This document shows, one piece after another, positions 1 to 64,000 of a stretch of 64,000 bases of DNA (the stretch's first letter is position 1; each line of letters opens with the position of its first letter). Source of the DNA: Colwellia sp. Arc7-635 (lineage in GTDB: Bacteria > Pseudomonadota > Gammaproteobacteria > Enterobacterales > Alteromonadaceae); the NCBI RefSeq assembly GCF_003971255.1, contig NZ_CP034660.1:2728001-2792000 (forward strand), given 5' to 3'. The translations under genes were made by a program, and so were the position numbers. A model generated the notes under the pieces. It was not told the DNA's origin. It did not search any database and saw only the letters and a program-made list of their open reading frames with translations.

Positions 1-127
1 CTTATATGTCGGTTTTTTTTGTACAAAATTTACTAAATATTATAAAGTTACCACTCACTGTAATTTATACACATTTGATTAAATTTATTAATAAAATTTG
101 TATTCCCATTGTTAGTAGGACGCTCTC

Positions 128-898
128 TTGTCAAAACGTGTAGAACCTGAAATTCCAACGATTAATATCGACCGAGATCAAGTTAAAGTCGCTCATGAAC
201 CTGCCACTAAAGTACCTAACGTAAACAAGAGCGATGTTGTCGCGACTAAAGCTCCATCATCGCCCTTTAGAACGATATTAATGATAATGCCCTATGTTGC
301 GCTAATCGGTACTGGTTGGTACTTTTATCAACAACAATTAGCCGTAACTACCGCTTTAGATAACAGTGTTCAGCGGATCCAACAGCTTGAAAATCAGCTT
401 TCAGCGACTGGTGAAGAAATGGGTGAGTCAACTATCGCTTTAAAAGTTAAACTAGAAGCGATAAGCGAGAAAACTGAGCTGCTACTTTCTGAAATGGATA
501 AGTTGTGGGCATCAGCATGGCGAAAAAATCAAACTGAAATAAAAGCATTAAATTCAGAAACGAAAAAACTCGAGCGCCAACAAGAAAAGAATACCGCGAC
601 CGGTCTACAACAAGATAATGAACTTAATGCTCTGCAAGATAAATTGACTGCCACAGAGTTTTCAATCAATGCGGTTTCAGAACAAATAGTTGCGGCTAAT
701 ACCTTAAAAGATGACATGAAAAAATTATCATCGGCGCTAAGTACGTTAGAGGCTGATGCAAAAAGTCGTGATAAGCAGCAAATGTTTACGGCTACCAGTA
801 TCAATCAGTTCGATACGAGTTTACAGTTACTGGTTGAACGTATGGAACGTTTAGAAGCTAACCTTAAGAAGCAAGGCACATCGAGCACGGGTCTTTAA
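128..898 (+). CDS. Membrane-anchored coiled-coil protein of unknown function
   Basis: No family recognised. The 256-residue product has a Pro/Lys-rich, probably disordered cytoplasmic N-terminus (about residues 1-48), one hydrophobic segment (about 49-67, MIMPYVALIGTGWYF) and then a long Gln/Glu/Lys/Leu-rich stretch to the end that reads as periplasmic coiled coil. This suggests a bitopic inner-membrane protein with a structural or scaffolding role, which is inference. The start is a TTG, supported by TAGGA seven bases upstream; the next Met lies inside the membrane segment. It is convergent with pyrD, and the intergenic region holds tandem heptamers and a shared terminator. The reading frame itself is secure; the function is unknown. 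Confidence 0.75.
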   Translation: MSKRVEPEIPTINIDRDQVKVAHEPATKVPNVNKSDVVATKAPSSPFRTILMIMPYVALIGTGWYFYQQQLAVTTALDNSVQRIQQLENQLSATGEEMGESTIALKVKLEAISEKTELLLSEMDKLWASAWRKNQTEIKALNSETKKLERQQEKNTATGLQQDNELNALQDKLTATEFSINAVSEQIVAANTLKDDMKKLSSALSTLEADAKSRDKQQMFTATSINQFDTSLQLLVERMERLEANLKKQGTSSTGL

Positions 899-951
899 AC
901 CAAACCAATGACTGGCACAATAATTCAGCTATAAATATTTAAAGCCCTGTC

Positions 952-1007
952 TAAGATTTAAGATTTAAGATTTAAGATTTAAGATTTAAGATTTAAGATT
1001 TAAGATT
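952..1007. repeat. Tandem array of 7-bp units (TAAGATT) x8
   Basis: Eight perfect head-to-tail copies of TAAGATT lie downstream of the coiled-coil gene and directly beside a second heptamer array. The array is outside any supported reading frame. Confidence 0.95.
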
Positions 1008-1013
1008 TTTTAA

Positions 1014-1076
1014 GGTTAAAGGTTAAAGGTTAAAGGTTAAAGGTTAAAGGTTAAAGGTTAAAGGTTAAAGGTTAAA
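1014..1076. repeat. Tandem array of 7-bp units (GGTTAAA) x9
   Basis: Nine perfect copies of GGTTAAA begin six bases after the TAAGATT array and end just before the terminator hairpin. The two units have the same length and related composition, so one array may have been seeded by the other. Confidence 0.95.
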
Positions 1077-1078
1077 AT

Positions 1079-1112
1079 AAAAAAGGTCATCAAAATATTG
1101 ATGACCTTTTTT
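1079..1112. terminator. Bidirectional rho-independent terminator
   Basis: A 12-bp stem (1081-1092 with 1099-1110, GGTCATCA core) is flanked by A-runs on the left and T-runs on the right. It can serve both the plus-strand coiled-coil gene and minus-strand pyrD. Confidence 0.85.
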
Positions 1113-1171
1113 ATTTAATATTTTAAATGACTTTATTCAATTGGCTATCTTGTCTCAAACGCTGCCCAATA

Positions 1172-2185
1172 TTACTTTAAGCTTTGGACAATATCTTTAA
1201 TGAGTTGCGGCCCTTGGTAAATAAAACCCGTATAAACTTGTACTAGTTTAGCACCTGCAGCCATTTTTTCTTCGGCATCTGCGCCACAAGCAATACCACC
1301 AACGCCTATAATAGGTAATTTATTATCAAGTGCTTTAGCGAGTAATTGAATAACTTTAGTGCTTTGCTCTTTTACCGGCGCGCCACTTAAGCCACCTTGT
1401 TCATTACCAAAGGGTAAATGAGAAACTTTGTCACGGGCTAAAGTTGTATTCGTTGCAATAACACCATCGATGTTATTAGCAATTAAACACTCAGCAATTG
1501 AGTTAACTTCTTCTTCGCTCAAATCAGGGGCAATTTTTACGGCTACTGGCACGTATTTACCATATTTTTCGGCTAACGAGGTTTGTTCTGCTTTTAAAGC
1601 TGATAACAATTCGTTTAGCGCATCACCATATTGTAAAGAGCGTAAACCTGGCGTGTTAGGTGATGATATATTTACTGTTATGTAAGTCGCAAAGTCATAA
1701 ATCTTTCGCATACAATGAATATAATCATCTTTAGCATTTTCGTCTGGGGTATCTTTATTCTTGCCAATATTAATACCTAAAACACCGCTAAAATTAGCTT
1801 TTATGACTTGATCAACAAGGTAATCAACACCTTTATTGTTAAAGCCCATACGGTTAATAATGGCATTAGCTTCTGGTAATCTAAATATACGCGGCTTGTC
1901 GTTACCCGGCTGCGGTCGTGGTGTAACTGTACCCACCTCAACAAAGCCAAAACCTAAAGCTTCAAACGCTTTAATACATTCACCATTTTTATCTAAGCCA
2001 GCAGCTAATCCAACGGGGTTAGGGAATTTAATCCCCATAACTTCCACAGGTTTATTAGGAACTGTTTGCTTGTATAGCATGTTAAGTGGTGTTGCGCCTG
2101 TCGCTTTAAAGCCTTTAATCGTCAACTCGTGAATTGCTTCTGGATCGAATTTAAAAAACACTTTACGAATAGCTGAGTAAAACAT
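1172..2185 (-). CDS. pyrD: Dihydroorotate dehydrogenase (quinone), class 2
   Basis: Oxidises dihydroorotate to orotate in pyrimidine synthesis, passing electrons through FMN to membrane quinone. The 337-residue length is typical of class 2. The N-terminal amphipathic helices (residues 1-40) that dock to the inner membrane are present. Visible motifs are [11 protein letters not shown] near the FMN site, [21 protein letters not shown] with the class 2 catalytic Ser, KIAPDLS, and the phosphate-binding GVGGI near residue 297. The ATG start is preceded by AAAGAGG. It stands as a single gene between two terminators, downstream of and in the same direction as the glutamate dehydrogenase gene. Confidence 0.97.
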
Positions 2186-2253
2186 AATACCTCTTTAATT
2201 AAATACTGAATGCCCATACGACAAATTTGTAACGCTTAAGCATAAACTGATGA

Positions 2254-2284
2254 CAAAAAAATCCCCGCTCATGGCGGGGATCTT
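2254..2284 (-). terminator. Rho-independent terminator of the glutamate dehydrogenase gene
   Basis: GC-rich stem ATCCCCGC (2261-2268) with GCGGGGAT (2274-2281), loop TCATG, followed on the minus strand by seven T residues. It lies six bases past the dehydrogenase stop codon. Confidence 0.9.
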
Positions 2285-2289
2285 AACAC

Positions 2290-5200
2290 TTATTTCACTG
2301 GGTCACAGTGCAAACTTAATAACATCAACTCTCGTAAAGCCACCGAGAACTTAGCAAACTCATGCGTTTGACCAATTCTGAAATCAGCCAAAATATGTTG
2401 CCAGCGTTCAAGTGGTTGAGCACTATCAGTAAACCAAGTCTCTAGCATTTTATCAACATCAGTAGAGCCTTTATTAGCACGTAAAATAACCGAGGTTAAT
2501 GAACGTTGCTGCCAATCAAGCTCTTCTCGAAATGACGCTCTTGCCAGTGCTTGCCAATGGTTAGCAACTGGTTGAGAGGTAATTTGGTCTAAGAACCAAT
2601 GTAGCTCTAATCTTGCACCTAACTTGAAGTATAAATCAGTTGCTAATTCTGTTGAAACAGCTTCAGATTTTGAAATCTCTGCAAGATCCATTACTGAGAA
2701 CAATGTACTCAATAACGAGATTCTTAACGCCACTGACTCAGGAGCACCCGCTTTAATCAAATCAGTTTCTACACGCTTAATTTGTTTCGCTTCATCTTCA
2801 ACCATATAGTGAGTAATATTGTTTGAAAGTGCAGTGAATGTTGCGTGATAAAACTCTATTGATTGTGCAATGTTTAACGCTTTATTACGATGGCGCAAGA
2901 ACCAACGTGTCGCACGTCGTACGGTTCTACGTAATTGGAATAACATTTCTGTTTGAATAGAGGTAGAAATCTTATTATCCAAGTCACTAATTTGCTTCCA
3001 AATATCTGATAACTCAAATACCGCACTCGACATCGCATAACAGTTTGCGATTTCTGATGTGGTTGCACCCGTTTCTTCTCTCATGCGATTAACAAAGTTA
3101 AAGCCCATGTCATTACCAATATTATTCGCTAACTTAGTAGCAATAATTTCTGCACGTAATGGATGTTCTTGCATTTGTGCGCTGTAGTTATCTTGTAACT
3201 GCTTTGGAAACGCTTCAATGAGCAAACTTTGATGATACTCGTTGTCTGTAATTTCTGGACAAACAAGCTCTTCTTTTAATACCATTTTACTGTAGGCAAG
3301 TAACACAGAAAGCTCAGGTCTTGTTAAACCTTTACCTAAGGCTAAACGCTCAGCAATTTCTTCATCACTTGGGATAAATTCTAACGCTCTGTCTAGTTTA
3401 CCCGAACGTTCTAATTCAGTAATAAATTGTGATTGTTCTTTTAATTGGCTGCCACCGCGTAATTCAGTGATCGACAATGAATGCGTTTGGCGATAACAAT
3501 CTTCAATAACGATATGGCCTACTTCATCAGTCATATCGTAAAGAATTTTATTACGTTGCTTAATGGTCAAATCACCATTTTGTACTAAGCCATTTAATAA
3601 AATCTTAATGTTAACTTCGTTATCTGAACAGTCAACACCGCCAGCATTATCGACGGCATCAGTATTAATTCGACCACCTTTGGCGCCAAACTCTATACGG
3701 CCTAATTGTGTAAATCCTAAGTTACCACCTTCACCAACAATCTTCGCGTTTAGCTCTGCACCATTGATACGTAAACCATCATTCGCTCTATCACCTACTT
3801 CTAAGTGTGTTTCTTTAGAGCCTTTAACGTATGTACCAATACCGCCATTCCATAATAAATCAACTTGCATTTTTAATATGGCTTGCATCAAATCAATAGG
3901 TGACATGCTTTGTTTTTGTGTACCAAGCATCTTTTTAATTTGTGGCGTAAGTTTAATAGATTTGGTATGGCGGCTAAAGATAGCCCCGCCTTCAGAGATT
4001 AGCGACTTGTCGTAATCTTCCCAGCTACAACCCGGTAAATTAAATAGTCTTTCACGTTCTTTGTAAGAGCTTTCAGCATCTGGATTCGGATCAATGAAAA
4101 TATGCATATGGTTAAACGCAGCTTGTAAACGAATATGTTTTGATAACAACATACCATTACCAAATACATCGCCTGCCATGTCGCCAATAGCAATACACGT
4201 AAAGTCTGTTGTTTGACAGTCAATATCCATTTCGCGGAAATGACGTTTAACAGATTCCCAAGCACCTTTTGCAGTAATACCCATGGCTTTGTGGTCATAA
4301 CCAACACTACCACCAGAAGCAAAGGCGTCGCCCATCCAAAAATTGTATTCTTCAGAAATTGCATTCGCAACATCAGAGAAAGTTGCCGTACCTTTATCAG
4401 CAGCAACCACTAAGTAAGCATCGTCTTCATCTAAACGCACAACGTTCTCTGGTGGTACTATTTCACCGTCAACAATGTTGTCAGTAATATCTAATAAACC
4501 ACGAATAAAGGTGCGGTAACACTCTTTACCGGCTTCGAAAATTGCATTTCTGTCGCCATCAGGTAACTGTTTACAAACAAAACCACCTTTTGCACCAACA
4601 GGAACAATAACGGTATTTTTAACTTGTTGTGCTTTAACTAAGCCCAGGACTTCTGTTCTGAAATCTTCACGACGGTCAGACCAACGTAAACCACCACGAG
4701 CAACTTTACCGCCACGTAAATGTACACCTTCAACTTGAGGTGAATAAACAAAAATTTCAAAGGCCGGCACCGGCAATGGCACATCAGAGATTTGCGAAGG
4801 AACTATCTTAAATGAGATATAAGATTTTTCGCCAGTAACTGGGTGCGGTTGGAAGTAGTTAGTACGAATAGTCGCGTTAACCATTTCAACAAAACGTCGA
4901 ATAATACGGTCATCATCAAGGTTAGCAACATTGTCTAATGATGCTTCGATGTTAGCCAATATTTTTTCTATCGCTTTCTCACTAGTTTTTACTTTCGGTG
5001 AGAATCGTTTGATGAAGAGGTTAATCAATAACTCAGCAATGCTCGGGTAACGAGCAAAGGTATCTTCAATATAACTTTGACTGAAAGTACTACCGATTTG
5101 ACGTTCGTATTTAGAGAATGCACGTAAAATTGAAACTTCACGGCCACCGAGCTCAGCACCTAAAATTAAACGGTTGAAACCGTCATCTTCTAATTGCCCA

Positions 5201-7134
5201 GCCCAAACTTTAGCAAAAGCATCTTGGAATAAGCTTTGAACGATCTCTAGATTGAACTTGCCCGTACCTGTCAATAACATTGAAAAGTCTAAGATCCAGC
5301 AAACTTCACCACTTTCAGTTCTTACGGCATAAGGGCTTTCACCAATAACACGCAAACCAAAGTTTTCTAGCATCGGTAAAACATCTGATAAATGTAATGG
5401 CTCACCTGCGTGGAATAACTTTAATTTTACAAAGCGGCTATTACTTTCTTCTTCTTGTGGCTGATAAAACAACATCTCAAGTTTGTTGTCATCAGACAAA
5501 GCTTCAAGTTTCTCAATATCAACTATTGCAGTACCTGGTAATACTTCATCTTTATAAGATTGAGGAAAGCTAGCGTATTTACGGCTAAGTGCTTTACCTT
5601 TAGCTTCGCCTTTGTGCGAGTTTAACGCATCGGCTAAGTTATCATCCCAGCTGCGTGCTGCATGATTTAAATTCTTTTCAATTTCTTTCACATTAATATC
5701 CGCTTTTGTCGAATTAACTCTCACGATGTAGTGCGTACGTGCTTGTGCAGATTCAGAGAAGTAAGTTGTAAATTCAACTTCTTCAGTACTGCCTAATGCT
5801 TCTTGTAATAGTTTTTGTGTACTAATACGTAATGCTGTTGTGTAGCGTTCACGAGGTACATAAACCATACAAGAGTAAAAACGATTGAAAGAGTCACGAC
5901 GCATAAACAAGCCAGAGTAATCTCGCTCTTGCATCTGAAAAATACCCATGACATTTTTTAACAATTCAGCAGGTGAACTTTGTAAAATTTCATCACGTGG
6001 ATAAGTTTCTAGAATATTAATAAGTGCTTTATAAGCATGCGTGCCTTTAGCATAGCCAGAGTCATTACACACACCATTCACTTTAGATTTAATTAATGGT
6101 AAATCTAAAGCACTGTTTGTGTAGTAGGCTGAGCCAAATAAGCCAACAAAACGCTCTTCACCAACAACATTACCTTCAGCATCAAATCGTTTCACACCAA
6201 TATAGTCAAGATGTGCAGGGCGATGAACGCGAGATTTCGCATTAGTTTTTGTTAAAATCAATAAATTGCTACCTAAAGCAATTTTACGAGCAGATTCTGA
6301 CAAGTTCGAAATAAGACGTTCTTTAATGCCCTCATACTGATTCATCAGTCCGAGACTAGAGCTCGCATCAGCTGATAGCGCTAAGTCGCCTTCTAATACT
6401 TTAATATCGTATGAGCGATAGCCTAGTAGCGTGAAGTTATCTGCTAACATCCATTCTAGAAATTCAATACCGTCGCGATGTTCTTCGCTTGAACAAGGTA
6501 AAGACTTCGCTTGTTTAACTTCTTTAATCACACTACGCAAGCGTGCTTGCATAGGTTTCCAGTCATTAACAGTATTAGCGATATCATTAACAACTGAATG
6601 CAGCTCTTTTGCAACTTTTGCTAATACAGCAGCGTCATTCTGACGATCAATCTCAATGAAGAATACCGTTTCAACAGACGTAGATTTAAACGACTGATCA
6701 ACCGATGAGGAAAGTTGACTGATATTTTTGTTTTTATCACGAATGATTTTTATCGGCGAATTAAGCATTAAGTGCGGAGTTAAGTTTAATCGGCTTAACG
6801 CAATGCGCACAGAGTCCACCAAAAATGGCATATCTCGCACAATAATTTCGATAATAGTATGGCTAGATTTCCAACCATTTTTTGATACCTGTGGATTAAA
6901 AACTTTAATCACAGGTTTATTATCTTGATGATCGTTTAACGTGTTCCAAAGACTTAGCGTGGCACCGTACATGTCACTATCATTTCTATGATCTAAATCT
7001 AGGGTTGAAATATTGTTGTAAAGCAACTCAGCAAATTGATTAACTAGAGGAGCTGTTGCTGCTGGAACTTTTTGTTGTATTAACTGTGCTACGTTCGAAA
7101 GTATCACTGAAGGTAAACCGTCTACTAACGCCAT
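2290..7134 (-). CDS. gdhB: NAD-dependent glutamate dehydrogenase, large (about 180 kDa) class
   Basis: Interconverts glutamate and 2-oxoglutarate plus ammonia with NAD, normally in the catabolic direction. At 1614 residues it matches the large bacterial GDH family (Bac_GDH), in which a central dehydrogenase domain is flanked by long regulatory N- and C-terminal regions. The catalytic core is recognisable around residues 790-1080: GGLRWSDRREDFRTEVLGLVKAQ, VPVGAKGGFV with the substrate-binding Lys near residue 850, and the nucleotide-binding region with IAIGDMAGDVFGNGML and KIVGEGGNLG. The ATG start has AAGGAAAAAGG upstream. It is monocistronic, with its own strong terminator. The symbol gdhB follows usage for this class in Pseudomonas. 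Confidence 0.95.
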   Translation of the reverse strand: MALVDGLPSVILSNVAQLIQQKVPAATAPLVNQFAELLYNNISTLDLDHRNDSDMYGATLSLWNTLNDHQDNKPVIKVFNPQVSKNGWKSSHTIIEIIVRDMPFLVDSVRIALSRLNLTPHLMLNSPIKIIRDKNKNISQLSSSVDQSFKSTSVETVFFIEIDRQNDAAVLAKVAKELHSVVNDIANTVNDWKPMQARLRSVIKEVKQAKSLPCSSEEHRDGIEFLEWMLADNFTLLGYRSYDIKVLEGDLALSADASSSLGLMNQYEGIKERLISNLSESARKIALGSNLLILTKTNAKSRVHRPAHLDYIGVKRFDAEGNVVGEERFVGLFGSAYYTNSALDLPLIKSKVNGVCNDSGYAKGTHAYKALINILETYPRDEILQSSPAELLKNVMGIFQMQERDYSGLFMRRDSFNRFYSCMVYVPRERYTTALRISTQKLLQEALGSTEEVEFTTYFSESAQARTHYIVRVNSTKADINVKEIEKNLNHAARSWDDNLADALNSHKGEAKGKALSRKYASFPQSYKDEVLPGTAIVDIEKLEALSDDNKLEMLFYQPQEEESNSRFVKLKLFHAGEPLHLSDVLPMLENFGLRVIGESPYAVRTESGEVCWILDFSMLLTGTGKFNLEIVQSLFQDAFAKVWAGQLEDDGFNRLILGAELGGREVSILRAFSKYERQIGSTFSQSYIEDTFARYPSIAELLINLFIKRFSPKVKTSEKAIEKILANIEASLDNVANLDDDRIIRRFVEMVNATIRTNYFQPHPVTGEKSYISFKIVPSQISDVPLPVPAFEIFVYSPQVEGVHLRGGKVARGGLRWSDRREDFRTEVLGLVKAQQVKNTVIVPVGAKGGFVCKQLPDGDRNAIFEAGKECYRTFIRGLLDITDNIVDGEIVPPENVVRLDEDDAYLVVAADKGTATFSDVANAISEEYNFWMGDAFASGGSVGYDHKAMGITAKGAWESVKRHFREMDIDCQTTDFTCIAIGDMAGDVFGNGMLLSKHIRLQAAFNHMHIFIDPNPDAESSYKERERLFNLPGCSWEDYDKSLISEGGAIFSRHTKSIKLTPQIKKMLGTQKQSMSPIDLMQAILKMQVDLLWNGGIGTYVKGSKETHLEVGDRANDGLRINGAELNAKIVGEGGNLGFTQLGRIEFGAKGGRINTDAVDNAGGVDCSDNEVNIKILLNGLVQNGDLTIKQRNKILYDMTDEVGHIVIEDCYRQTHSLSITELRGGSQLKEQSQFITELERSGKLDRALEFIPSDEEIAERLALGKGLTRPELSVLLAYSKMVLKEELVCPEITDNEYHQSLLIEAFPKQLQDNYSAQMQEHPLRAEIIATKLANNIGNDMGFNFVNRMREETGATTSEIANCYAMSSAVFELSDIWKQISDLDNKISTSIQTEMLFQLRRTVRRATRWFLRHRNKALNIAQSIEFYHATFTALSNNITHYMVEDEAKQIKRVETDLIKAGAPESVALRISLLSTLFSVMDLAEISKSEAVSTELATDLYFKLGARLELHWFLDQITSQPVANHWQALARASFREELDWQQRSLTSVILRANKGSTDVDKMLETWFTDSAQPLERWQHILADFRIGQTHEFAKFSVALRELMLLSLHCDPVK

Positions 7135-7329
7135 GCCTTTTTCCTTTTTGGATAAAACGCTTGAAATAATTATTATCTTTTTAGTCTTTTACATGAGAAT
7201 AGACTATGTAGCCGATTTTATTAATAAACTTAAGTGATTGCGAGCAATATTTTAGATACTTTACTTTAAAAATTGTGCTTTTGTGTAAACAAGATGGTGG
7301 CATTTCAGTGTTTATTCATTAGTTATAAA

Positions 7330-7360
7330 TAGAAAATGACCTTTCGGTCATTTTCTTGTT
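7330..7360 (-). terminator. Probable terminator of the RND/YCF48 operon
   Basis: A 10-bp stem GAAAATGACC (7332-7341) with GGTCATTTTC (7346-7355) and a 4-base loop lies about 40 bases past the RND gene stop. The T-tract is only moderate on either strand. Confidence 0.65.
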
Positions 7361-7396
7361 TATTTATGCATAATTATATTTTTATTTAATTAGCAT

Positions 7397-9715
7397 TTAT
7401 TTTCGCTCTGGCCATAGAAATGCCGCTATAGCTGGTAATACCAGTATTGCAGCAATCATATTAACCAAAAACATAAAGGTTAATAATATGCCCATATCAA
7501 CTTGAAACTTCAAATCAGAGAAGAACCAGGTCGAAACACCAATCGCTAAAGTCACGCCGGTGATCAATACTGCGCTACCACGTTCTTTAAGTGCATCAAA
7601 ATAAGCACTTTGAACTGTCGCACCATTACGTAATTTTACGCTCATGGTGGATAAGATATAAATACCATAATCGACACCAATACCCACACCCAATGCAATT
7701 ACCGGTAAGGTTGATACGGTTAGACCAATATTAAGCTCTGTCATTAACCATTGCGCTAGTGTTGATACCACATAAAGCGGCACAACCACGGCGATAGTTG
7801 CTCTAAGACTTCTAAAGCTAAGTAAGCACAAAATAATCACGGCACCATAAACATATAGCATCATCGGAATTTGTGCTGCCTCTACCGCTTCATTGGTCGC
7901 TGCCATTACCCCAACAGGGCCTGAAGCAAGTTTAAACGATAAAGTATCCGTACCTAATTCACTAGCCACGAGTTTTGCGGCATCGACGACGCGATTAATA
8001 GTTTCGGCTTTATGATCTTCTAAAAACAAAATCACAGGCATAACGCTACAATCACTATTAAGTAAGCCACTTGATGATGGCACTCGAGCGATTGACTGTA
8101 CTAGCGTTTGTTGATTACGAGATAACACGCGCCACTTCGGATTACCTTCGTTGTACCCTGAGTTAACCAGTTTAGCGATTGATGACAAACTAACTGCCGA
8201 TTGCACGCCAGCAATGTTTTCCATTCGCCATTGAAATCTGTCGATAATGTCCATTTGATCATAGTAAGTACATGCATCTGCTGTTGTTTCAACAATCACA
8301 GACATATAATCGACACTGATAGCGTATTTATCAGTGATTAAAAAAGTATCTTGATTATATCGCGATGTTTCATGTAATGAAGGTGCACCTGCATGCAACT
8401 CCCCTATTTTCATATTTTGTGCGTTTTGATAACCGACAATGTAAAGTAGTGCAGTTATCGCTAAAATAATGATAGCAACTTTACGCGTCGCAACTGCTGA
8501 CATAACGTGCCATAAACGATCGGTCGCAGACGGTTTATTTTCTTCGTCATCACTTTGTGTTTTAGGGATATGTAGATATGAAACTAACAAAGGTAATAAC
8601 ACTAAGTTAGTTAAAATGATCATCGCAACACCCAATGATGCTGTTATCGCAAGTTCACGAATGATACCTATATCAATCGATAACAAGGTCATAAAGCCAA
8701 CGGTATCTGACAACAGCGCTATACCACCTGGCACTAATAAAACTCGAAAGCTTAACTGTGCCGCTTCTTTACTAGTTTTACCATTGTTGACCATTTTGGA
8801 GACCGAGTTAATCATCTGCACCCCATGACTAACGCCAATGGCAAAGACCAAGAACGGTACCAGTATCGACATAGGATCTAAACCGAAGCCGAGTTTCGAC
8901 AACATACCTAACTGCCATACAACCGCTATAAGCGAACAAGCAATAGGTAAAATAGTTAAAGCCAGAGAGCGACAAAACCAGAAAACCATTAAGGTTGTGA
9001 TAGCAATGGCAATAGCAAAGAAAGTAACAACCCCTTTCGCGCCTTGTGCTACATCACCGACCATTTTAGTAAAGCCAATAATGTGTACTGAAATATTGTC
9101 TTTTTCAAATTCACCACGGATTTCATCTTCTAATTGACCAGCCAAAACAATACTGTCGAGTTTTTCGCCTGTATTGGGATCAATTTCCATTAAAGAAGCT
9201 TTCACCATAGAACAGCTATAGTCATCAGCAACAATACTACCAACGATACCGGCTTTTTCTATATTACCCTTAACAATCGCTAAACCAGCGGCGTCAGGTT
9301 GAAAGTTCGCTGGAATAACGGGGCCACCTGCAAAACCATCTTCAACAATTTCAACAAAGCGTGTGCTTGGTGAAAATAATGATTTAACTTGAATGCGATC
9401 AACACCTGGAATGAAAAACAGTTTGTCGTGTACACCTTTTAAAGCAGTAAAAAATTCAGGGTTAAAAATATCTTCACTACTGTCACACACTGAAATTAAA
9501 ACATTATTGGCGCCGCCAAAGTTTGCCCTATGTTTAAGATAGGTTTTCATATAACTGTGATTTAAAGGAATGTGCTTAGTAAAAGCAGCATCAAGTTTAA
9601 TTTGGGATGCTTGAAACAGTAAAAATATACTGGTCAGGACAAAAAACACCAGCACAGATAAGCGATGACGAAAAAGTGCTGCTTCAACAACATTGATAGT
9701 ATAATTAATTTTCAT
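7397..9715 (-). CDS. RND-superfamily (MMPL-type) transporter
   Basis: The 772-residue product has the duplicated RND layout: TM1 (about 18-37), a large periplasmic loop (to about 225), a bundle of membrane helices (about 228-385), another helix (about 410-430), a second periplasmic loop, and a final helix bundle (about 620-768). The repeated pattern ALGVGIGVDYGIY in the C-terminal half and LVFAIGVSHGVQM in the N-terminal half is typical of the hydrophobe/lipid exporter branch rather than multidrug AcrB pumps. No periplasmic adaptor gene is nearby. It starts five bases after the YCF48-like gene and sits in a cluster with DUF1329 and DUF1302 genes, suggesting movement of a hydrophobic substrate across the envelope. 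The substrate is unknown. Confidence 0.88.
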   Translation of the reverse strand: MKINYTINVVEAALFRHRLSVLVFFVLTSIFLLFQASQIKLDAAFTKHIPLNHSYMKTYLKHRANFGGANNVLISVCDSSEDIFNPEFFTALKGVHDKLFFIPGVDRIQVKSLFSPSTRFVEIVEDGFAGGPVIPANFQPDAAGLAIVKGNIEKAGIVGSIVADDYSCSMVKASLMEIDPNTGEKLDSIVLAGQLEDEIRGEFEKDNISVHIIGFTKMVGDVAQGAKGVVTFFAIAIAITTLMVFWFCRSLALTILPIACSLIAVVWQLGMLSKLGFGLDPMSILVPFLVFAIGVSHGVQMINSVSKMVNNGKTSKEAAQLSFRVLLVPGGIALLSDTVGFMTLLSIDIGIIRELAITASLGVAMIILTNLVLLPLLVSYLHIPKTQSDDEENKPSATDRLWHVMSAVATRKVAIIILAITALLYIVGYQNAQNMKIGELHAGAPSLHETSRYNQDTFLITDKYAISVDYMSVIVETTADACTYYDQMDIIDRFQWRMENIAGVQSAVSLSSIAKLVNSGYNEGNPKWRVLSRNQQTLVQSIARVPSSSGLLNSDCSVMPVILFLEDHKAETINRVVDAAKLVASELGTDTLSFKLASGPVGVMAATNEAVEAAQIPMMLYVYGAVIILCLLSFRSLRATIAVVVPLYVVSTLAQWLMTELNIGLTVSTLPVIALGVGIGVDYGIYILSTMSVKLRNGATVQSAYFDALKERGSAVLITGVTLAIGVSTWFFSDLKFQVDMGILLTFMFLVNMIAAILVLPAIAAFLWPERK

Positions 9716-9720
9716 GAGAG

Positions 9721-10722
9721 TTACTTAGTTACGTTAATAGTTTTGATGCCAACATCAGAAACGGCAATAATTTTATTCTTAAACCAAACGCCAGCGATAA
9801 GTGCTTTACCATCTTTTTGCAGATGTTTCGTAAAAGTTTCGCCGTCATCATCACTTGCTAATAAGACGCCATTATTGCCCAAAATAAACACTCGTTGATC
9901 ATCACTCAATACAATCGAGCTTAATAGCGCAGTAACACCACTTTTGCTTTCCTGCCATGATGTACCATCGAGTAAACTGCGAAAAATATGACCACGTAAC
10001 CCGACAGCTAAAAGACTGCCATCTTTAGTACGATTAATATCATAGAACGAACCAGGATATATCTCGTCAAGTTTTTCCCAACTTAAGCCAAGATCATCAC
10101 TCTTTGCAATCAAACCAATTTCTCCGGCTAAGTACAGCGCTTCACCATCTGCAAGAATACGATTAAAATGAGGTAAGATACTGCTTTGCTCATCTAAATA
10201 AGCCACTTCATCTTCTAGTTTCAATTCGGCTAAATAGGCTTGGTCTTCTGGATATAAAAACTCATTATGATACTCAATAGCCCAATGTTTGCCGCCATCA
10301 CTGGTGCGATAAAACAAACCATATGCGCCAACAGCAACCCCATTGTTTGCATCAAAAAACAGTACATCCAATAAAGGCTTTTGTACTTTAGGCAACTGTT
10401 GCTGAACTTGCCATGAGAGGCCACCGTCGTTTGATGACAATATGGTTGCATCATGACCAACAGCCCAGCCGTTCATTTCATCGATAAAATAAACGGCTGT
10501 TAACGTTGTTTGTACTGGCACTTGTGCTTGCTGCCATTTAACACCATCTGTTGAAATAAGAATGTGGCCACGTTCGCCAACCACGATTAATTTGGATTGA
10601 TTAATTTCGGTAATATCAAGTAACAGCGATTGACTCGCCAGTGGAGCAATTCTCGCGTCTAGCGATTGCGCATTGATAATAGGGATAGTAAGAAAACTGA
10701 GTAAAATAACGAGAAGACGCAT
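9721..10722 (-). CDS. YCF48/BNR-repeat periplasmic protein
   Basis: A 333-residue protein with a clear signal peptide (residues 1-18, ending INAQS) and repeated Asp-box-like turns (STDGVKW, SNDGGLSWQ, TSDGGKHWA, SDDLGLSW, SDDDGETF), which predict a seven-bladed beta-propeller of the YCF48/HCF136 type. In plants and cyanobacteria that fold helps photosystem II assembly; in heterotrophs this family commonly sits beside MMPL-type RND genes, as here. A role as periplasmic partner of the adjoining transporter is inference. It is separated from the upstream DUF1329 gene by about 220 bases containing a hairpin. Confidence 0.85.
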   Translation of the reverse strand: MRLLVILLSFLTIPIINAQSLDARIAPLASQSLLLDITEINQSKLIVVGERGHILISTDGVKWQQAQVPVQTTLTAVYFIDEMNGWAVGHDATILSSNDGGLSWQVQQQLPKVQKPLLDVLFFDANNGVAVGAYGLFYRTSDGGKHWAIEYHNEFLYPEDQAYLAELKLEDEVAYLDEQSSILPHFNRILADGEALYLAGEIGLIAKSDDLGLSWEKLDEIYPGSFYDINRTKDGSLLAVGLRGHIFRSLLDGTSWQESKSGVTALLSSIVLSDDQRVFILGNNGVLLASDDDGETFTKHLQKDGKALIAGVWFKNKIIAVSDVGIKTINVTK

Positions 10723-10895
10723 AATTAACTATATTAGCTCCATTTATTCAAACTTGAGAGACATTAAGCCTCAACACAGATAACGATTTTAAGAAGAGTT
10801 GAGCTTTAGCTGCGCTCATCGCTACCGTAATAACCTCTGTATTAGCATAGCTAAAAACAGAGAAATGAACATAAAATAACCTTTTGAAACTTTAA

Positions 10896-10928
10896 AACAA
10901 AAACGGCTAGCATCTGCCAGCCGTTTTA
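10896..10928 (-). terminator. Hairpin after the DUF1329 gene, possible partial terminator
   Basis: A 9-bp stem AAAACGGCT (10900-10908) with AGCCGTTTT (10919-10927), extended inward past one mismatch, is followed on the minus strand by TTTTTGTTTT. Its position inside the cluster suggests that DUF1302-DUF1329 are transcribed at a higher level than YCF48-RND. Confidence 0.65.
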
Positions 10929-10941
10929 TCAAAGTATCAGT

Positions 10942-12330
10942 CTATCTTCGACCTTCACGACGTAACGCTGAAGATGTAAAATCAATATCTTTTAAATCGG
11001 CTGAAAAGTCATACATGTTAGCTTCATTATCTAAGCCCATCGCGATATAACGACGAGATTGTAAATCATGAAACACTTCTAGCGTTGACCACTGTGTAGG
11101 GACTTCATAGTAATTAATACCATGAGCAACACCGACACGATATAACTCATCACGGTTATCGTAAATATCCGTTACAGCCACTTGCCAGCTATCTTCATCG
11201 ATATAAAATACACGTTTTTTATAAGTATGACGCGTATCAGATTTCAAGTTAGCTTCGACAACCCAAACACGATGCTTTTCGTAACGTACCAGTTCAGGGT
11301 TAATATGACCTGGTTGTAAAATTTGGTCATATTTTAAATCATCACTATGCAGACGATAGTCATTATATGGAATCAATAACTCTTGTTTGCCTTTTAATGT
11401 CCAGTTGTAACGGTTAGGTGCGCCGTTAAACATATCAAAATCATCTGTTGTTCTTAGACCATCTGACGCTGTACCTGGTGCATCATAAGCAACATTAGGT
11501 GCACGGCGAACACGACGCTGACCAGTATTATAAGTCCAAGCTTGACGCGGCGTTTTTATTTGATCCATTGTTTCATGAACTAATAAAGCGGTACCGGCTA
11601 AACGTGCAGGTTCTGTCACTTTTTGCTTAAACTTAAATAGAATATTGGTTGCTTGTAGTTCTTCAGCTTTTACACCTTTAACACCGTAAGGAATAAGTAA
11701 CTGATCGTCAAAGCCCATATAGGTATAATCGCCTGACGATGTTGGTGCCGCTTGGCCGCCTTCACGAACAATTTTTTCACCACGATAGCGTAAAATGTGA
11801 TTCCAAATAGCTTCTAAACCATCTTTTGGTACTGGAAATGGAATACCAACAGCCGCTTGAACAATACCATTACCACCTTCAACTAACTCGGATCTCGTTG
11901 CATTGTCCAATGTTGCTTGATAAACATGCTCAGGATACGATGCAGAACGACGTGATTGGTAAACGCTCATTTTGTAAGTATCAGGGTAAGTTTCAAATAA
12001 TTTGATTTGACCTGGTGTTAACAACGCTTTGTATTGCTCTAAGTTCTGCTTGGTAATTGTATATAGCGCTTTATCTGTAGCAAATGGGTTAATATGATGG
12101 TCACCCACTTTATAACCTGCAGGTGCTGATGTGATACCACCAGTCCAAGCAGGAATAGAGCCATCAGCGTTAGCCGCACGAACGGCACCAAAAGGCGTGA
12201 GTTCTTTTTCTAATTTAGCCGCATCTTGCTGACTAATTTTCGCCATTGCACTCGCTGATGCTAAAGCAACGGTCACGGCCATCGAGACTAGCGTGACCTT
12301 TTTGATGGTATTTTTAAAAATATTTCTCAT
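10942..12330 (-). CDS. DUF1329 family periplasmic/outer-membrane-associated protein
   Basis: A 462-residue DUF1329 protein with a signal peptide (MRNIFKNTIKKVTLVSMAVT... ending ASAMA, followed by KISQQDAAKL). Family hallmarks seen are LTPFGAVRAANADGSIPAWTGG near the mature N-terminus, the YNTGQRRVRRAPNVAYDAPG stretch and the YKKRVFYIDEDSW segment. DUF1329 is thought to share a LolA/LolB-like lipid-binding fold, which would suit a shuttle for a hydrophobic ligand; that is family knowledge plus inference. I chose the ATG at 12330 because GAGG lies nine bases before it; an in-frame ATG at 12345 would add five residues. It follows the DUF1302 gene almost without a gap. Confidence 0.9.
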   Translation of the reverse strand: MRNIFKNTIKKVTLVSMAVTVALASASAMAKISQQDAAKLEKELTPFGAVRAANADGSIPAWTGGITSAPAGYKVGDHHINPFATDKALYTITKQNLEQYKALLTPGQIKLFETYPDTYKMSVYQSRRSASYPEHVYQATLDNATRSELVEGGNGIVQAAVGIPFPVPKDGLEAIWNHILRYRGEKIVREGGQAAPTSSGDYTYMGFDDQLLIPYGVKGVKAEELQATNILFKFKQKVTEPARLAGTALLVHETMDQIKTPRQAWTYNTGQRRVRRAPNVAYDAPGTASDGLRTTDDFDMFNGAPNRYNWTLKGKQELLIPYNDYRLHSDDLKYDQILQPGHINPELVRYEKHRVWVVEANLKSDTRHTYKKRVFYIDEDSWQVAVTDIYDNRDELYRVGVAHGINYYEVPTQWSTLEVFHDLQSRRYIAMGLDNEANMYDFSADLKDIDFTSSALRREGRR

Positions 12331-12350
12331 GAAAATAATCCTCATACTGC

Positions 12351-14396
12351 CTAAATTGAATATTTGATGTTAAAAGAAACGTAATCACGGTCTTCTAATT
12401 GGTTAGTCGTACCCACGCCATCAAAAAAGCTATTGTAGCTTAAGTCAGCTGACCAACGACTTTGGTAATCAAAACCTAAACCAAGTGACATTGATTTTCT
12501 ATCCTCAACAAACAAGAATAGTGGATCAGGTGTAATACCGTTAACATCATGTGAGAAAACAATCTTTGGTGATATGTTAATACCAGCAAAAACATTATTG
12601 TAATCTAATTTACCTACAAAACGATAACCCCATGCAAATGCACTTGGGAATGGATTTGTTTCAACACCATCTTGTAAAGCAATCTCTAAACCTTCTTTAC
12701 CTGCAATACCACCATTTCTGCCAGTACCTGGACCATTAAGACGTAATACATCTTGATCTGGCATATCACGAATATCAATACCGCCAACTTCAAGTAACGT
12801 CGTTAACTGACTTGCACCAAATGAAGGTCCCCATAAATGAGTTAAAGTGACTTGAGCTTGAATGGTATCAGATAAAATATAGCCATTAGCACGCTCACCA
12901 CCTTGGAAAACAGGCATTTGAGAAATACCATCGAGTTCCGTACGACCTAAGTCATTGGCTAGTTGCTGTGGCATAGCTGCAAACAATAATTCTACATCAT
13001 CGATTTGCAATGGTTCATCTTGACGGAATGTAACTTCACCGGCTACTGATGTGGTACCAATTGCAGTATTAAAGCTTAATGCATAAAGCTTAATATCTTC
13101 AATATAATCAAGTTCTACACGAGAAAATGCTTGTAAATCTGTGTAGTTATCTAGCGTAATTTCAGTGGTCGCTAACATAGCGACATCATGTCCTAAAGCT
13201 TCAGCACCAAAATCAGCTGTGATACCAGAAAATACCGGACGACGACTGTGGTAATTCATATGATACAAACTAACTTCAGTATCATTTAGCTCAGGTAAAA
13301 ACCATGAAAGACGCAAACCATATTGGCCGCCGTTTTCAGGGTCATTTTCAGCATCTTCTTGACGCAAGGTTAATTTTGTTGGGAAGCCGCCAACATAGGC
13401 ACCTGCAGCATCAGCCATTGCCACATTACCATTTAAAATTTGAGCTCTTAAGGCATTTAAATTAGTAACTAATGAATCTAGATCCATATCAGGATTACTG
13501 GCAAAGTTTAATTGAACATTATTAAACTGGCCGCCATCACCGGCAAAATCATTGGTTGAAAAGTAGCTACCTGGTGCAGGCAGTACTGTTTTCTCCCAGC
13601 TATATTGGTAAAACATTTCAATGTTGAAGTTTTCACTAACACCGAGTGATGCCCAAACAGCACCGAACGGGATAAAGGCTTCTTTTAATTCAGCACCTGG
13701 CGCTTTTAAGCGAGCGATATCTACTGGGTTTAATTCACTAATACCATGAGATATTAACGTACTTTCACCCCAGCTAATGACTTGCTGACCAACGCGAACA
13801 GAGAATGGCATTTCACCAATATCGAAGTCACCATAAACAAAAGCGTCTAATAAACGAATATCACGACACAGTTGATCACGCGCATCGTCATCACGACAAG
13901 GATCATTAACTTTTGCAGAAGATGGGTTAACCCATGCACGGCTTTCGTCCATCATTTCAAAGTCGTAAAAGTACATACCACGAGCAAAAAAACCTAAGTT
14001 TTCGTAACGGATATCAAGGTCGTGTGAACCTTTAATAAGCTTAGAGAATGTTTTGCCCGCATCATAGTTTAAGTTGCCATTATCGCTATTCGTAGAATAA
14101 CTACCGGCACCATTCCATACTGTTGCAGCATTAGGGTTAACATTTAATATTGGATGATACTGGCTAAAATCAAAGCCATTGTTAATATTATTAGATTTAC
14201 CAACATTGTCATTCCAATTACGATCTTCTACACGCCAGCTAGTACCTGCTGAAAAAGTAGAATCAAAGCTGATATCGAAATCACCTAACTGAAAGTTTTT
14301 TGCCTGCACATTAGCAGTAGCTAGTGTGATCATAGCGGCGGCAATACTTAGAGCCAGTGGCTTCTTGTAAAAACCGTTGCGAAGGTTTTGTTTCAT
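12351..14396 (-). CDS. DUF1302 family outer-membrane protein
   Basis: A 681-residue protein with a signal peptide (about residues 1-32, ending ANVQA) and an aromatic-rich, alternating-strand sequence through to the C-terminus (SFNIKYSI), as expected for an outer-membrane beta-barrel. Family features include DISFDSTFSAGTSWRVEDR at the mature N-terminus and VRVGQQVISWGESTLI near residue 210. DUF1302 and DUF1329 genes are regularly paired in proteobacteria, often near genes for hydrophobic substrate catabolism. The start has GGGGAGA upstream. This is the first gene of the four-gene module; no catabolic genes are adjacent. Confidence 0.9.
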   Translation of the reverse strand: MKQNLRNGFYKKPLALSIAAAMITLATANVQAKNFQLGDFDISFDSTFSAGTSWRVEDRNWNDNVGKSNNINNGFDFSQYHPILNVNPNAATVWNGAGSYSTNSDNGNLNYDAGKTFSKLIKGSHDLDIRYENLGFFARGMYFYDFEMMDESRAWVNPSSAKVNDPCRDDDARDQLCRDIRLLDAFVYGDFDIGEMPFSVRVGQQVISWGESTLISHGISELNPVDIARLKAPGAELKEAFIPFGAVWASLGVSENFNIEMFYQYSWEKTVLPAPGSYFSTNDFAGDGGQFNNVQLNFASNPDMDLDSLVTNLNALRAQILNGNVAMADAAGAYVGGFPTKLTLRQEDAENDPENGGQYGLRLSWFLPELNDTEVSLYHMNYHSRRPVFSGITADFGAEALGHDVAMLATTEITLDNYTDLQAFSRVELDYIEDIKLYALSFNTAIGTTSVAGEVTFRQDEPLQIDDVELLFAAMPQQLANDLGRTELDGISQMPVFQGGERANGYILSDTIQAQVTLTHLWGPSFGASQLTTLLEVGGIDIRDMPDQDVLRLNGPGTGRNGGIAGKEGLEIALQDGVETNPFPSAFAWGYRFVGKLDYNNVFAGINISPKIVFSHDVNGITPDPLFLFVEDRKSMSLGLGFDYQSRWSADLSYNSFFDGVGTTNQLEDRDYVSFNIKYSI

Positions 14397-14704
14397 GTCT
14401 TCTCTCCCCAGATGCGATTTTGCATTTTATTTTTATAAGCCCACGTACATGGTATGAAACAATAATTACATCATTTTGACTATGTGGCAAGTGATAAAAT
14501 CTTAGTTAAAGTCCTTTATATTAAAGACTTGAATAGCGTCATGTCATGAAAGCAAAAGGTTGTTTAAAACACCTGTTTTAAACAACCTTTCTTAACAAGC
14601 TATGAAGGGGAGATAGTGACTAGAAATAGCTGCCGTAATCCTGTCAACAATGAACGACCGTTTACTTTCGATGGTCAGACCACTGTTTAAAGCAAAGGCT
14701 CTAA
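14397..14704. other. Intergenic region holding the DUF1302 promoter side and a long hairpin
   Basis: About 308 bases between DUF2835 and DUF1302. The only clear structure is the hairpin at 14555-14590; no reading frame or RNA gene was recognised. Confidence 0.6.
14553..14592 (-). terminator. 16-bp hairpin, probable terminator of pepN-DUF2835
   Basis: A perfect 16-bp stem (14555-14570 with 14575-14590, arms beginning AAAGGTTGTTTAAAAC) has a 4-base loop ACCT. It lies about 115 bases past the DUF2835 stop. The T-tract is weak (CCTTTTGCTTT on the minus strand), so termination efficiency is uncertain. Confidence 0.55.
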
Positions 14705-14920
14705 TTACGATATTTTATCTAATGACAAAAATTTATTGTTCTGTGTTTGTAAACAAAAATGCCCTTTTATACCTGTTGCAGTTAAATGATTTCGTAAATG
14801 CATAGCCGGAAACTCAAGCCTTATTCCTTGAGCGGTCACTACCACTATCGATCGAATTTGCCCTTGATAATAGGGCAAATAGTCCTGGCTACTTATATTT
14901 AAGCTAAAATAATACGTCAT
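14705..14920 (-). CDS. DUF2835 family protein
   Basis: A 71-residue protein matching the small DUF2835 family as I know it: it opens with MTYYFSLNISSQDYLPYYQG and contains LEFPAMHLRNHLTATGI and a terminal NNKFLSLDKI. No function is established. It begins nine bases after the pepN stop and its ribosome binding site (AGGACCAGGG) overlaps the end of pepN, so the two are probably translationally coupled. Confidence 0.85.
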   Translation of the reverse strand: MTYYFSLNISSQDYLPYYQGQIRSIVVVTAQGIRLEFPAMHLRNHLTATGIKGHFCLQTQNNKFLSLDKIS

Positions 14921-14929
14921 GCCCTGGTC

Positions 14930-17485
14930 CTAGTCGGCTAAAGCAGCATCAAGCTTTTCTTGTAAATCTTTCGACAAATTGACTTGCTGTGTAAATTGCT
15001 CAAGCTTACCCTTTATCAATGTTTGTCTAGCTTTATCAAGCGATTTAAATTGTATCAGCGGTGTAATTAAACGCGACGCTACTTGCGGATTAATAGTATT
15101 AAGTTGCTCGAGTTGCTCAATAAGAAACTGATAACCACGACCACTGGCACAATGGAAGTAACGGGGATTGTTAGCAGCAAACGCACCAATTAGTGCACGC
15201 GCCCTATTCGGGTTTTTCAAGCTAAATAAAGGATGGTTAATCAGCTGTGCTAAATTCTGATAAATACTTGCGTCATTAACACTCGCTTGTATCGTAAACC
15301 ATTTATCCATCACTAATGTATTATCAGACCATTTAACTTCAAAATCGGCCATCATCTCGTTAAAATTGTCATGATGATGTCTAGCAGCACAATTGAGTGC
15401 AGCTAAAGTGTCGGTCATATTATTGGCATTTTGATACTGTTCAGTAACAAGGTTTTCCTGACCACTAAAGGTCGTTAAATAAGACAAACAAACGTTTTTC
15501 AACACTCGTTTACCAATCGCCTGACCATCATTGGCATAAATACTTTGCACATTTTGTTGGTATAACATTAAAAATAGCGGGGCTAATTCCTGCGCGATAC
15601 GTTGTTTCACGCTGTCAATCGCATCAAGTAGTGCGATAGGATCAACTTCTTCGATGCTATCAGCTAACTCATTAAAACTCGGCATGGTTAATTGCTCCGC
15701 TTTAAAAGCTGCTGAGATATCCGCGGTTAATATCGTTCTAAAAGCCTGAAAAAAGTTATCAGGTAAACTTAAATTAGGCTCCTGCATTACTTGAATAATG
15801 TAGGTGGAAAGTAATTTTTGTCCTGCATCCCATCGGCAAAACTCATCATTCGCGTTGGTCATAATAAACTGCAAGGCTTGATCAGATTGTGCAAATTTTG
15901 TTTTCACTGGTGCAGAGAAACCCGTTAATAATGCCAAGACAGGTTTTTGATGATAATCGCTAAACGTCCACGTTTGCTTATCTTCGGTGAGCTGTAATAA
16001 TTGCGCATGGTTATTATCATCGCCAACAGCTATCAATTCAATGCCGACGGGGATGTGTAAGGCTGGTTTATCACCGTTACCCTGTTCAATGGTTAGTTGA
16101 TATTCACCGCGCTGCTCATCAAAATTCTCTTGAATGTTTAACTGTGGTGTACCCGCTTGTGTATACCAACGCTTAAATTGACTGAGATCAACACCTGATG
16201 CATCGGCCATTGCATTGATAAAGTCATCACAAGTAACCGCCATACCATCAAATCTAGCAAAGTATAAATCTAGACCTTTTCTAAATTTATCAACACCAAG
16301 TAGCGTATGGATCATACGAATAACCTCAGCACCTTTTTCGTAAACGGTTAAGGTGTAAAAGTTGTTCATTTCTAATACTTTTTCCGGTCGAATAGGATGA
16401 GCCATCGGACCGGCGTCTTCTGCAAATTGCAGAGAACGTAGCACGCGAACATTTTGAATGCGTGTCACCGCTGCTGAATGCATATCGGCACTAAATTGTT
16501 GATCCCTAAATACGGTTAAACCCTCTTTTAAGCTTAACTGAAACCAATCACGGCAAGTAACACGGTTGCCCGTCCAATTATGAAAATACTCGTGTGCTAT
16601 TACTGCCTCAATATTAAAGTAATCAGTATCGGTGGCAATGGCTTCATCTGCTAAAACAAATTTACTATTAAAGACATTCAAGCCTTTGTTTTCCATCGCA
16701 CCCATATTGAAAAAATCAACAGCAACAATCATATAAATATCAAGATCGTATTCAAGGCCAAAGGTTTTTTCATCCCAAGCCATCGAATGTTTTAACGAAG
16801 CCATGGCATGGTGTGCTTTATTGATATTACCGGTATCAACAAATATTTCTAACGCTACATCTCGACCAGATTGCGTACGATACTCATCTCTTAATACATC
16901 AAAGTCACCAGCGACTAAAGCAAATAAATAACTCGGTTTAGGGAACGGGTCATGCCATTGTACAAAGTGCATACCATCGGCTAAGTCACCTGTTGCAATC
17001 TTATTACCATTAGACAATAAATACGGAAATTGTTTTTTATCAGCGATAACTTTAGTGGTGAACGTAGCCATAACGTCTGGTCGATCAAGGTAATAACTAA
17101 TACGCCTAAAACCCTCTGCTTCACATTGTGTACAATAGGCATCACCTGATTTAAACAAACCTTCAAGTGCCGTATTTTCTAACGGATTAATTTCAGTAAT
17201 AATTTCAAGATCAAATTCAGTGTATTCGGTATTAATTGTTAAACTCGTTTCACTCACTTGATAGTCATCAAGTGATAATGCTTGGCCATTAATGAGAACT
17301 GACAATAAAGTTAAGTGTTCTCCATCTAAAATTAGCGCACTATTATCCGCTACGGTTCGAGTCATATGCATGCGGTTAATAACACGCGTTTTATATTCGT
17401 CGAGTTCAAAAGTAAGTTCGACAGTAGAAATTGAAAAGTTAGCTTCACTGTAGTCAGCTAAATAACGCGGGGTAAAATCACTCAT
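14930..17485 (-). CDS. pepN: Aminopeptidase N (M1 family)
   Basis: Zinc aminopeptidase that removes N-terminal residues from peptides in the cytoplasm. The 851-residue length fits gammaproteobacterial PepN. The exopeptidase motif GAMEN is near residue 262; zinc ligands are in HEYFHNW (about 296) and in KEGLTVFRD downstream. An N-terminal saddle domain and a C-terminal helical superhelix follow the usual order. ATG start at the first Met, MSDFTPRYLADY. It forms an operon with the downstream DUF2835 gene. Confidence 0.97.
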   Translation of the reverse strand: MSDFTPRYLADYSEANFSISTVELTFELDEYKTRVINRMHMTRTVADNSALILDGEHLTLLSVLINGQALSLDDYQVSETSLTINTEYTEFDLEIITEINPLENTALEGLFKSGDAYCTQCEAEGFRRISYYLDRPDVMATFTTKVIADKKQFPYLLSNGNKIATGDLADGMHFVQWHDPFPKPSYLFALVAGDFDVLRDEYRTQSGRDVALEIFVDTGNINKAHHAMASLKHSMAWDEKTFGLEYDLDIYMIVAVDFFNMGAMENKGLNVFNSKFVLADEAIATDTDYFNIEAVIAHEYFHNWTGNRVTCRDWFQLSLKEGLTVFRDQQFSADMHSAAVTRIQNVRVLRSLQFAEDAGPMAHPIRPEKVLEMNNFYTLTVYEKGAEVIRMIHTLLGVDKFRKGLDLYFARFDGMAVTCDDFINAMADASGVDLSQFKRWYTQAGTPQLNIQENFDEQRGEYQLTIEQGNGDKPALHIPVGIELIAVGDDNNHAQLLQLTEDKQTWTFSDYHQKPVLALLTGFSAPVKTKFAQSDQALQFIMTNANDEFCRWDAGQKLLSTYIIQVMQEPNLSLPDNFFQAFRTILTADISAAFKAEQLTMPSFNELADSIEEVDPIALLDAIDSVKQRIAQELAPLFLMLYQQNVQSIYANDGQAIGKRVLKNVCLSYLTTFSGQENLVTEQYQNANNMTDTLAALNCAARHHHDNFNEMMADFEVKWSDNTLVMDKWFTIQASVNDASIYQNLAQLINHPLFSLKNPNRARALIGAFAANNPRYFHCASGRGYQFLIEQLEQLNTINPQVASRLITPLIQFKSLDKARQTLIKGKLEQFTQQVNLSKDLQEKLDAALAD

Positions 17486-17668
17486 GCGGATCCTTAATAG
17501 CAGCCCTAATAAAAATGGGACGAATTTATGATGTTAATTGATTAATCATTTATGAAAAATTTTTATTAGATGAACTAATTTTCATGAGAAAAAGCCATCA
17601 GGTAATTAATCAAATAGGTATTATTATCTAGATTATATCATCCTTGATAAGTAGTGCATGCAACAGGC

Positions 17669-17699
17669 ATAAAAAAGCCTGTAAAAAAACAGGCTTTAG
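17669..17699 (-). terminator. Rho-independent terminator of the NhaC-type antiporter gene
   Basis: 9-bp stem AAAGCCTGT (17674-17682) with ACAGGCTTT (17689-17697), followed on the minus strand by six T residues, about 35 bases past the stop codon. Confidence 0.85.
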
Positions 17700-17729
17700 A
17701 AATAATCATTATGCTTTATAAAATACTAC

Positions 17730-19184
17730 TTATACATCACCGATTTTTTTTATCTTAAAACCTAGATACCCGTAGGCTATGGCTAAAATCGGGTTAATTA
17801 AGTTAAAAAAGCAATAAAAAATATAATCATAAGACGTTAATGCTAACGCGCCAAACATAAAGGCGCCACAAGTATTCCAAGGAATTAATGGCGAAGTGAT
17901 GGTACCCGAGTCTTCTAGCGTTCGACTCAACAACACTGGGTGCAATCCTCTTTTCTGATATTCTTCTTTATACATTCTACCTGGCATGACAATCGCCATA
18001 TACTGATCAGCTGTAATTAGGTTCGTCCCAATACAAGTAGCAACGGTACTCGCAATCAGACTGCCAGTAGATTTCGCTTTCGCTAAAATTGATTCAACAA
18101 ACTTTTTCAGCATACCTAAATGCTCTAAAATAGCACCAAAGCTTAAGGCTGTTACCACTAACCAGATGGTATTAAGCATGCCAGACATACCACCACGACT
18201 CAGCAAGTTATCAATTTCGCTGTTTCCGGTTTCAACCACAACACCATCAAAGAAAGCTGTCCAAACAACCATCACAATAGCTTTCGATGACTCCACGCCT
18301 TCAGCTGCCATATTTAAGATTAATTCTTGCTGAAAAATTAAGGCCCAAATAGCGCCAATAACAGCACCGATTGCAACCGCAGGAAATGCCGGCATTTTTT
18401 TATAAGCTAAAAATAATAAAATAAACAACGGTATTAAATTTAAGGCTGAAATATTGTAAGTATTTTCTAATGTCGTAGTTAATGACAAAATACTATCGGT
18501 ATTACCCATATCTGTGGATGAGTGATCAAAACCAATGATAAGAAATAAAATTAATGCAATGGTAATCGACGGGATAGTTGTCCATAACATGTAGCGAATA
18601 TGTTCAAACAACTCACTACCTGCGACTGCAGGAGCCAAATTAGTAGTTTCAGACAAAGGGGAAAGTTTGTCACCAAAATAAGCTCCGGAAATAACTGCAC
18701 CAGCGGTAACCGATGTTGATAAATCAAAACCACCAGCAATACCAATAAATGCAACACCAACGGTCGCTGCTGTAGTCCAAGAGCTACCAATGCTCATAGC
18801 GACCACGCCACAAACTAAACAAGTTGCTGCATAAAACCAGCTTGGGTCGATTATTTTCAAACCATAGTAAACCATAGTAGGTACTGTGCCCGACAATAAC
18901 CATGTTCCGATTAATGAGCCAACGGCAAGTAAAATTAGCACCGCGCCTAATGAAATAGAGATACCATGAATAATGGCTTTTTCCATCGCTTGCCAAGTAT
19001 GGCCATTCTTAAGCCCTATAATAGCCGCAACACCTGTAGCAAGTAACAAGGCAATTTGGTTAGGTCCTGATGACGAACCGTCACCAAAAAAACTGACCGC
19101 GGCAACTAATAAACAAATAAGAACAATGATCGGAATTAGAGCGTCCAACATGGACGGTTGTCGTAGAGATTGAGGATCAGACAT
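17730..19184 (-). CDS. NhaC-family Na+/H+ antiporter
   Basis: A 484-residue polytopic membrane protein with about eleven hydrophobic segments. NhaC-family features include IGLKNGHTWQAMEKAI near the N-terminus, GAVISGAYFGDKLSPLSETTNLAPA around residue 170, and FLLAYKKMPAFPAVAIGA. It probably exchanges cytoplasmic Na+ for protons, which fits a marine bacterium. It could transport a related substrate, since some NhaC members exchange organic anions. Monocistronic, with its own terminator. Confidence 0.88.
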   Translation of the reverse strand: MSDPQSLRQPSMLDALIPIIVLICLLVAAVSFFGDGSSSGPNQIALLLATGVAAIIGLKNGHTWQAMEKAIIHGISISLGAVLILLAVGSLIGTWLLSGTVPTMVYYGLKIIDPSWFYAATCLVCGVVAMSIGSSWTTAATVGVAFIGIAGGFDLSTSVTAGAVISGAYFGDKLSPLSETTNLAPAVAGSELFEHIRYMLWTTIPSITIALILFLIIGFDHSSTDMGNTDSILSLTTTLENTYNISALNLIPLFILLFLAYKKMPAFPAVAIGAVIGAIWALIFQQELILNMAAEGVESSKAIVMVVWTAFFDGVVVETGNSEIDNLLSRGGMSGMLNTIWLVVTALSFGAILEHLGMLKKFVESILAKAKSTGSLIASTVATCIGTNLITADQYMAIVMPGRMYKEEYQKRGLHPVLLSRTLEDSGTITSPLIPWNTCGAFMFGALALTSYDYIFYCFFNLINPILAIAYGYLGFKIKKIGDV

Positions 19185-19373
19185 AGATAAATTTACACCT
19201 TATTATCATAGTTATTATAGTGATTAAATTATTTTTGCTAGTAACATGACGACTGTTAACAAATTGTGCAAGTATTTTTTAACAATTTATTGTTAACAGC
19301 CCTTTGTTTACAGGCACTTCGTGAATAAATATACAACGATTATAGATAAAAATTTGTTCAGTATTATTCAGAT

Positions 19374-19402
19374 ATTAAAAAGCCACCCTGAGGTGGCTTT
19401 CA
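19374..19402 (-). terminator. Rho-independent terminator of prc
   Basis: Stem AGCCACC (19381-19387) with GGTGGCT (19392-19398), loop CTGA, followed on the minus strand by a five-T run; about 20 bases past the prc stop. Confidence 0.88.
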
Positions 19403-19422
19403 TTAAACTATCAGATAAACCG

Positions 19423-21459
19423 TTATTTTTTCGCTACTTTACCTAATGACACTAAGTCGAAGGTAATTTTTGCAGTTTCATCTAAAAATGGGTCAAGCGC
19501 TTCTAAATCTTCAGGTAAGTCATCTAAGCTCACCACTTTTTCTTTACCCATCATGACAAGTCTTTCATTGGCACGCTGTAATTGTTTAGCTTTGCGACTT
19601 TCTCGTTTTTCTTTGCGTTTCACTAAGTTCAACGAAATAGTTTTATCATCTTTTTCTGCTTTATATTCTTCAATATCAGATAGCAAATAATTAAACTCTT
19701 TATTTTGTACAACACGCGTACTATGCAATGAATTTAAATACGTTAAATCTTGGCTAATATCGTTAAGTTTATTATATCGAGCTTTCGGAATTTGATCCCA
19801 AGGCAAAGCATTCTCTTCTTTACTTTCGCCCCAATCAGCTGGGTCTATTGCCGAAGGAAATTCTATATCAGGTAACACGCCGCGATGTTGGGTACTGCCA
19901 CCATTAATACGATAAAATTTAGCGATAGTGAATTGAATGCTACCAAAAGGCTTCTCATATAAGTCGTATACTCGACCTAATCCTCTGTGTTGCTGAACGG
20001 TACCCTTACCAAAGGTATGTTCACCAACAATAACGCCTCGGCCATAATCTTGAATAGCCGCTGAAAATATTTCTGACGCTGAAGCACTGTAACGATCAAC
20101 CATGACCGTTAATGGGCCATCATAAAAACTAATGCCGTCTTTATCGCTGTTAACTTGCACACGATTTGCACCATCACGCACTTGTACTACCGGACCTTTG
20201 TCAATAAATAAGCCGGTCAGTAATGTTGCTTCAGTTAAAGAGCCACCGCCATTACCACGAAGATCGACAATAACACCTTCAACGTTTGCTTCTTTTAATT
20301 TAGCAATTTCAAGCTTTACATCTCGAGATAAGTGGTTATAAAAACTTGGAATAGTGATAACACCCAATTTTTTCGAGTTTTCATCACCTTCTTTCTCAAA
20401 ATAGACTTCTGATTTTGCGGCGCGATCTTCAAGTTTTATCGTGTCTCTGATAATAGAAACAACTTTAATGCTACTGTCGTCTTCTGACTCTTCACCTAAA
20501 ACTTGTAATCTAACTTTACTGCCCTTAGGCCCTTTGATCAGTTCTACAACATCATCTAAACGCCAGCCAATAACATCAACAAATTCTTTATCGTCTTGTG
20601 AAACACCGACAATACGGTCTTTAGGTTTTAATTCTTTCGACTTATCCGCCGGGCCACCAGAAACAACACTTTGAATCACAGTGTAATCTTCTTCAGCACG
20701 TAAAACAGCACCAATACCTTCTAATGATAAGTTCATTTCCATTTGAAAACGCTCAGCATTACGAGGAGATAAATATGATGTGTGCGGCTCTACAACGCGA
20801 GCAAAGCTGTTCATCACCGTTTGGAAAACATCTTCGCTTTCACTTTGCTTTAAACGCTTGATAGCGTAACGGTAACGTTTAGCTAGTACTTCTTGAATTT
20901 TTTCCCACTCTTTACCAGCTAAGGTTAAATTCAATGCATCGTATTTAACCTTTTTACGCCATAACTCATCTAATTCATCAACAGATGTAGGTCTTTTTGC
21001 ATCTTCTCGATCAAAGTTATAGCTTTCATCAAGCTCAAAATTAAAAGCTTCTTCATTTTCTAATAAGCTTAAAGCATACTCATAACGTTCTAATCGACGT
21101 TGTAAATTAAGGTTATAAATTTCGTAGGCAATATCGAGCTTACCACGAGCAATAACCGTATCAAATTCATCACGGTATTTCTCAAAACCTTCAACATCAG
21201 AAGCAAGAAAAACGTTACGAGCATAATCTAATTGTTTGATGTAACGATCAAAAACCTGTTCTGAAAGTTGGTCATCAATTTTTATTTGCTTGTAATGTGC
21301 ACGCGTAAACTGCGCCGTAATTCGCTTAGTGGAAGTAGCATGCTGACTTTCCGGGGCTAATATCGGCAGATTCTTATTATCTTCTTTGATCTCAGCTAAT
21401 ACTGAGATACTCGCAAGTGATAATGATACCGCAACAGCTATACGACAAAATTTATGCAT
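19423..21459 (-). CDS. prc: Tail-specific (C-terminal processing) protease Prc
   Basis: Periplasmic S41 protease that degrades or trims proteins from their C-terminus. A signal peptide ending SVLA is followed by the N-terminal helical domain, a PDZ domain (about residues 235-330: LEGIGAVLRAEEDYTVIQSVVSGGPA), and the protease core with the Ser in YSASASEIFSAA (about 460) and the Lys in HTFGKGTVQQ (about 486), the Ser/Lys dyad of the family. I chose the ATG at 21459 because GGAG lies seven bases upstream; an ATG two codons earlier has it only one base away. proQ ends just upstream, as in E. coli. Confidence 0.96.
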   Translation of the reverse strand: MHKFCRIAVAVSLSLASISVLAEIKEDNKNLPILAPESQHATSTKRITAQFTRAHYKQIKIDDQLSEQVFDRYIKQLDYARNVFLASDVEGFEKYRDEFDTVIARGKLDIAYEIYNLNLQRRLERYEYALSLLENEEAFNFELDESYNFDREDAKRPTSVDELDELWRKKVKYDALNLTLAGKEWEKIQEVLAKRYRYAIKRLKQSESEDVFQTVMNSFARVVEPHTSYLSPRNAERFQMEMNLSLEGIGAVLRAEEDYTVIQSVVSGGPADKSKELKPKDRIVGVSQDDKEFVDVIGWRLDDVVELIKGPKGSKVRLQVLGEESEDDSSIKVVSIIRDTIKLEDRAAKSEVYFEKEGDENSKKLGVITIPSFYNHLSRDVKLEIAKLKEANVEGVIVDLRGNGGGSLTEATLLTGLFIDKGPVVQVRDGANRVQVNSDKDGISFYDGPLTVMVDRYSASASEIFSAAIQDYGRGVIVGEHTFGKGTVQQHRGLGRVYDLYEKPFGSIQFTIAKFYRINGGSTQHRGVLPDIEFPSAIDPADWGESKEENALPWDQIPKARYNKLNDISQDLTYLNSLHSTRVVQNKEFNYLLSDIEEYKAEKDDKTISLNLVKRKEKRESRKAKQLQRANERLVMMGKEKVVSLDDLPEDLEALDPFLDETAKITFDLVSLGKVAKK

Positions 21460-21474
21460 ACACATACTCCAAAT

Positions 21475-22218
21475 TTATTCTGTGAAAATATTCTTAACTT
21501 GCGTTTTAACAACCATGCCTGAGTTTAACTGAACGCTAACATCTTTACCTGAAACTTCAGTAATAATAGCATCCATCGACGATTGGCCTAATTGCACTTT
21601 AATCTGCTTGCCAACAACAACATTGCTTGTCTCAACAGGTTTAAGCTTAACGGCCACTTTTGCAGGAGCACGTTTACTTGATTTAACCGAATTGAATTTT
21701 TCTTTGCGGCTATTGTCTGTTGAGTCTTTGCTAACAGCTTTAGTTGCTTTGTTAGCATTACCTTTATAAGGCTTTTTCGCTACTTTGTCTTTAGTATTTT
21801 TGTTACCAAATTTTTCTTGGCTTTCTTTTAACGTTTTACTTGCATAATCAGCTTGTTCTTGATCGATTTCTGCAGAATCTTTACCGTCAATATCTATACG
21901 GAAACTACCAACTTTAATCGCTTTAAGGTAACGCCAACTACTCGTGTAATGTCTTAATGCTTGACGTAAACGAGTTTTGCTTACTGTTTCATCACCCGCT
22001 AGCTTTTCAGCTAAGTCTTGGAAGATACCAATTTTTAGTGGTTTTGCATGACCATCCGTAGAGAAGCATGCTGGAAATTTTTCAGCCAAATAGGCGATAA
22101 TTTCTTTTGTGCTAATACGTTTAACTTCAGGTTCAACCGCTGCAACTTCAGCATTCTCTGCTGTTTCAACGACAGTTTCTGCTACCACTTTTACTTCACT
22201 TTCTTTTTTAGTTTCCAT
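21475..22218 (-). CDS. proQ: RNA chaperone ProQ
   Basis: Global RNA-binding protein that stabilises small RNAs and mRNA 3' ends. The 247-residue product has an acidic Glu/Val/Ala-rich N-terminal extension (1-32), the FinO/ProQ domain (about 33-145: KFPACFSTDGHAKPLKIGIFQDLAEKL and RQALRHYTSSWRYLKA), a basic linker, and the C-terminal Tudor-like domain (about 190-247). The order proQ-prc on one strand is the enterobacterial arrangement. The acidic extension is not part of E. coli ProQ. Confidence 0.94.
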   Translation of the reverse strand: METKKESEVKVVAETVVETAENAEVAAVEPEVKRISTKEIIAYLAEKFPACFSTDGHAKPLKIGIFQDLAEKLAGDETVSKTRLRQALRHYTSSWRYLKAIKVGSFRIDIDGKDSAEIDQEQADYASKTLKESQEKFGNKNTKDKVAKKPYKGNANKATKAVSKDSTDNSRKEKFNSVKSSKRAPAKVAVKLKPVETSNVVVGKQIKVQLGQSSMDAIITEVSGKDVSVQLNSGMVVKTQVKNIFTE

Positions 22219-22238
22219 AAATACAACTTTTCAACGTT

Positions 22239-22526
22239 TTAATTCTGCTCTGCTAGATATTGTTCACGATTTTCCAACAAATGTCGGCACCAATCATAAA
22301 TATCTTCACTTTCGATTTCAGCTAAGGCTTCTTGCCCTATCCACGTATCCCACACCAAAGACAGCAACTGCTCTAAAATCTCTGGTGCAATATCTTCTTC
22401 TGCTAAGTCGTAAACGGTATGATAAATCTCATTAATACGCTCAGCAACTTCTTCTTCTTGACCATCCCAGTCACCAACAACGGCTTCTGATACTAAATAA
22501 TCATGAATAACAATAAATTCTTTCAT
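22239..22526 (-). CDS. Small acidic protein of unknown function between fRMsr and proQ
   Basis: A 95-residue, strongly acidic, helix-rich protein (VSEAVVGDWDGQEEEVAERI, a central DIAPEILEQLLSLVW stretch, DIYDWCRHLLENREQ at the end). No membrane segment, signal peptide or known motif. Its ATG overlaps the TAA of the upstream sulfoxide reductase gene (TAATG), which points to translational coupling, and proQ follows 20 bases later, so all four genes down to prc probably share transcripts. I do not recognise the family. Confidence 0.8.
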   Translation of the reverse strand: MKEFIVIHDYLVSEAVVGDWDGQEEEVAERINEIYHTVYDLAEEDIAPEILEQLLSLVWDTWIGQEALAEIESEDIYDWCRHLLENREQYLAEQN

Positions 22527-23002
22527 TAGTTTATCACGCCATGCTTGATCATAACATTTTCAAATAAACTAATTATTTTTTCTAACCCAGCTTGATCGTC
22601 ACTATCAAAGCGATTAAACGCCATACTGTCGATATCAAGTACTGCAATTACCTTATTATTCAATGTTAAAGGTAATACTATTTCTGAGTTAGTACTAGCA
22701 TCACAAGCAATATGGCCATCAAATTCATGAACATCAGCAACTCGTTGTACTTTATTCTCGCTTGCTGCTGTACCGCAAACACCACGACCTAACGGAATAC
22801 GAATACAAGCGACTTTACCTTGAAATGGACCAAGCACAAGCTCATCATTTACCATACGATAAAACCCAACCCAATTAACTTCTGTTAATTGTTCGAATAA
22901 TAAAGCACTGACATTAGCCATGTTAGCAATAACATCCGCTTCATCACTGATTAACGCTTCAACTTGAATATATAAGTCTTGGTAAAAGGTATTTTTAGTC
23001 AT
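22526..23002 (-). CDS. msrC: Free methionine-(R)-sulfoxide reductase, GAF domain
   Basis: Reduces free L-methionine-(R)-sulfoxide using thioredoxin. The whole 158-residue protein is one GAF domain (NWVGFYRM, GPFQGKVACIRI, GRGVCGTAA, DGHIACDASTNSEIVLPL). The three family cysteines are present at residues 66, 76 and 100, with the same 10 and 24 spacing as Cys84, Cys94 and Cys118 of the E. coli enzyme (YebR). It heads the run leading to proQ and prc. Confidence 0.94.
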   Translation of the reverse strand: MTKNTFYQDLYIQVEALISDEADVIANMANVSALLFEQLTEVNWVGFYRMVNDELVLGPFQGKVACIRIPLGRGVCGTAASENKVQRVADVHEFDGHIACDASTNSEIVLPLTLNNKVIAVLDIDSMAFNRFDSDDQAGLEKIISLFENVMIKHGVIN

Positions 23003-23450
23003 TAATGATGCTGCCTACAATAAAAACGCATAACATACCCTGATAGCGTCTTAAATTAAAGTGCTATCAGCAGCAATTAGCAATTATCTATCAATTTATT
23101 GCGCTTTAGCAGTAAATATTAACCTTAAAGCACATTTAACGCTTATATTTTCTCTTAAATCTGTAATTTAGTCGCAAGAATGAGAAATAACAGCAAGGTG
23201 ATCGCACGCTAAAAACGGTTTAATTTACTCACTTAATTGCTTGCCCTAATTCAGCAAAAATATGGTTATGATATTAAAAGCTAACTTCGTTGCACAATGA
23301 TGACGTGTAATAGAAAGGTTTGTTAATGATGAGAGCGATTAATAGTGACAACTAACAACGACGAATTAACCGCAATAGATAACATGACATCTCACTTTAT
23401 CTATTGCGATAACGTTGACAGGGCTGACTATAAAATCAATCCCTACGTTA
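23003..23450. other. Intergenic region with one long inverted repeat
   Basis: About 450 AT-rich bases between the RidA-like gene and msrC. The only structure seen is a perfect 12-bp inverted repeat (CGCAATAGATAA at 23371-23382 with its complement at 23397-23408), 42 bases past the RidA-like stop codon. It lacks a T-run on either strand, so it is not a standard terminator. Nothing else was recognised. Confidence 0.6.
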
Positions 23451-23912
23451 TTAAAGTGTGCTACCAATGCACTCAACTTCAACATGGGCATTCAAAGCAA
23501 GTTTATTGACCGCGAAGGCACTTCTTGCAGGGTATGGTGGTGAGAAAAAACGTGTATATACGCGATTAAATGCAGAAAAGTCACCAATATTTGTCAGCAT
23601 CACCGTGCACTTAACGATATTATCCATAGCATAGTCTTGCTTTTGTAAGCTCTGCTGAATATTTGTTAATGCTTGCGTAGCTTCAGCGATAACACCGCCT
23701 TTAACCAATTTATTTGTCTTGGGATCTAGGCCTATTTGGCCTGATAAATACAAAGTATTCTCGACCCTGACCATTTCAGAAAATGGCAACGAAGTCGACG
23801 CTGGTGTTGTATTTAAAAACTCAACATCTTTACTTACCGCTTCTTTTGCCAGCGCTATATTACTCAATAGCAGCGGAGCAAACATGCACATCAATAAACT
23901 AGCTTTATTCAT
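23451..23912 (-). CDS. RidA-family protein with an export signal
   Basis: The Rid (YjgF/YER057c) fold is recognisable: LYLSGQIGLDPKTNKLVKGG, a VKCTVMLTNIGDFSAFNRVY middle, YPARSAFAVNKLALNAHVEVECIG at the end. The catalytic Arg of imine deaminases is present in PARS and the Glu in VEVEC. Unusually, the first 22 residues (MNKASLLMCMFAPLLLSNIALA) look like a cleavable signal peptide, so the protein is probably periplasmic, whereas classical RidA is cytosolic. The substrate is unknown. GGA lies upstream of the ATG. Confidence 0.88.
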   Translation of the reverse strand: MNKASLLMCMFAPLLLSNIALAKEAVSKDVEFLNTTPASTSLPFSEMVRVENTLYLSGQIGLDPKTNKLVKGGVIAEATQALTNIQQSLQKQDYAMDNIVKCTVMLTNIGDFSAFNRVYTRFFSPPYPARSAFAVNKLALNAHVEVECIGSTL

Positions 23913-23947
23913 TTTATGTTATCCAAATTAGTAAATGTCTCAGTGAT

Positions 23948-24364
23948 TTATTTACCTGGGACAGTATTAAATCCAGGTATATTGGCTAATTCTTTGAGCC
24001 ATGGAACAGCAGAACGACACCAGATTTGGCTCTTAGGTACCAATAAACTGCGCTGTTCAATACAACCAGCTCTAATACCATACACTCTATTTGAGGTTTC
24101 AACTGATGTAGCGTATATCGCGCTACCACAGTGCTGACAAAAACCTTGTGCGCGTTGATTGCCACTTTCAGCTACTTTAACGTACTCTTTTACCTGGCCT
24201 TTAGTAAAAGTTAAACCATCAGGCTCAGAAACAACGACACTTCTAAAAGCAGTACCTGATAATTGTTGACAGTCATGGCAGTGACATAGCATGACTTTAT
24301 TTTCATCTACTTGTGCTTCAAATGTTATTTCGCCGCAATGGCAACTGCCGTTAATATGCATCAT
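23948..24364 (-). CDS. GFA-fold (CENP-V/GFA) zinc protein
   Basis: A 138-residue protein of the glutathione-dependent formaldehyde-activating enzyme family. Zinc-binding cysteines are clear: CHCGEITFEA near the N-terminus, CHCHDCQQLSGTAFRS (about residue 27), and FCQHCGSAIYA (about 77). Most members are not proven to act on formaldehyde, so the function remains open. It lies 35 bases upstream of the RidA-like gene on the same strand. Confidence 0.9.
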   Translation of the reverse strand: MMHINGSCHCGEITFEAQVDENKVMLCHCHDCQQLSGTAFRSVVVSEPDGLTFTKGQVKEYVKVAESGNQRAQGFCQHCGSAIYATSVETSNRVYGIRAGCIEQRSLLVPKSQIWCRSAVPWLKELANIPGFNTVPGK

Positions 24365-24819
24365 TATGATTACTCTATTCTCATTTTACGTTAGGACTCT
24401 AATATTAAAATAGCAGGACTGTTATCGCTACTATTATCGATTAAAACAGCCATTTACTTCACACCAAAAGATTGAGTTAAATCTAAAGCGATTAAAATAT
24501 CATCTTATGCGCTACATTCGATATATGACTGAATCGTTTTTGCATTTGCTATTAGCGAATCACCTTTATGCACAGTGCGGTATTGTTCTCGCTATTCCAG
24601 CTCTAAATTCTATGTTTTTTCTTATTTGCATAGACTTTGAACTCCATAGCTCAACCTTAAACGAGTTAATTTAATCTAAGCTATAATTTTCTCAATGGCT
24701 ATCGGCATACTAAGTGGTTATGTCGATAGCTATAAACTAATTATTACTAAAATTTAAGCTTAGGGTTAATAAGTACAACGCACGTTAAAACAACAGTATG
24801 TATAAATGCTAGCATACGA
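24365..24819. other. Intergenic region, no feature recognised
   Basis: About 455 AT-rich bases between the Nramp-like gene and the GFA gene. No reading frame, RNA gene, strong terminator or repeat was recognised. Confidence 0.5.
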
Positions 24820-26076
24820 TTAAGATAGAAATTTCCACCACAAGAAAAATAGACTAAATAAAGTTAATACTGTTAAACAAGTTAAGGTATAAACCTTAAA
24901 CCAACCTTGCGGCTTTTGTTCATCATCAACATCAGCACCCATCATCACTTTATAATTTAACCAAGCGTATATTGGCGCGCTAACAAATGAAACGGTAGTA
25001 ACAAAATCAAGTAATGCTTTAATATCAGCACTAAAGTCGCTAATAATCCACCAACTACCTACCACCAATAATGCTAATGAAGCCATATAAGCTTTATTTG
25101 CTCTGCTTTGTGTTGCTTCATTTTGTTCACTACTAGCAAGCAGAACAGCACGTTTCCAAACTTGAGGGAAGCCATCAGCGACCGCAAAGGTTGTTGAGAA
25201 TAAAGCAATAAAAGTCACCAAAGCCATGAGCAACCAACTCCACTCCCCTAGCGCTTGGCTATAAATTCCGACCAACTGTCCGGCAAATGCCGCGGCTGAT
25301 TTAGCAAAGCCATCACCTTGCCCAAACATCAGTAACGCACCTAACCAGAGAAAAATAACGGCAAGTAAAAAACTAGTAAAGTAGCCAATATTGAAGTCTA
25401 TTGTGGCATTTTTTGCTGATGCTTCCCCTGGCTTTTCAACGCGTGAAGTCGTCCAAATAGAATGCCAGACCGACACTTCGATAGCTGTTGGCATCCAACC
25501 AATCAAGGCAACGATAAAGGCGATACTAGCCGCTGAGGTTAATGAAATAACCGGTGCTTGACCCGATGGACTAAAACCTAAACGATTAACCGCGGCAAAC
25601 CAAGCTATAACACTAGATACCACTAAAATTAACATCATCCATTTAAGTAAAGTGCTCAATAACTTGTAATGACCAATCACCAATACGGCACAAACAATTG
25701 CTAGTACCAGAGCTGCCCACTGCGACAATGAAAGTACATCACCAAATAAATTCATCGCTAATGCTGCGGTCACTATAGTGACGCCTGATTGTACAAAAAA
25801 CATCGTGGTAAAGGTTAAAAATAGAAAGAGATAAAATGCCCAATTACCGACTCGTTTATAACCATCGAGTAAGCTTTTACCGGTAAGTCCAGCATACTTA
25901 GGGCCAAACAAGAAAAAGGGGTATTTAACGACATGCGCGAGAATAATAAAACCTAACAGTGCAAAGCCAAAATCTGCACCCGCACGTGTTGCCTGCACAA
26001 TATGAGAGACACCAATACTGGTTGCGGCCCATACAATACCTGGACCGAGTAGTGCAAATATTTTAGTAAATTTCAT
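24820..26076 (-). CDS. Divergent Nramp-like metal transporter
   Basis: A polytopic protein of about 418 residues with roughly eleven membrane helices and Nramp-like architecture, starting with FALLGPGIVWAATSIGVSHIV as helix 1 and IGWMPTAIEVSVWHS in the position of helix 6. The canonical metal-binding DPGN of helix 1 is replaced by GPGI and the helix 6 MPH motif reads MPT, so it is outside the classical Mn/Fe transporters and its substrate cannot be assumed. An in-frame GTG at 26103 would add nine residues; neither start has a convincing Shine-Dalgarno sequence, and I prefer the ATG because the family begins close to the GPG motif. Confidence 0.82.
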   Translation of the reverse strand: MKFTKIFALLGPGIVWAATSIGVSHIVQATRAGADFGFALLGFIILAHVVKYPFFLFGPKYAGLTGKSLLDGYKRVGNWAFYLFLFLTFTTMFFVQSGVTIVTAALAMNLFGDVLSLSQWAALVLAIVCAVLVIGHYKLLSTLLKWMMLILVVSSVIAWFAAVNRLGFSPSGQAPVISLTSAASIAFIVALIGWMPTAIEVSVWHSIWTTSRVEKPGEASAKNATIDFNIGYFTSFLLAVIFLWLGALLMFGQGDGFAKSAAAFAGQLVGIYSQALGEWSWLLMALVTFIALFSTTFAVADGFPQVWKRAVLLASSEQNEATQSRANKAYMASLALLVVGSWWIISDFSADIKALLDFVTTVSFVSAPIYAWLNYKVMMGADVDDEQKPQGWFKVYTLTCLTVLTLFSLFFLWWKFLS

Positions 26077-26103
26077 AAAAATCAACAGTGAATATAAATT
26101 CAC

Positions 26104-26488
26104 AATAAACTAATACCTATATCAATATTTTGCAATCTATTTTATCAGTCGTGAAGCTAGCTTAATAATACCGTTAGAAAAGTGTCAGATAATAATTCAG
26201 TCTCCGGCTAAAAGCACTAAGTCACGCTAATCCCATTATATTTTTAACCAATCAAACAATGGCTACCATAAAAAACAGCCAACACTCACGTTACAAATTT
26301 AGGTGTTACTGTGCTCAGTGCGGTTATGAACTATATCCACAGCTTAGAAGTATTTAATACGACGGTCCCTGCTACCTTAAACATGTAAACCTGAGTTGAA
26401 CTGAAACATTAATAGGATGGATGCACTCGTTAATCTTATCAATTGTGATAATCTTTTAGCTTATTATAAGAACAACTGACAGCAGGCT
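26104..26488. other. Divergent intergenic region
   Basis: About 385 bases between the Nramp-like gene (minus) and the M28 peptidase gene (plus). It must hold the promoters of both, but I recognised no clear operator, riboswitch or repeat. Confidence 0.5.
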
Positions 26489-26494
26489 ATGTCC

Positions 26495-27946
26495 ATGTTT
26501 ATTTCATTTGCTACATTAAAGCGTATTTCGCTTACTTATTCGCTCAACTCTTTCACTCGAAAAGTGACTCGAAAAAATGTCACCTTGCTATGTGCATTGA
26601 GCACATTGATACCAGCATACGCAGCTACCGTTATTGTACCTCCCAATGAGCAATTAGTATTACGTGAGATACAACAGCAAGTCAGTGCGAAAAGACTGGA
26701 AAAAGACGTAACTACATTAGTCAGATTTGGCACACGCCATACGTTGTCAGACACAAAATCTGATACCCAAGGTATTGGCGCTGCACGTCGATGGATTAAA
26801 GCAGAGTTTGATAAAATTTCCGCACAATGTGGTGGCTGTTTAGAAGTGATTTATCAACAGCAGACCTTTTCAGGAGAAAAGCGTATTCCTGAGCCAACAG
26901 AGGTGGTTAATGTAATCGCTATTCAACGTGGTCAACTTGACCCAAATCGTTATATCGTCATGTCTGGTGATATAGATTCACGCGTTTCAGACCCACTTGA
27001 TTACACCAGCGCATCACCGGGTGCAAATGATAATGCTTCAGGCGTTGCCGGCGTTATCGAGGCTGCTAGAGTACTGTCACAACACAAATTTTCTGGTACG
27101 GTTGTCTATGCCGCTTTATCGGGAGAAGAACAAGGCTTATTTGGCGGGAAAATCATGGCCGGTATTGCTAAAGAAGAGGGCTGGCGCGTTGAAGCTGTGA
27201 TTAATAACGACATGATCGGCAATATCGCTGGTATTAATGGCGTGATTAACAACTCTACAGCAAGAGTGTTTTCTGAAGGTATTCGATTTGTTGAAACAGC
27301 CGAAGAAGCTAAAAAGCGTCGATTCACTGGCGGTGAAGTCGATTCTCCTTCGCGTAATGTTGCCCGCTATATCGATAGCATTGCCGATCAATACATTCCT
27401 AATTTAGACGTAATGATGGTCTATAGACTAGATAGATTTGGCCGAGGTGGACATCACCGCCCATTTAATGCAGTCGGTTACCCAGCTGTACGCATTATGG
27501 AGACCAATGAACATTACGACCGTCAACATCAAGACCTACGCACTGAAAATGGCCGTGAATATGGCGATGTGTTATCTGGAGTTAATTTTGATTTTACTGC
27601 AAAATTAACCTCGTTAAATGCCGTGACTATGGCTGCTATGGCATGGGCACCACCTCCGCCAGCGAATACTGAAATTTCAGGCGCGGTAAAAGCATCAACT
27701 ACCTTAAAATGGCAACGCCCACAAGGCAAGATGGCAGAAAACTTAGCAGGCTATCGAGTTCACTGGCGTTTGACAACGGAGCCGACATGGACACATAGCC
27801 AATATGTTGGTGATGTCAGCGAATTTGAGCTAAAAAACATTGTTATCGATAACTACTTCTTTGGCGTGAGTAGCGTTGCTAAAGACGGCTTTGAAAGTCC
27901 GGTAGTTTTCCCTGGACCTGCGGGCTCTTTTGGTGGTTATAAATAG
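26495..27946 (+). CDS. Secreted M28-family metallopeptidase with C-terminal Fn3-like domain
   Basis: An exported zinc exopeptidase-like protein of about 483 residues. A basic N-terminus and hydrophobic stretch (VTLLCALSTLIPAYA) form the signal. The M28 core carries GANDNASGVAGVIEAARVL (zinc Asp), LSGEEQGLFGG (catalytic and zinc Glu pair), NNDMIGN (zinc Asp) and a late RIMETNEHYDRQHQD with the last His. The first zinc-ligand position, usually His in a GHxDS-type motif, reads SGDIDSR here. The last 90 residues (from PPPANTEISGAVKAS) resemble a fibronectin type III fold. I chose the ATG at 26495, eight bases after AGCAGG; an ATG six bases earlier is too close to it. A terminator follows at 28185. 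Confidence 0.9.
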   Translation: MFISFATLKRISLTYSLNSFTRKVTRKNVTLLCALSTLIPAYAATVIVPPNEQLVLREIQQQVSAKRLEKDVTTLVRFGTRHTLSDTKSDTQGIGAARRWIKAEFDKISAQCGGCLEVIYQQQTFSGEKRIPEPTEVVNVIAIQRGQLDPNRYIVMSGDIDSRVSDPLDYTSASPGANDNASGVAGVIEAARVLSQHKFSGTVVYAALSGEEQGLFGGKIMAGIAKEEGWRVEAVINNDMIGNIAGINGVINNSTARVFSEGIRFVETAEEAKKRRFTGGEVDSPSRNVARYIDSIADQYIPNLDVMMVYRLDRFGRGGHHRPFNAVGYPAVRIMETNEHYDRQHQDLRTENGREYGDVLSGVNFDFTAKLTSLNAVTMAAMAWAPPPPANTEISGAVKASTTLKWQRPQGKMAENLAGYRVHWRLTTEPTWTHSQYVGDVSEFELKNIVIDNYFFGVSSVAKDGFESPVVFPGPAGSFGGYK

Positions 27947-28182
27947 CGGTTCTCAATAGAAACAATTGAGAGAAATAACTGATATAAGTAGTCAATGCAA
28001 GTAGTCAATAGCAATGAGTTACGTGAGATGTGTTTGCTTATTTGTTGGCGCGGTCAATAACTCTATTGGCCGTTCAATTGCTTACTCAGTTAGCGGCACA
28101 GCCGAGTTATTAACTCAGATATGTTGGTGATGCTCGCTAATATAAAGATTTAAACAGCTTATATTTTCCTAGCTGTTGTACA

Positions 28183-28226
28183 ACAAAAACGCGGTTAGAG
28201 CTACATATCTCTAACCGCGTTTTTTA
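28183..28226. terminator. Bidirectional rho-independent terminator
   Basis: A 16-bp perfect stem (28185-28200 with 28209-28224, core CGCGGTTAGAG) has an 8-base loop and A/T runs on both outer sides. It serves the M28 peptidase gene and the propionate operon. Confidence 0.92.
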
Positions 28227-28277
28227 AAGCTGATTATCCGTGATTGGTTATAGTGTTCTACATCAATGCGAACACTA

Positions 28278-28329
28278 ACGCCTTAGTAAAACGCCTTAGT
28301 AACACGCCTTAGTAACACGCTTTAGTACA
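28278..28329. repeat. 13-bp tandem repeat x4
   Basis: Four head-to-tail copies of ACGCCTTAGTAAC; the middle two are identical and the outer two differ at one to three positions. It lies between the terminator and the end of prpF. Confidence 0.9.
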
Positions 28330-28385
28330 AAAACTTTATAGCAAAGTGTGATTATTAATACCTTGCTATAAAAATTCATGCATTC

Positions 28386-29594
28386 TTAAAATGAATCACC
28401 AGGAATTCTTACCCAACCTTCCATCAAAACACGTGCACTGCGGCTCATAATCGCTTTATCTACCGTCCACTGCTCATCTATTTTTGAGGCTTGAGCACCT
28501 ACTTTTAACGTGCCTGATGGATGACCAAATACCACAGCATCACGTTCACCGCCGCCAGCGGCTACATTCACTAATGTGCCTGGTATTGCCGCAGCAGCGC
28601 CAATAGCCACTGCCGCCGTACCCATCATCGCATGGTGTAATTTCCCCATTGATAATGCGCGCACATGTAAATCTATGGCTGCGGCTGAAACCGCTTTACC
28701 ACTTGAAGTAACATAATCTTTAGCGCAGCTAACAAAAGCTACTTTCGGGGTATGTTGACGTGCAGCCGCTTCAGAGACATCGTTAATCAAACCCATTTTA
28801 ATCGCGCCAGCCGCACGAATAGTTTCAAAACGAGCTAATGCCGCATCGTCATTATTTATCGCTTCTTGCAACTCTATTCCGCTATAACCAATATCTTCAG
28901 CATTTAAGAAAATAGTGGGAATACCGGCATTGATCATCGTCACTTGATATTTTGCCGCTTTAAACTCGCCAACAGCAGGTACCTCAAGTTCATCAACAAC
29001 ATTACCGGTTGGAAACATCGCCTCAGATGGGTCAACAGGCGCAACAAACTCCACAGGTACTTCTGCTGCAGGAAAGGTAACGCCGTCGAGTTCAAAATCA
29101 CCAGTTTCTTGAACTTCACCATTTGTGATAGGAACACGTGCGATGATAGTTTTGGCAATATTTTTCTGCCAAATACGGACAATACAAACACCGTTTTCAG
29201 GGATACGTGACGGGTCAACTAAACCAGAATTTATGGCAAATGAGCCGACCGCTGCGGTTAAATTGCCACAGTTACCCGACCAATCAACAAACGCTTTATC
29301 AATAGCGACTTGACCAAATAAATAATCTACATCGTGAGCAGCCACTTTACTTTTAGCCAAAATAACCGTTTTACTGGTACTTGAGGTTGCACCGCCCATA
29401 CCGTCAGTTTGTTTACCGTAAGGATCTGGGCTACCTATAACACGAAGTAGCATATTGTCGCGAGCAACGCCTGCTACCTGACAACGCTCAGGCAGATCAG
29501 TTAAATTAAAAAACACACCTTTTGATGTGCCACCACGCATATAGGTAGCAGGAACTTTTACTTGAGGTAAGTGTACTTGAGGAACATGAGACAT
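28386..29594 (-). CDS. prpF: 2-methylaconitate cis-trans isomerase
   Basis: Works with AcnD in the methylcitrate cycle by isomerising 2-methylaconitate. The 402-residue protein has the typical opening VKVPATYMRGGTSKGVFFNLTDLPERC, the SSTSKTVIL segment, a CGNLTAAVGSFAI stretch with the conserved Cys, and the AAGGGERDAVVFGHPSGTL region near the C-terminus, all characteristic of the PrpF branch of the diaminopimelate-epimerase fold. It is the last gene of the propionate operon, 230 bases after acnD. Confidence 0.95.
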   Translation of the reverse strand: MSHVPQVHLPQVKVPATYMRGGTSKGVFFNLTDLPERCQVAGVARDNMLLRVIGSPDPYGKQTDGMGGATSSTSKTVILAKSKVAAHDVDYLFGQVAIDKAFVDWSGNCGNLTAAVGSFAINSGLVDPSRIPENGVCIVRIWQKNIAKTIIARVPITNGEVQETGDFELDGVTFPAAEVPVEFVAPVDPSEAMFPTGNVVDELEVPAVGEFKAAKYQVTMINAGIPTIFLNAEDIGYSGIELQEAINNDDAALARFETIRAAGAIKMGLINDVSEAAARQHTPKVAFVSCAKDYVTSSGKAVSAAAIDLHVRALSMGKLHHAMMGTAAVAIGAAAAIPGTLVNVAAGGGERDAVVFGHPSGTLKVGAQASKIDEQWTVDKAIMSRSARVLMEGWVRIPGDSF

Positions 29595-29678
29595 AACGAG
29601 CGCCCTTTTTATTTATTCTTAATAAAAAGCAGCAAATAGAAACTATTTACTGCTGATAAATTTCATAACCTTAGTCAT

Positions 29679-29714
29679 AACCTTAAAATTAATCTTAAAA
29701 TTAACCTTAAAATT
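29679..29714. repeat. 12-bp tandem repeat x3
   Basis: Three copies of AACCTTAAAATT (the middle copy has one substitution) lie between acnD and prpF. Confidence 0.85.
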
Positions 29715-29825
29715 AGTCCTGTATAAATGAGTAATAATAATTTAGTCGTGCGTAATTTATATCTAGATTTACATCCAACATTAAATATCAGCACAACCAT
29801 TAACGTTATTATTACCAATCAACCT

Positions 29826-32444
29826 TTAGGCATTAGATTTCAAGAAGTCGTTAGCAAACTTCTGTAATACCCCACCTGCGGCGTAAACAGAAACTTCTTC
29901 TGCCGTATCTAATCGACACTTAACGGCAATAGTCACGGTTTCGCCATTACGACGTGTCATAACAACAGACATGGCGGCACCAGGAGCAGTTGTACCTTCT
30001 ACATCAAAGGTTTCAGTACCGTCGATGTTGTAAGTATGACGAGTTTCACCTTTGATAAACTCTAATGGTAAAACACCCATACCGACTAAGTTAGTACGAT
30101 GAATTCGCTCAAAACCTTCCGATACAATAACTTCCACACCCGCTAAGCGAACACCTTTAGCTGCCCAATCACGTGATGAGCCTTGACCGTAATCTGCACC
30201 CGCAATAATAATGAGTGGTTGTTTACGTTCCATATAGGTTTCAATGGCTTCCCACATGCGTGATTCAGTGCCTTCAGGCTCTATACGTGCAAGTGAACCT
30301 TGTTTAACTTCACCGTTTTCGTCACGGCACATTTCGTTAAACAATTTAGGGTTAGCAAAAGTTGCACGTTGCGCCGTTAAATGGTCACCGCGATGCGTTG
30401 CGTAAGAGTTAAAATCAGCTTCTGGCAAGCCCATTTTATGCAAGTATGCGCCAGCAGCACTGTTAAGTTGAATCGCATTAGAAGGCGATAAATGATCGGT
30501 AGTAATGTTATCGCCTAACACCGCCAATGGACGCATACCTTTCATGGTACGCTCACCTGCTAATGCTCCTTCCCAATAAGGCGGACGACGAATATAAGTG
30601 CTGGTTTCATCCCATGCATATAACGGGCTTTCAGCTGGCTCAAAAGCACCTAAATCAAACATAGGCGTGTAGATTTTTTTGAATTGCTCAGGCTTAACGC
30701 AAGTGGCAACAATGCGATCAATCTCTTCATCACTTGGCCAAATATCTTTCAAGGTAATGTCATTACCGTTTTGATCTTGTCCTAAAATATCTTTTTCAAT
30801 ATCAAAGCGAATGGTACCGGCAATGGCATAAGCGACAACTAACGGTGGTGACGCTAAAAATGCTTGTTTAGCATAAGGATGAATACGACCATCGAAGTTA
30901 CGGTTACCCGATAATACCGCCGTTGAATATAAATCACGGTCGATAATTTCTTGTTGAATTTTAGGATCTAACGCGCCAGACATACCATTACACGTTGTAC
31001 AGGCGTAACCTACGATACCAAAACCTAATTTTTCCATTTCAGAGAGTAAACCCGCTTCTTCTAAATAAAGCTTGGCCACTTTTGAACCGGGTGCAAATGA
31101 TGATTTAACCCAAGGCTTGCGCACTAAGCCAAGTTCATTGGCTTTTTTCGCGATTAAACCAGCCGCAACAACGTTACGCGGATTAGAGGTATTGGTACAA
31201 GACGTGATAGCAGCAATAATAACGGCACCATCAGGCATGTGCCCTTCTGCTTCTTGTGCTTTGCAGGCAGCTAAGTCTTTAGCAATATCTTTTGCGGCTA
31301 AATCAGCTGTCGCTAAACGTCGATGTGGATTTGAAGGACCCGCTAAATTACGACCTACGCTCGATAAATCAAATTCGATAACACGAGGGTATTGCGCTTC
31401 AACTAAATCGTCAGCCCAAAGCCCGGTATGTTTGGCATAAGTTTCAACCAGTGCAACTTGCTCTGGTTCACGTCCCGTAAGTTTTAAATAATCAATGGTT
31501 TGTTCATCGATATAGAACATGCCTGCCGATGCACCGTACTCTGGAGTCATGTTCGAAATAGTCGCTCGGTCACCAATGGTTAAGCTTTTCGTGCCTTCGC
31601 CAAAAAACTCTAAGTAGCTAGAAACGACTTTTTGGTTACGTAAAAACTCAGTAATGGCCAGTACTAAATCAGTGGCGGTAATACCCGGTTGGCGTTTACC
31701 TGTTAGCTTCACACCAATAATATCAGGTAAGCGCATCATCGACGGGCGTCCCAACATAACCGTTTCAGCTTCTAAACCACCAACACCAATAGCAATAACA
31801 CCTAAGGCATCAATATGCGGCGTGTGGCTGTCAGTGCCAACACAAGTATCAGGATAAGCTACGCCATCACGCGCTTGAATAACCGGTGACATTTTTTCTA
31901 AATTGATTTGATGCATAATGCCGTTACCGGCTGGAATAACATCAACATTTTTGAACGCCGTTTTAGTCCATTCAATAAAGTGAAAACGTTGTTCATTGCG
32001 TCGGTCTTCAATTGCGCGGTTTTTATCAAACGCTTCGCTATCAAAACCCGCCGCTTCAACCGCAAGCGAGTGATCAACAATTAATTGCGTAGGCACCACT
32101 GGGTTTACTTTTGAAGGATCGCCACCTTGCTCAGCAATAGCATCTCGCAGACCGGCTAAATCAACTAAAGCGGTTTGACCTAAAATATCATGACACACAA
32201 CTCGCGCTGGATACCACGGAAAATCTAAGTCTTGCTTGCTGTCAATAATTTGCTTAAGCGAGTCAGTTAAGGTTGCAGGGTCGCATCTGCGGACTAATTG
32301 TTCAGCCAATACGCGAGAGGTGTAAGGTAGTGTTTTATAAGCACCGGGTTTTATAGCATCAATTGCTTCTCTGGTATCAAAGAAGTCGATGGTGAGGCCA
32401 TTGTGCTTATAACCGGGTAAGGGTTTTCGATAATCGTAATTCAT
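29826..32444 (-). CDS. acnD: Fe/S-dependent 2-methylcitrate dehydratase AcnD
   Basis: Aconitase-family enzyme that dehydrates 2-methylcitrate to 2-methylaconitate and, with PrpF, replaces PrpD. About 872 residues; 4Fe-4S cysteines are visible in ITSCTNTSNPRNVV (about 425) and GYACTTCNGMSG (about 495). The swivelling domain carries GADYGQGSSRDWAAKG. I chose the ATG at 32444, which has GTGGA seven bases upstream and matches family starts (MNYDYRKPLPG); a GTG at 32456 would add four residues. It is followed by prpF, the diagnostic pairing that separates AcnD from ordinary aconitase. Confidence 0.96.
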   Translation of the reverse strand: MNYDYRKPLPGYKHNGLTIDFFDTREAIDAIKPGAYKTLPYTSRVLAEQLVRRCDPATLTDSLKQIIDSKQDLDFPWYPARVVCHDILGQTALVDLAGLRDAIAEQGGDPSKVNPVVPTQLIVDHSLAVEAAGFDSEAFDKNRAIEDRRNEQRFHFIEWTKTAFKNVDVIPAGNGIMHQINLEKMSPVIQARDGVAYPDTCVGTDSHTPHIDALGVIAIGVGGLEAETVMLGRPSMMRLPDIIGVKLTGKRQPGITATDLVLAITEFLRNQKVVSSYLEFFGEGTKSLTIGDRATISNMTPEYGASAGMFYIDEQTIDYLKLTGREPEQVALVETYAKHTGLWADDLVEAQYPRVIEFDLSSVGRNLAGPSNPHRRLATADLAAKDIAKDLAACKAQEAEGHMPDGAVIIAAITSCTNTSNPRNVVAAGLIAKKANELGLVRKPWVKSSFAPGSKVAKLYLEEAGLLSEMEKLGFGIVGYACTTCNGMSGALDPKIQQEIIDRDLYSTAVLSGNRNFDGRIHPYAKQAFLASPPLVVAYAIAGTIRFDIEKDILGQDQNGNDITLKDIWPSDEEIDRIVATCVKPEQFKKIYTPMFDLGAFEPAESPLYAWDETSTYIRRPPYWEGALAGERTMKGMRPLAVLGDNITTDHLSPSNAIQLNSAAGAYLHKMGLPEADFNSYATHRGDHLTAQRATFANPKLFNEMCRDENGEVKQGSLARIEPEGTESRMWEAIETYMERKQPLIIIAGADYGQGSSRDWAAKGVRLAGVEVIVSEGFERIHRTNLVGMGVLPLEFIKGETRHTYNIDGTETFDVEGTTAPGAAMSVVMTRRNGETVTIAVKCRLDTAEEVSVYAAGGVLQKFANDFLKSNA

Positions 32445-32631
32445 AATATTTTCCACATTGATAGGGAAAAAGGAGCACCAGCAAAGTTATCCACTTAATG
32501 TACTCCTCTATTCATATATGTAAGTTAATGACGCAGGAATTTTTTACTCGTTCAAGGCAGAATGTCTGACGCATAGCATTTGCTATACGGGTACTTTCTA
32601 ACGATGAAATTATGAAAAACACCCTGTCAAA

Positions 32632-33756
32632 CTATCGTTGTGAGATTGCCACAACCTTACGCGGCTCTGCTCCAATATAATCAGCAGAAGGACGAATAAT
32701 ACGGTTATTTGAACGTTGCTCCATGACATGAGCAGCCCACCCCGTTAAACGTGAACAGACAAATATTGGGGTAAATAATTTCGTTGGAATACCCATATAG
32801 TTATATGTTGAGGCATGGAAGAAATCCGCATTACAAAATAATTTTTTGCTGTCCCACATAAACTCTTCACAAGCGACAGAGATATCATACAACAAGGTAT
32901 TGCCATTTTCTGCTGCGAGCTTTTCAGACCACGCTTTGATGATGACGTTACGTGGATCTGAGGTGCTGTAAACCGCATGACCAAAGCCCATGATTTTTTC
33001 TTTACGTTCAAGCATACCGGCCATTTTTTCTTTGGCATCAGCAGGAGATGTAAAAGTTTCAATCATGTCCATTGCCGCTTCATTAGCGCCGCCATGCAGT
33101 GGTCCACGTAAGGTACCGATAGCGCCCGTTACACATGAGAACATATCAGACAACGTTGAGGCACAAACACGAGCAGTAAATGTAGAAGCGTTAAATTCAT
33201 GCTCAGCATACAAGATTAATGATACATCCATAACACGTTCATGCTGGGCTGACGGGCTTTCGCCATTTAACAGACGTAAGAAATGTCCGCCTAGTGATGC
33301 TTCATCAGAGGTACAGTCAATTTCCACACCGTCATGAGAGAATTTATACCAATAACACATGATCGCAGGGAATGCTGATAACAAGCGATTGGCTGCTCGG
33401 TTTTGTTCGCTAAAATCATTTTCAGGCTCTAAGTTACCTAAAAACGAACAACCTGTGCGCATTACATCCATTGGATGAGTTTCTTTTGGAATCAGCTTAA
33501 GCACTTCTTTTAACGCTTGTGGTAAGTCGCGCATGGCAGATAATTGTGTTTTATAGGCCGCTAACTCTTTTTCATTCGGTAATTCGCCATTGAAAAGTAA
33601 ATACGCCACTTCTTCAAAGGTTGCGTTGTCAGCTAAATCAGCAATATCGTAACCACAATAAGTTAAGCCTGAGCCTGATTTACCCACGGTACATAACGCT
33701 GTTTCGCCAGCACTTTGACCACGTAAACCTGCACCTGATAATTTTTTCTCTGTCAT
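32632..33756 (-). CDS. prpC: 2-methylcitrate synthase
   Basis: Condenses propionyl-CoA with oxaloacetate to give 2-methylcitrate. The 374-residue length and LSGAGLRGQSAGETALCTVG opening are those of PrpC rather than the longer citrate synthase GltA. Active-site segments are GPLHGGANEAAMDMIE (His), KIMGFGHAVYSTSDPRN (His) and NADFFHASTYNYMGIP (Asp). It sits between prpB and acnD. Confidence 0.96.
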   Translation of the reverse strand: MTEKKLSGAGLRGQSAGETALCTVGKSGSGLTYCGYDIADLADNATFEEVAYLLFNGELPNEKELAAYKTQLSAMRDLPQALKEVLKLIPKETHPMDVMRTGCSFLGNLEPENDFSEQNRAANRLLSAFPAIMCYWYKFSHDGVEIDCTSDEASLGGHFLRLLNGESPSAQHERVMDVSLILYAEHEFNASTFTARVCASTLSDMFSCVTGAIGTLRGPLHGGANEAAMDMIETFTSPADAKEKMAGMLERKEKIMGFGHAVYSTSDPRNVIIKAWSEKLAAENGNTLLYDISVACEEFMWDSKKLFCNADFFHASTYNYMGIPTKLFTPIFVCSRLTGWAAHVMEQRSNNRIIRPSADYIGAEPRKVVAISQR

Positions 33757-33880
33757 GATTCTCTCCTCTTGTTCTTTAACCGCTGAAATAAGCCATTAAA
33801 GATTAAAATTTATTTCTATGAGTTTATTTTTATGAATATACTTTTATAATCTTATTTTTTATAAGCTTAGCTTTTATAAA

Positions 33881-34771
33881 CTACTTGTTTTTGCCTTCAG
33901 AAAACAAAACATCAAGTTTTTGTTCATAATCGTGGTAACCAAGGTAGTCGTATAAATCCATGCGTGTTTGCATGTTATCTATTTCCGCTTTTTGATCGCC
34001 ATCTTCGAGCAAGGTTTTATAAACCGATTCTGCGGCTTTATTCATTGCTCGAAATGCTGATAATGGGTAAAGCACCATAGCGCAACCCCACTCACCTAAC
34101 TGTTCTTTATTCCACAACTCTGTTTGACCAAACTCAGTAATGTTAGCCAATACCGGTACATCAAGTGCTTCAGTGAAGGCACGATAATGTGCTTCTGTTT
34201 TTACCGCTTCAGCAAAAATGCCATCAGCGCCAGCAGCAACATAAGCTTTTGCGCGTTCTAGTGCCGCTTCTAAACCTTCTTGAGCAAAAGCATCCGTGCG
34301 CGCCATGATAAAAAAGTCTTTATCGTTACGAGCATCAACCGCCGCTTTGATACGATCAGCCATTTCAGCCGTTGAAACAATTTCTTTATTTGGACGATGA
34401 CCGCAGCGTTTTTGCGCCACTTGATCTTCTAAATGTACGGCAGCTGCACCGGCTTTTTCCATATCACGAATAGTTTTCGCGATGTTAAAAGCTCCGCCCC
34501 AACCGGTATCAATGTCAACTAATAATGGCAGGCTTGACGCGCTAGTAATACGCTGAACATCGGCAATAACATCATTAAGTGACGTCATCCCTAAATCAGG
34601 TAAACCATAAGAAGCATTAGCAACACCACCACCAGATAAATAAATGGCTTGATGACCTAATTGCTCGGCCATCATGGCGCAATACGCATTAATAGTACCG
34701 ACCACTTGCAACGGTTTATTATTTGCTAAAGCTTGGCGAAACTTCGCGCCAGGAGATAATTGTTTAGTCAT
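33881..34771 (-). CDS. prpB: 2-methylisocitrate lyase
   Basis: Cleaves 2-methylisocitrate to pyruvate and succinate, closing the methylcitrate cycle. The 296-residue protein has family motifs [35 protein letters not shown] (Mg-binding Asp) and the flexible catalytic loop [10 protein letters not shown] (Cys). It follows gntR by 120 bases and precedes prpC. Confidence 0.97.
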
Positions 34772-34892
34772 TGCTTTATCCTTTTTTAATCATGTAATGT
34801 GGTAATTAAGTTAAATTCAAACCCGTTGAGTTAATTCAGTTGAATTCGGTTAAGTTAAGTTAAATAGTTTGATATAACACAAATGCTCAACA

Positions 34893-35573
34893 TCATTGTT
34901 GTAGAGCAATTTTATTTTCAATATTTTTTCTTGAGGCTGCAATATGGCGCCTCATTAACATTTCAGCTAACTCACCATCACGATCGGCAATGGCTTCAAT
35001 AATACGGGAATGTTCATCAAAAGCTTTGGTTGCCCGTGGGCTATTCATACCAAACTGACAACGGTACATACGAACAAGGTGATAAAGTTGGCCACAAAGA
35101 ATATTGATCAATTGTTGATTATGACTCCCGAGTATCACTTTATAATGAAAATCTAAATCGCCTTCTTCTTGATAATATGAAATACCATCACGCAATGCCT
35201 TGGCACTCGCATGTTGTTTGAGCATAGCGCGCATTTCAGTAATTTCATCTTCAGTCATATTTATTGCCGCTTGACGACAAGCCATGCCTTCGAGAGCTTC
35301 ACGCACAACATAAATTTCTAACAGCCCGGCAATTGAGCATTCAACGACACGCGAGCCAACATTCGCTTTACGTTCAATTAAATGACATTTTTCTAAACGG
35401 TTCAGTGCTTCACGTAATGTTGAACGACTAATTTGATAGTTTTTGGCGAGTTCGGGTTCACTAATTTTGCTGCCCGCTTTTATGGTGCCATTAACAATGG
35501 CATGAAGCATTTGTTCAAATACTTTATCTGCAGTGGTCACTGCTGCTTGTGCTGTAGGATTGTCTAACGCCAT
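34893..35573 (-). CDS. GntR-family (FCD subfamily) regulator of the propionate operon
   Basis: A transcriptional regulator of about 226 residues. An N-terminal winged helix (GSKISEPELAKNYQISRSTLREALNRLEKCHLI) is followed by an FCD effector domain (LLEIYVVREALEGMACRQA, DLDFHYKVILGSHN, FDEHSRIIEAI; the His residues are probable metal ligands). As the first gene on the prp strand it most likely controls the cycle in response to a pathway intermediate, which is inference. I chose the ATG at 35573 (MALDNPT); an in-frame TTG at 35597 would add eight residues. Neither has a clear Shine-Dalgarno, and a TGTCGACA palindrome lies three bases before the ATG, consistent with autoregulation. Confidence 0.88.
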   Translation of the reverse strand: MALDNPTAQAAVTTADKVFEQMLHAIVNGTIKAGSKISEPELAKNYQISRSTLREALNRLEKCHLIERKANVGSRVVECSIAGLLEIYVVREALEGMACRQAAINMTEDEITEMRAMLKQHASAKALRDGISYYQEEGDLDFHYKVILGSHNQQLINILCGQLYHLVRMYRCQFGMNSPRATKAFDEHSRIIEAIADRDGELAEMLMRRHIAASRKNIENKIALQQ

Positions 35574-35576
35574 TAT

Positions 35577-35584
35577 TGTCGACA
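35577..35584. promoter_or_regulatory. TGTCGACA palindrome adjoining the gntR start (candidate operator)
   Basis: The 8-bp palindrome TGTCGACA, within ATTGTCGACAC, ends just before the chosen regulator ATG. It is one of three such sites in 260 bases. A regulator bound here would cover the translation start region or the 5' end of the transcript. Confidence 0.6.
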
Positions 35585-35646
35585 CTTTTAAAAACAATGC
35601 CGTAATGATAGCGACATATGGCTATTAGTCAACGTAAAAACTGAAT

Positions 35647-35658
35647 ATTGTCGACAAT
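35647..35658. promoter_or_regulatory. ATTGTCGACAAT palindrome (candidate operator)
   Basis: A perfect 12-bp palindrome, the longest of the three sites, about 75 bases upstream of the regulator ATG. This is the size and symmetry expected of GntR/FCD operators, which typically share a T-G-T...A-C-A pattern. Confidence 0.65.
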
Positions 35659-35826
35659 ACCTATTAGACATTAGTCGAGAGATTTATTAAAAAATGAAAT
35701 GAATAACAATGAACCTTAATAAATAAAAAACATAGTTCATTGTTATTATTGGTAATTAATGCAAGGCGAATGCTTTTTATGGTGAGTCAATATTGAATAA
35801 TGACATTTTCAATAAAAACAAAAAAC

Positions 35827-35834
35827 TGTCGACA
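35827..35834. promoter_or_regulatory. TGTCGACA palindrome, distal (candidate operator)
   Basis: Third copy of TGTCGACA, extended rightward to CTGTCGACAAT. It lies between the regulator gene and the Gate-domain gene and could serve looping or extended repression. Confidence 0.5.
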
Positions 35835-35920
35835 ATCTGACGTTTACTATGCTTATTACAACTATGCTTATTACATTAGTTAAGTGCCTTAGTCAGCGCC
35901 TTAGCCCAAAATTAAGTACA

Positions 35921-37150
35921 CTAACCAAAAAACCAATAACAAACGCCGATGGCTGCGGTTATACCTGCCACATCAGCAATCAATCCACAAGCTAAAGCAT
36001 GACGAGAGTAACGAATGCCAACTGAGCCGAAATAAACCGCTAGCACGTAAAATGTTGTTTCCGTCGAGCCTTGTACAATCGAAGCCAAACGACCAGCAAA
36101 TGAATCAGCGCCATGAGTGTTCATGGTTTCAATCATCATAGCTCTGGCACCTGAGCCACTTAAAGGCTTCATAAATGCAGTAGGTAAAGCATCAACAAAG
36201 CGGATATCACCATTGAAAAATAAAACAAGTTGTCGTATACCGTCTACCAGAATATCTAAAGCTCCGCTGGCTCTAAATACCCCGATTGCACACAACATAG
36301 CTAACAGGTAGGGAATAATCTTTATGCTAGTGTCAAAGCCTTGTTTAGCACCTTCGATAAAGCTGTCATAAACATTAACGTTACGTTTTAAGGCGAAAAA
36401 TATAAAGCTGATTAACGTACTAAATATTAACAAATTTCCCATCAAAGAAGATTGTTGCGCCAACAGCTGTGTACTTAAGGTACTAAAATAAACAACAACA
36501 CCGCCAATGAGGGCAATGCCTGCCGATAAATAAAGCAAAATAACCTGCTGAGCAATTTTAATTTTTTGCACGAATGCCACCGTAAATAATCCGACGAGAG
36601 TCGAGGCAAATGTTGCTAATATTATCGGCACAAAAACATCGGTGGGATTTTGTGCGCCTTGTTGGGCGCGATAAACGAATACAGTGACCGGAAATAACGT
36701 TACTGACGAGGTATTGAGTACTAAAAAAAGTATTTGCGCATTAGAAGCGGTGTCTTTTTTTGGATTCAGTGATTGTAAATCTTGCATGGCTTTTAAACCA
36801 AGCGGTGTGGCAGCGTTATCTAAACCTAGAAAATTTGCTGACAAGTTCATGGTCATTGAACCTATCGCGGGATGACCCTTTGGCACGCCAGGCATAAGAC
36901 GAACAAATAACGGAGAAATAAATTGTGCGAGTTTATCAATAAGACCGGCATGCTCAGCTATCTTCATCATACCTAGCCAGAAACTTAAAATACCAATTAA
37001 GCCAATAGCAATTTCAACAGTGACCCGAGACATATCAAAAATGGCTTTAACCATTTCTTCAAAAATCAAAACTTGATCAAAAGCCAACCACTGCACAATA
37101 GATGAAATAAATGCAACGAAGAAAAAACCACTCCAAATACGATTTAACAA
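35921..37150 (-). CDS. Gate/nucleoside-recognition domain membrane protein (SpmA-SpmB type fusion)
   Basis: A polytopic 409-residue membrane protein with two related halves. The first contains LGMMKIAEHAGLIDKLAQFISPLF and the SMTMNLSANFLGLDNAATPLGLKAM region; the second contains FIEGAKQGFDTSIKIIPYLLAMLCAIGVFRASGAL and SGSGARAMMIETMNTHG. These are the nucleoside-recognition (Gate) domains seen as separate SpmA and SpmB in spore formers; here they are fused in a non-sporulating organism. The substrate is unknown. It lies upstream of, and in the same direction as, the propionate regulator. Confidence 0.85.
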   Translation of the reverse strand: MLNRIWSGFFFVAFISSIVQWLAFDQVLIFEEMVKAIFDMSRVTVEIAIGLIGILSFWLGMMKIAEHAGLIDKLAQFISPLFVRLMPGVPKGHPAIGSMTMNLSANFLGLDNAATPLGLKAMQDLQSLNPKKDTASNAQILFLVLNTSSVTLFPVTVFVYRAQQGAQNPTDVFVPIILATFASTLVGLFTVAFVQKIKIAQQVILLYLSAGIALIGGVVVYFSTLSTQLLAQQSSLMGNLLIFSTLISFIFFALKRNVNVYDSFIEGAKQGFDTSIKIIPYLLAMLCAIGVFRASGALDILVDGIRQLVLFFNGDIRFVDALPTAFMKPLSGSGARAMMIETMNTHGADSFAGRLASIVQGSTETTFYVLAVYFGSVGIRYSRHALACGLIADVAGITAAIGVCYWFFG

Positions 37151-37360
37151 ATCAGATCTCTTCTGTTTTCATTTTTATTAATGATAAATATCATGACACA
37201 ATAAACTCATATTACCTAGTCGAGTTATGCACTGCGAAAAACAACCAAAGGCCAGTAAAAATAGTTGGCAAGTGATACATAAACCATTTTCAAGTTAAGC
37301 AAGTACATGGTCAAAATAAAAGTTAATCACTTAAATATCAAAAAGATACGACAAACAAAA

Positions 37361-37389
37361 TTAACTTTGCATTTATAAAAGCTTACACT
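37361..37389 (+). promoter_or_regulatory. Sigma-70-like promoter for a candidate small RNA
   Basis: TTAACT (37361-37366) and TACACT (37384-37389) are separated by 17 bases; each matches four of six consensus positions. No protein gene follows on the plus strand, but a strong terminator lies about 180 bases downstream. Confidence 0.4.
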
Positions 37390-37395
37390 ACACTT

Positions 37396-37577
37396 AATTC
37401 AACAGGTAAGTTATCCACCTGTTGCTCGCTAGCCTCTTAGCAGAGGAATTGATGTTTAAATGTTGTTGTGTTTATTATTGACCGTTCGATAAATTTGACA
37501 GTTTATTAGCGCAGGCTCATCTCCTTTTGAGCCATTCCCTGAGCCCGAAACTAGCAGTAGTTTTGGGCTATTTTTTG
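37396..37577 (+). ncRNA. Candidate plus-strand small RNA of about 180 nt
   Basis: Both flanking genes are on the minus strand, yet a promoter-like sequence is followed by four hairpins and a plus-oriented terminator. Hairpins: CAACAGGT (37400-37407) with ACCTGTTG (37417-37424), whose loop includes a DnaA-box-like TTATCCACC; CCTCT with AGAGG (37433-37446); GGCTCA with TGAGCC (37514-37533), whose loop carries CTCCTTTT, an anti-Shine-Dalgarno-like seed; and the terminator stem. No convincing small protein was found inside. It does not resemble any RNA family I know. It could instead be the relic of a lost gene. Confidence 0.4.
37542..37577 (+). terminator. Plus-strand rho-independent terminator
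   Basis: An 11-bp stem (37542-37552 with 37559-37569; one G-U pair) is followed by A and six T residues on the plus strand only. There is no T-run on the minus strand, so it does not serve tatD. Confidence 0.85.
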
Positions 37578-37600
37578 CCGATAAATATTTTTCTATAAAA

Positions 37601-38410
37601 TTAATTCGTTTGAGTCATCGGAAATAAACGATGAAAGTTCTCACTTGATTGTCGCGCTATTTCAGCGACTGAAGTTCCACGAATACTGGCAAGATGCTTT
37701 GCGACTTCCACAACATAAGCTGGCTGATTTTGCTTTCCACGATGAGGAACGGGTGCTAAGTATGGTGCGTCAGTTTCAATTAAAAATCTATCCGCGGGAA
37801 CTTTTTTTGCGACTTCTCGAAGCGCAGCAGCGTTTTTAAAGGTTACGATGCCTGAGAAAGAAATATAAAAACCCATGGCAATGGCTTGTTCAGCCATTTC
37901 CCAACTTTCGGTAAAGCAATGTAAGATCCCGCCAACATTTTCTGCATTTTCTTCTCTTAGCATGGCTAAGGTGTCTGCTTGAGCATCACGGGTATGAATA
38001 ATTAACGGTTTGTTTAGTTGATTGGCAACACGAACATGTTTACGAAAAGAGTCAAGTTGTACCGCTTTAGTTTCTGGCGCATAAAAATAGTCTAAACCCG
38101 TTTCACCCACCGCAATAACTCTAGGATGTGTCGCCAGTTGACTCAGCTGCTCAGGATCTATTTCATCATCTTGATTTAACGGGTGTGCGCCGCAGGTTAA
38201 CCAAACATTGTCGTACTTAGCTGTTTTTTCTGCCATAGCTGGAAATTCTTCTATCGTCACGCTGACACATAATAAGGTATTCACCTTTTCTGCAAGCGCG
38301 GCATTAACAACATTATCTAAATTATTGTCAAAATCTTCGAGTTTGAGTCGATCTAAATGACAATGGGAATCTATGAACACAGGGTTACTCCGCACGAATG
38401 TGCTTAACAT
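37601..38410 (-). CDS. TatD-family metal-dependent hydrolase
   Basis: A TIM-barrel metallo-DNase/hydrolase of 269 residues in the YcfH position of the E. coli cluster. Metal-binding motifs are FIDSHCHLDRL at the N-terminus, TGLDYFY, PLIIHTRDA and the late ETDAPYLAP. It is the last gene of the long minus-strand cluster, following pilZ, as in Pseudomonas holB-pilZ-tatD. Confidence 0.94.
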   Translation of the reverse strand: MLSTFVRSNPVFIDSHCHLDRLKLEDFDNNLDNVVNAALAEKVNTLLCVSVTIEEFPAMAEKTAKYDNVWLTCGAHPLNQDDEIDPEQLSQLATHPRVIAVGETGLDYFYAPETKAVQLDSFRKHVRVANQLNKPLIIHTRDAQADTLAMLREENAENVGGILHCFTESWEMAEQAIAMGFYISFSGIVTFKNAAALREVAKKVPADRFLIETDAPYLAPVPHRGKQNQPAYVVEVAKHLASIRGTSVAEIARQSSENFHRLFPMTQTN

Positions 38411-38462
38411 TAGTATAAAAATTTATAATTAAAATAGCGCTATTTCAATGTAACAACGGGTG

Positions 38463-38789
38463 CTACATTGATAAGGTTGGCTCTGGTGAATTCAATAAAC
38501 GTCCAATCGATTTATCAATTTGATTGCGTATATTATCAGGGTCTTCAACAAAGCTTACACCGATCCCCGCAGGCGTACCGTTTTGTGCACCCACCGGAGT
38601 TATCCAAGAAACCGTCCCTTTGACCTGCGATGATTCTAAAGAATCAGGTAGTGTAACAATTAAGTTCACCTCAGTGCCTAATGCAAGTTGCTCGGTGGTG
38701 CGAATAAATAAACCACCATTTTTCATAAAAGGCATATAAGACTGATATAAATCACGATCTGAAATGAATTCAAGGCTAATATTTTCCAA
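38463..38789 (-). CDS. pilZ: PilZ domain protein (type IV pilus PilZ type)
   Basis: A single-domain protein of 108 residues that opens ISLEFISDRDLYQSYMPFMKNGGLFIRT and contains VNLIVTLPDSLESSQVKGTVSWITP and GIGVSFVED. The c-di-GMP-binding RxxxR motif is not seen, as in the founder PilZ needed for type IV pilus function. Its position between holB and tatD is the conserved one for that protein. Confidence 0.92.
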   Translation of the reverse strand: MENISLEFISDRDLYQSYMPFMKNGGLFIRTTEQLALGTEVNLIVTLPDSLESSQVKGTVSWITPVGAQNGTPAGIGVSFVEDPDNIRNQIDKSIGRLLNSPEPTLSM

Positions 38790-38830
38790 AATAATCCCTC
38801 TATTGTCTACTGGTTGCTTTCATGCATATT

Positions 38831-39766
38831 TTACATGCCGCTTTTAGCAACAGCGTTAATGTCGACTAGTAGCTTTTCGCTTAAAAACTGTCGATTAACT
38901 TGCACTAAGGTTTTTAATTTAGTGTTGGCCTTCTGTACTAACTGATATATTAGCCACAAGGTTTGTTTATCAACAACATGACTCGGCTCTGCTTGCTGGT
39001 GTTTCGACTTCCAGCCCCATTGCGTGCGCATCACATCGACAAGGACTTTTTCTAGCCAACGATAACCTTCATGATGATTGACCAAAACGCTGAGTATTTC
39101 AGCGCGACATTGGCCACTATATAAATATTGTTCGACCTTATCACGAAATGCTAGAAATGCCACCGCCGCAGCTTCATCAGTTAATTCGTTCAAGTGACTA
39201 AGGTTAATAAACGCATCATCACCTTGCTTACTATACTCAGCAAGCAATTTATCGCCCACAGGCGGACGTATTTCAATTTTCTGACATCGACTAATAATCG
39301 TTGGTAGCAGCGTATCACTACTATCGGTTGTCAAAATAATATAACTGTCTGATGTCGGCTCTTCTAAGGTTTTCAATAAAGCATTTGCCGCTGAGATTGT
39401 CATGGTGTCTGCATGATTAACGACCGCTGTTTTTGCTTGACCGATGTGGGCTGTTCTCTCAAAAAACTGACTTAACTTACGTATAGCGTCAACACCGATA
39501 GTACTTTTGTCATTAACAATAGTGAGATGATCGGGATAACTTTTATTAGTAAACAGCTGACACGTTTTGCAATGACCACAAGGTTGGAAAATAGAAACGT
39601 CATTATCTGTTATTAAGTTTTGACATAACAAGACATTAACTAGCCAATGGGCAATATCTTCCTGACCGGCACCAGAGACTCCCGATAGCAGTAACGCATG
39701 AGGGAGTTTATTATCACGAATTTGCCGCGATAGCTGCTGCTGAACACTCAGTAACCACGTTTTCAT
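38831..39766 (-). CDS. holB: DNA polymerase III subunit delta'
   Basis: Clamp-loader subunit that helps open the beta sliding clamp. The 311-residue protein has the AAA+ N-terminal domain with the degenerate P-loop expected for delta' (LLSGVSGAGQEDIA), a four-Cys zinc module (CQNL...CGHCKTCQLF), the sensor/arginine region LLKTLEEPTSDSYIILTT and SRCQKIEI. It follows tmk by three bases, as in E. coli. Confidence 0.95.
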   Translation of the reverse strand: MKTWLLSVQQQLSRQIRDNKLPHALLLSGVSGAGQEDIAHWLVNVLLCQNLITDNDVSIFQPCGHCKTCQLFTNKSYPDHLTIVNDKSTIGVDAIRKLSQFFERTAHIGQAKTAVVNHADTMTISAANALLKTLEEPTSDSYIILTTDSSDTLLPTIISRCQKIEIRPPVGDKLLAEYSKQGDDAFINLSHLNELTDEAAAVAFLAFRDKVEQYLYSGQCRAEILSVLVNHHEGYRWLEKVLVDVMRTQWGWKSKHQQAEPSHVVDKQTLWLIYQLVQKANTKLKTLVQVNRQFLSEKLLVDINAVAKSGM

Positions 39767-39769
39767 TGA

Positions 39770-40406
39770 TTACCCTTGTTGACTATTAATAAAAGCTGCA
39801 ACCGCTTTTTCGACATCTTTATGCACAGCGGGCATATCTTGACTCGCATCGATAATATCAGTTGTTTGGGACGCTTGTGCTAAAGACAAATATTTATTTC
39901 TTACTCTTTCAAAAAATTCAATTTTCTCTAATTCGATACGATCCAATTCACCACGTGCTTGTGCTCGACCTAGGCCTAGCTCTGGTGAGATATCAAGATA
40001 AAGCGTTAAATCCGGTGTAAAGCCTTTTAGCGTAACATCAGCAATAGCATTCATTATTTTATCATCAAATTTTCTTCCACCACCTTGGTAGGGCCCGTGA
40101 TGATAAATCGTGGCGGTCACCAATAACCCAAGTGCCTTTTGCTAATGCAGGTAAAATCCGATTAGCCAGTAATTGACTGCGACTAGCATACATCAACAAG
40201 AGCTCAGTTTCCTGAGTGAGTTCTTCATCATGACTTGCTGATTTAACGATATCACGCAAGGCCTCAGCTAATGGTGTGCCGCCAGGTTCACGTGTTTTTA
40301 TAAAAGGGATGCCATATTGAGCTAACACCGCTTCGATAACGCTAATTGCTGAAGATTTACCAGCACCTTCTATGCCTTCGACAACAATAAACTTACCTTT
40401 ATTCAT
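39770..40406 (-). pseudogene. tmk: dTMP kinase, interrupted by a one-base frameshift
   Basis: Thymidylate kinase phosphorylates dTMP to dTDP and is essential. The 5' part (from the ATG at 40406) has the P-loop [24 protein letters not shown] and [10 protein letters not shown]; it then runs out of frame to a stop at about 40065. The 3' part, in the next frame, continues from [10 protein letters not shown] through DLTLYLDISPELGLGRAQ to the C-terminus at 39770. Removing one base from the GGG at 40091-40093 restores a normal protein of about 211 residues joined at the conserved DLSSxAYQGGGR. It lies between mltG and holB. Either a sequencing or assembly error, or a genuine mutation rescued elsewhere; error is more likely for an essential gene. 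Confidence 0.9.
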
Positions 40407-40445
40407 TTTTAATTTTTCCAAAATCTGTGTAATTAACAATTAGCG

Positions 40446-41483
40446 CTATTTTTTCTTACGCTGATACTTCGTTACCGCACGGTTATGATCGGCTAAATTC
40501 TTTGAAAATATATGTTCACCGGCCCCATTACTGACAAAATAGAAATAGTCGCTGATTTCTGGCTGCATAGCAGCTTCTAAAGCCTGAGCTCCGGGTAAAG
40601 CAATAGGCGTTGGCGGCAAGCCTTTTATTCTATAAGTATTATAAACCGTTTTTTCGCGTAAATGTGCATAGGTTATATCACCTTGGTAACGTTCACCAAG
40701 GCCATAAATAACGGTTGGATCGGTTTGTAAGCGCATTTTTTTATTTAAGCGATTAATAAATACCGAAGCGATACGAGGATGCTCAGTATGACGACCACTT
40801 TCTTTTTCAATAATTGACGCCATGATCAGTGCTTCATAAGGCGTTTTATAGGGTAAACCTTGCGCTCTATTTTGCCATTGGCTATTCAACTCATTTTGCA
40901 TTTTATCATAAGCACGTTTAATAATGCTGATATCGCTGGTATCTTGCGTGAACGCATAAGTATCAGGATAGAGCCAACCTTCCGGGTTATCTTGCAAAAT
41001 GGCTAGCTTTTTCGCGACCGCCGCTATCGATAAATTAGTCAGTTGCTGTGTTACATGCGGATGTTGTGCTAATTGTGCTAGCACTTGTTTAAACGTACTA
41101 CCTTCAATAAAAGTTATTGAAAATTGATATTCTTTACCTGATACCACTAAATTAAGCAGCTCAAGCACTGACATATTTGCTCGTATCTGATAGGTACCTG
41201 ACTTTATTTTACTTTGCTCAGAGTTAAACTTGGCATAGCTACGCAACCAAAAACGATTTTCTAACCAACCTTTACTGATCAGTTGCTTTGAAAAAGCATT
41301 AAATGAAGTGCCCGGTTTAATGGTAATAAACTCGGTTTGCTCGATGGTTAATGGCTGTTGAACTTTCATTTGAGATAGTGTCACGACCGTAACCAGCGCA
41401 GCAATAGCCAATAACAAAAATATGACTAAGGTAATTAACGTTCTTCTCACCATAACGGGTAAATTTTGCAATGTAGTTTTCAT
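40446..41483 (-). CDS. mltG: Endolytic murein transglycosylase MltG
   Basis: Inner-membrane YceG-family enzyme that cuts nascent peptidoglycan strands and limits glycan length. The 345-residue protein has one membrane helix (about 13-35), a LysM-like region with TIKPGTSFNAFSKQLISKGW, and the catalytic domain with MASIIEKESGRHTEHPRIASVFINRL (catalytic Glu) and RLQTDPTVIYGLGE. Its ATG overlaps the pabC stop by four bases; tmk follows. Confidence 0.95.
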   Translation of the reverse strand: MKTTLQNLPVMVRRTLITLVIFLLLAIAALVTVVTLSQMKVQQPLTIEQTEFITIKPGTSFNAFSKQLISKGWLENRFWLRSYAKFNSEQSKIKSGTYQIRANMSVLELLNLVVSGKEYQFSITFIEGSTFKQVLAQLAQHPHVTQQLTNLSIAAVAKKLAILQDNPEGWLYPDTYAFTQDTSDISIIKRAYDKMQNELNSQWQNRAQGLPYKTPYEALIMASIIEKESGRHTEHPRIASVFINRLNKKMRLQTDPTVIYGLGERYQGDITYAHLREKTVYNTYRIKGLPPTPIALPGAQALEAAMQPEISDYFYFVSNGAGEHIFSKNLADHNRAVTKYQRKKK

Positions 41484-42280
41484 CTTTTTATAGGTTGAAC
41501 CAGAGAAATATCAAGTTTTTTACCATTAAATATCTTGACCGGCACTATACCTAAAATGGCATTAGTAATAAACATAGCATCGATATTAACCAGAGTTGAG
41601 AGAGAATAATTCCCCTGTTCGATATTATGGTTGTTTTGCAATATATTTGCTCGCATCAGTCCAGCCACACCAGCCGTTGTTAGCAGCGGTGTTTGCCATT
41701 GCCCTGCGGTTAACCAAAAAACATTCGCGCTGCAACATTCAATAACATGGCCATTAATATCACTAACGAGGAGATCGTCCTCCGAACGTTTATCTAATTC
41801 AGCTCTTAACAGCACTTGCTCTAAACGATTTAAGTGTTTAATACCGGCTAGCATCGGGTTAATGCCCAGTTTTAGTTCACTAATACCAACACAGATCCCT
41901 TCTTTTTGCCATTGTGGATAAATGCTCGGGTAGTCATGCACTGAGATAATTACTCTCGCCTGCTCTACGCCAATACGTGAGTAGCCACGCCCACCGCTCC
42001 CGCTAGTAATAATAACTTTGACTATACCGATAGTGATACTGGCACTAGCCGTTAGCATATCTGCTGCTAGCGCATCGGCATCAAACGCAGGTAATCCCAA
42101 TTGTCGACTTTGCTGTATTAAACGCTGTAGATGTTGCGCTAACATAACGACCTTGCCGGCCATTATAAGAGCGGTAGTAAAACAACCATCGCCATAAGCT
42201 AAGCCACGATCACTAATGGCTATTGAGTCAGCTATTTTTCCGTTTACAAAACTTAATGCCATAATTGCAATAATTACCAT
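41480..42280 (-). CDS. pabC: Aminodeoxychorismate lyase
   Basis: PLP enzyme releasing p-aminobenzoate and pyruvate from aminodeoxychorismate in folate synthesis. Features: ISDRGLAYGDGCFTT, LGINPMLAGIKHLNRLEQVLLRAEL with the PLP Lys, VIECCSANVFW, and a C-terminal IDAMFITNAILGIVPV. Three in-frame ATGs compete: 42298 lies inside the fabF terminator hairpin, 42280 has AGG seven bases upstream within that hairpin, and 42262 (MALSFVNG) matches family starts but has no Shine-Dalgarno. I give 42280. The gene overlaps mltG by four bases. Confidence 0.9.
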   Translation of the reverse strand: MVIIAIMALSFVNGKIADSIAISDRGLAYGDGCFTTALIMAGKVVMLAQHLQRLIQQSRQLGLPAFDADALAADMLTASASITIGIVKVIITSGSGGRGYSRIGVEQARVIISVHDYPSIYPQWQKEGICVGISELKLGINPMLAGIKHLNRLEQVLLRAELDKRSEDDLLVSDINGHVIECCSANVFWLTAGQWQTPLLTTAGVAGLMRANILQNNHNIEQGNYSLSTLVNIDAMFITNAILGIVPVKIFNGKKLDISLVQPIKR

Positions 42281-42318
42281 AAAAAAGCCTGAATACATAA
42301 GGTCAGTATTCAGGCTTA
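42281..42318 (-). terminator. fabF terminator abutting the pabC start
   Basis: A perfect 12-bp stem (42285-42296 with 42306-42317; arm sequence AAGCCTGAATAC) has a 9-base loop and six T residues on the minus strand that run straight into the ATG at 42280. The AGG of the candidate pabC ribosome binding site is in the 3' arm, so folding would hide it. Confidence 0.85.
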
Positions 42319-42388
42319 AGCTTTTGAATTCAAGCTGTATTAAAATAAATACTCTTGATTATATAATATAACTTCTGTATTAGAGCGT

Positions 42389-43621
42389 TTAGATCTTTTT
42401 AAAGATCAGCGAGCCGTTAGTACCACCAAAACCAAATGAATTACACAAAACATAATCTAAATTGGCATCGCGCGCAGTATGAGCAACATAGTCTAGATCA
42501 CAGCCTTCATCAGGGTTATCTAGATTAATCGTTGGCGGTACAGCACCATTAACTAATGCTTGAATACTAAAGATTGCTTCTACGGCACCAGCAGCACCCA
42601 ATAAATGTCCGGTCATTGATTTAGTTGACCCCACCATAACCTGATGAGCTAAATCACCAAAAACAGATTTAACGGCATTGGTTTCAGCAATATCACCAGC
42701 AGGTGTAGAAGTGCCGTGTGCATTAATGTAGCCAATTTTCGTAATATCAACTTTGGCATCATTAATAGCATTTTGCATTGCTAACGCGGCACCTGCACCA
42801 TCGGCGGGTGGCGAAGTCATATGATATGCATCTCCACTCATGCCAAAACCAGCTAGTTCAGCATAAATTTTAGCGCCACGGGCTTTCGCATGTTCGTATT
42901 CTTCAAGTACCAATACACCAGCACCATCGCCTAAGACAAAACCATCTCGGTCTTTGTCCCAAGGGCGTGAAGCCTCTTGTGGGGCATCGTTACGTGTTGA
43001 CATAGCGCGTGCAGCACCAAAACCGCCCACACCTAATGTAGTGGAAGCTTTTTCTGCACCACCAGCAACCATAGCATCAGCATCACCATAAGCGATCATA
43101 CGCGCGGCATGGCCAATATTATGTACACCACTGGTACAAGCCGTAACAATAGAAATATTTGGGCCTTTAAGACCAAACATAATAGATAAATGGCCAGCAA
43201 TCATATTGATAATGGTAGAAGGTACAAAAAATGGCGACAATTTACGCGGACCATTTTTTAATAACTTAACATGATTTTCTTCAATAAGGCCTAAACCACC
43301 AATACCTGAGCCGACAGCAACACCGATACGCTGAGCATTTTCTTCATTAATTTCTAAACCAGAATCTTTGAATGCTTGCACGCCAGCGGCAACGCCATAT
43401 TGAATAAATAAATCCATTTTTTTGGCTTCTTTACGAGCCATATAGTCTTGTGCATCAAAATCTTTAACTAAACCTGCAAACCGTGTTGGATACGCTGACG
43501 TATCAAAATGGGTAATGTCAGAAATACCACTTTTGCCAAGTAATAAGTTTTGCCAGGTTGATTCAGGGCTGTTGCCTAAAGGGCTAAGCATGCCAAGACC
43601 GGTAACTACAACGCGTCTCAT
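42389..43621 (-). CDS. fabF: Beta-ketoacyl-ACP synthase II
   Basis: Elongating condensing enzyme of fatty acid synthesis; KAS II enzymes adjust unsaturated chain length with temperature. The 410-residue protein begins [17 protein letters not shown] and has the Cys-His-His triad in [28 protein letters not shown] and [19 protein letters not shown], with the terminal [16 protein letters not shown]. It follows acpP and ends at a terminator before pabC. Confidence 0.97.
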
Positions 43622-43732
43622 GAGATTTGCTGCCTCCGATAGAATTGAATAATAGCGGGTGTTATATAGAACTAATCTAAAACACTTATTTATGGATTAA
43701 AAAAGTCATTAATATTTTTCAAACGATAAAAA

Positions 43733-43763
43733 CAAATCAGGCGGTAATTAAACCGCCTGAAAT
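43733..43763 (-). terminator. Probable terminator/attenuator after acpP
   Basis: 9-bp stem TCAGGCGGT (43737-43745) with ACCGCCTGA (43752-43760), loop AATTAA, followed on the minus strand by TTTGTTTTT. It lies 20 bases past the acpP stop and would let acpP be expressed above fabF. Confidence 0.75.
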
Positions 43764-43782
43764 CAATCACATTCGTTTACTA

Positions 43783-44016
43783 TTACTGGTTAGCAGTAAC
43801 GTAATCGATTGCTGCTTGAACTGTTGTAATTTTCTCAGCTTCTTCATCTGGAATTTCAGTATCAAATTCTTCTTCTAACGCCATTACTAATTCAACAGTG
43901 TCTAAAGAGTCAGCACCTAAGTCATCAACAAATGAAGCTTCAACTTTTACTTCATCTTCACTTACACCAAGTTGCTCAATAGTAATTTTTTTAACGCGTT
44001 CTTCGATAGTACTCAT
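43783..44016 (-). CDS. acpP: Acyl carrier protein
   Basis: A 77-residue acidic carrier that holds growing acyl chains on phosphopantetheine. The attachment site is the Ser in [20 protein letters not shown]. It lies between fabG and fabF, with 164 bases upstream that could hold its own promoter and a hairpin downstream, as expected for a gene needed at high level. Confidence 0.98.
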
Positions 44017-44180
44017 TTTTTTTCCTTTACTAGAAAATACAATTTTTCAGAATTGTGTGTAGTTTATTCGCCAAATGCCAACCATGCAAGCTTCTAATTT
44101 TACTTTCTCGCTGGTCAAACCTGTAGGCAGTTTATTATTTATTCAAATCTAACATAAAGTAAGCAAAAAGCGAACTCTTG

Positions 44181-44915
44181 TTAAACCATGTACATACCGC
44201 CATTTACGTGCAATGTTTCGCCCGTAATATATGCTGCTGAGTCAGATGCTAAGAAAGCAACAGCATGAGCAATTTCTTCAGGCTTACCTAAACGATTTGC
44301 CGGAACTTGTGCAAAAATGCCTTCTTTTTGCTCATCAGTCAACGTTTGTGTCATGTCAGTATCAATGAAACCAGGAGAAACGGTATTCACTGTTATGCCA
44401 CGAGAAGCCACTTCACGCGCTAATGATTTAGTAAAACCTATTAAACCAGCTTTTGCTGTCGCATAGTTAACTTGCCCAGCATTACCCATAGTACCAACAA
44501 CGGAACCAATATTAATAATACGGCCATTACGCTTTTTCATCATAGCGCGCAGCACAGCTTTACTGATTTTAAAAACAGACGTCAGATTAGTATCAATAAT
44601 ATCATTCCATTCATCATCTTTCATGCGCATCATCAAATTATCACGTGTTATACCCGCGTTATTGACCAAAACATCGATTGCACCATACTTTTCTTTGATT
44701 AAATCGAACATTGCGCTAATTGAGGCATCATCAGTAACGTTTAAGACTAAACCTTGCCCTTCACCCAAATATTCACTGATATTCGCCGCACCATGCTCAG
44801 ATGTTGCTGTACCGATGACATTACCACCTAGGGCTTTAAGTTGTGAGGCGATAGCCTTACCAATACCACGACTTGCACCTGTAACTAAGATGACCTTACC
44901 TTCTAATGAAAACAT
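44181..44915 (-). CDS. fabG: 3-oxoacyl-ACP reductase
   Basis: NADPH-dependent short-chain dehydrogenase that reduces the beta-keto group in each elongation round. The 244-residue protein has GASRGIGKAIASQL (cofactor), DVLVNNAGITRDNLMMRM, the Ser of NIGSVVG, and YATAKAG with the Tyr/Lys pair. It starts six bases after the fabD stop. Confidence 0.97.
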   Translation of the reverse strand: MFSLEGKVILVTGASRGIGKAIASQLKALGGNVIGTATSEHGAANISEYLGEGQGLVLNVTDDASISAMFDLIKEKYGAIDVLVNNAGITRDNLMMRMKDDEWNDIIDTNLTSVFKISKAVLRAMMKKRNGRIINIGSVVGTMGNAGQVNYATAKAGLIGFTKSLAREVASRGITVNTVSPGFIDTDMTQTLTDEQKEGIFAQVPANRLGKPEEIAHAVAFLASDSAAYITGETLHVNGGMYMV

Positions 44916-44920
44916 ATAAT

Positions 44921-45856
44921 TTACTCTACTGAAGCTAATGCTTTAGTTAATGACGCAATGTCATTAACAGTTTGACAACTAATGGTTTTATCAATGCGTT
45001 TCAACAAGCCTTGTAATACTTTACCCGGTCCTGCTTCAATAACATTATCAACACCCTGTTGTGCTAAATACTGAACAGTTTCGGTCCAACGTACTGGACT
45101 ATACAACTGTTTAATTAACGCTGTTTTGATAGCATCAACCGATGTTTCGGCGATTACATCAACATTGTTAACCACGGGAATATTGGGTTCATTAAACGTG
45201 ACATTGTTAAATGCTTCGGCTAGTTTTTGAGCGGCATCTTTCATTAAGGCACAATGTGATGGCACACTAACAGGTAAAGGCAATACGCGTTTTGCGCCCG
45301 CTTCTTTACATAATACACTAGCACGTTCAACCGCTGCTTTATGGCCAGCGATAACCACTTGACCAGGCGAATTAAAATTCACCGCGGAAACAACTTCACC
45401 ATCAGCCGCTTGCAAGCAGGCATCAATGATGATTTTGTCATCAAGACCAATAACAGCAGCCATAGCACCAACACCTTCAGGTACCGATGCTTGCATAAAC
45501 TCGCCACGCTTCTCTACTAATGTAACGGCGTCAGCTAGAGACAATACACCTGCACATACTAGTGCAGAGTACTCACCTAAACTGTGACCAGCTAATAAGG
45601 CCGGCGTTACCGCTGATTTAGCATGCCATAAGCGCCATAGTGCGACACTTGCTGTTAATAGTGCAGGTTGAGTAAAGTTAGTTTGATTTAACTTCTCAAC
45701 GGGGCCTTGTTGAACTAATTGCCATAAATCGTAACCCAATGCTGAAGATGCTTCTGTAAACGTACTTTGTACAACTTCATGCTCAGCAAAATCTGCCAAC
45801 ATAGCTAGAGACTGCGAACCTTGACCGGGAAAGACAAACGCTAAATTATTTTGCAT
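44921..45856 (-). CDS. fabD: Malonyl-CoA:ACP transacylase
   Basis: Loads malonyl groups onto ACP. The 311-residue protein has FVFPGQGSQSLAM, the nucleophile elbow AGHSLGEYSALVCAG, an Arg in KRGEFMQ, and the His in PVSVPSHCALM. Normally fabH sits between plsX and fabD; here only 114 bases lie upstream before the plsX stop. Confidence 0.97.
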   Translation of the reverse strand: MQNNLAFVFPGQGSQSLAMLADFAEHEVVQSTFTEASSALGYDLWQLVQQGPVEKLNQTNFTQPALLTASVALWRLWHAKSAVTPALLAGHSLGEYSALVCAGVLSLADAVTLVEKRGEFMQASVPEGVGAMAAVIGLDDKIIIDACLQAADGEVVSAVNFNSPGQVVIAGHKAAVERASVLCKEAGAKRVLPLPVSVPSHCALMKDAAQKLAEAFNNVTFNEPNIPVVNNVDVIAETSVDAIKTALIKQLYSPVRWTETVQYLAQQGVDNVIEAGPGKVLQGLLKRIDKTISCQTVNDIASLTKALASVE

Positions 45857-45970
45857 TATTAGACCTAATTATATTTGATTTTTAACTATGACAGTGCAAA
45901 TCATTTAATGTTCTGCACCGCTGTAATTCTTTAAGTTTTAACTCACACAAGGTTCATGTTCACAAAGAAA

Positions 45971-46999
45971 TTATTCTTTATGACATAAACCATGCTCAAG
46001 CTTATCTTTAATTTTTGCAGGTACTTGGCGCTCAACTTCGGTAACAGCTTCAATAATAGCGGTATAAAAAGCAGTTATATTGGCGTTACCATGGCTTTTC
46101 ACCACAATACCGCGCAATCCTATCAAACTTGCGCCGTTATACTGGTCGGGGTTCATGGGTTTAAACAGCTTTTTTAAGGTGCTTGATAACAATTTACCCA
46201 TTATTTTCGCTAAAAAGTGCTTTTTGATGATTTCTTGTAGCTGCATGTAGACCATTCTTACCACACCTTCACAAGTTTTCAACGCAACATTACCAACAAA
46301 GCCGTCACAAACGATAACATCAGCTTTATTAGTAAAAATATCGTTACCTTCTATAAAACCAATGTAATTAATCTCATCATTTGCCTGCAAATAGCTGGCA
46401 GCTTGCTTAATATGATCACTACCTTTGTTGTCTTCTTCACCCATATTCAACAATGCAACTTTCGGATTTTCGATACCGTCTACTTCTTTCGCCATGACAG
46501 AGCCCATAATGGCAAATTGATACAAAACATTCGAATCACAAAAAACATTCGCCCCTAAATCCAACATAAAAACATGCTGGTCGGGTTTATTACTTGGTAA
46601 GGCAGAAATCAATGCTGGACGTTCTACACCTGGTAAGGTTTTTAAGACAAAATGAGCCATTGAGAAGAGTGCTCCGGTATTACCGGCACTCACACAAGCC
46701 TGTGCTTGGCCATCATGCACTAAGTCCAACGCTTTACGCATTGAGGATTGCTTTTTATTACGCAAGGCATAAATAGGCTTATCATCCATTTCAACGACTT
46801 GCGTTGTAGGAAATAGGGTTATTCTAGGATGAGGGTAAAACTGTTTTTCTGAAAGTGTTTTAACAATGACTGTTTCGTCACCACACAAAAGTAAGTGAAG
46901 GTTGGTAAGGTTTTCTACTGCGAGAATTGCAGCAGAAAGTGTTACGTGGGGGCCTTGATCGCCCCCCATAACATCTAACGCGATGGTTAGATTAATCAA
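45971..46999 (-). CDS. plsX: Phosphate acyltransferase PlsX
   Basis: Converts acyl-ACP to acyl-phosphate for phospholipid synthesis. The 342-residue protein begins [14 protein letters not shown] and contains [45 protein letters not shown] and the [14 protein letters not shown] tail. The start is a TTG 16 bases past rpmF, because the first in-frame ATG lies inside the conserved DVMGG. This is the usual rpmF-plsX order. Confidence 0.96.
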
Positions 47000-47014
47000 G
47001 GTAATCTTTACAGA

Positions 47015-47185
47015 TTACTTATTGATTACTTTAACACCTTTGTAAAAGCCATCAGCTGTTACATGGTGACGACGGTGAGTTTCACCAGATACTGGATCTG
47101 TTGATAAATGCGTTGCCGTTACTGCGTCATGTGAACGGCGCATGCCACGTCTTGAACGAGACTTTTTGCTCTTTTGAACTGCCAT
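47015..47185 (-). CDS. rpmF: 50S ribosomal protein L32
   Basis: A 56-residue protein: [20 protein letters not shown], then a middle segment ending [19 protein letters not shown]. This is a textbook L32 with the strongly basic N-terminus. The ATG has AGGAG upstream. It lies 35 bases after yceD and is followed by plsX, the classic yceD-rpmF-plsX arrangement that couples ribosome and lipid synthesis genes. The variant lacks the C-terminal zinc cysteines found in some bacteria. Confidence 0.97.
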
Positions 47186-47220
47186 TGCCTACTCCTAAAA
47201 ATTCGGTTATTAGCTAATAA

Positions 47221-47736
47221 TTAACTACTTAAGTTTTTCAATACATCAAATGGATTCGGTTTCTCTAGCTCTTCCGGCAATTCGCCCCAAACACTATCAG
47301 ACGGAGCCTGACAATCTTTAAGTGAATGCCTTGGAATTAATGGAATAGCGAGTAAAAACTCGTCTTCTACTAATTCTAGCAAATTAACTTCACCATTTTC
47401 ATCTAATTCGATTGCGTCATAGTATGACGGCAACTCAGCTTCAGCTTCCACGTCTTTCACTGGACTAAAAGTAAAATCTACTTCTAATACCAATTCAAAC
47501 TCTTCAGTACATCGCTGACAAGTTAACCCTACCGTTGCCGATGAGGTGCCTGATATTGCTATCAAACCCTGTTCATCCACATCAAATTTGGCATTCACTT
47601 GGACATGCTCACTTCGTGCATCACACACAGCAAGCAATCTATTCATCCCAGATACTTCAAAGTATCCGTCACACACCAACTTTCGTTGTGCGCTTCTGGA
47701 TGGGTCTATCGTTATCGGGAGTTTAAGATTTTTCAT
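47221..47736 (-). CDS. yceD: YceD/DUF177 protein
   Basis: DUF177 protein linked to 23S rRNA accumulation in E. coli and plants. I start it at the ATG at 47736 (MKNLKLPITIDPSRSAQRK), the family's standard opening, giving 171 residues; an upstream in-frame Met at 47817 would add 27 atypical residues. The conserved CQRCTEEFEL, and near the C-terminus DEFLLAIPLIPRHSLKDC, are present. No good Shine-Dalgarno is visible. It is divergent from maf and heads the cluster running to tatD. Confidence 0.93.
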   Translation of the reverse strand: MKNLKLPITIDPSRSAQRKLVCDGYFEVSGMNRLLAVCDARSEHVQVNAKFDVDEQGLIAISGTSSATVGLTCQRCTEEFELVLEVDFTFSPVKDVEAEAELPSYYDAIELDENGEVNLLELVEDEFLLAIPLIPRHSLKDCQAPSDSVWGELPEELEKPNPFDVLKNLSS

Positions 47737-47855
47737 AAGGCGCGCATAATAAAGTGCCTGTTGGCTTGTGTCAAAAGAAAAATAGCTAAATTTGTTTAAA
47801 AATTCAAGATAGCCCATATATTAACTTCAATCTGTTTATATTTTGAGTGATATTG

Positions 47856-48449
47856 ATGAAAAAACTAATTTTAGGCTCTACCTCCCCTTTTCGCAAAGAG
47901 ATTTTGGCGAAACTTAATCTTGAGTTTGAATGTGCTAAACCAAATATTGATGAAACCGCTTTAGAAAATGAATCTCCCATTGAATTAGTGAAACGTCTAG
48001 CCATTGAAAAAGCGAAAGCTGTTGCCGTTGAATTTCCTGACGCGTTAATCATAGGCTCAGATCAAGTTGCTATGTGTGATGGTGACATTCTTGGTAAACC
48101 CCATAATTTTGAAAATGCGGTTAAGCAACTGACAAAGTTTAGTAATAAGACCGTCGCCTTTTATACTGGCTTATGCGTTTATGATAGCGGTTTAGATTAC
48201 ACCACGGCATTAATAGAACCTTTCTTAGTGCATTTCAATGAGCTTTCGCGTAGTGATATCGAAAACTATTTGCATGCTGAACAACCTTATAACTGTGCTG
48301 GTAGTTTCAAAAGTGAAGGATTAGGTATTTGCTTGTTCAAAAAATTAGAAGGTGATGATCCAAATACATTGATCGGTTTACCCCTGATCAAACTTGTTGA
48401 GCTATTAAAGCAACACGGTGTTGATGTTTTAGCTGAACAAACAACTTAA
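47856..48449 (+). CDS. Maf-family nucleotide pyrophosphatase (YceF type)
   Basis: House-cleaning nucleoside triphosphate pyrophosphatase; the YceF type prefers m7GTP. The protein of about 197 residues has LILGSTSPFRKEILAKL, NIDETALENESP, LIIGSDQVAMCDG, GKPHNFENAVKQL, YNCAGSFKSEGLG and NTLIGLPLIKLVELL. The ATG at 47856 has GAG eight bases upstream; a GTG three codons earlier is less likely. Its divergent placement beside yceD is as in E. coli. Confidence 0.93.
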   Translation: MKKLILGSTSPFRKEILAKLNLEFECAKPNIDETALENESPIELVKRLAIEKAKAVAVEFPDALIIGSDQVAMCDGDILGKPHNFENAVKQLTKFSNKTVAFYTGLCVYDSGLDYTTALIEPFLVHFNELSRSDIENYLHAEQPYNCAGSFKSEGLGICLFKKLEGDDPNTLIGLPLIKLVELLKQHGVDVLAEQTT

Positions 48450-49128
48450 TAACAACATTTTAGTATGAGCGCGCTTAGCCATTTATCAAAATAACAATCG
48501 ACAACACAATCGACAATACAACGTTATTGAGTATCTAAGTATTAAGCGTAGAGCAAAAGTTGATTTATACATTTAGCTTACAACATAATTAATGTAAATA
48601 AGCGGCACTAGCCAAACCTATTTACCATACTTTTTATATAACAAGTGTATGCCAAGTGCACTTAAAACTAGTAACTGGTATTAATTAAGTCGAGTAACCT
48701 TGTATTAATCTAGTGAGAGTGATTACTGGGTTAATCCAAGGTTTATATAATAAGTTGATAAATGAATTAACTCTATCTGACGCTCAGCGGACAAAGCTTT
48801 ATTTTAAGAGTAAACAACTTCATATAGCGACAATAACGCAGCAATTAAGCGTACAAAGCTAGATTTAGCACAATTACATCGAGTCAAATACAACCACAAA
48901 ATATTAATGGTGTTAGCTACAGCATAAAAGATTAGCCACATAAGTTGTTATCACAGTTAATGTTGCTTTATATCGCTTGTAAACATCACTTATTAAGCAG
49001 AACTCTATTCGCTACAATGTTATATATTGTAATCGATACGTAATATTTGCATTTTTAGCTTGAATTACACTTAACACTGCTCCATAACTTAAAGTATGAC
49101 TATCATTTACTTTAAGTTTGTTTAAGCG
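48450..49128. other. Long AT-rich intergenic region
   Basis: About 680 bases between maf and the small exported protein gene. I see no gene, RNA family or terminator. The only structure is a perfect 10-bp inverted repeat, ACTTAAAGTA (49087-49096) with TACTTTAAGT (49108-49117), 11 bases before the next gene; this could be an operator. Confidence 0.5.
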
Positions 49129-49425
49129 ATGTTTAAATTACTCTTCATTATAAGTATGCTACTACCGACTGTTTCAGCTAATGAAACAGGCTTAGTCTCT
49201 TTAAGTGATTTAAATTTTACTGAAACAAATATTGTAGAAATTGAACAAACTGATAACCTGGATTTTGACAGACCAGCATTATTACCTTCAGCGCTTGTTC
49301 AATTATCACCAGATAGAAATGTAAAGTTAAGCTACTTTAATCCGTTCATTGTTCAGTCCTACTTTCAAAGTTTTCATTCTAGAGCACCCCCACTCATTAT
49401 TTTTCAATCCACATTTATTGCATAA
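49129..49425 (+). CDS. Small exported protein of unknown function
   Basis: A possible 98-residue protein with a clear signal peptide (MFKLLFIISMLLPTVSA, then NETG). The remainder has no family I recognise; it is mildly acidic in the middle and hydrophobic at the end (FQSFHSRAPPLIIFQSTFIA). The Shine-Dalgarno is weak. A 10-bp inverted repeat lies just upstream. The signal peptide argues it is real; its isolation between two long non-coding stretches argues for caution. Confidence 0.5.
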   Translation: MFKLLFIISMLLPTVSANETGLVSLSDLNFTETNIVEIEQTDNLDFDRPALLPSALVQLSPDRNVKLSYFNPFIVQSYFQSFHSRAPPLIIFQSTFIA

Positions 49426-50023
49426 CATGCAAATTTACGTTGAGGATTATTCTCTTTATTCTTTATTTATCGAAAGAGCATAGCCCAATTGCTGAGTCTG
49501 AGTTCGCAACAGTTAATACTATTAAGCTCAGCGCTAAATAAACTGTTTAAGACACCTGATTGTACCCGTTAGGGTTATTTAAAATCCATCTGATATTTAA
49601 ACGTTATCAGTTACTACAGTAAGTTGGTTTTAGATAGACAGTTCAACTCAATAAGCACAGCGTTATTCATTATTGAAATATAGTTATTAGCATTTGTAAA
49701 TACCCGTTCCACTTCAAGATGCAGTTTCAGCGCTAAGCTAGGAATTTAGGCCAAGGCGCGATACTTGATAATGGTCACTCCCTTATCAAGTATCGCAACG
49801 CTGGACTGATTTTCTAGCATAGCGCCCCACGGGCAAGCCGATAAAGGGTCATCTCCGGCGTTATTGATTTCGAGAATAGAATGACTATTCCCTTCAATCA
49901 ATGCCTTGGTGCTAACCCGTTATCGACTTGCTGAAATCTGCATTTTGAAGTGGAGCGGGTATAGATCCCTATCAACCAGTCAACATACTGGTAACAAGTG
50001 CATAGAAAAATTTAGAGGCTCAT
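49426..50023. other. Intergenic region containing a MITE-like element
   Basis: About 600 bases between the small exported protein gene and the CBS gene. The MITE-like element at 49700-49962 takes up its second half. Nothing is recognised in the first 270 bases. Confidence 0.7.
49700..49962. mobile_element. MITE-like element with 32-33 bp terminal inverted repeats
   Basis: Ends match as imperfect inverted repeats: ATACCCGTTCCACTTCAAGA on the left (49700-49731) and, in reverse complement, ATACCCGCTCCACTTCAAAA on the right (49930-49962), each continuing TGCAG..TTTCAGC. Inside are two nested hairpin arms. Arm one: GCGATACTTGATAA (49758-49771) with its perfect complement at 49783-49796, extended outward by the imperfect match of 49730-49755 with 49801-49825. 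Arm two: CGATAAAGGGT (49839-49849) with ACCCGTTATCG (49915-49925), enclosing a further stem (49857-49879 with 49885-49905). No transposase or reading frame is present. It is probably a non-autonomous element or dispersed repeat. Confidence 0.8.
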
Positions 50024-50599
50024 ATGAAAAAATTACAGTTAGTTAACTTAGAAGCTACAGACAACATTATATCTCCAGAGCAATTTGAAGAAATTAATTT
50101 AGAATCACCCGCGGTAGAAATATTTACTGACTTTAAAGTTCATAAAGCACTGATGATTGACGGAGAAACGATGGCGATAACAGCATTACAATTGATGTTA
50201 AAAACGCACGTTAGAATGAATATTGTCGTTGCTGAGAATGATGACTTCATTGGTATTATTAGTACTAATGAATTATCAGAACAAAATATTGTTGCAAAAT
50301 TATCTAAAGGTATTGCTCGTGAAGATGTATTGGTCAAAGACCTAATGATCCCTAAATCAGATTTCCATGCCTTTGACTACAATGAATTGCTACGGGCATC
50401 TGTTGGTGATGTGGTCTCAACGTTAGAAGATTATCAACTTCGCCATTGCCTAGTACTGGATAGAGAAAGTCATCATATTCGGGGCGTAATTTCATCTAGT
50501 GATATAGCAAGGAAACTGCATATCAATATGGACTTAAATGTTAAACAATCATTTGGTTCGGTTTATGATGTTGTCCATCAAAAAGCCAGTTCAATGTAA
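50024..50599 (+). CDS. CBS-domain pair protein
   Basis: A soluble 191-residue protein made of two CBS domains (about residues 38-95: ALQLMLKTHVRMNIVVAEND.FIGIIST; and about 100-170: VKDLMIPKSDFHAFDY, RHCLVLDRESHHIRGVISSSDIARKL). CBS pairs bind adenine nucleotides and regulate partners; no effector domain is attached and no obvious partner gene is adjacent, so the role is unknown. The ATG has AGAGG upstream. The MITE-like element lies about 60 bases before the start and may affect its expression. Confidence 0.88.
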   Translation: MKKLQLVNLEATDNIISPEQFEEINLESPAVEIFTDFKVHKALMIDGETMAITALQLMLKTHVRMNIVVAENDDFIGIISTNELSEQNIVAKLSKGIAREDVLVKDLMIPKSDFHAFDYNELLRASVGDVVSTLEDYQLRHCLVLDRESHHIRGVISSSDIARKLHINMDLNVKQSFGSVYDVVHQKASSM

Positions 50600-51176
50600 T
50601 CATTACAGCCAACGAAGCAGTGCTCGCTTAGTCATTGTTAGCAATTGAGCGATATTGAATATACAAGTGAGCATACTGTTTTATTAACTGTGAATAAATA
50701 ATCGAATATAAAAATGGCTTTAACGTTCTTTAACCTGCCAGGTTTGGCTAACTTGGCTTGCACTGAACCGTTATTTCAACCAACATCCTCGCCCATTGAT
50801 TAGCGACTTTTACGTGATTAAGCTGAACTTAAGGTGTTGAGTGCCTGATATTTAGGTAATACAGGTATAACTTATTTATATCAGTTATTAGGAGAGCAAA
50901 AGGATAGTGAAAAAAAAAGCTCAGTAAAGAATGAGATTATCATCCTTTACTGAGCTTTTTAACTTTATCGATTAATCTCACGTATAAGCTTAACGCAGAA
51001 ACTTTCTATTCCGTCTAATATGACGATGCCCCCTCTATTACCGCTTAAACGCTTAAATTGTCATAGTGCCCAAAATCTAATTTAATACCTAACCTGAACT
51101 GATATTTAAACTAGAAAGCTTAAGCACTAACTAGAGTGAAATTGCATAGTGAAATAGATACACACTTGCTGAACTT
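50600..51176. other. Convergent intergenic region with terminator
   Basis: About 575 bases between the CBS gene (plus) and rluC (minus). It contains one strong bidirectional terminator at 50912-50960; nothing else was recognised. Confidence 0.6.
50912..50962. terminator. Bidirectional rho-independent terminator
   Basis: Stem GCTCAGTAAAG (50919-50929) with CTTTACTGAGC (50945-50955), bordered by an eight-A run on the left and a five-T run on the right. It can serve both the CBS gene and rluC. Confidence 0.88.
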
Positions 51177-52163
51177 CTACTGAGCTTCTGACTTGGTTAA
51201 TTTTTTTAATACTTTTTCAAGCGAAGGCTCTAATGGAGCTTCTATCTTTATACGTTCGTTACTTAATGGATGAGTAAACTCAATGCTTGCTGCATGAAGA
51301 AATAAACGTTTCAAGCCTAATGTCTTCATTTCGTAATCAAAATCTTCATGACCATATTTTGCATCACAGGCAATAGAATGCCCTTTAGTTTGACAATGAA
51401 CACGTATTTGATGCGTACGACCTGTTACCGGAAAAGCTCGAACTAACGTTGCATTTCTATAGTGTTGAATAACTTTAAAGCGTGTTTCAGACTCTTTGCC
51501 ATTGATGTTATCTACCACAACAACGCGCTCACCTGATTTCAAATCATTTTTCTTCAGGCTTTCAGTCACACGCGTTAATTTAGCCGACCAACGGCCTTTA
51601 ACCAAAGCATGATAAAACTTTTGTACAGTTTTATTTCTTAATTGCTCATGTAAATGGCGCAAAGCCGAGCGTTTTTTGGCAACGACTAAACAGCCTGAAG
51701 TATCTCTATCAAGACGATGAACAAGTTCTAACATGCGGGCATCAGGTCGCAAAGCTCTTAACGCTTCAATCAAACCAAAACTCAAACCACTGCCACCATG
51801 CACGGCCATACCTGAAGGTTTATTAATAACAATTAAGCGTTCATCTTCAAATAATATTTGTTTTTCTAAGTTCGCAACAACGTTTAACTGTGTAGAAACT
51901 GTATTCGTATTTTCCGAAACACGAATAGGTGCAACACGAATAATATCTTCATCAACTAACTTATACTCAGGCTTGGTACGTTTTTTATTGACGCGTATTT
52001 CACCTTTGCGCAATAAACGATAAAGCATACTCTTAGGCACGCCTTTTAGTGTTTTCACTAAAAAATTATCAATACGTTGGCCAGCATCTTCACTGTCTAC
52101 AGTGAAAAATCTAACTTGAGGTTTTGGGCTATCTGTCATCTCGGGTTTTGGGCTATCTGTCAT
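51177..52163 (-). CDS. rluC: 23S rRNA pseudouridine synthase RluC
   Basis: Makes pseudouridines 955, 2504 and 2580 of 23S rRNA. An S4 RNA-binding domain (about residues 20-80: GQRIDNFLVKTLKGVPKSMLYRLLRKGEIRVN) precedes the RluA-type catalytic domain with the Asp in ELVHRLDRDTSGC and a late RTHQIRVH. The start is ambiguous: a 24-bp tandem duplication encodes MTDSPKPE/MTDSPKPQ, giving ATGs at 52163 and 52139; an earlier in-frame Met at 52226 adds 21 atypical residues. It is divergent from rne, as in E. coli. Confidence 0.95.
   Translation of the reverse strand: MTDSPKPEMTDSPKPQVRFFTVDSEDAGQRIDNFLVKTLKGVPKSMLYRLLRKGEIRVNKKRTKPEYKLVDEDIIRVAPIRVSENTNTVSTQLNVVANLEKQILFEDERLIVINKPSGMAVHGGSGLSFGLIEALRALRPDARMLELVHRLDRDTSGCLVVAKKRSALRHLHEQLRNKTVQKFYHALVKGRWSAKLTRVTESLKKNDLKSGERVVVVDNINGKESETRFKVIQHYRNATLVRAFPVTGRTHQIRVHCQTKGHSIACDAKYGHEDFDYEMKTLGLKRLFLHAASIEFTHPLSNERIKIEAPLEPSLEKVLKKLTKSEAQ
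52116..52163 (-). repeat. 24-bp tandem duplication at the rluC start
   Basis: Two adjacent 24-bp units (52163-52140 and 52139-52116) begin ATGACAGATAGCCCAAAACC and differ only in their last few bases, duplicating the start codon and seven codons in frame. Confidence 0.9.
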
Positions 52164-52226
52164 ATCAGTTTTACTAGGAACTATAATTACCTGCAGTTTA
52201 ACATATTTTTTTCTAATTACGGCCAA

Positions 52227-52803
52227 TTAAAACTAGGATTTAATTGGCTTATCTATAAATAAGTGTGATAATAGAGTGGTTACCGCTACATTCTAGCCGT
52301 AACAAGCAAAAAGGATGCTTTAAGCGAGACGTAAGAGGCAAAATGCGGCCACGTTACTATGAGACAATTTTATCAAACATCATTGTCTAGATATTAACAG
52401 TAAGGCCTATTGCGAATTTGACGCGTGTAACTTGTCAAAAAATAACGCATAAACATATTGTCCGGCGCAATAAAGCAATTATGTAATTAAACAGAAAAAA
52501 TTAAGTCACATTTTCAATCGTTAACTTATTAGAAAACACGATAAAAATATCGAACTAAAATTAACGAAGCACTTAATTATCTGTTGCGCACAGCACACAG
52601 GCTGAGCACATAAAGAAACAATTTCACTGTGGTGTAAACACCGCAGTTATATTAAAAAAATCAGAATTTTTAACAGCTTGCTGCGTAATATGGCGTAGTA
52701 AGATTGACACCCGTGAGGTTGACAAGTTGCTGTTACCATAGCGAAAGATTACTTTGTGTTCTAAGCAATGGTGTGTTGTGACTAAAAATGAGTCACACAA
52801 ACT
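52227..52803 (+). promoter_or_regulatory. Divergent promoter region and long rne leader
   Basis: About 580 bases separate rluC and rne. In E. coli rne has a leader of several hundred bases through which RNase E represses its own mRNA; the spacing here suggests the same. A strong hairpin is visible at 52626-52647 (ACTGTGGTGT with ACACCGCAGT, one G-U pair, UAAA loop), a plausible counterpart of the E. coli leader hairpins. The exact transcription start cannot be told. Confidence 0.55.
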
Positions 52804-55800
52804 ATGAAACGTATGTTAATTAATGCTACACAATCAGAAGAATTGCGTGTAGCACTTGTAGATGGTCAACAACTTTACGATTTAGATATCGAAAGCCCTG
52901 GTCACGAACAAAAAAAATCAAATATCTATAAAGCTAAAATCACCCGTATTGAACCGTCGTTAGAAGCGGCGTTTGTTGATTATGGTGCTGATCGCCACGG
53001 TTTTTTACCAATGAAAGAAATCGCCCGTGAATACTTCCCTAAGGGCTACAGCTTCCAAGGCCGTCCTAATATCAAAGAAGTGCTTCGTGAAGGGCAAGAA
53101 GTTATCGTTCAAATTGATAAAGAAGAGCGTGGCCAAAAAGGTGCAGCGTTAACGACTTTTATCAGTCTTGCAGGTAGCTACCTAGTACTTATGCCAAATA
53201 ACCCTCGTGCTGGTGGTATTTCTCGCCGTATCGAAGGTGATGAGCGTACAGATTTAAAAGCGTCATTAAGTAAACTTACTCTTCCTAAAGGCATGGGCTT
53301 AATTGTTCGTACAGCTGGTGTAGGCAAAGAATATGAAGAACTTGAATGGGATTTAAACGTTCTATTACATCATTGGAACGCCATATCAGAAGCCGGTGCG
53401 AGCCGCCCTGCTCCGTTCTTAATTCATCAAGAAACAAACGTTATTTTACGTGCTATTCGTGATTACTTACGTCGTGATATTGGTGAAGTATTAATTGATC
53501 GTCCTAAAATTTTCGAAAGTGTGAAAAAGCACATCGAAATTGTTCGACCTGACTTTTTAAGTAAAGTTAAACTTTACAATAATGACGTACCTTTATTTAC
53601 GCATTATCAAATTGAAACGCAAATTGAAACAGCCTTTCAACGTGAAGTACGCTTACCATCTGGTGGTTCAATAGTTATTGATCCAACAGAAGCTTTAACC
53701 TCTATCGATATTAACTCTGCCCGCGCCACAAAAGGTAGTGATATAGAAGAGACTGCATTCAACACAAACTTAGAAGCCGCTGAAGAAATTGCTCGCCAAT
53801 TACGTTTACGTGATTTGGGTGGCCTAGTGGTTATCGATTTTATCGATATGACTCCTGTTCGCCATCAACGTGAAGTTGAAAATAGAATGCGCGATGCCGT
53901 GAAACAAGACAGAGCACGCATTCAATTAGGTCGTATTTCACGTTTTGGATTACTTGAAATGTCACGCCAACGTTTGCGCCCTTCTATTGGCGAAACAAGC
54001 CAAGGTGTTTGTCCTCGTTGTAGTGGTACCGGCCATGTTCGTGGTGTTGAATCTTTAGCATTGTCAGTATTGCGTTTGATGGAAGAAGAAGCCATTAAAG
54101 ACAATACTCAACAAGTACAAGCACAAGTGCCTGTTCCTGTTGCAACGTATTTATTAAACGAAAAACGTCGCTCTGTATTTCATATCGAAAAACATCACAG
54201 TGTCAATATTCTGATTATTCCTAATCCTAATATGGTTACACCGCAATATGAAGTTATCCGCGTAAGAAAAGACGAAGGTATCGAAGAAGCCAGCTATGAT
54301 ATGGCAACTAAGCAAGCAGTAACTGAAGAAGCTGTAATGCCTAAGTTCGATAAAGAAGTCAGTAAACGCGATGAACCTTTATTACAAGGTATGTCTTCAC
54401 CTAAGCAAGCACCTAAAAAACAAGAGCCTGTGCCTGTTGTAGAAGTTAAAGCTGAAACAGAAAGCTTACTAACAAGTGCTATATCTTGGGTTAAATCTCT
54501 TTTTGCTACTGAAGCAAAAGAAGAAGTTAAACCAGCACCGAAAAAAGCGCCAGAGACTACGGCTCGCAATAGCGAACGTCGTCCACAACGTGGTCGTCAA
54601 GGTCAACGTCGTAATAATCGTAATGATTCACGCAATGACTCGCGTAACGAAAACCGTGCTGAAGGTGTTAATGATACCCGCAACACAAACCGTAACGACA
54701 AACGTAAGCCGCAAAGTAGCAATGACAACACGGCGACTAAGCAAAATGTAGAAGCAGTAGTAACAACGCCTAAGCCGCAAAAAGAACGTGTTCAAAAGCC
54801 TAAGGAAGAAAAAGTAGCTGAACGTCGTCAACGTCGTAACAATCGTAAGAAAGTGCGTGTTAATAGCGATGTTAAAAACAATACCCATGTTGAAAATAAA
54901 AATGTTGATGGTACTGAAGTTAAAGCTCAAGCACCTGAAAACAAAGCTATTGAAACAACTCATATTGTTGATACACCTGTAGTTGAAGTGCCAAAGGTTG
55001 AAGCAGCTAAAGTTGAACAAACATCGGCAGTAGAAACTGTTGATACTGTAAATACTGATACTTCAGCTAACAAGGCAAAAGAAGAGCAACGTCCAAGAAG
55101 TCGTCGTTCTCCTCGTCATATGCGAGCACACGGTCAGCGTCGTAGACAAAATGCAGATGCAGAAGCCTCTACTGAAATAACTGAAGATCCAGTAACAGCT
55201 CGTTACCCGGAGCAGAGTTCAACTCCAGCAGATAGCACTTCAAATGAAGTAACTGAATCAAAGCCTACTGTTGAGCAAGTTCAACAAGTGCAAGCTGACG
55301 CATTAGCTGAAGTAATTAATGACTCAAAAAATGAAGTTCAACAGAACTTACCATTTGATGAGCCAGAAGCAGCAGTTATTGCTACCGATGCTAAAGCTAC
55401 AGAGCAAACAACTGAAGATGTTAAGCCTGAAGCTGTATCAGCACCGGTTGTTGATACTCCAGCTCCAGTTGTCGAAGCACCAGTGAAAGTTAGCAGTGAG
55501 AAAGCTGAAATAGCTGAAACACCGGTTATAGAAGAAAAAGTTGCAGATGTTAAGGTAGAAGAAACAGTTTCTATCGAGCAGCCAGCACCAGAAACTTCTG
55601 AAGTAGAAACGGATGTTTCAACACCAGCGATAGAAGCTGTAACAACGACAACTGAAGATAAGCCTGTTACCGCTGAAGAAAAACCTAAAAAAGTACGTGC
55701 TAAAGTTAAAAATATTAAACGTACAGTGAAGGCAGCAGCACGTAAATCATCAGGAAAAGCATCAGCTCCTATGGCTAAGCCAGAAACTATTGTTAGCAGC

Positions 55801-55929
55801 GGTGTTATCCCACGTGATTTCGTCGCAAACGAGCAAAGAACTTCGCATAGCACATCAGGTAAGACAGCACTTGTTAGCAATGCAACTAGTCGACATTCGG
55901 CAGGTGCAACTAAGCCAACACTTGATTAA
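52804..55929 (+). CDS. rne: Ribonuclease E
   Basis: Main mRNA-degrading and RNA-processing endonuclease and degradosome scaffold. The catalytic half (residues 1 to about 510) has the S1 domain ([27 protein letters not shown]), a 5'-sensor region, the metal-binding DNase I-like part ([13 protein letters not shown] and [11 protein letters not shown]) and the zinc-link Cys403-Pro-Arg-Cys406. The rest is disordered and low-complexity: Arg/Asn-rich blocks (about 600-640, 670-700, 760-785) for RNA binding and Pro/Val/Glu-rich linkers. The segment [17 protein letters not shown] (about 553-569) resembles the membrane-targeting amphipathic helix. It ends in a conserved basic/[13 protein letters not shown] tail. 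The Shine-Dalgarno is weak. Confidence 0.97.
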
Positions 55930-55973
55930 GTTGTTCCGCTAATCTTTAGAGGTATTTTCTAGAGAGTTAAAAA

Positions 55974-56009
55974 ATAAAAACCAATTACATAACGTAATTG
56001 GTTTTTTAT
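55974..56009 (+). terminator. Rho-independent terminator of rne
   Basis: Stem CCAATTAC (55981-55988) with GTAATTGG (55994-56001), preceded by an A-run and followed by six T residues, about 50 bases past the rne stop. Confidence 0.88.
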
Positions 56010-56482
56010 TGTCTGGCTCTAAATGTTAAATGTAAAATATTAACCCTTATATCACAACTGCGAGCTAACCTTACCTGCTTTACACCGATGGTTTACTGTG
56101 TGCAGGTTTTTAACTAAATATTCGACATTCAACGTAGCTAACTCGATGTATTAGCAATAACTATTATTGGTCAGCACCAAAGAGCATTGATGACCAGCCT
56201 GCTACTCATCGACTCCTAATAATAAAAATGACAAACGAAATATAGATAACTTCAAAGATGTGCACACTAGACAACATAGATAAGTAATAAAACATAGAGT
56301 AAAGAAGGCAAAATTCAGACATCATTGCTTTCGAGAGCTAACAAAAAAAAATTTGATCTCACTAAAAATTAGTCAGAATTAGGTTAGTGTAAATAGTTAC
56401 CTTTTATATATTATTTTGATTATTGGACTTTATAGGTTATGTTTATTGCCATTTAACATATGACACTAAAATGGATTTTTAG
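56010..56482. other. Intergenic region, no feature recognised
   Basis: About 470 AT-rich bases between the rne terminator and the lipoprotein gene. No gene, repeat or clear regulatory site was recognised. Confidence 0.5.
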
Positions 56483-57145
56483 ATGAAGGGAAATAATTTA
56501 CTTACTATATTAATGTTTAATATAATTTTTTTGGCCGGTTGTAGTGAAAATAAAAAAGAAACTTTAACGGATGTTGACGTTAAAAAAATACAGATAATAA
56601 TCAACGAAGAAATCAACGATATACCCACATTAAAGTGGCGATTGATTGATGGAACATTGAATATAGAATTTAAATTCTCTTCGTTTGAACAGCAAAGTGT
56701 TGACATGAAAATGATAGATAAATTGCTATCAAAAACTGTACAGCAAGTATTAGGTTCTACACCTACGGATATTACTATTGTAGCTAAGCTAAAAGAGCAA
56801 AAGGTTGCTGACCAATGCCCAGGAAATAATAAAATCCTTCCTATACGACTTTTAATTGATAAAGAAAATAAAATAATGGCTTACGGCTCTGAAATCACAG
56901 AGCCTTACCTAGTTTCTTTATTTGAAACCCTACCCTACGGGTGTCAGGATGCGAGAATTACTTTTTTATACGAGAATGGAGCATCTTTAACATATATTGA
57001 GAGCTTAAATGCGCTATTAAAAAAATCTGCAAAATACGGTTATCAAACCCCAATTTTGTTAGAAATGCCCACTCAAGCTGTTAAATGGAACTGGCAAAAT
57101 GATAGTAATAAAGTACGTATATCTCTGACATCTACAGAGCTTTAA
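56483..57145 (+). CDS. Putative lipoprotein of unknown function
   Basis: A 220-residue protein with a lipoprotein signal: MKGNNLLTILMFNIIFLAGC, the lipobox LAGC placing the lipidated Cys at residue 20, followed by SENKK. The mature part has no recognised family; it includes four further cysteine-poor segments and a pair (DQCPG, YGCQD) that may form a disulfide. GGA lies seven bases before the ATG. The coding sequence is very AT-rich relative to its neighbours, which could indicate acquisition. Its stop codon lies within a long palindrome. Confidence 0.72.
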   Translation: MKGNNLLTILMFNIIFLAGCSENKKETLTDVDVKKIQIIINEEINDIPTLKWRLIDGTLNIEFKFSSFEQQSVDMKMIDKLLSKTVQQVLGSTPTDITIVAKLKEQKVADQCPGNNKILPIRLLIDKENKIMAYGSEITEPYLVSLFETLPYGCQDARITFLYENGASLTYIESLNALLKKSAKYGYQTPILLEMPTQAVKWNWQNDSNKVRISLTSTEL

Positions 57146-57191
57146 TTAATCGTTCAAATTACTAATTTGTTGAGCGATTAATTAAAGCTCT
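57136..57191. repeat. Long palindrome overlapping the lipoprotein stop codon
   Basis: A perfect 17-bp inverted repeat (57136-57152 with 57075+100 i.e. 57175-57191; arm AGAGCTTTAATTAATCG), extended inward by CAAATT and AATTTG around a short loop. The TAA stop is inside the left arm. There is no T-run after the stem, so it could be an mRNA 3' stability element or a weak terminator. Confidence 0.85.
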
Positions 57192-57483
57192 ATTACACAT
57201 TCGACAAATAATAAAATTAACATGAAATACAATAGTACGTATAAATATTTTTCATCGATATTATGGAGTAACGACAACCATCACTATTAATGTAACCCTT
57301 ATCAAAAGTTAATTATTACTAGTCCATCTAGGTTTGGCTATTTTAATACCTTTAAATGCCCTCCAATAAGTTAAAAAATACGGTTAGATTAAAATAACTA
57401 TATTTGTCTTGTTCAATCCTGATTGGCAATTTATTATATTTATTATATTTATTAAAATAGTCAGTAAGTTGTAATAAATTTTA
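57192..57483. other. Intergenic region before the truncated regulator
   Basis: About 290 AT-rich bases with a short TTTATTATA-like direct repeat near 57431-57455. No gene or clear regulatory site was recognised. Confidence 0.45.
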
Positions 57484-57990
57484 ATGCCTAAACCGAAAAT
57501 ACTAGTTGTCGATGATAGTCCTGAAATACGTTTAAGTGCCGTTTTTATTTTAGAAGATCAGGGGTTTTCGGTGCTTGAAGCACAAAACCACCATTATGCC
57601 CAAACAGCCTTGAGCAAAAACAGCATTGATTTAATCCTGCTAGATATGAACTTCTCTTTGGATACTACGTCGGGCGAAGAAGGTCTGCGCTTTTTAACTT
57701 GGCTCAGCCAGTCTGACTTTGTTATCCCTGTTATTGCCATGACAGGCTGGGCGAATGTTGATCTAGCGGTTAATGCCATGCGTCTAGGCGTTTGTGACTT
57801 TATTGAAAAACCCTGGAATAACCAACGGTTGATTCACATTATTCATCAACAGCTTAAGATGACCGGCCTGCAAGTACAAAACCAGAAACTTAAACAACAG
57901 TTAGAGCCAATCGTTGAGTTTGCTTATTTCGAAGTTAATTGTTTAATTAGACCGTCACTTGCATCTTCAACTAAATCTAAAACAAACTGA
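57484..57990 (+). pseudogene. Receiver-domain remnant of an NtrC-type response regulator
   Basis: Residues 1-120 form an intact receiver domain: acidic pair D10/D11 in VVDDSPE, phospho-acceptor D54 in LILLDMNFS, T87 in AMTGWAN and K109 in IEKPW. A short helical linker (QVQNQKLKQQLEP) follows, the point where sigma-54 regulators of this type continue into the AAA+ domain. Here it stops: from about residue 147 the frame reads antisense through the 3' end of the tyrosine phosphatase gene and ends at a chance stop. The AAA+ and DNA-binding domains and any partner kinase are absent. It is most likely a deletion remnant, though the receiver could still act as a stand-alone domain. Confidence 0.8.
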
Positions 57991-58406
57991 AACCCTTTAG
58001 CACCACCATAGTAAGGATCAGGCACTTCTTGATCTTCAAAATTTTCTGCGTAATCTAAAAATAATTCTACTTTATGCTGAAGATTTTTTGGTGCAACTTT
58101 CATTAAGTCTTTTATATTTTGGTGATCCATAGCCAGTATCAAATCAAATTTTTCAAAATCTTGTTCCGTTACTTTACGCGCTTTTATTTTATCAAATGAA
58201 TATCCACGAGCAACGCCCGCCTTCTGCGCTCGATGATCGGGTTTCTCACGTGCATGAGAGCCTAATGTACCTGCAGAGTCGATTGTTAAAGTTAATGCTT
58301 TTGCTTTATGACGAAAAACAGCTTCTGCACTTGGCGACCGGCATATATTGCCCATACAGACGAACAATACAGATTTTACAGTTGATAAATCAGTTTTACT
58401 GGTCAC
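57924..58406 (-). CDS. Low-molecular-weight protein tyrosine phosphatase
   Basis: A 160-residue phosphatase with the P-loop VLFVCMGNICRSPSAEAVF (CX5RS, residues about 14-24) and the general-acid region DPYYGG near residue 131. In gammaproteobacteria such enzymes act on tyrosine kinases of polysaccharide export or on unknown substrates; no kinase or polysaccharide genes are adjacent. Its final 67 bases overlap, tail to tail, the truncated regulator on the other strand. The C-terminus (VLDLVEDASDGLIKQL) looks natural, so the phosphatase gene is intact. Confidence 0.94.
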   Translation of the reverse strand: MTSKTDLSTVKSVLFVCMGNICRSPSAEAVFRHKAKALTLTIDSAGTLGSHAREKPDHRAQKAGVARGYSFDKIKARKVTEQDFEKFDLILAMDHQNIKDLMKVAPKNLQHKVELFLDYAENFEDQEVPDPYYGGAKGFQFVLDLVEDASDGLIKQLTSK

Positions 58407-58513
58407 AGAAAAATTCCTATTTCTTTTAAAAAATTGATAAATAATAAACGTACGAACACTTAGCCATTATTCAACGACTTTTATTTGAATTCAAGTATTG
58501 AAAATATTTTATG

Positions 58514-59161
58514 TTAAGTTAAATGGCCTGTTTTAACCCAGATCAAGGTATCTTGTTCTACAAACGGATGATGGCGACTTAAATGTGGGCTTCTGATCCA
58601 ACTACCTTTAGGATATCGACCAAATTCATCAATGAATTCTCCGCTGATAACATAAATTTCTTCACCGCCGAAATGGCTATGTAAAATAAATCTTTCGCCT
58701 GCTGGCCAAAAAACTAATGCTACCGACTCTGTTTCAAAATTAGACAAAGGCTTAACAGTTAAGTTACCGTATCCAGGTTGCCATAATTGCTCGTTAGTGT
58801 TGATTGATAAACGTTCGGTGTCTAATGCTGGCATTTGGTGCAACTTGACTAGTAATTCACAACCATTGAGACTATATGGAGCATGAATAAAGCCTTTAGG
58901 ATTGCGAAAGTAACTGCCGGCAGGAAAGTCTCCAGTTTCATCAGAGAAAATCCCCGACAAAACAAATATTTCTTCTCCTAAAGGATGATTATGAGTACTA
59001 AACTTCGCGCCTGCGTCATATTTGACAATGCTCGTTGCATGACCACTTTCTCGGTTTTCACGAGCTAAGGGCTTACGCCACACGCCAGGTAAAGGACTTG
59101 CTTGCCAAGCTTGTTCATGAGTACGAACGACAACTCTTTTTGTAAAATCCATATTGATCAT
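58514..59161 (-). CDS. Double-cupin protein of the ChrR-like type
   Basis: A 215-residue protein with two cupin folds. The first has FSTHNHPLGEEIFVLSGIFSDETGDFPAGSY and the second FILHSHFGGEEIYVISGEFIDEFGRYPKGSW, each with the His/Glu metal-binding pattern. The arrangement resembles the C-terminal cupin of ChrR anti-sigma factors, but the N-terminal zinc anti-sigma domain and an ECF sigma gene are absent, so it is a free-standing relative of unknown function. The ATG at 59161 has GAGA seven bases upstream. Confidence 0.88.
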   Translation of the reverse strand: MINMDFTKRVVVRTHEQAWQASPLPGVWRKPLARENRESGHATSIVKYDAGAKFSTHNHPLGEEIFVLSGIFSDETGDFPAGSYFRNPKGFIHAPYSLNGCELLVKLHQMPALDTERLSINTNEQLWQPGYGNLTVKPLSNFETESVALVFWPAGERFILHSHFGGEEIYVISGEFIDEFGRYPKGSWIRSPHLSRHHPFVEQDTLIWVKTGHLT

Positions 59162-59518
59162 TTTAGTTTCTCTTACGGTATTTTATCTTTTGTACACTGT
59201 AATAAAATTAGATCATTATCAAAACTGTGCCTCGAAAATGATATTTCTGCTACATTATTTAATATAAGAAGACTATAATATTACATGACTGTTGCGCTAT
59301 TATATTTTATTGTTCTGTTAGCTTACAGTTAGCAGGTAAAAATTATTCTTTAATATTGCTTTCACCCAAACATGTAGGCGAGTAGTGAGTTGTTAATCAG
59401 CCTGATTAAAGAAGTCAGTTATGATGTTAACAATAGATAAAATTGACCTAAATCGTCCTATAAACTATTAATAATAGTCATCCGTCTAGTTACTTTTCAT
59501 TAACTCGAGCATTCATTT
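59162..59518. other. Divergent intergenic region, no feature recognised
   Basis: About 357 AT-rich bases between the cupin gene (minus) and the EAL gene (plus). Promoters must lie here, but no specific site was recognised. Confidence 0.5.
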
Positions 59519-62128
59519 TTGATATTTAAACAATTTAGCAAGTGGTTTTCTACAGCATTCATAATGCTATTATTGACAGCTATTGTAGTCAGTTTTACAA
59601 GTATAATTTATGCTATTGATCAAAAAGATATAAGCCCTGTTGACAGTGAATTTACTATCAACAGCAGTTATTATATCGATGAAAGCAATCAGGCTAATAT
59701 TGGTGATATCTTAACTCGCGCTCCTTTTATTGAAAGTGCTTTAAATAAAATACCTTATGCTTTAGCAACACAAAGTTATTGGATTAAGCTATCGCTAGAC
59801 TACCCAATAAGTGAAACATTAACGACAGCTAGTTCACAAGATGGTTTTATTGAAAAAACGCTCAATAAACAACTTATCTTGATGGCAGAACATAGCATAC
59901 TAAAAACATTCGACGTCTATGAACTTAATGGCTTAACAGCTCCTAAAATAATGTTTCGCAAGCTCGATAATACCGAAACATCAAGCCAAAATGTCTACCC
60001 TTATGCAAGATTACAACTTAACCAGTTTGGTCATAGCCAATATCTCATTAAGTTAAAAAGCTCTGGTCCACCCAATATTCCTTTATTGTTATTCACACCA
60101 CAAAATTTTGAAGAAAGATTATTATTGTCACAATTAGTATATGGCGCATTTATCGGTATTTTGATCATTATAGCTATCTATAACTTCGTGTTATTTTTTG
60201 CAGGTAGAGACAAAGTGTATTTGTTATATATTGGTTATTTGCTTTCTGCTTTTACAGTGCTTTCTTCTTTAACTGGTTATGGCTACTTCTTATTTTCAAA
60301 CAGTGTCATGGCGATACTGAACAAGCATCTCATTTTTTCAGACTTTTTATTAATCATATTTTTACTACTATTTACACTTTACTTTTTACGTTACGATCGC
60401 TTAAATCATTGGGCATATAAGTATTCAATAATTTTTGCGGCCATCATCAGTGCTCTTGCCCTATATTCGCTTTCTCTTGATGAATTAACACAAACAAAAC
60501 TGTTTTTTTCATTGCAGCCTATATTTTACATTATTGCATTATTTTTAATTTTCAACCGTTTAAAACGAGATTTTTCATGGGCACGTTTTTATTTTTTATC
60601 ATGGTTACCTTTATTGGCAGGCGCGATAATACAACCTATGGTGCTATTGAACCAGCTTGAATATAGCTTTTTAACGGGTAATGCATTTCTCTTTGCTATA
60701 ATGATTGAAGTCACTTTTATGGCCTTTGCCTTAGCCGAGCGTATTCGACGTAATGAGCAAGAAAAGCTTACCATGATCGCTTATCATCAAAGCAATCAAC
60801 TTCCTAGACAAACCAATTTAGATCATAAAATTAGTCAGCTGCTCACAGAAAGCAATGCGAGTTTCACTGTCGTCGTGATCAAACCAGAGCAGTTTCAGCG
60901 TATAGAACTCTACATCGATGAACAAACACGTGTTAATTTTTTCCAAGCACTGAATCAAAAATTATCTTCACTGTTTAGATTCAATGATGCGGTACTTGAC
61001 ATCACAGAGCAAAATGAAAAACTCTGCTTTTTAGAAAACCACAGCTTAGCAATGGTGATTGATAACACAACTGATGAACAGGATATTCCCCTTATCATCA
61101 GTTCTCTTCAACAAGCCGCTAGGGATGTCTTTTATGTTAAGGATCTCAAACTACCTTTATCAGCCTATATTGGTTTGGCTTCTTTTCCTGGACATGGTCA
61201 ATCAAGTGCTAGTTTACTCAACCATGCTTCTATTGCTGCAAATAGCGCGGAGTTAACAGAAAATAAATGGGCTTACTTCACGTCAAAAGACAATACAAAC
61301 AGTCCTTCTTCAATACATTTAGCTGTTGATTTACAGCAAGCGATGTTAACGCAAGAATTTAAGTTATTTCATCAACCGCAAATAGATTTAAAAACCAATA
61401 AAGTTTGTAGTAGCGAATGTCTACTCCGTTGGCATCACCCGGTATTAGGCGCCATATCACCTGAGGTATTTATTTCGGTCGCAGAAGATTTTGGTTTAAT
61501 GCCCTCCCTGACCTTGTGGGTCGTTGAAACAGCCCTATGCCAACAAGCTTTGCTGACTGAGCATACAGGCCTTAAGCATATGGTGTCGGTTAATATCAGT
61601 GGTAAAGACCTCATTCAAACGAACTTTATTAATGACATAATAAAAATTATTAACCGCTGTGATATCAAAGCTGAAAAAATTATTTTTGAATTAACCGAGT
61701 CAATCTCTTTTGCACAAAGCAGTATTGCAATACACACCATAGAAAAGCTCATCGAATTAGGCATTACTATCAGCATTGATGATTTTGGTACTGGTTATTC
61801 TTCTATATCTCAAATTAATAAATTACCGTTTCAAGAGCTCAAAATAGATAGAGAATTTGTTGAGAATGTTTGCAGTGATAATAAGCGTAAAGTTATTGCC
61901 GAAGCTTCAGTAAAAATGGCCAAAGGATTAGGCCTAGAGGTTGTTGCTGAAGGTATCAATAGCTTGCTAGATGAAGAAACTCTGCGCAGTTTTGGCTGTG
62001 ATATTGGTCAAGGATATTACTACGCTAAACCCATGCCCTATGAAGAATATCTTACATGGCTTACCCGGCTATCCAATGGACAAATTCCATCAAGCTTAGA
62101 AGGTGAATTCATACCTGCCACTAAGTAA
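59519..62128 (+). CDS. 7TM-DISM sensor with degenerate GGDEF and intact EAL domain (c-di-GMP phosphodiesterase)
   Basis: A membrane protein of 869 residues. A signal-like helix (about 12-35) leads to a periplasmic 7TMR-DISMED2-type domain (about 45-195), seven membrane helices (about 200-410), a GGDEF-like domain without a GGDEF motif (about 435-590), and an EAL domain (about 600-855). EAL catalytic residues are present: ECLLRW in place of EALLRW, VNISGKDL (Asn), FELTES (Glu), SIDDFGTGYSS (Asp pair), LKIDREFV (Lys), VVAEGI (Glu) and IGQGYYYAKPMP (Gln). It should degrade, not make, c-di-GMP. The start is a TTG with no nearby ATG. It stands alone between divergent cupin and convergent ABC genes. 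Confidence 0.92.
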   Translation: MIFKQFSKWFSTAFIMLLLTAIVVSFTSIIYAIDQKDISPVDSEFTINSSYYIDESNQANIGDILTRAPFIESALNKIPYALATQSYWIKLSLDYPISETLTTASSQDGFIEKTLNKQLILMAEHSILKTFDVYELNGLTAPKIMFRKLDNTETSSQNVYPYARLQLNQFGHSQYLIKLKSSGPPNIPLLLFTPQNFEERLLLSQLVYGAFIGILIIIAIYNFVLFFAGRDKVYLLYIGYLLSAFTVLSSLTGYGYFLFSNSVMAILNKHLIFSDFLLIIFLLLFTLYFLRYDRLNHWAYKYSIIFAAIISALALYSLSLDELTQTKLFFSLQPIFYIIALFLIFNRLKRDFSWARFYFLSWLPLLAGAIIQPMVLLNQLEYSFLTGNAFLFAIMIEVTFMAFALAERIRRNEQEKLTMIAYHQSNQLPRQTNLDHKISQLLTESNASFTVVVIKPEQFQRIELYIDEQTRVNFFQALNQKLSSLFRFNDAVLDITEQNEKLCFLENHSLAMVIDNTTDEQDIPLIISSLQQAARDVFYVKDLKLPLSAYIGLASFPGHGQSSASLLNHASIAANSAELTENKWAYFTSKDNTNSPSSIHLAVDLQQAMLTQEFKLFHQPQIDLKTNKVCSSECLLRWHHPVLGAISPEVFISVAEDFGLMPSLTLWVVETALCQQALLTEHTGLKHMVSVNISGKDLIQTNFINDIIKIINRCDIKAEKIIFELTESISFAQSSIAIHTIEKLIELGITISIDDFGTGYSSISQINKLPFQELKIDREFVENVCSDNKRKVIAEASVKMAKGLGLEVVAEGINSLLDEETLRSFGCDIGQGYYYAKPMPYEEYLTWLTRLSNGQIPSSLEGEFIPATK

Positions 62129-62344
62129 TTTTATGCGACTTTCAGCGCTAGATTAACGGGCTATTGAATAAAGACATCTGGTATTTCATTAAGGTTTATT
62201 CGCACATTTGAAATGCTGATTATTTCCTGTACCCTTTAGTTTTTTTACAAGTTGTAATAGATAGAAATACAGTAAATATTGGGCTAGTTTACACCCGTTA
62301 TTTTAATGGTTTTACGTGAATATAAAATATTGAATTATATGAAG

Positions 62345-62372
62345 TAAGCGCTCAATTTGGTTTGAACGCTTA
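62345..62372. terminator. Hairpin between the EAL gene and the ABC operon
   Basis: 11-bp stem TAAGCGCTCAA (62345-62355) with TTGAACGCTTA (62362-62372), one G-U pair. It lacks a T-run, so termination is uncertain, but it is placed between convergent genes. Confidence 0.45.
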
Positions 62373-62411
62373 TGTTTAGCTGGAGCACATCAATACTTTG
62401 CTATATTTAAA

Positions 62412-63311
62412 CTAGAACAACTGATTTTCTAATGTCTTACCATTGATCAGTTGCGCATAAGACCAATTATTTTTTGCTAACATAGTCAATAACTCGAGTT
62501 CAATATGACTATTCCTTTCCTCATTGCTTATGGTCAGTAGGTATTCCTTATCTTGTGTCATACTAGCTTGAGTAACACCTGATATTTTCAGTATTTCTGG
62601 CATAAGTTCAACATAGTTTTGCTTCATTCTTAAAGTGATAAAGCGAGAAACGTCATTGTTACCAAGTGTTTTATGCTGTTTTAAGACACCATTTTCGAGA
62701 TAAAGCACGCGATCGCATAAGCGTTCTAACTCACTCAAATCATGAGAGCTGAGTATAAAGTTTACCTCGCTCGCTTGCTCAGCAACAATAGCTCTTATTT
62801 CCTTAGCATTGTTGGGATCAAGTCCTGCTGTCGCTTCATCTAACATAACAATTTCAGGACTTCCTAAAAGTGCCTGAGCTATCGTGGCTCGTTTTCTCAT
62901 ACCATGTGATAGTTCACTTGGCTTACTATTAGCAGCATCGCTTAAAGCAACCATCTCGAGCACCCTGGCAGTATCTCTAGTAGCAAGCTTGCGGCTCATA
63001 CCTTGTAAGCGAGCATAAAAACTTAATTGGGTTGCAATAGAAAACCTAGGATCTAACTGTGCATCTTGCGGTAAGGCTGATAACCGTCCAAATAGTGCTG
63101 AACTACCAGGCGAGTGCCCTAAGATATTAATATCACCGATAGAAGGTTGGATATATCCGCACAGAAGACTAAATAAAGTAGTCTTTCCTGCGCCATTGGG
63201 ACCAACTAAAGCAACAGGTGCACCTTTTTCAAGTGTAAAGTTAACCTCACTTAATGCCGTATGATCGCCATAACGCTTAGTCAGCTGTTGCACATCAATA
63301 ATTAAACTCAT
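62412..63311 (-). CDS. ABC transporter ATP-binding protein
   Basis: A 299-residue ATPase: Walker A GPNGAGKTT (about residue 36), signature SHGMRKR (about 135), Walker B EIVMLDEATAG (about 155), and switch His in LSSHDLSEL. The ELSHGMRKRATIAQALL form and a C-terminal extension of about 85 residues are typical of exporters of the NosF/CcmA-like group. The substrate is unknown. Its start overlaps the permease gene stop by four bases. Confidence 0.93.
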   Translation of the reverse strand: MSLIIDVQQLTKRYGDHTALSEVNFTLEKGAPVALVGPNGAGKTTLFSLLCGYIQPSIGDINILGHSPGSSALFGRLSALPQDAQLDPRFSIATQLSFYARLQGMSRKLATRDTARVLEMVALSDAANSKPSELSHGMRKRATIAQALLGSPEIVMLDEATAGLDPNNAKEIRAIVAEQASEVNFILSSHDLSELERLCDRVLYLENGVLKQHKTLGNNDVSRFITLRMKQNYVELMPEILKISGVTQASMTQDKEYLLTISNEERNSHIELELLTMLAKNNWSYAQLINGKTLENQLF

Positions 63312-64000
63312 AGTGACGCCCTCTTCATCAACAAGTGGCTTACAATAAGTAACATCACCGTTTGTACTAAAGGTAAAGTGTATTGACTAGCAACTGCCCC
63401 ACTTTGAGATAATATACTGCCAATTTGATCGCCAGGAAATAGCCAATTTAAATAAAAAGTCTGCCCAAATTGATAATTAATAAAAGCTAATACTAAAGGA
63501 CCTAAAGCAAAGATCAGCGTAGCAGTAACGATCGCCAATCGCGCCGAATTGACTAAAACATTAAGTAACGACATGAGTGCAATAAAAGGCATTACAACAA
63601 TAATTAGCTCTACAAATAATGTTGCTCCGATCTGAAAGCTAGGTAATAAAAGCGCTGAATCTCGGACACTGGCTAATAACATTGTAGCGACTGATGTCAT
63701 CAGTATTAATATCGCCATAATCAATAATTGCCCTAAAAAACGCCCTAATACTAACTCTGTACGAGTCGTGCGTAAGGTGATAAAGCGCAGTGTGCCGCGG
63801 TGTTTATCTGAGCAAATTTGATCACTACAAACTAATAGCGCAAAACTTGGAAAAAAATATACCGCTACAAGCCAGTAAATAGCATACTCAGCGACAGGCC
63901 AGTCTAATAAGGCTGACAATCCCAAAGCGCTGAACAACTGAGACGCCATACTCTCAGATGAGGGTGACGTGACAATAGCGGACGCTGAGCTCACAAAATA
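63308..64000 (-). CDS. ABC transporter permease, 5' end outside the window
   Basis: At least 228 residues with five or six membrane helices (for example ALYWLVAVYFFPSFALLVC-like and LILMTSVATMLLASV stretches) and the SDKHRGTLRFITLRTTRTELVLGRFLG coupling segment typical of ABC-2/NosY-like permeases. The reading frame stays open to the window edge, so the N-terminus is missing; a GTG at 63994 is in frame but is unlikely to be the true start. It overlaps the ATPase gene by four bases and forms an exporter with it. Confidence 0.85.
   Translation of the reverse strand, partial: YFVSSASAIVTSPSSESMASQLFSALGLSALLDWPVAEYAIYWLVAVYFFPSFALLVCSDQICSDKHRGTLRFITLRTTRTELVLGRFLGQLLIMAILILMTSVATMLLASVRDSALLLPSFQIGATLFVELIIVVMPFIALMSLLNVLVNSARLAIVTATLIFALGPLVLAFINYQFGQTFYLNWLFPGDQIGSILSQSGAVASQYTLPLVQTVMLLIVSHLLMKRASL

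What the first reader, a model, noticed from the sequence alone, without database searches (positions are those of the whole stretch)
7397..14396. Four-gene envelope module: DUF1302 + DUF1329 + YCF48 + MMPL-type RND
A predicted outer-membrane barrel, a possible LolA/LolB-like lipid-binding protein, a periplasmic beta-propeller and an RND/MMPL inner-membrane pump are consecutive on one strand. Together they could span the whole envelope and move a hydrophobic molecule without a classical adaptor or TolC. The family associations are known, but the substrate and direction are not, and no catabolic genes lie beside the module here. This is the best candidate in the window for an incompletely described system.
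Basis: partly seen in the sequence, partly recalled or inferred. Interest (0 to 1): 0.7.

Follow-up and report, generated by a model that had tools for sequence, protein, structure and literature searches.

The report
Conserved four-part envelope hydrophobe transporter (AmeABCD-type)
A marine Colwellia-type bacterium carries a conserved four-gene set that probably moves greasy molecules between its inner and outer membranes; the set is already known as AmeABCD, but here it sits in an old chromosomal position away from hydrocarbon-degradation genes and has a conserved stop-like signal in its middle.

Summary
In detail: four minus-strand genes encode a DUF1302 barrel, a LolA-fold DUF1329 protein, a YCF48 propeller and an MMPL/HAE3-like RND pump. 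The set is not new: the same genes in the same order are AmeABCD of Castellaniella defragrans (2018), and related sets are in print for P. putida, a benzene degrader and betaproteobacteria.

Added here: (1) 74 of 80 named loci keep the order, 52 of them between pepN and a glutamate dehydrogenase gene. (2) DUF1329 and DUF1302 co-occur in 12 of the 14 genomes with either, among 85. (3) A terminator-like hairpin lies between B and C in 63 of 77 loci (2.2 expected), against 0 of 78 for A-B and 4 of 76 for C-D. (4) A second copy in seven relatives lies with alkyl sulfatase and aldehyde dehydrogenase genes (7 of 7). (5) Pump motifs S-H-x-x-Q and D-Y-x-x-Y are invariant in 101 of 101.

Most likely role: proton-driven alkyl/acyl hydrophobe traffic by a LolA-type carrier. 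Substrate and direction are inferred. A fatty-acid regulator (FadR) link was tested and not supported.

The parts
12351..14396 (-). A: DUF1302 outer-membrane beta-barrel (predicted), 681 aa, signal-like N terminus (by eye)
   Evidence: PF06980 554 bits; AlphaFold model pLDDT 86.1, pTM 0.82, 19 strands of 8 or more residues; best Foldseek matches are OccK/OprD-type and other porins, prob 1.00, TMq about 0.3, TMt about 0.5
10942..12345 (-). B: DUF1329 protein with predicted LolA fold, 467 aa
   Evidence: PF07044 519 bits; model pLDDT 84.9, pTM 0.86; Z 19.1 to LolA3 of P. gingivalis 9tp6, Z 17.6 to DUF1329 protein 4z48, model residues 172-465
10900..10927 (-). Terminator-like hairpin between B and C
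   Evidence: 12-bp stem, T-rich tail; -20 kcal/mol for the 56-nt stretch, z -5.87; terminator-like signal at this junction in 16 of 16 Colwellia-type genomes, window included, 0.6 expected, and in 63 of 77 named loci, 2.2 expected
9721..10722 (-). C: YCF48-type beta-propeller, 333 aa, signal-like N terminus (by eye)
   Evidence: PF14870 94.5 bits; phmmer E 5.8e-26 to 2xbg YCF48-like protein
7397..9715 (-). D: MMPL/HAE3-like RND pump, 772 aa
   Evidence: PF03176 76 bits; TIGR00921 HAE3 141 bits over residues 16-764, below cut-off; S296-H297-x-x-Q300 and D682-Y683-x-x-Y686 invariant in 101 of 101 module pumps
14462..14490 (-). Promoter-like pair (TTGCCA, 17, AATTAT)
   Evidence: one of 23 scan hits in the region, 25.2 expected, so no evidence alone; the sequence around it is strongly conserved in the 16-genome alignment
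14554..14590 (-). Hairpin upstream of A, probably the terminator of pepN-DUF2835
   Evidence: 66-nt stretch folds at -21.1 kcal/mol, z -4.78; outer arms differ between genomes while pairing is mostly kept, judged by eye
14672..14682 (.). Palindrome TGGTCNGACCA, candidate operator of a GntR-family regulator
   Evidence: 16 of 16 Colwellia-type genomes; two sites in the genome, one in the reversed control; the other site is upstream of a pdhR-like GntR gene
14705..14920 (-). DUF2835 small protein (flank, not part of the module)
   Evidence: PF11197 85 bits
14930..17485 (-). pepN aminopeptidase N (conserved upstream flank)
   Evidence: PF01433, PF17432; upstream of the module in 61 of the 74 complete named loci
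2290..7134 (-). NAD-glutamate dehydrogenase (conserved downstream flank)
   Evidence: PF05088 892 bits; downstream of the module in 55 of the 74 complete named loci

Best explanation
This is the chromosomal core copy of an AmeABCD-type system for moving a hydrophobic, most likely alkyl- or acyl-chain, compound across the periplasm. The RND pump (D) uses the proton gradient to take the compound from the inner membrane or its periplasmic face. The YCF48 propeller (C) docks on the pump. The LolA-fold protein (B) receives the compound and shuttles it to the DUF1302 barrel (A) in the outer membrane. A and B would be made in excess over C and D because of the hairpin between B and C. Shown: gene set, order, conservation, invariant pump residues, conserved hairpin. 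Predicted by models: LolA fold of B, barrel of A. Inferred: proton drive, docking of C, carrier shuttling, A/B excess, substrate class, outward direction.
For: Gene set and order. LolA fold of B; porin-type barrel A. Invariant polar and charged TM4 and TM10 residues in 101 of 101 pumps suggest a working proton relay. Terminator-like signal between B and C in 63 of 77 loci, 0 of 78 between A and B, 4 of 76 between C and D, 43 of 56 after D. In a benzene degrader the spectral counts are 106 for the porin-like protein, 158 DUF1329, 65 YCF48, 60 MMPL (PMC13101534), in line with A/B excess, though membrane pumps are under-detected in general. Substrate class: a second copy in seven relatives lies with an alkyl sulfatase, an AraC regulator and an aldehyde dehydrogenase in 7 of 7 loci and a GMC alcohol dehydrogenase in 6 of 7; P. 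putida homologues are reported essential for growth on Tween 20, and B-D, A-B and C-D contacts were predicted there (PMC10866462). Outward direction: the C. defragrans deletion mutant tolerates monoterpenes less and accumulates slightly more Nile Red (PMC6394551).
Against: No substrate or direction was measured for this copy. The C. defragrans real-time Nile Red efflux curves were almost identical in mutant and wild type, and without limonene in the growth medium both strains accumulated similar amounts. Loss of growth on Tween 20 fits uptake as well. The alkyl-sulfate link belongs to a paralogue (window proteins share 32-51% with its A, B and D and 24-27% with its C) that this genome lacks. 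A FadR link, which would have supported fatty acids, failed: 8 consensus-like sites against 18 in the reversed control. A and B occur without C and D nearby in several loci.
Confidence: 0.48

Rival explanations
1. The system works inward: the barrel admits alkyl or acyl compounds, the LolA-like protein carries them to the pump, and the pump inserts them into the inner membrane, as NPC2 hands cholesterol to NPC1 (comparison recalled).
For: Growth on a hydrophobic carbon source is lost or reduced in reported mutants: Tween 20 in P. putida, monoterpenes in C. defragrans, phenanthrene in Delftia as cited in PMC13101534. The second copy in relatives sits among catabolic genes. The one FadL-family gene found in this genome reads in two frames, so the usual fatty-acid porin may be absent.
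Against: HpnN, HAE1 pumps and BstA are described as moving substrates outward. The C. defragrans mutant was less tolerant, and acetate relieved the defect, which points to toxicity rather than lack of food.
Confidence: 0.27
2. It is a general solvent or toxic-hydrocarbon efflux pump with no normal lipid substrate.
For: AmeABCD phenotype; homologues in aromatic regulons AphR, AphS and AphT, interpreted there as coping with toxic or solvent stress (PMC6449761).
Against: Here the module keeps a core position between pepN and the glutamate dehydrogenase gene across many genera, away from hydrocarbon-degradation genes, which fits a standing cellular task better than an occasional pollutant.
Confidence: 0.13
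3. Two independent half-systems: A-B serve the outer membrane or vesicles, C-D are a separate inner-membrane machine, and adjacency is mostly historical.
For: Terminator-like hairpin between B and C; A-B without C-D found nearby in L151, L160, L161, L062, L082 and plasmid loci L165, L168; A-B divergent from C-D in 7 loci; DUF1302 and DUF1329 proteins listed in nanopod vesicle material (PMC3110197).
Against: A-B-C-D order kept in 74 of 80 named loci, with 3 of the 6 exceptions at contig ends; linked fitness phenotypes of the split P. putida genes and predicted, weak B-D contact.
Confidence: 0.09

Closest known systems
AmeABCD, Castellaniella defragrans (PMC6394551; parts 1-3 of 5 read and one term search)
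   Same: Same four families, same order, HAE3-affiliated pump, LolA-superfamily DUF1329, COG4447 (photosystem II assembly factor type) protein.
   Different: Ame lies in a monoterpene island and is induced by monoterpenes; the window copy lies between DUF2835/pepN and a glutamate dehydrogenase gene, in a lineage that keeps that position. That text has no word beginning 'terminator', so the B-C hairpin is not treated there under that name. Sequences of AmeABCD itself were not compared here.
P. putida PP_0765/PP_0766/PP_2018/PP_2019 (PMC10866462; section 12 read)
   Same: DUF1302, DUF1329, a periplasmic protein and a multidrug-efflux-type transporter; linked phenotype; proposed novel transport system.
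   Different: The locus numbers place the two pairs apart in P. putida; in the window all four genes are adjacent.
'Nanopod' gene cluster of Candidatus Anaerobenzenivorax ORM2a (PMC13101534; section 13 and passages)
   Same: Porin-like protein, DUF1329, YCF48 and MMPL genes, highly detected, proposed hydrophobe transport of unknown direction.
   Different: On a genomic island in a strict anaerobe, with two extra genes listed between DUF1329 and YCF48.
AphR/AphS/AphT regulon operons, betaproteobacteria (PMC6449761; passages)
   Same: COG4447, COG1033, PF07044 and DUF1302 genes together.
   Different: Predicted to be controlled by aromatic-compound regulators.
BstA/BstB/BstC sterol transport, Methylococcus (PMC10942540; passages)
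   Same: MMPL/RND inner-membrane protein, periplasmic binder and outer-membrane-associated protein proposed to move a lipid to the outer membrane.
   Different: No DUF1302, DUF1329 or YCF48 partner is named in the passages seen; the window pump scores 31.6 bits on the BstA model, cut-off 1400.
HpnN hopanoid RND transporter
   Same: Same HAE3 family according to PMC6394551; weak match TIGR03480, 55 bits.
   Different: Far below cut-off 752; HpnN is described as needing no association or co-transcription with partner proteins.

Membership tests
AmeABCD-type cassette | Four genes DUF1302, DUF1329, YCF48/COG4447, RND in this order on one strand | tested here: met
AmeABCD-type cassette | Pump belongs to HAE3 branch with 12 TM segments and two periplasmic loops | tested here: inconclusive
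   TIGR00921 HAE3 is the best NCBIfam model (141 bits, residues 16-764) but below its cut-off of 351.9; hydrophobic segments lie before residue 42, at 222-433 and after 610, leaving two long non-hydrophobic stretches, but 12 helices were not resolved one by one; no tree was built
AmeABCD-type cassette | DUF1329 protein of the LolA superfamily | tested here: met
   predicted fold: Z 19.1 to 9tp6 and 17.6 to 4z48; Foldseek E 1.2e-16 to 9tp6; LolA_like 41 bits
AmeABCD-type cassette | DUF1302 protein is an outer-membrane barrel | tested here: met
   by prediction only: model and porin matches
AmeABCD-type cassette | Mutant sensitive to apolar hydrocarbons | not testable with these tools
   needs a deletion strain
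AmeABCD-type cassette | Next to monoterpene catabolism (a trait of the type system, not required of the family) | tested here: not met
   neighbours are pepN, DUF2835 and an NAD-glutamate dehydrogenase gene
HAE1 tripartite pumps (AcrAB-TolC type) | Membrane-fusion adaptor and TolC-like channel genes in the cassette | tested here: not met
   no such Pfam match among the four proteins
FadR regulon | FadR protein present and FadR operator upstream | tested here: inconclusive
   FadR-type protein present, 377 bits; palindrome present, but it also lies upstream of a pdhR-like gene and the full consensus is not enriched
BstABC sterol transporters | BstA equivalog match | tested here: not met
   31.6 bits against cut-off 1400

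The most novel reading that the evidence does not exclude
The module is a general lipid-traffic route of the gammaproteobacterial envelope, built of an outer half (barrel plus LolA-like carrier) made in excess and an inner half (propeller plus proton-driven RND pump), separated by a conserved internal terminator. In Alteromonadales it would be a standing route for free fatty acids or alkyl lipids, with specialised paralogues recruited to alkyl sulfates, Tween esters, terpenes and aromatics elsewhere.
Probability: 0.28. Interest if true: 0.68.

Novelty: new member of a known kind. Interest (0 to 1): 0.42.

Why it matters
The functional papers seen here come mostly from hydrocarbon or detergent users, and the set is read there as detoxification or substrate transport. 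Finding it as an old core locus away from such genes, with a paralogue tied to alkyl-sulfate breakdown, makes the substrate question testable: alkyl and acyl lipids are the first candidates. The hairpin between the outer and inner halves gives a simple test of shuttle against fixed channel.

Tried and rejected
FadR regulon: the conserved TGGTCNGACCA palindrome first looked like FadR. The genome has two such sites (reversed control: one); the second lies upstream of a GntR gene beside ORFs that I read as aceE/aceF-like, hence a pdhR-like gene (names by eye and recall, the GntR gene is also a weak 36.5-bit FadR-model match). The full consensus (recalled) gave 8 sites against 18 in the reversed control. 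In four other genomes forward/reverse counts were 2/0, 5/5, 4/3, 2/2 against controls 3/6, 10/12, 3/0, 10/6. Of three mismatch-free sites there, two lie just upstream of the module's DUF1302 gene; the other sites show no clear fatty-acid genes (by eye). Not claimed.

PsrA-like reading of the GTTTAAAAC palindrome: unique in the genome and its outer arms vary while mostly pairing (by eye), so read as a terminator.

A wholly new system: rejected on literature. Searches behind statements on print: in the open-licence PMC library only.

Solved relatives by sequence for DUF1302 and DUF1329: profile searches gave nothing under E 0.1; fold comparison was needed. DUF1302 matches are general porin-like.

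Rows left out or incomplete: the 6 named loci not in A-B-C-D order are L097, L145, L148 (contig ends) and L151, L160, L161 (A-B only). In one search the incomplete primary loci are L058, L062, L082; L050 and L051 hold other DUF1329 copies. Of the class sample I fetched 20 regions from 11 genomes: G081 (fragmented) and G095 (DUF1302 only) were not fetched; G051 gave only distant DUF1329; the nine G068 regions are mostly rearranged, one with B-C-D and a divergent A, one with all four genes in another order. Of 42 plasmid records with a DUF1329 match I read 8: five have A-B-C-D, one B-A-C-D, two A-B only. For L049 only half of the alkyl sulfatase was covered by the listed match.


Full report
WHAT IS THERE. 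Four consecutive minus-strand ORFs occupy 7397-14396. In order of transcription they are A, DUF1302 (PF06980, 554 bits), B, DUF1329 (PF07044, 519 bits, with a LolA_like match of 41 bits), C, YCF48-type (PF14870, 94.5 bits), and D, MMPL (PF03176, 76 bits). Among NCBIfam models D fits the HAE3 transporter model best, 141 bits over residues 16-764, below the curated 352. Stop-to-start gaps are 5, 219 and 5 bp. The window lies in a 4.74-Mb single-contig genome; the closest named relatives are Colwellia, and I call its genus 'Colwellia-type'. DUF1329 has one match there. DUF1302 has one strong match; a weak one (19.6 bits, below cut-off) lies in another RND cluster.

FOLDS. The DUF1329 model (pLDDT 84.9, pTM 0.86) matches LolA3 of Porphyromonas gingivalis (Z 19.1), a solved DUF1329 protein (4z48, Z 17.6) and a Vibrio lipoprotein-sorting protein (3bk5, Z 17.1), all over model residues 172-465; LolA and LolB chains follow at about Z 5.6 to 10.3, part of it a level the tool calls common (Foldseek agrees). 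The DUF1302 model (pLDDT 86.1, pTM 0.82) has 19 strands of 8 or more residues, and its best matches are OccK/OprD-type and other porins (TMq about 0.3, TMt about 0.5). C matches solved YCF48 structures (E 5.8e-26). D matches MmpL4/MmpL5 and AcrB-type chains weakly. Lipid binding was not tested.

CONSERVATION. Of 40 genomes (own plus relatives) 34 have a DUF1329 match of any strength. I fetched 38 DUF1329-bearing regions from them plus one other region. Of the 29 primary-copy regions, 26 have A-B-C-D in order, 22 of these with both pepN and an NAD-glutamate dehydrogenase gene as flanks. In 80 named loci (best hits of a capped scan), 74 have A-B-C-D in order on one strand; of these 61 have pepN upstream, 55 the dehydrogenase gene downstream, 52 both. 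Loci with both flanks include Colwellia, Thalassotalea, Litorilituus, Pseudoalteromonas, Rheinheimera, Alteromonas, Shewanella and Ferrimonas. Eight of ten Pseudomonadaceae loci keep pepN, none with the dehydrogenase in the stretch. Four Verrucomicrobia MAGs (three of them Opitutaceae) and one Deltaproteobacteria MAG also have the complete set (binning errors not excluded).

UNBIASED CO-OCCURRENCE. In 85 genomes drawn over the class (own included), DUF1329 is in 13, DUF1302 in 13, both in 12 at E <= 1e-30 (hypergeometric 1.3e-12, or 7.7e-12 without the own genome, which ignores kinship). Nine other genomes with one DUF1329 match and an adjacent DUF1302 were fetched: 9 of 9 have A-B-C-D in order. 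One genome (G068) has nine DUF1329 matches in mostly rearranged settings, and two genomes have only one of the two families.

INTERNAL TERMINATOR. The same scan was applied to each junction of the named loci. Terminator-like signals: A-B 0 of 78 (0.9 expected from shuffles), B-C 63 of 77 (2.2), C-D 4 of 76 (0.95), after D 43 of 56 (1.2), pepN to A 26 of 61 (5.25). For short gaps the scan ran to 80 bases past the stop. An earlier scan limited to the B-C gap gave 16 of 16 Colwellia-type genomes, window included (0.6 expected), and 50 of 71 named loci (1.8). Stem letters differ between genera while pairing is kept, for example CGGCTGGC/GCTAGCCG in Colwellia, CGGTTGGC/GCCAACCG in Alteromonas and AAGGCCGCTAC/GTAGCGGCCTT in Pseudomonas. 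The loci are related, so the counts are not independent. The median B-C gap is 75 bp (gene starts are mechanical), which leaves little room for a second promoter, although the Colwellia-type and Pseudomonas gaps are longer. I infer read-through at reduced level, hence more A/B than C/D. Spectral counts in a benzene degrader agree (porin-like 106, DUF1329 158, YCF48 65, MMPL 60; PMC13101534), with the caveat that pumps are poorly detected. Transcription was not measured.

PUMP SIGNATURE. In 101 module pumps aligned (window, named loci, second copies, class sample, plasmids), S296, H297 and Q300 in TM4 and D682, Y683 and Y686 in TM10 are invariant (101 of 101); the other MMPL pump examined from this genome (L045) has Asp at the position of H297. 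I infer a working proton relay with histidine in place of the TM4 acid. Numbering is that of the window protein; helix names are by analogy.

A PARALOGUE THAT HINTS AT SUBSTRATE. Seven relatives (six of the same genus, one of the same family) carry a second A-B pair divergent from C-D. All 7 loci contain an alkyl sulfatase (on L048: Alkyl_sulf_dimr 200 bits, Alkyl_sulf_C 138 bits), an AraC regulator and an aldehyde dehydrogenase; 6 of 7 also contain a GMC alcohol dehydrogenase. That reads as alkyl sulfate to alcohol to aldehyde to acid. Family assignments were made on L048 and carried to the others by similarity; in L049 the listed sulfatase match covers half. The window genome lacks this copy, so the hint is indirect.

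REGULATION. A palindrome TGGTCNGACCA lies at 14672-14682 and in all 16 Colwellia-type genomes aligned. Without mismatch it is in 12 of 77 named loci: 11 of the 12 Colwellia, Litorilituus and Thalassotalea-type loci L084-L095 (the twelfth has one mismatch) and one Rheinheimera. In this genome the only other site lies upstream of a GntR gene next to pyruvate-dehydrogenase-like genes. A FadR-type protein exists, but FadR consensus sites are not enriched. A GntR-family operator is likely; which regulator is open.

PRIOR ART. AmeABCD of C. defragrans has the same genes and order. Its authors state that composition and organisation of such cassettes are conserved in the AmeD lineage, and report poor growth of the deletion mutant on limonene and other non-functionalised monoterpenes, relief by acetate, and slightly higher Nile Red accumulation, but no difference in real-time efflux (PMC6394551). 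P. putida PP_0765/0766 with PP_2018/2019 are reported essential on Tween 20 and were co-folded as a transport system (PMC10866462). Betaproteobacterial aromatic regulons hold the four families together (PMC6449761). A benzene-degrader cluster was reported in 2026 (PMC13101534). DUF1302 and DUF1329 proteins are listed in Delftia nanopod material (PMC3110197). A DUF1302 protein of P. aeruginosa, PA3923, binds laminin (PMC6890786, passages).

VERDICT. A real, well-conserved module of a known kind. The points I did not find in the papers seen are its core position away from hydrocarbon genes, the internal terminator-like hairpin, the invariant pump signature and the alkyl-sulfate paralogue; only the open-licence library was searched. 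Most likely it moves alkyl or acyl hydrophobes by a LolA-type carrier driven by the RND pump, probably outward (confidence 0.48); inward transport is the main rival (0.27).

Noticed in passing
L045 4375-10968 (own genome C1:4352000-4370000): A second, smaller RND set in this genome: AraC regulator, MMPL pump (871 aa), strong LolA_like protein (PF17131, 182 bits) and a 514-aa protein with a weak DUF1302 match (19.6 bits, none at E 0.001); no YCF48 or DUF1329 relative found in the stretch.
   Followed up: partly
L189 8509-9824, minus strand (own genome, just beyond the window): The one FadL-family gene found in this genome reads in two different frames; true break or sequencing error is not known.
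   Followed up: no
window 14554-14590 and 14672-14682: Between DUF2835 and the module: a hairpin whose outer arms vary between genomes while mostly pairing, and a palindrome shared only with a pdhR-like promoter in this genome.
   Followed up: partly
window 14685-14704, and upstream regions of several named loci: After the DUF2835 stop a motif like TTAGAGTnnnnnCTTCAAAC recurs across Alteromonadales genera; purpose unknown (seen by eye, not counted).
   Followed up: no
L164 (plasmid of P. aeruginosa PA83): A conjugative plasmid carries pepN, an IS30 element and the complete four-gene module, resembling a moved piece of chromosome.
   Followed up: no
L146, L147, L150, L155 (Opitutaceae and other Verrucomicrobia MAGs): Complete module in MAGs outside Proteobacteria, with DUF1329 55-59% identical to the window's, suggesting transfer between phyla or a binning error.
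   Followed up: no
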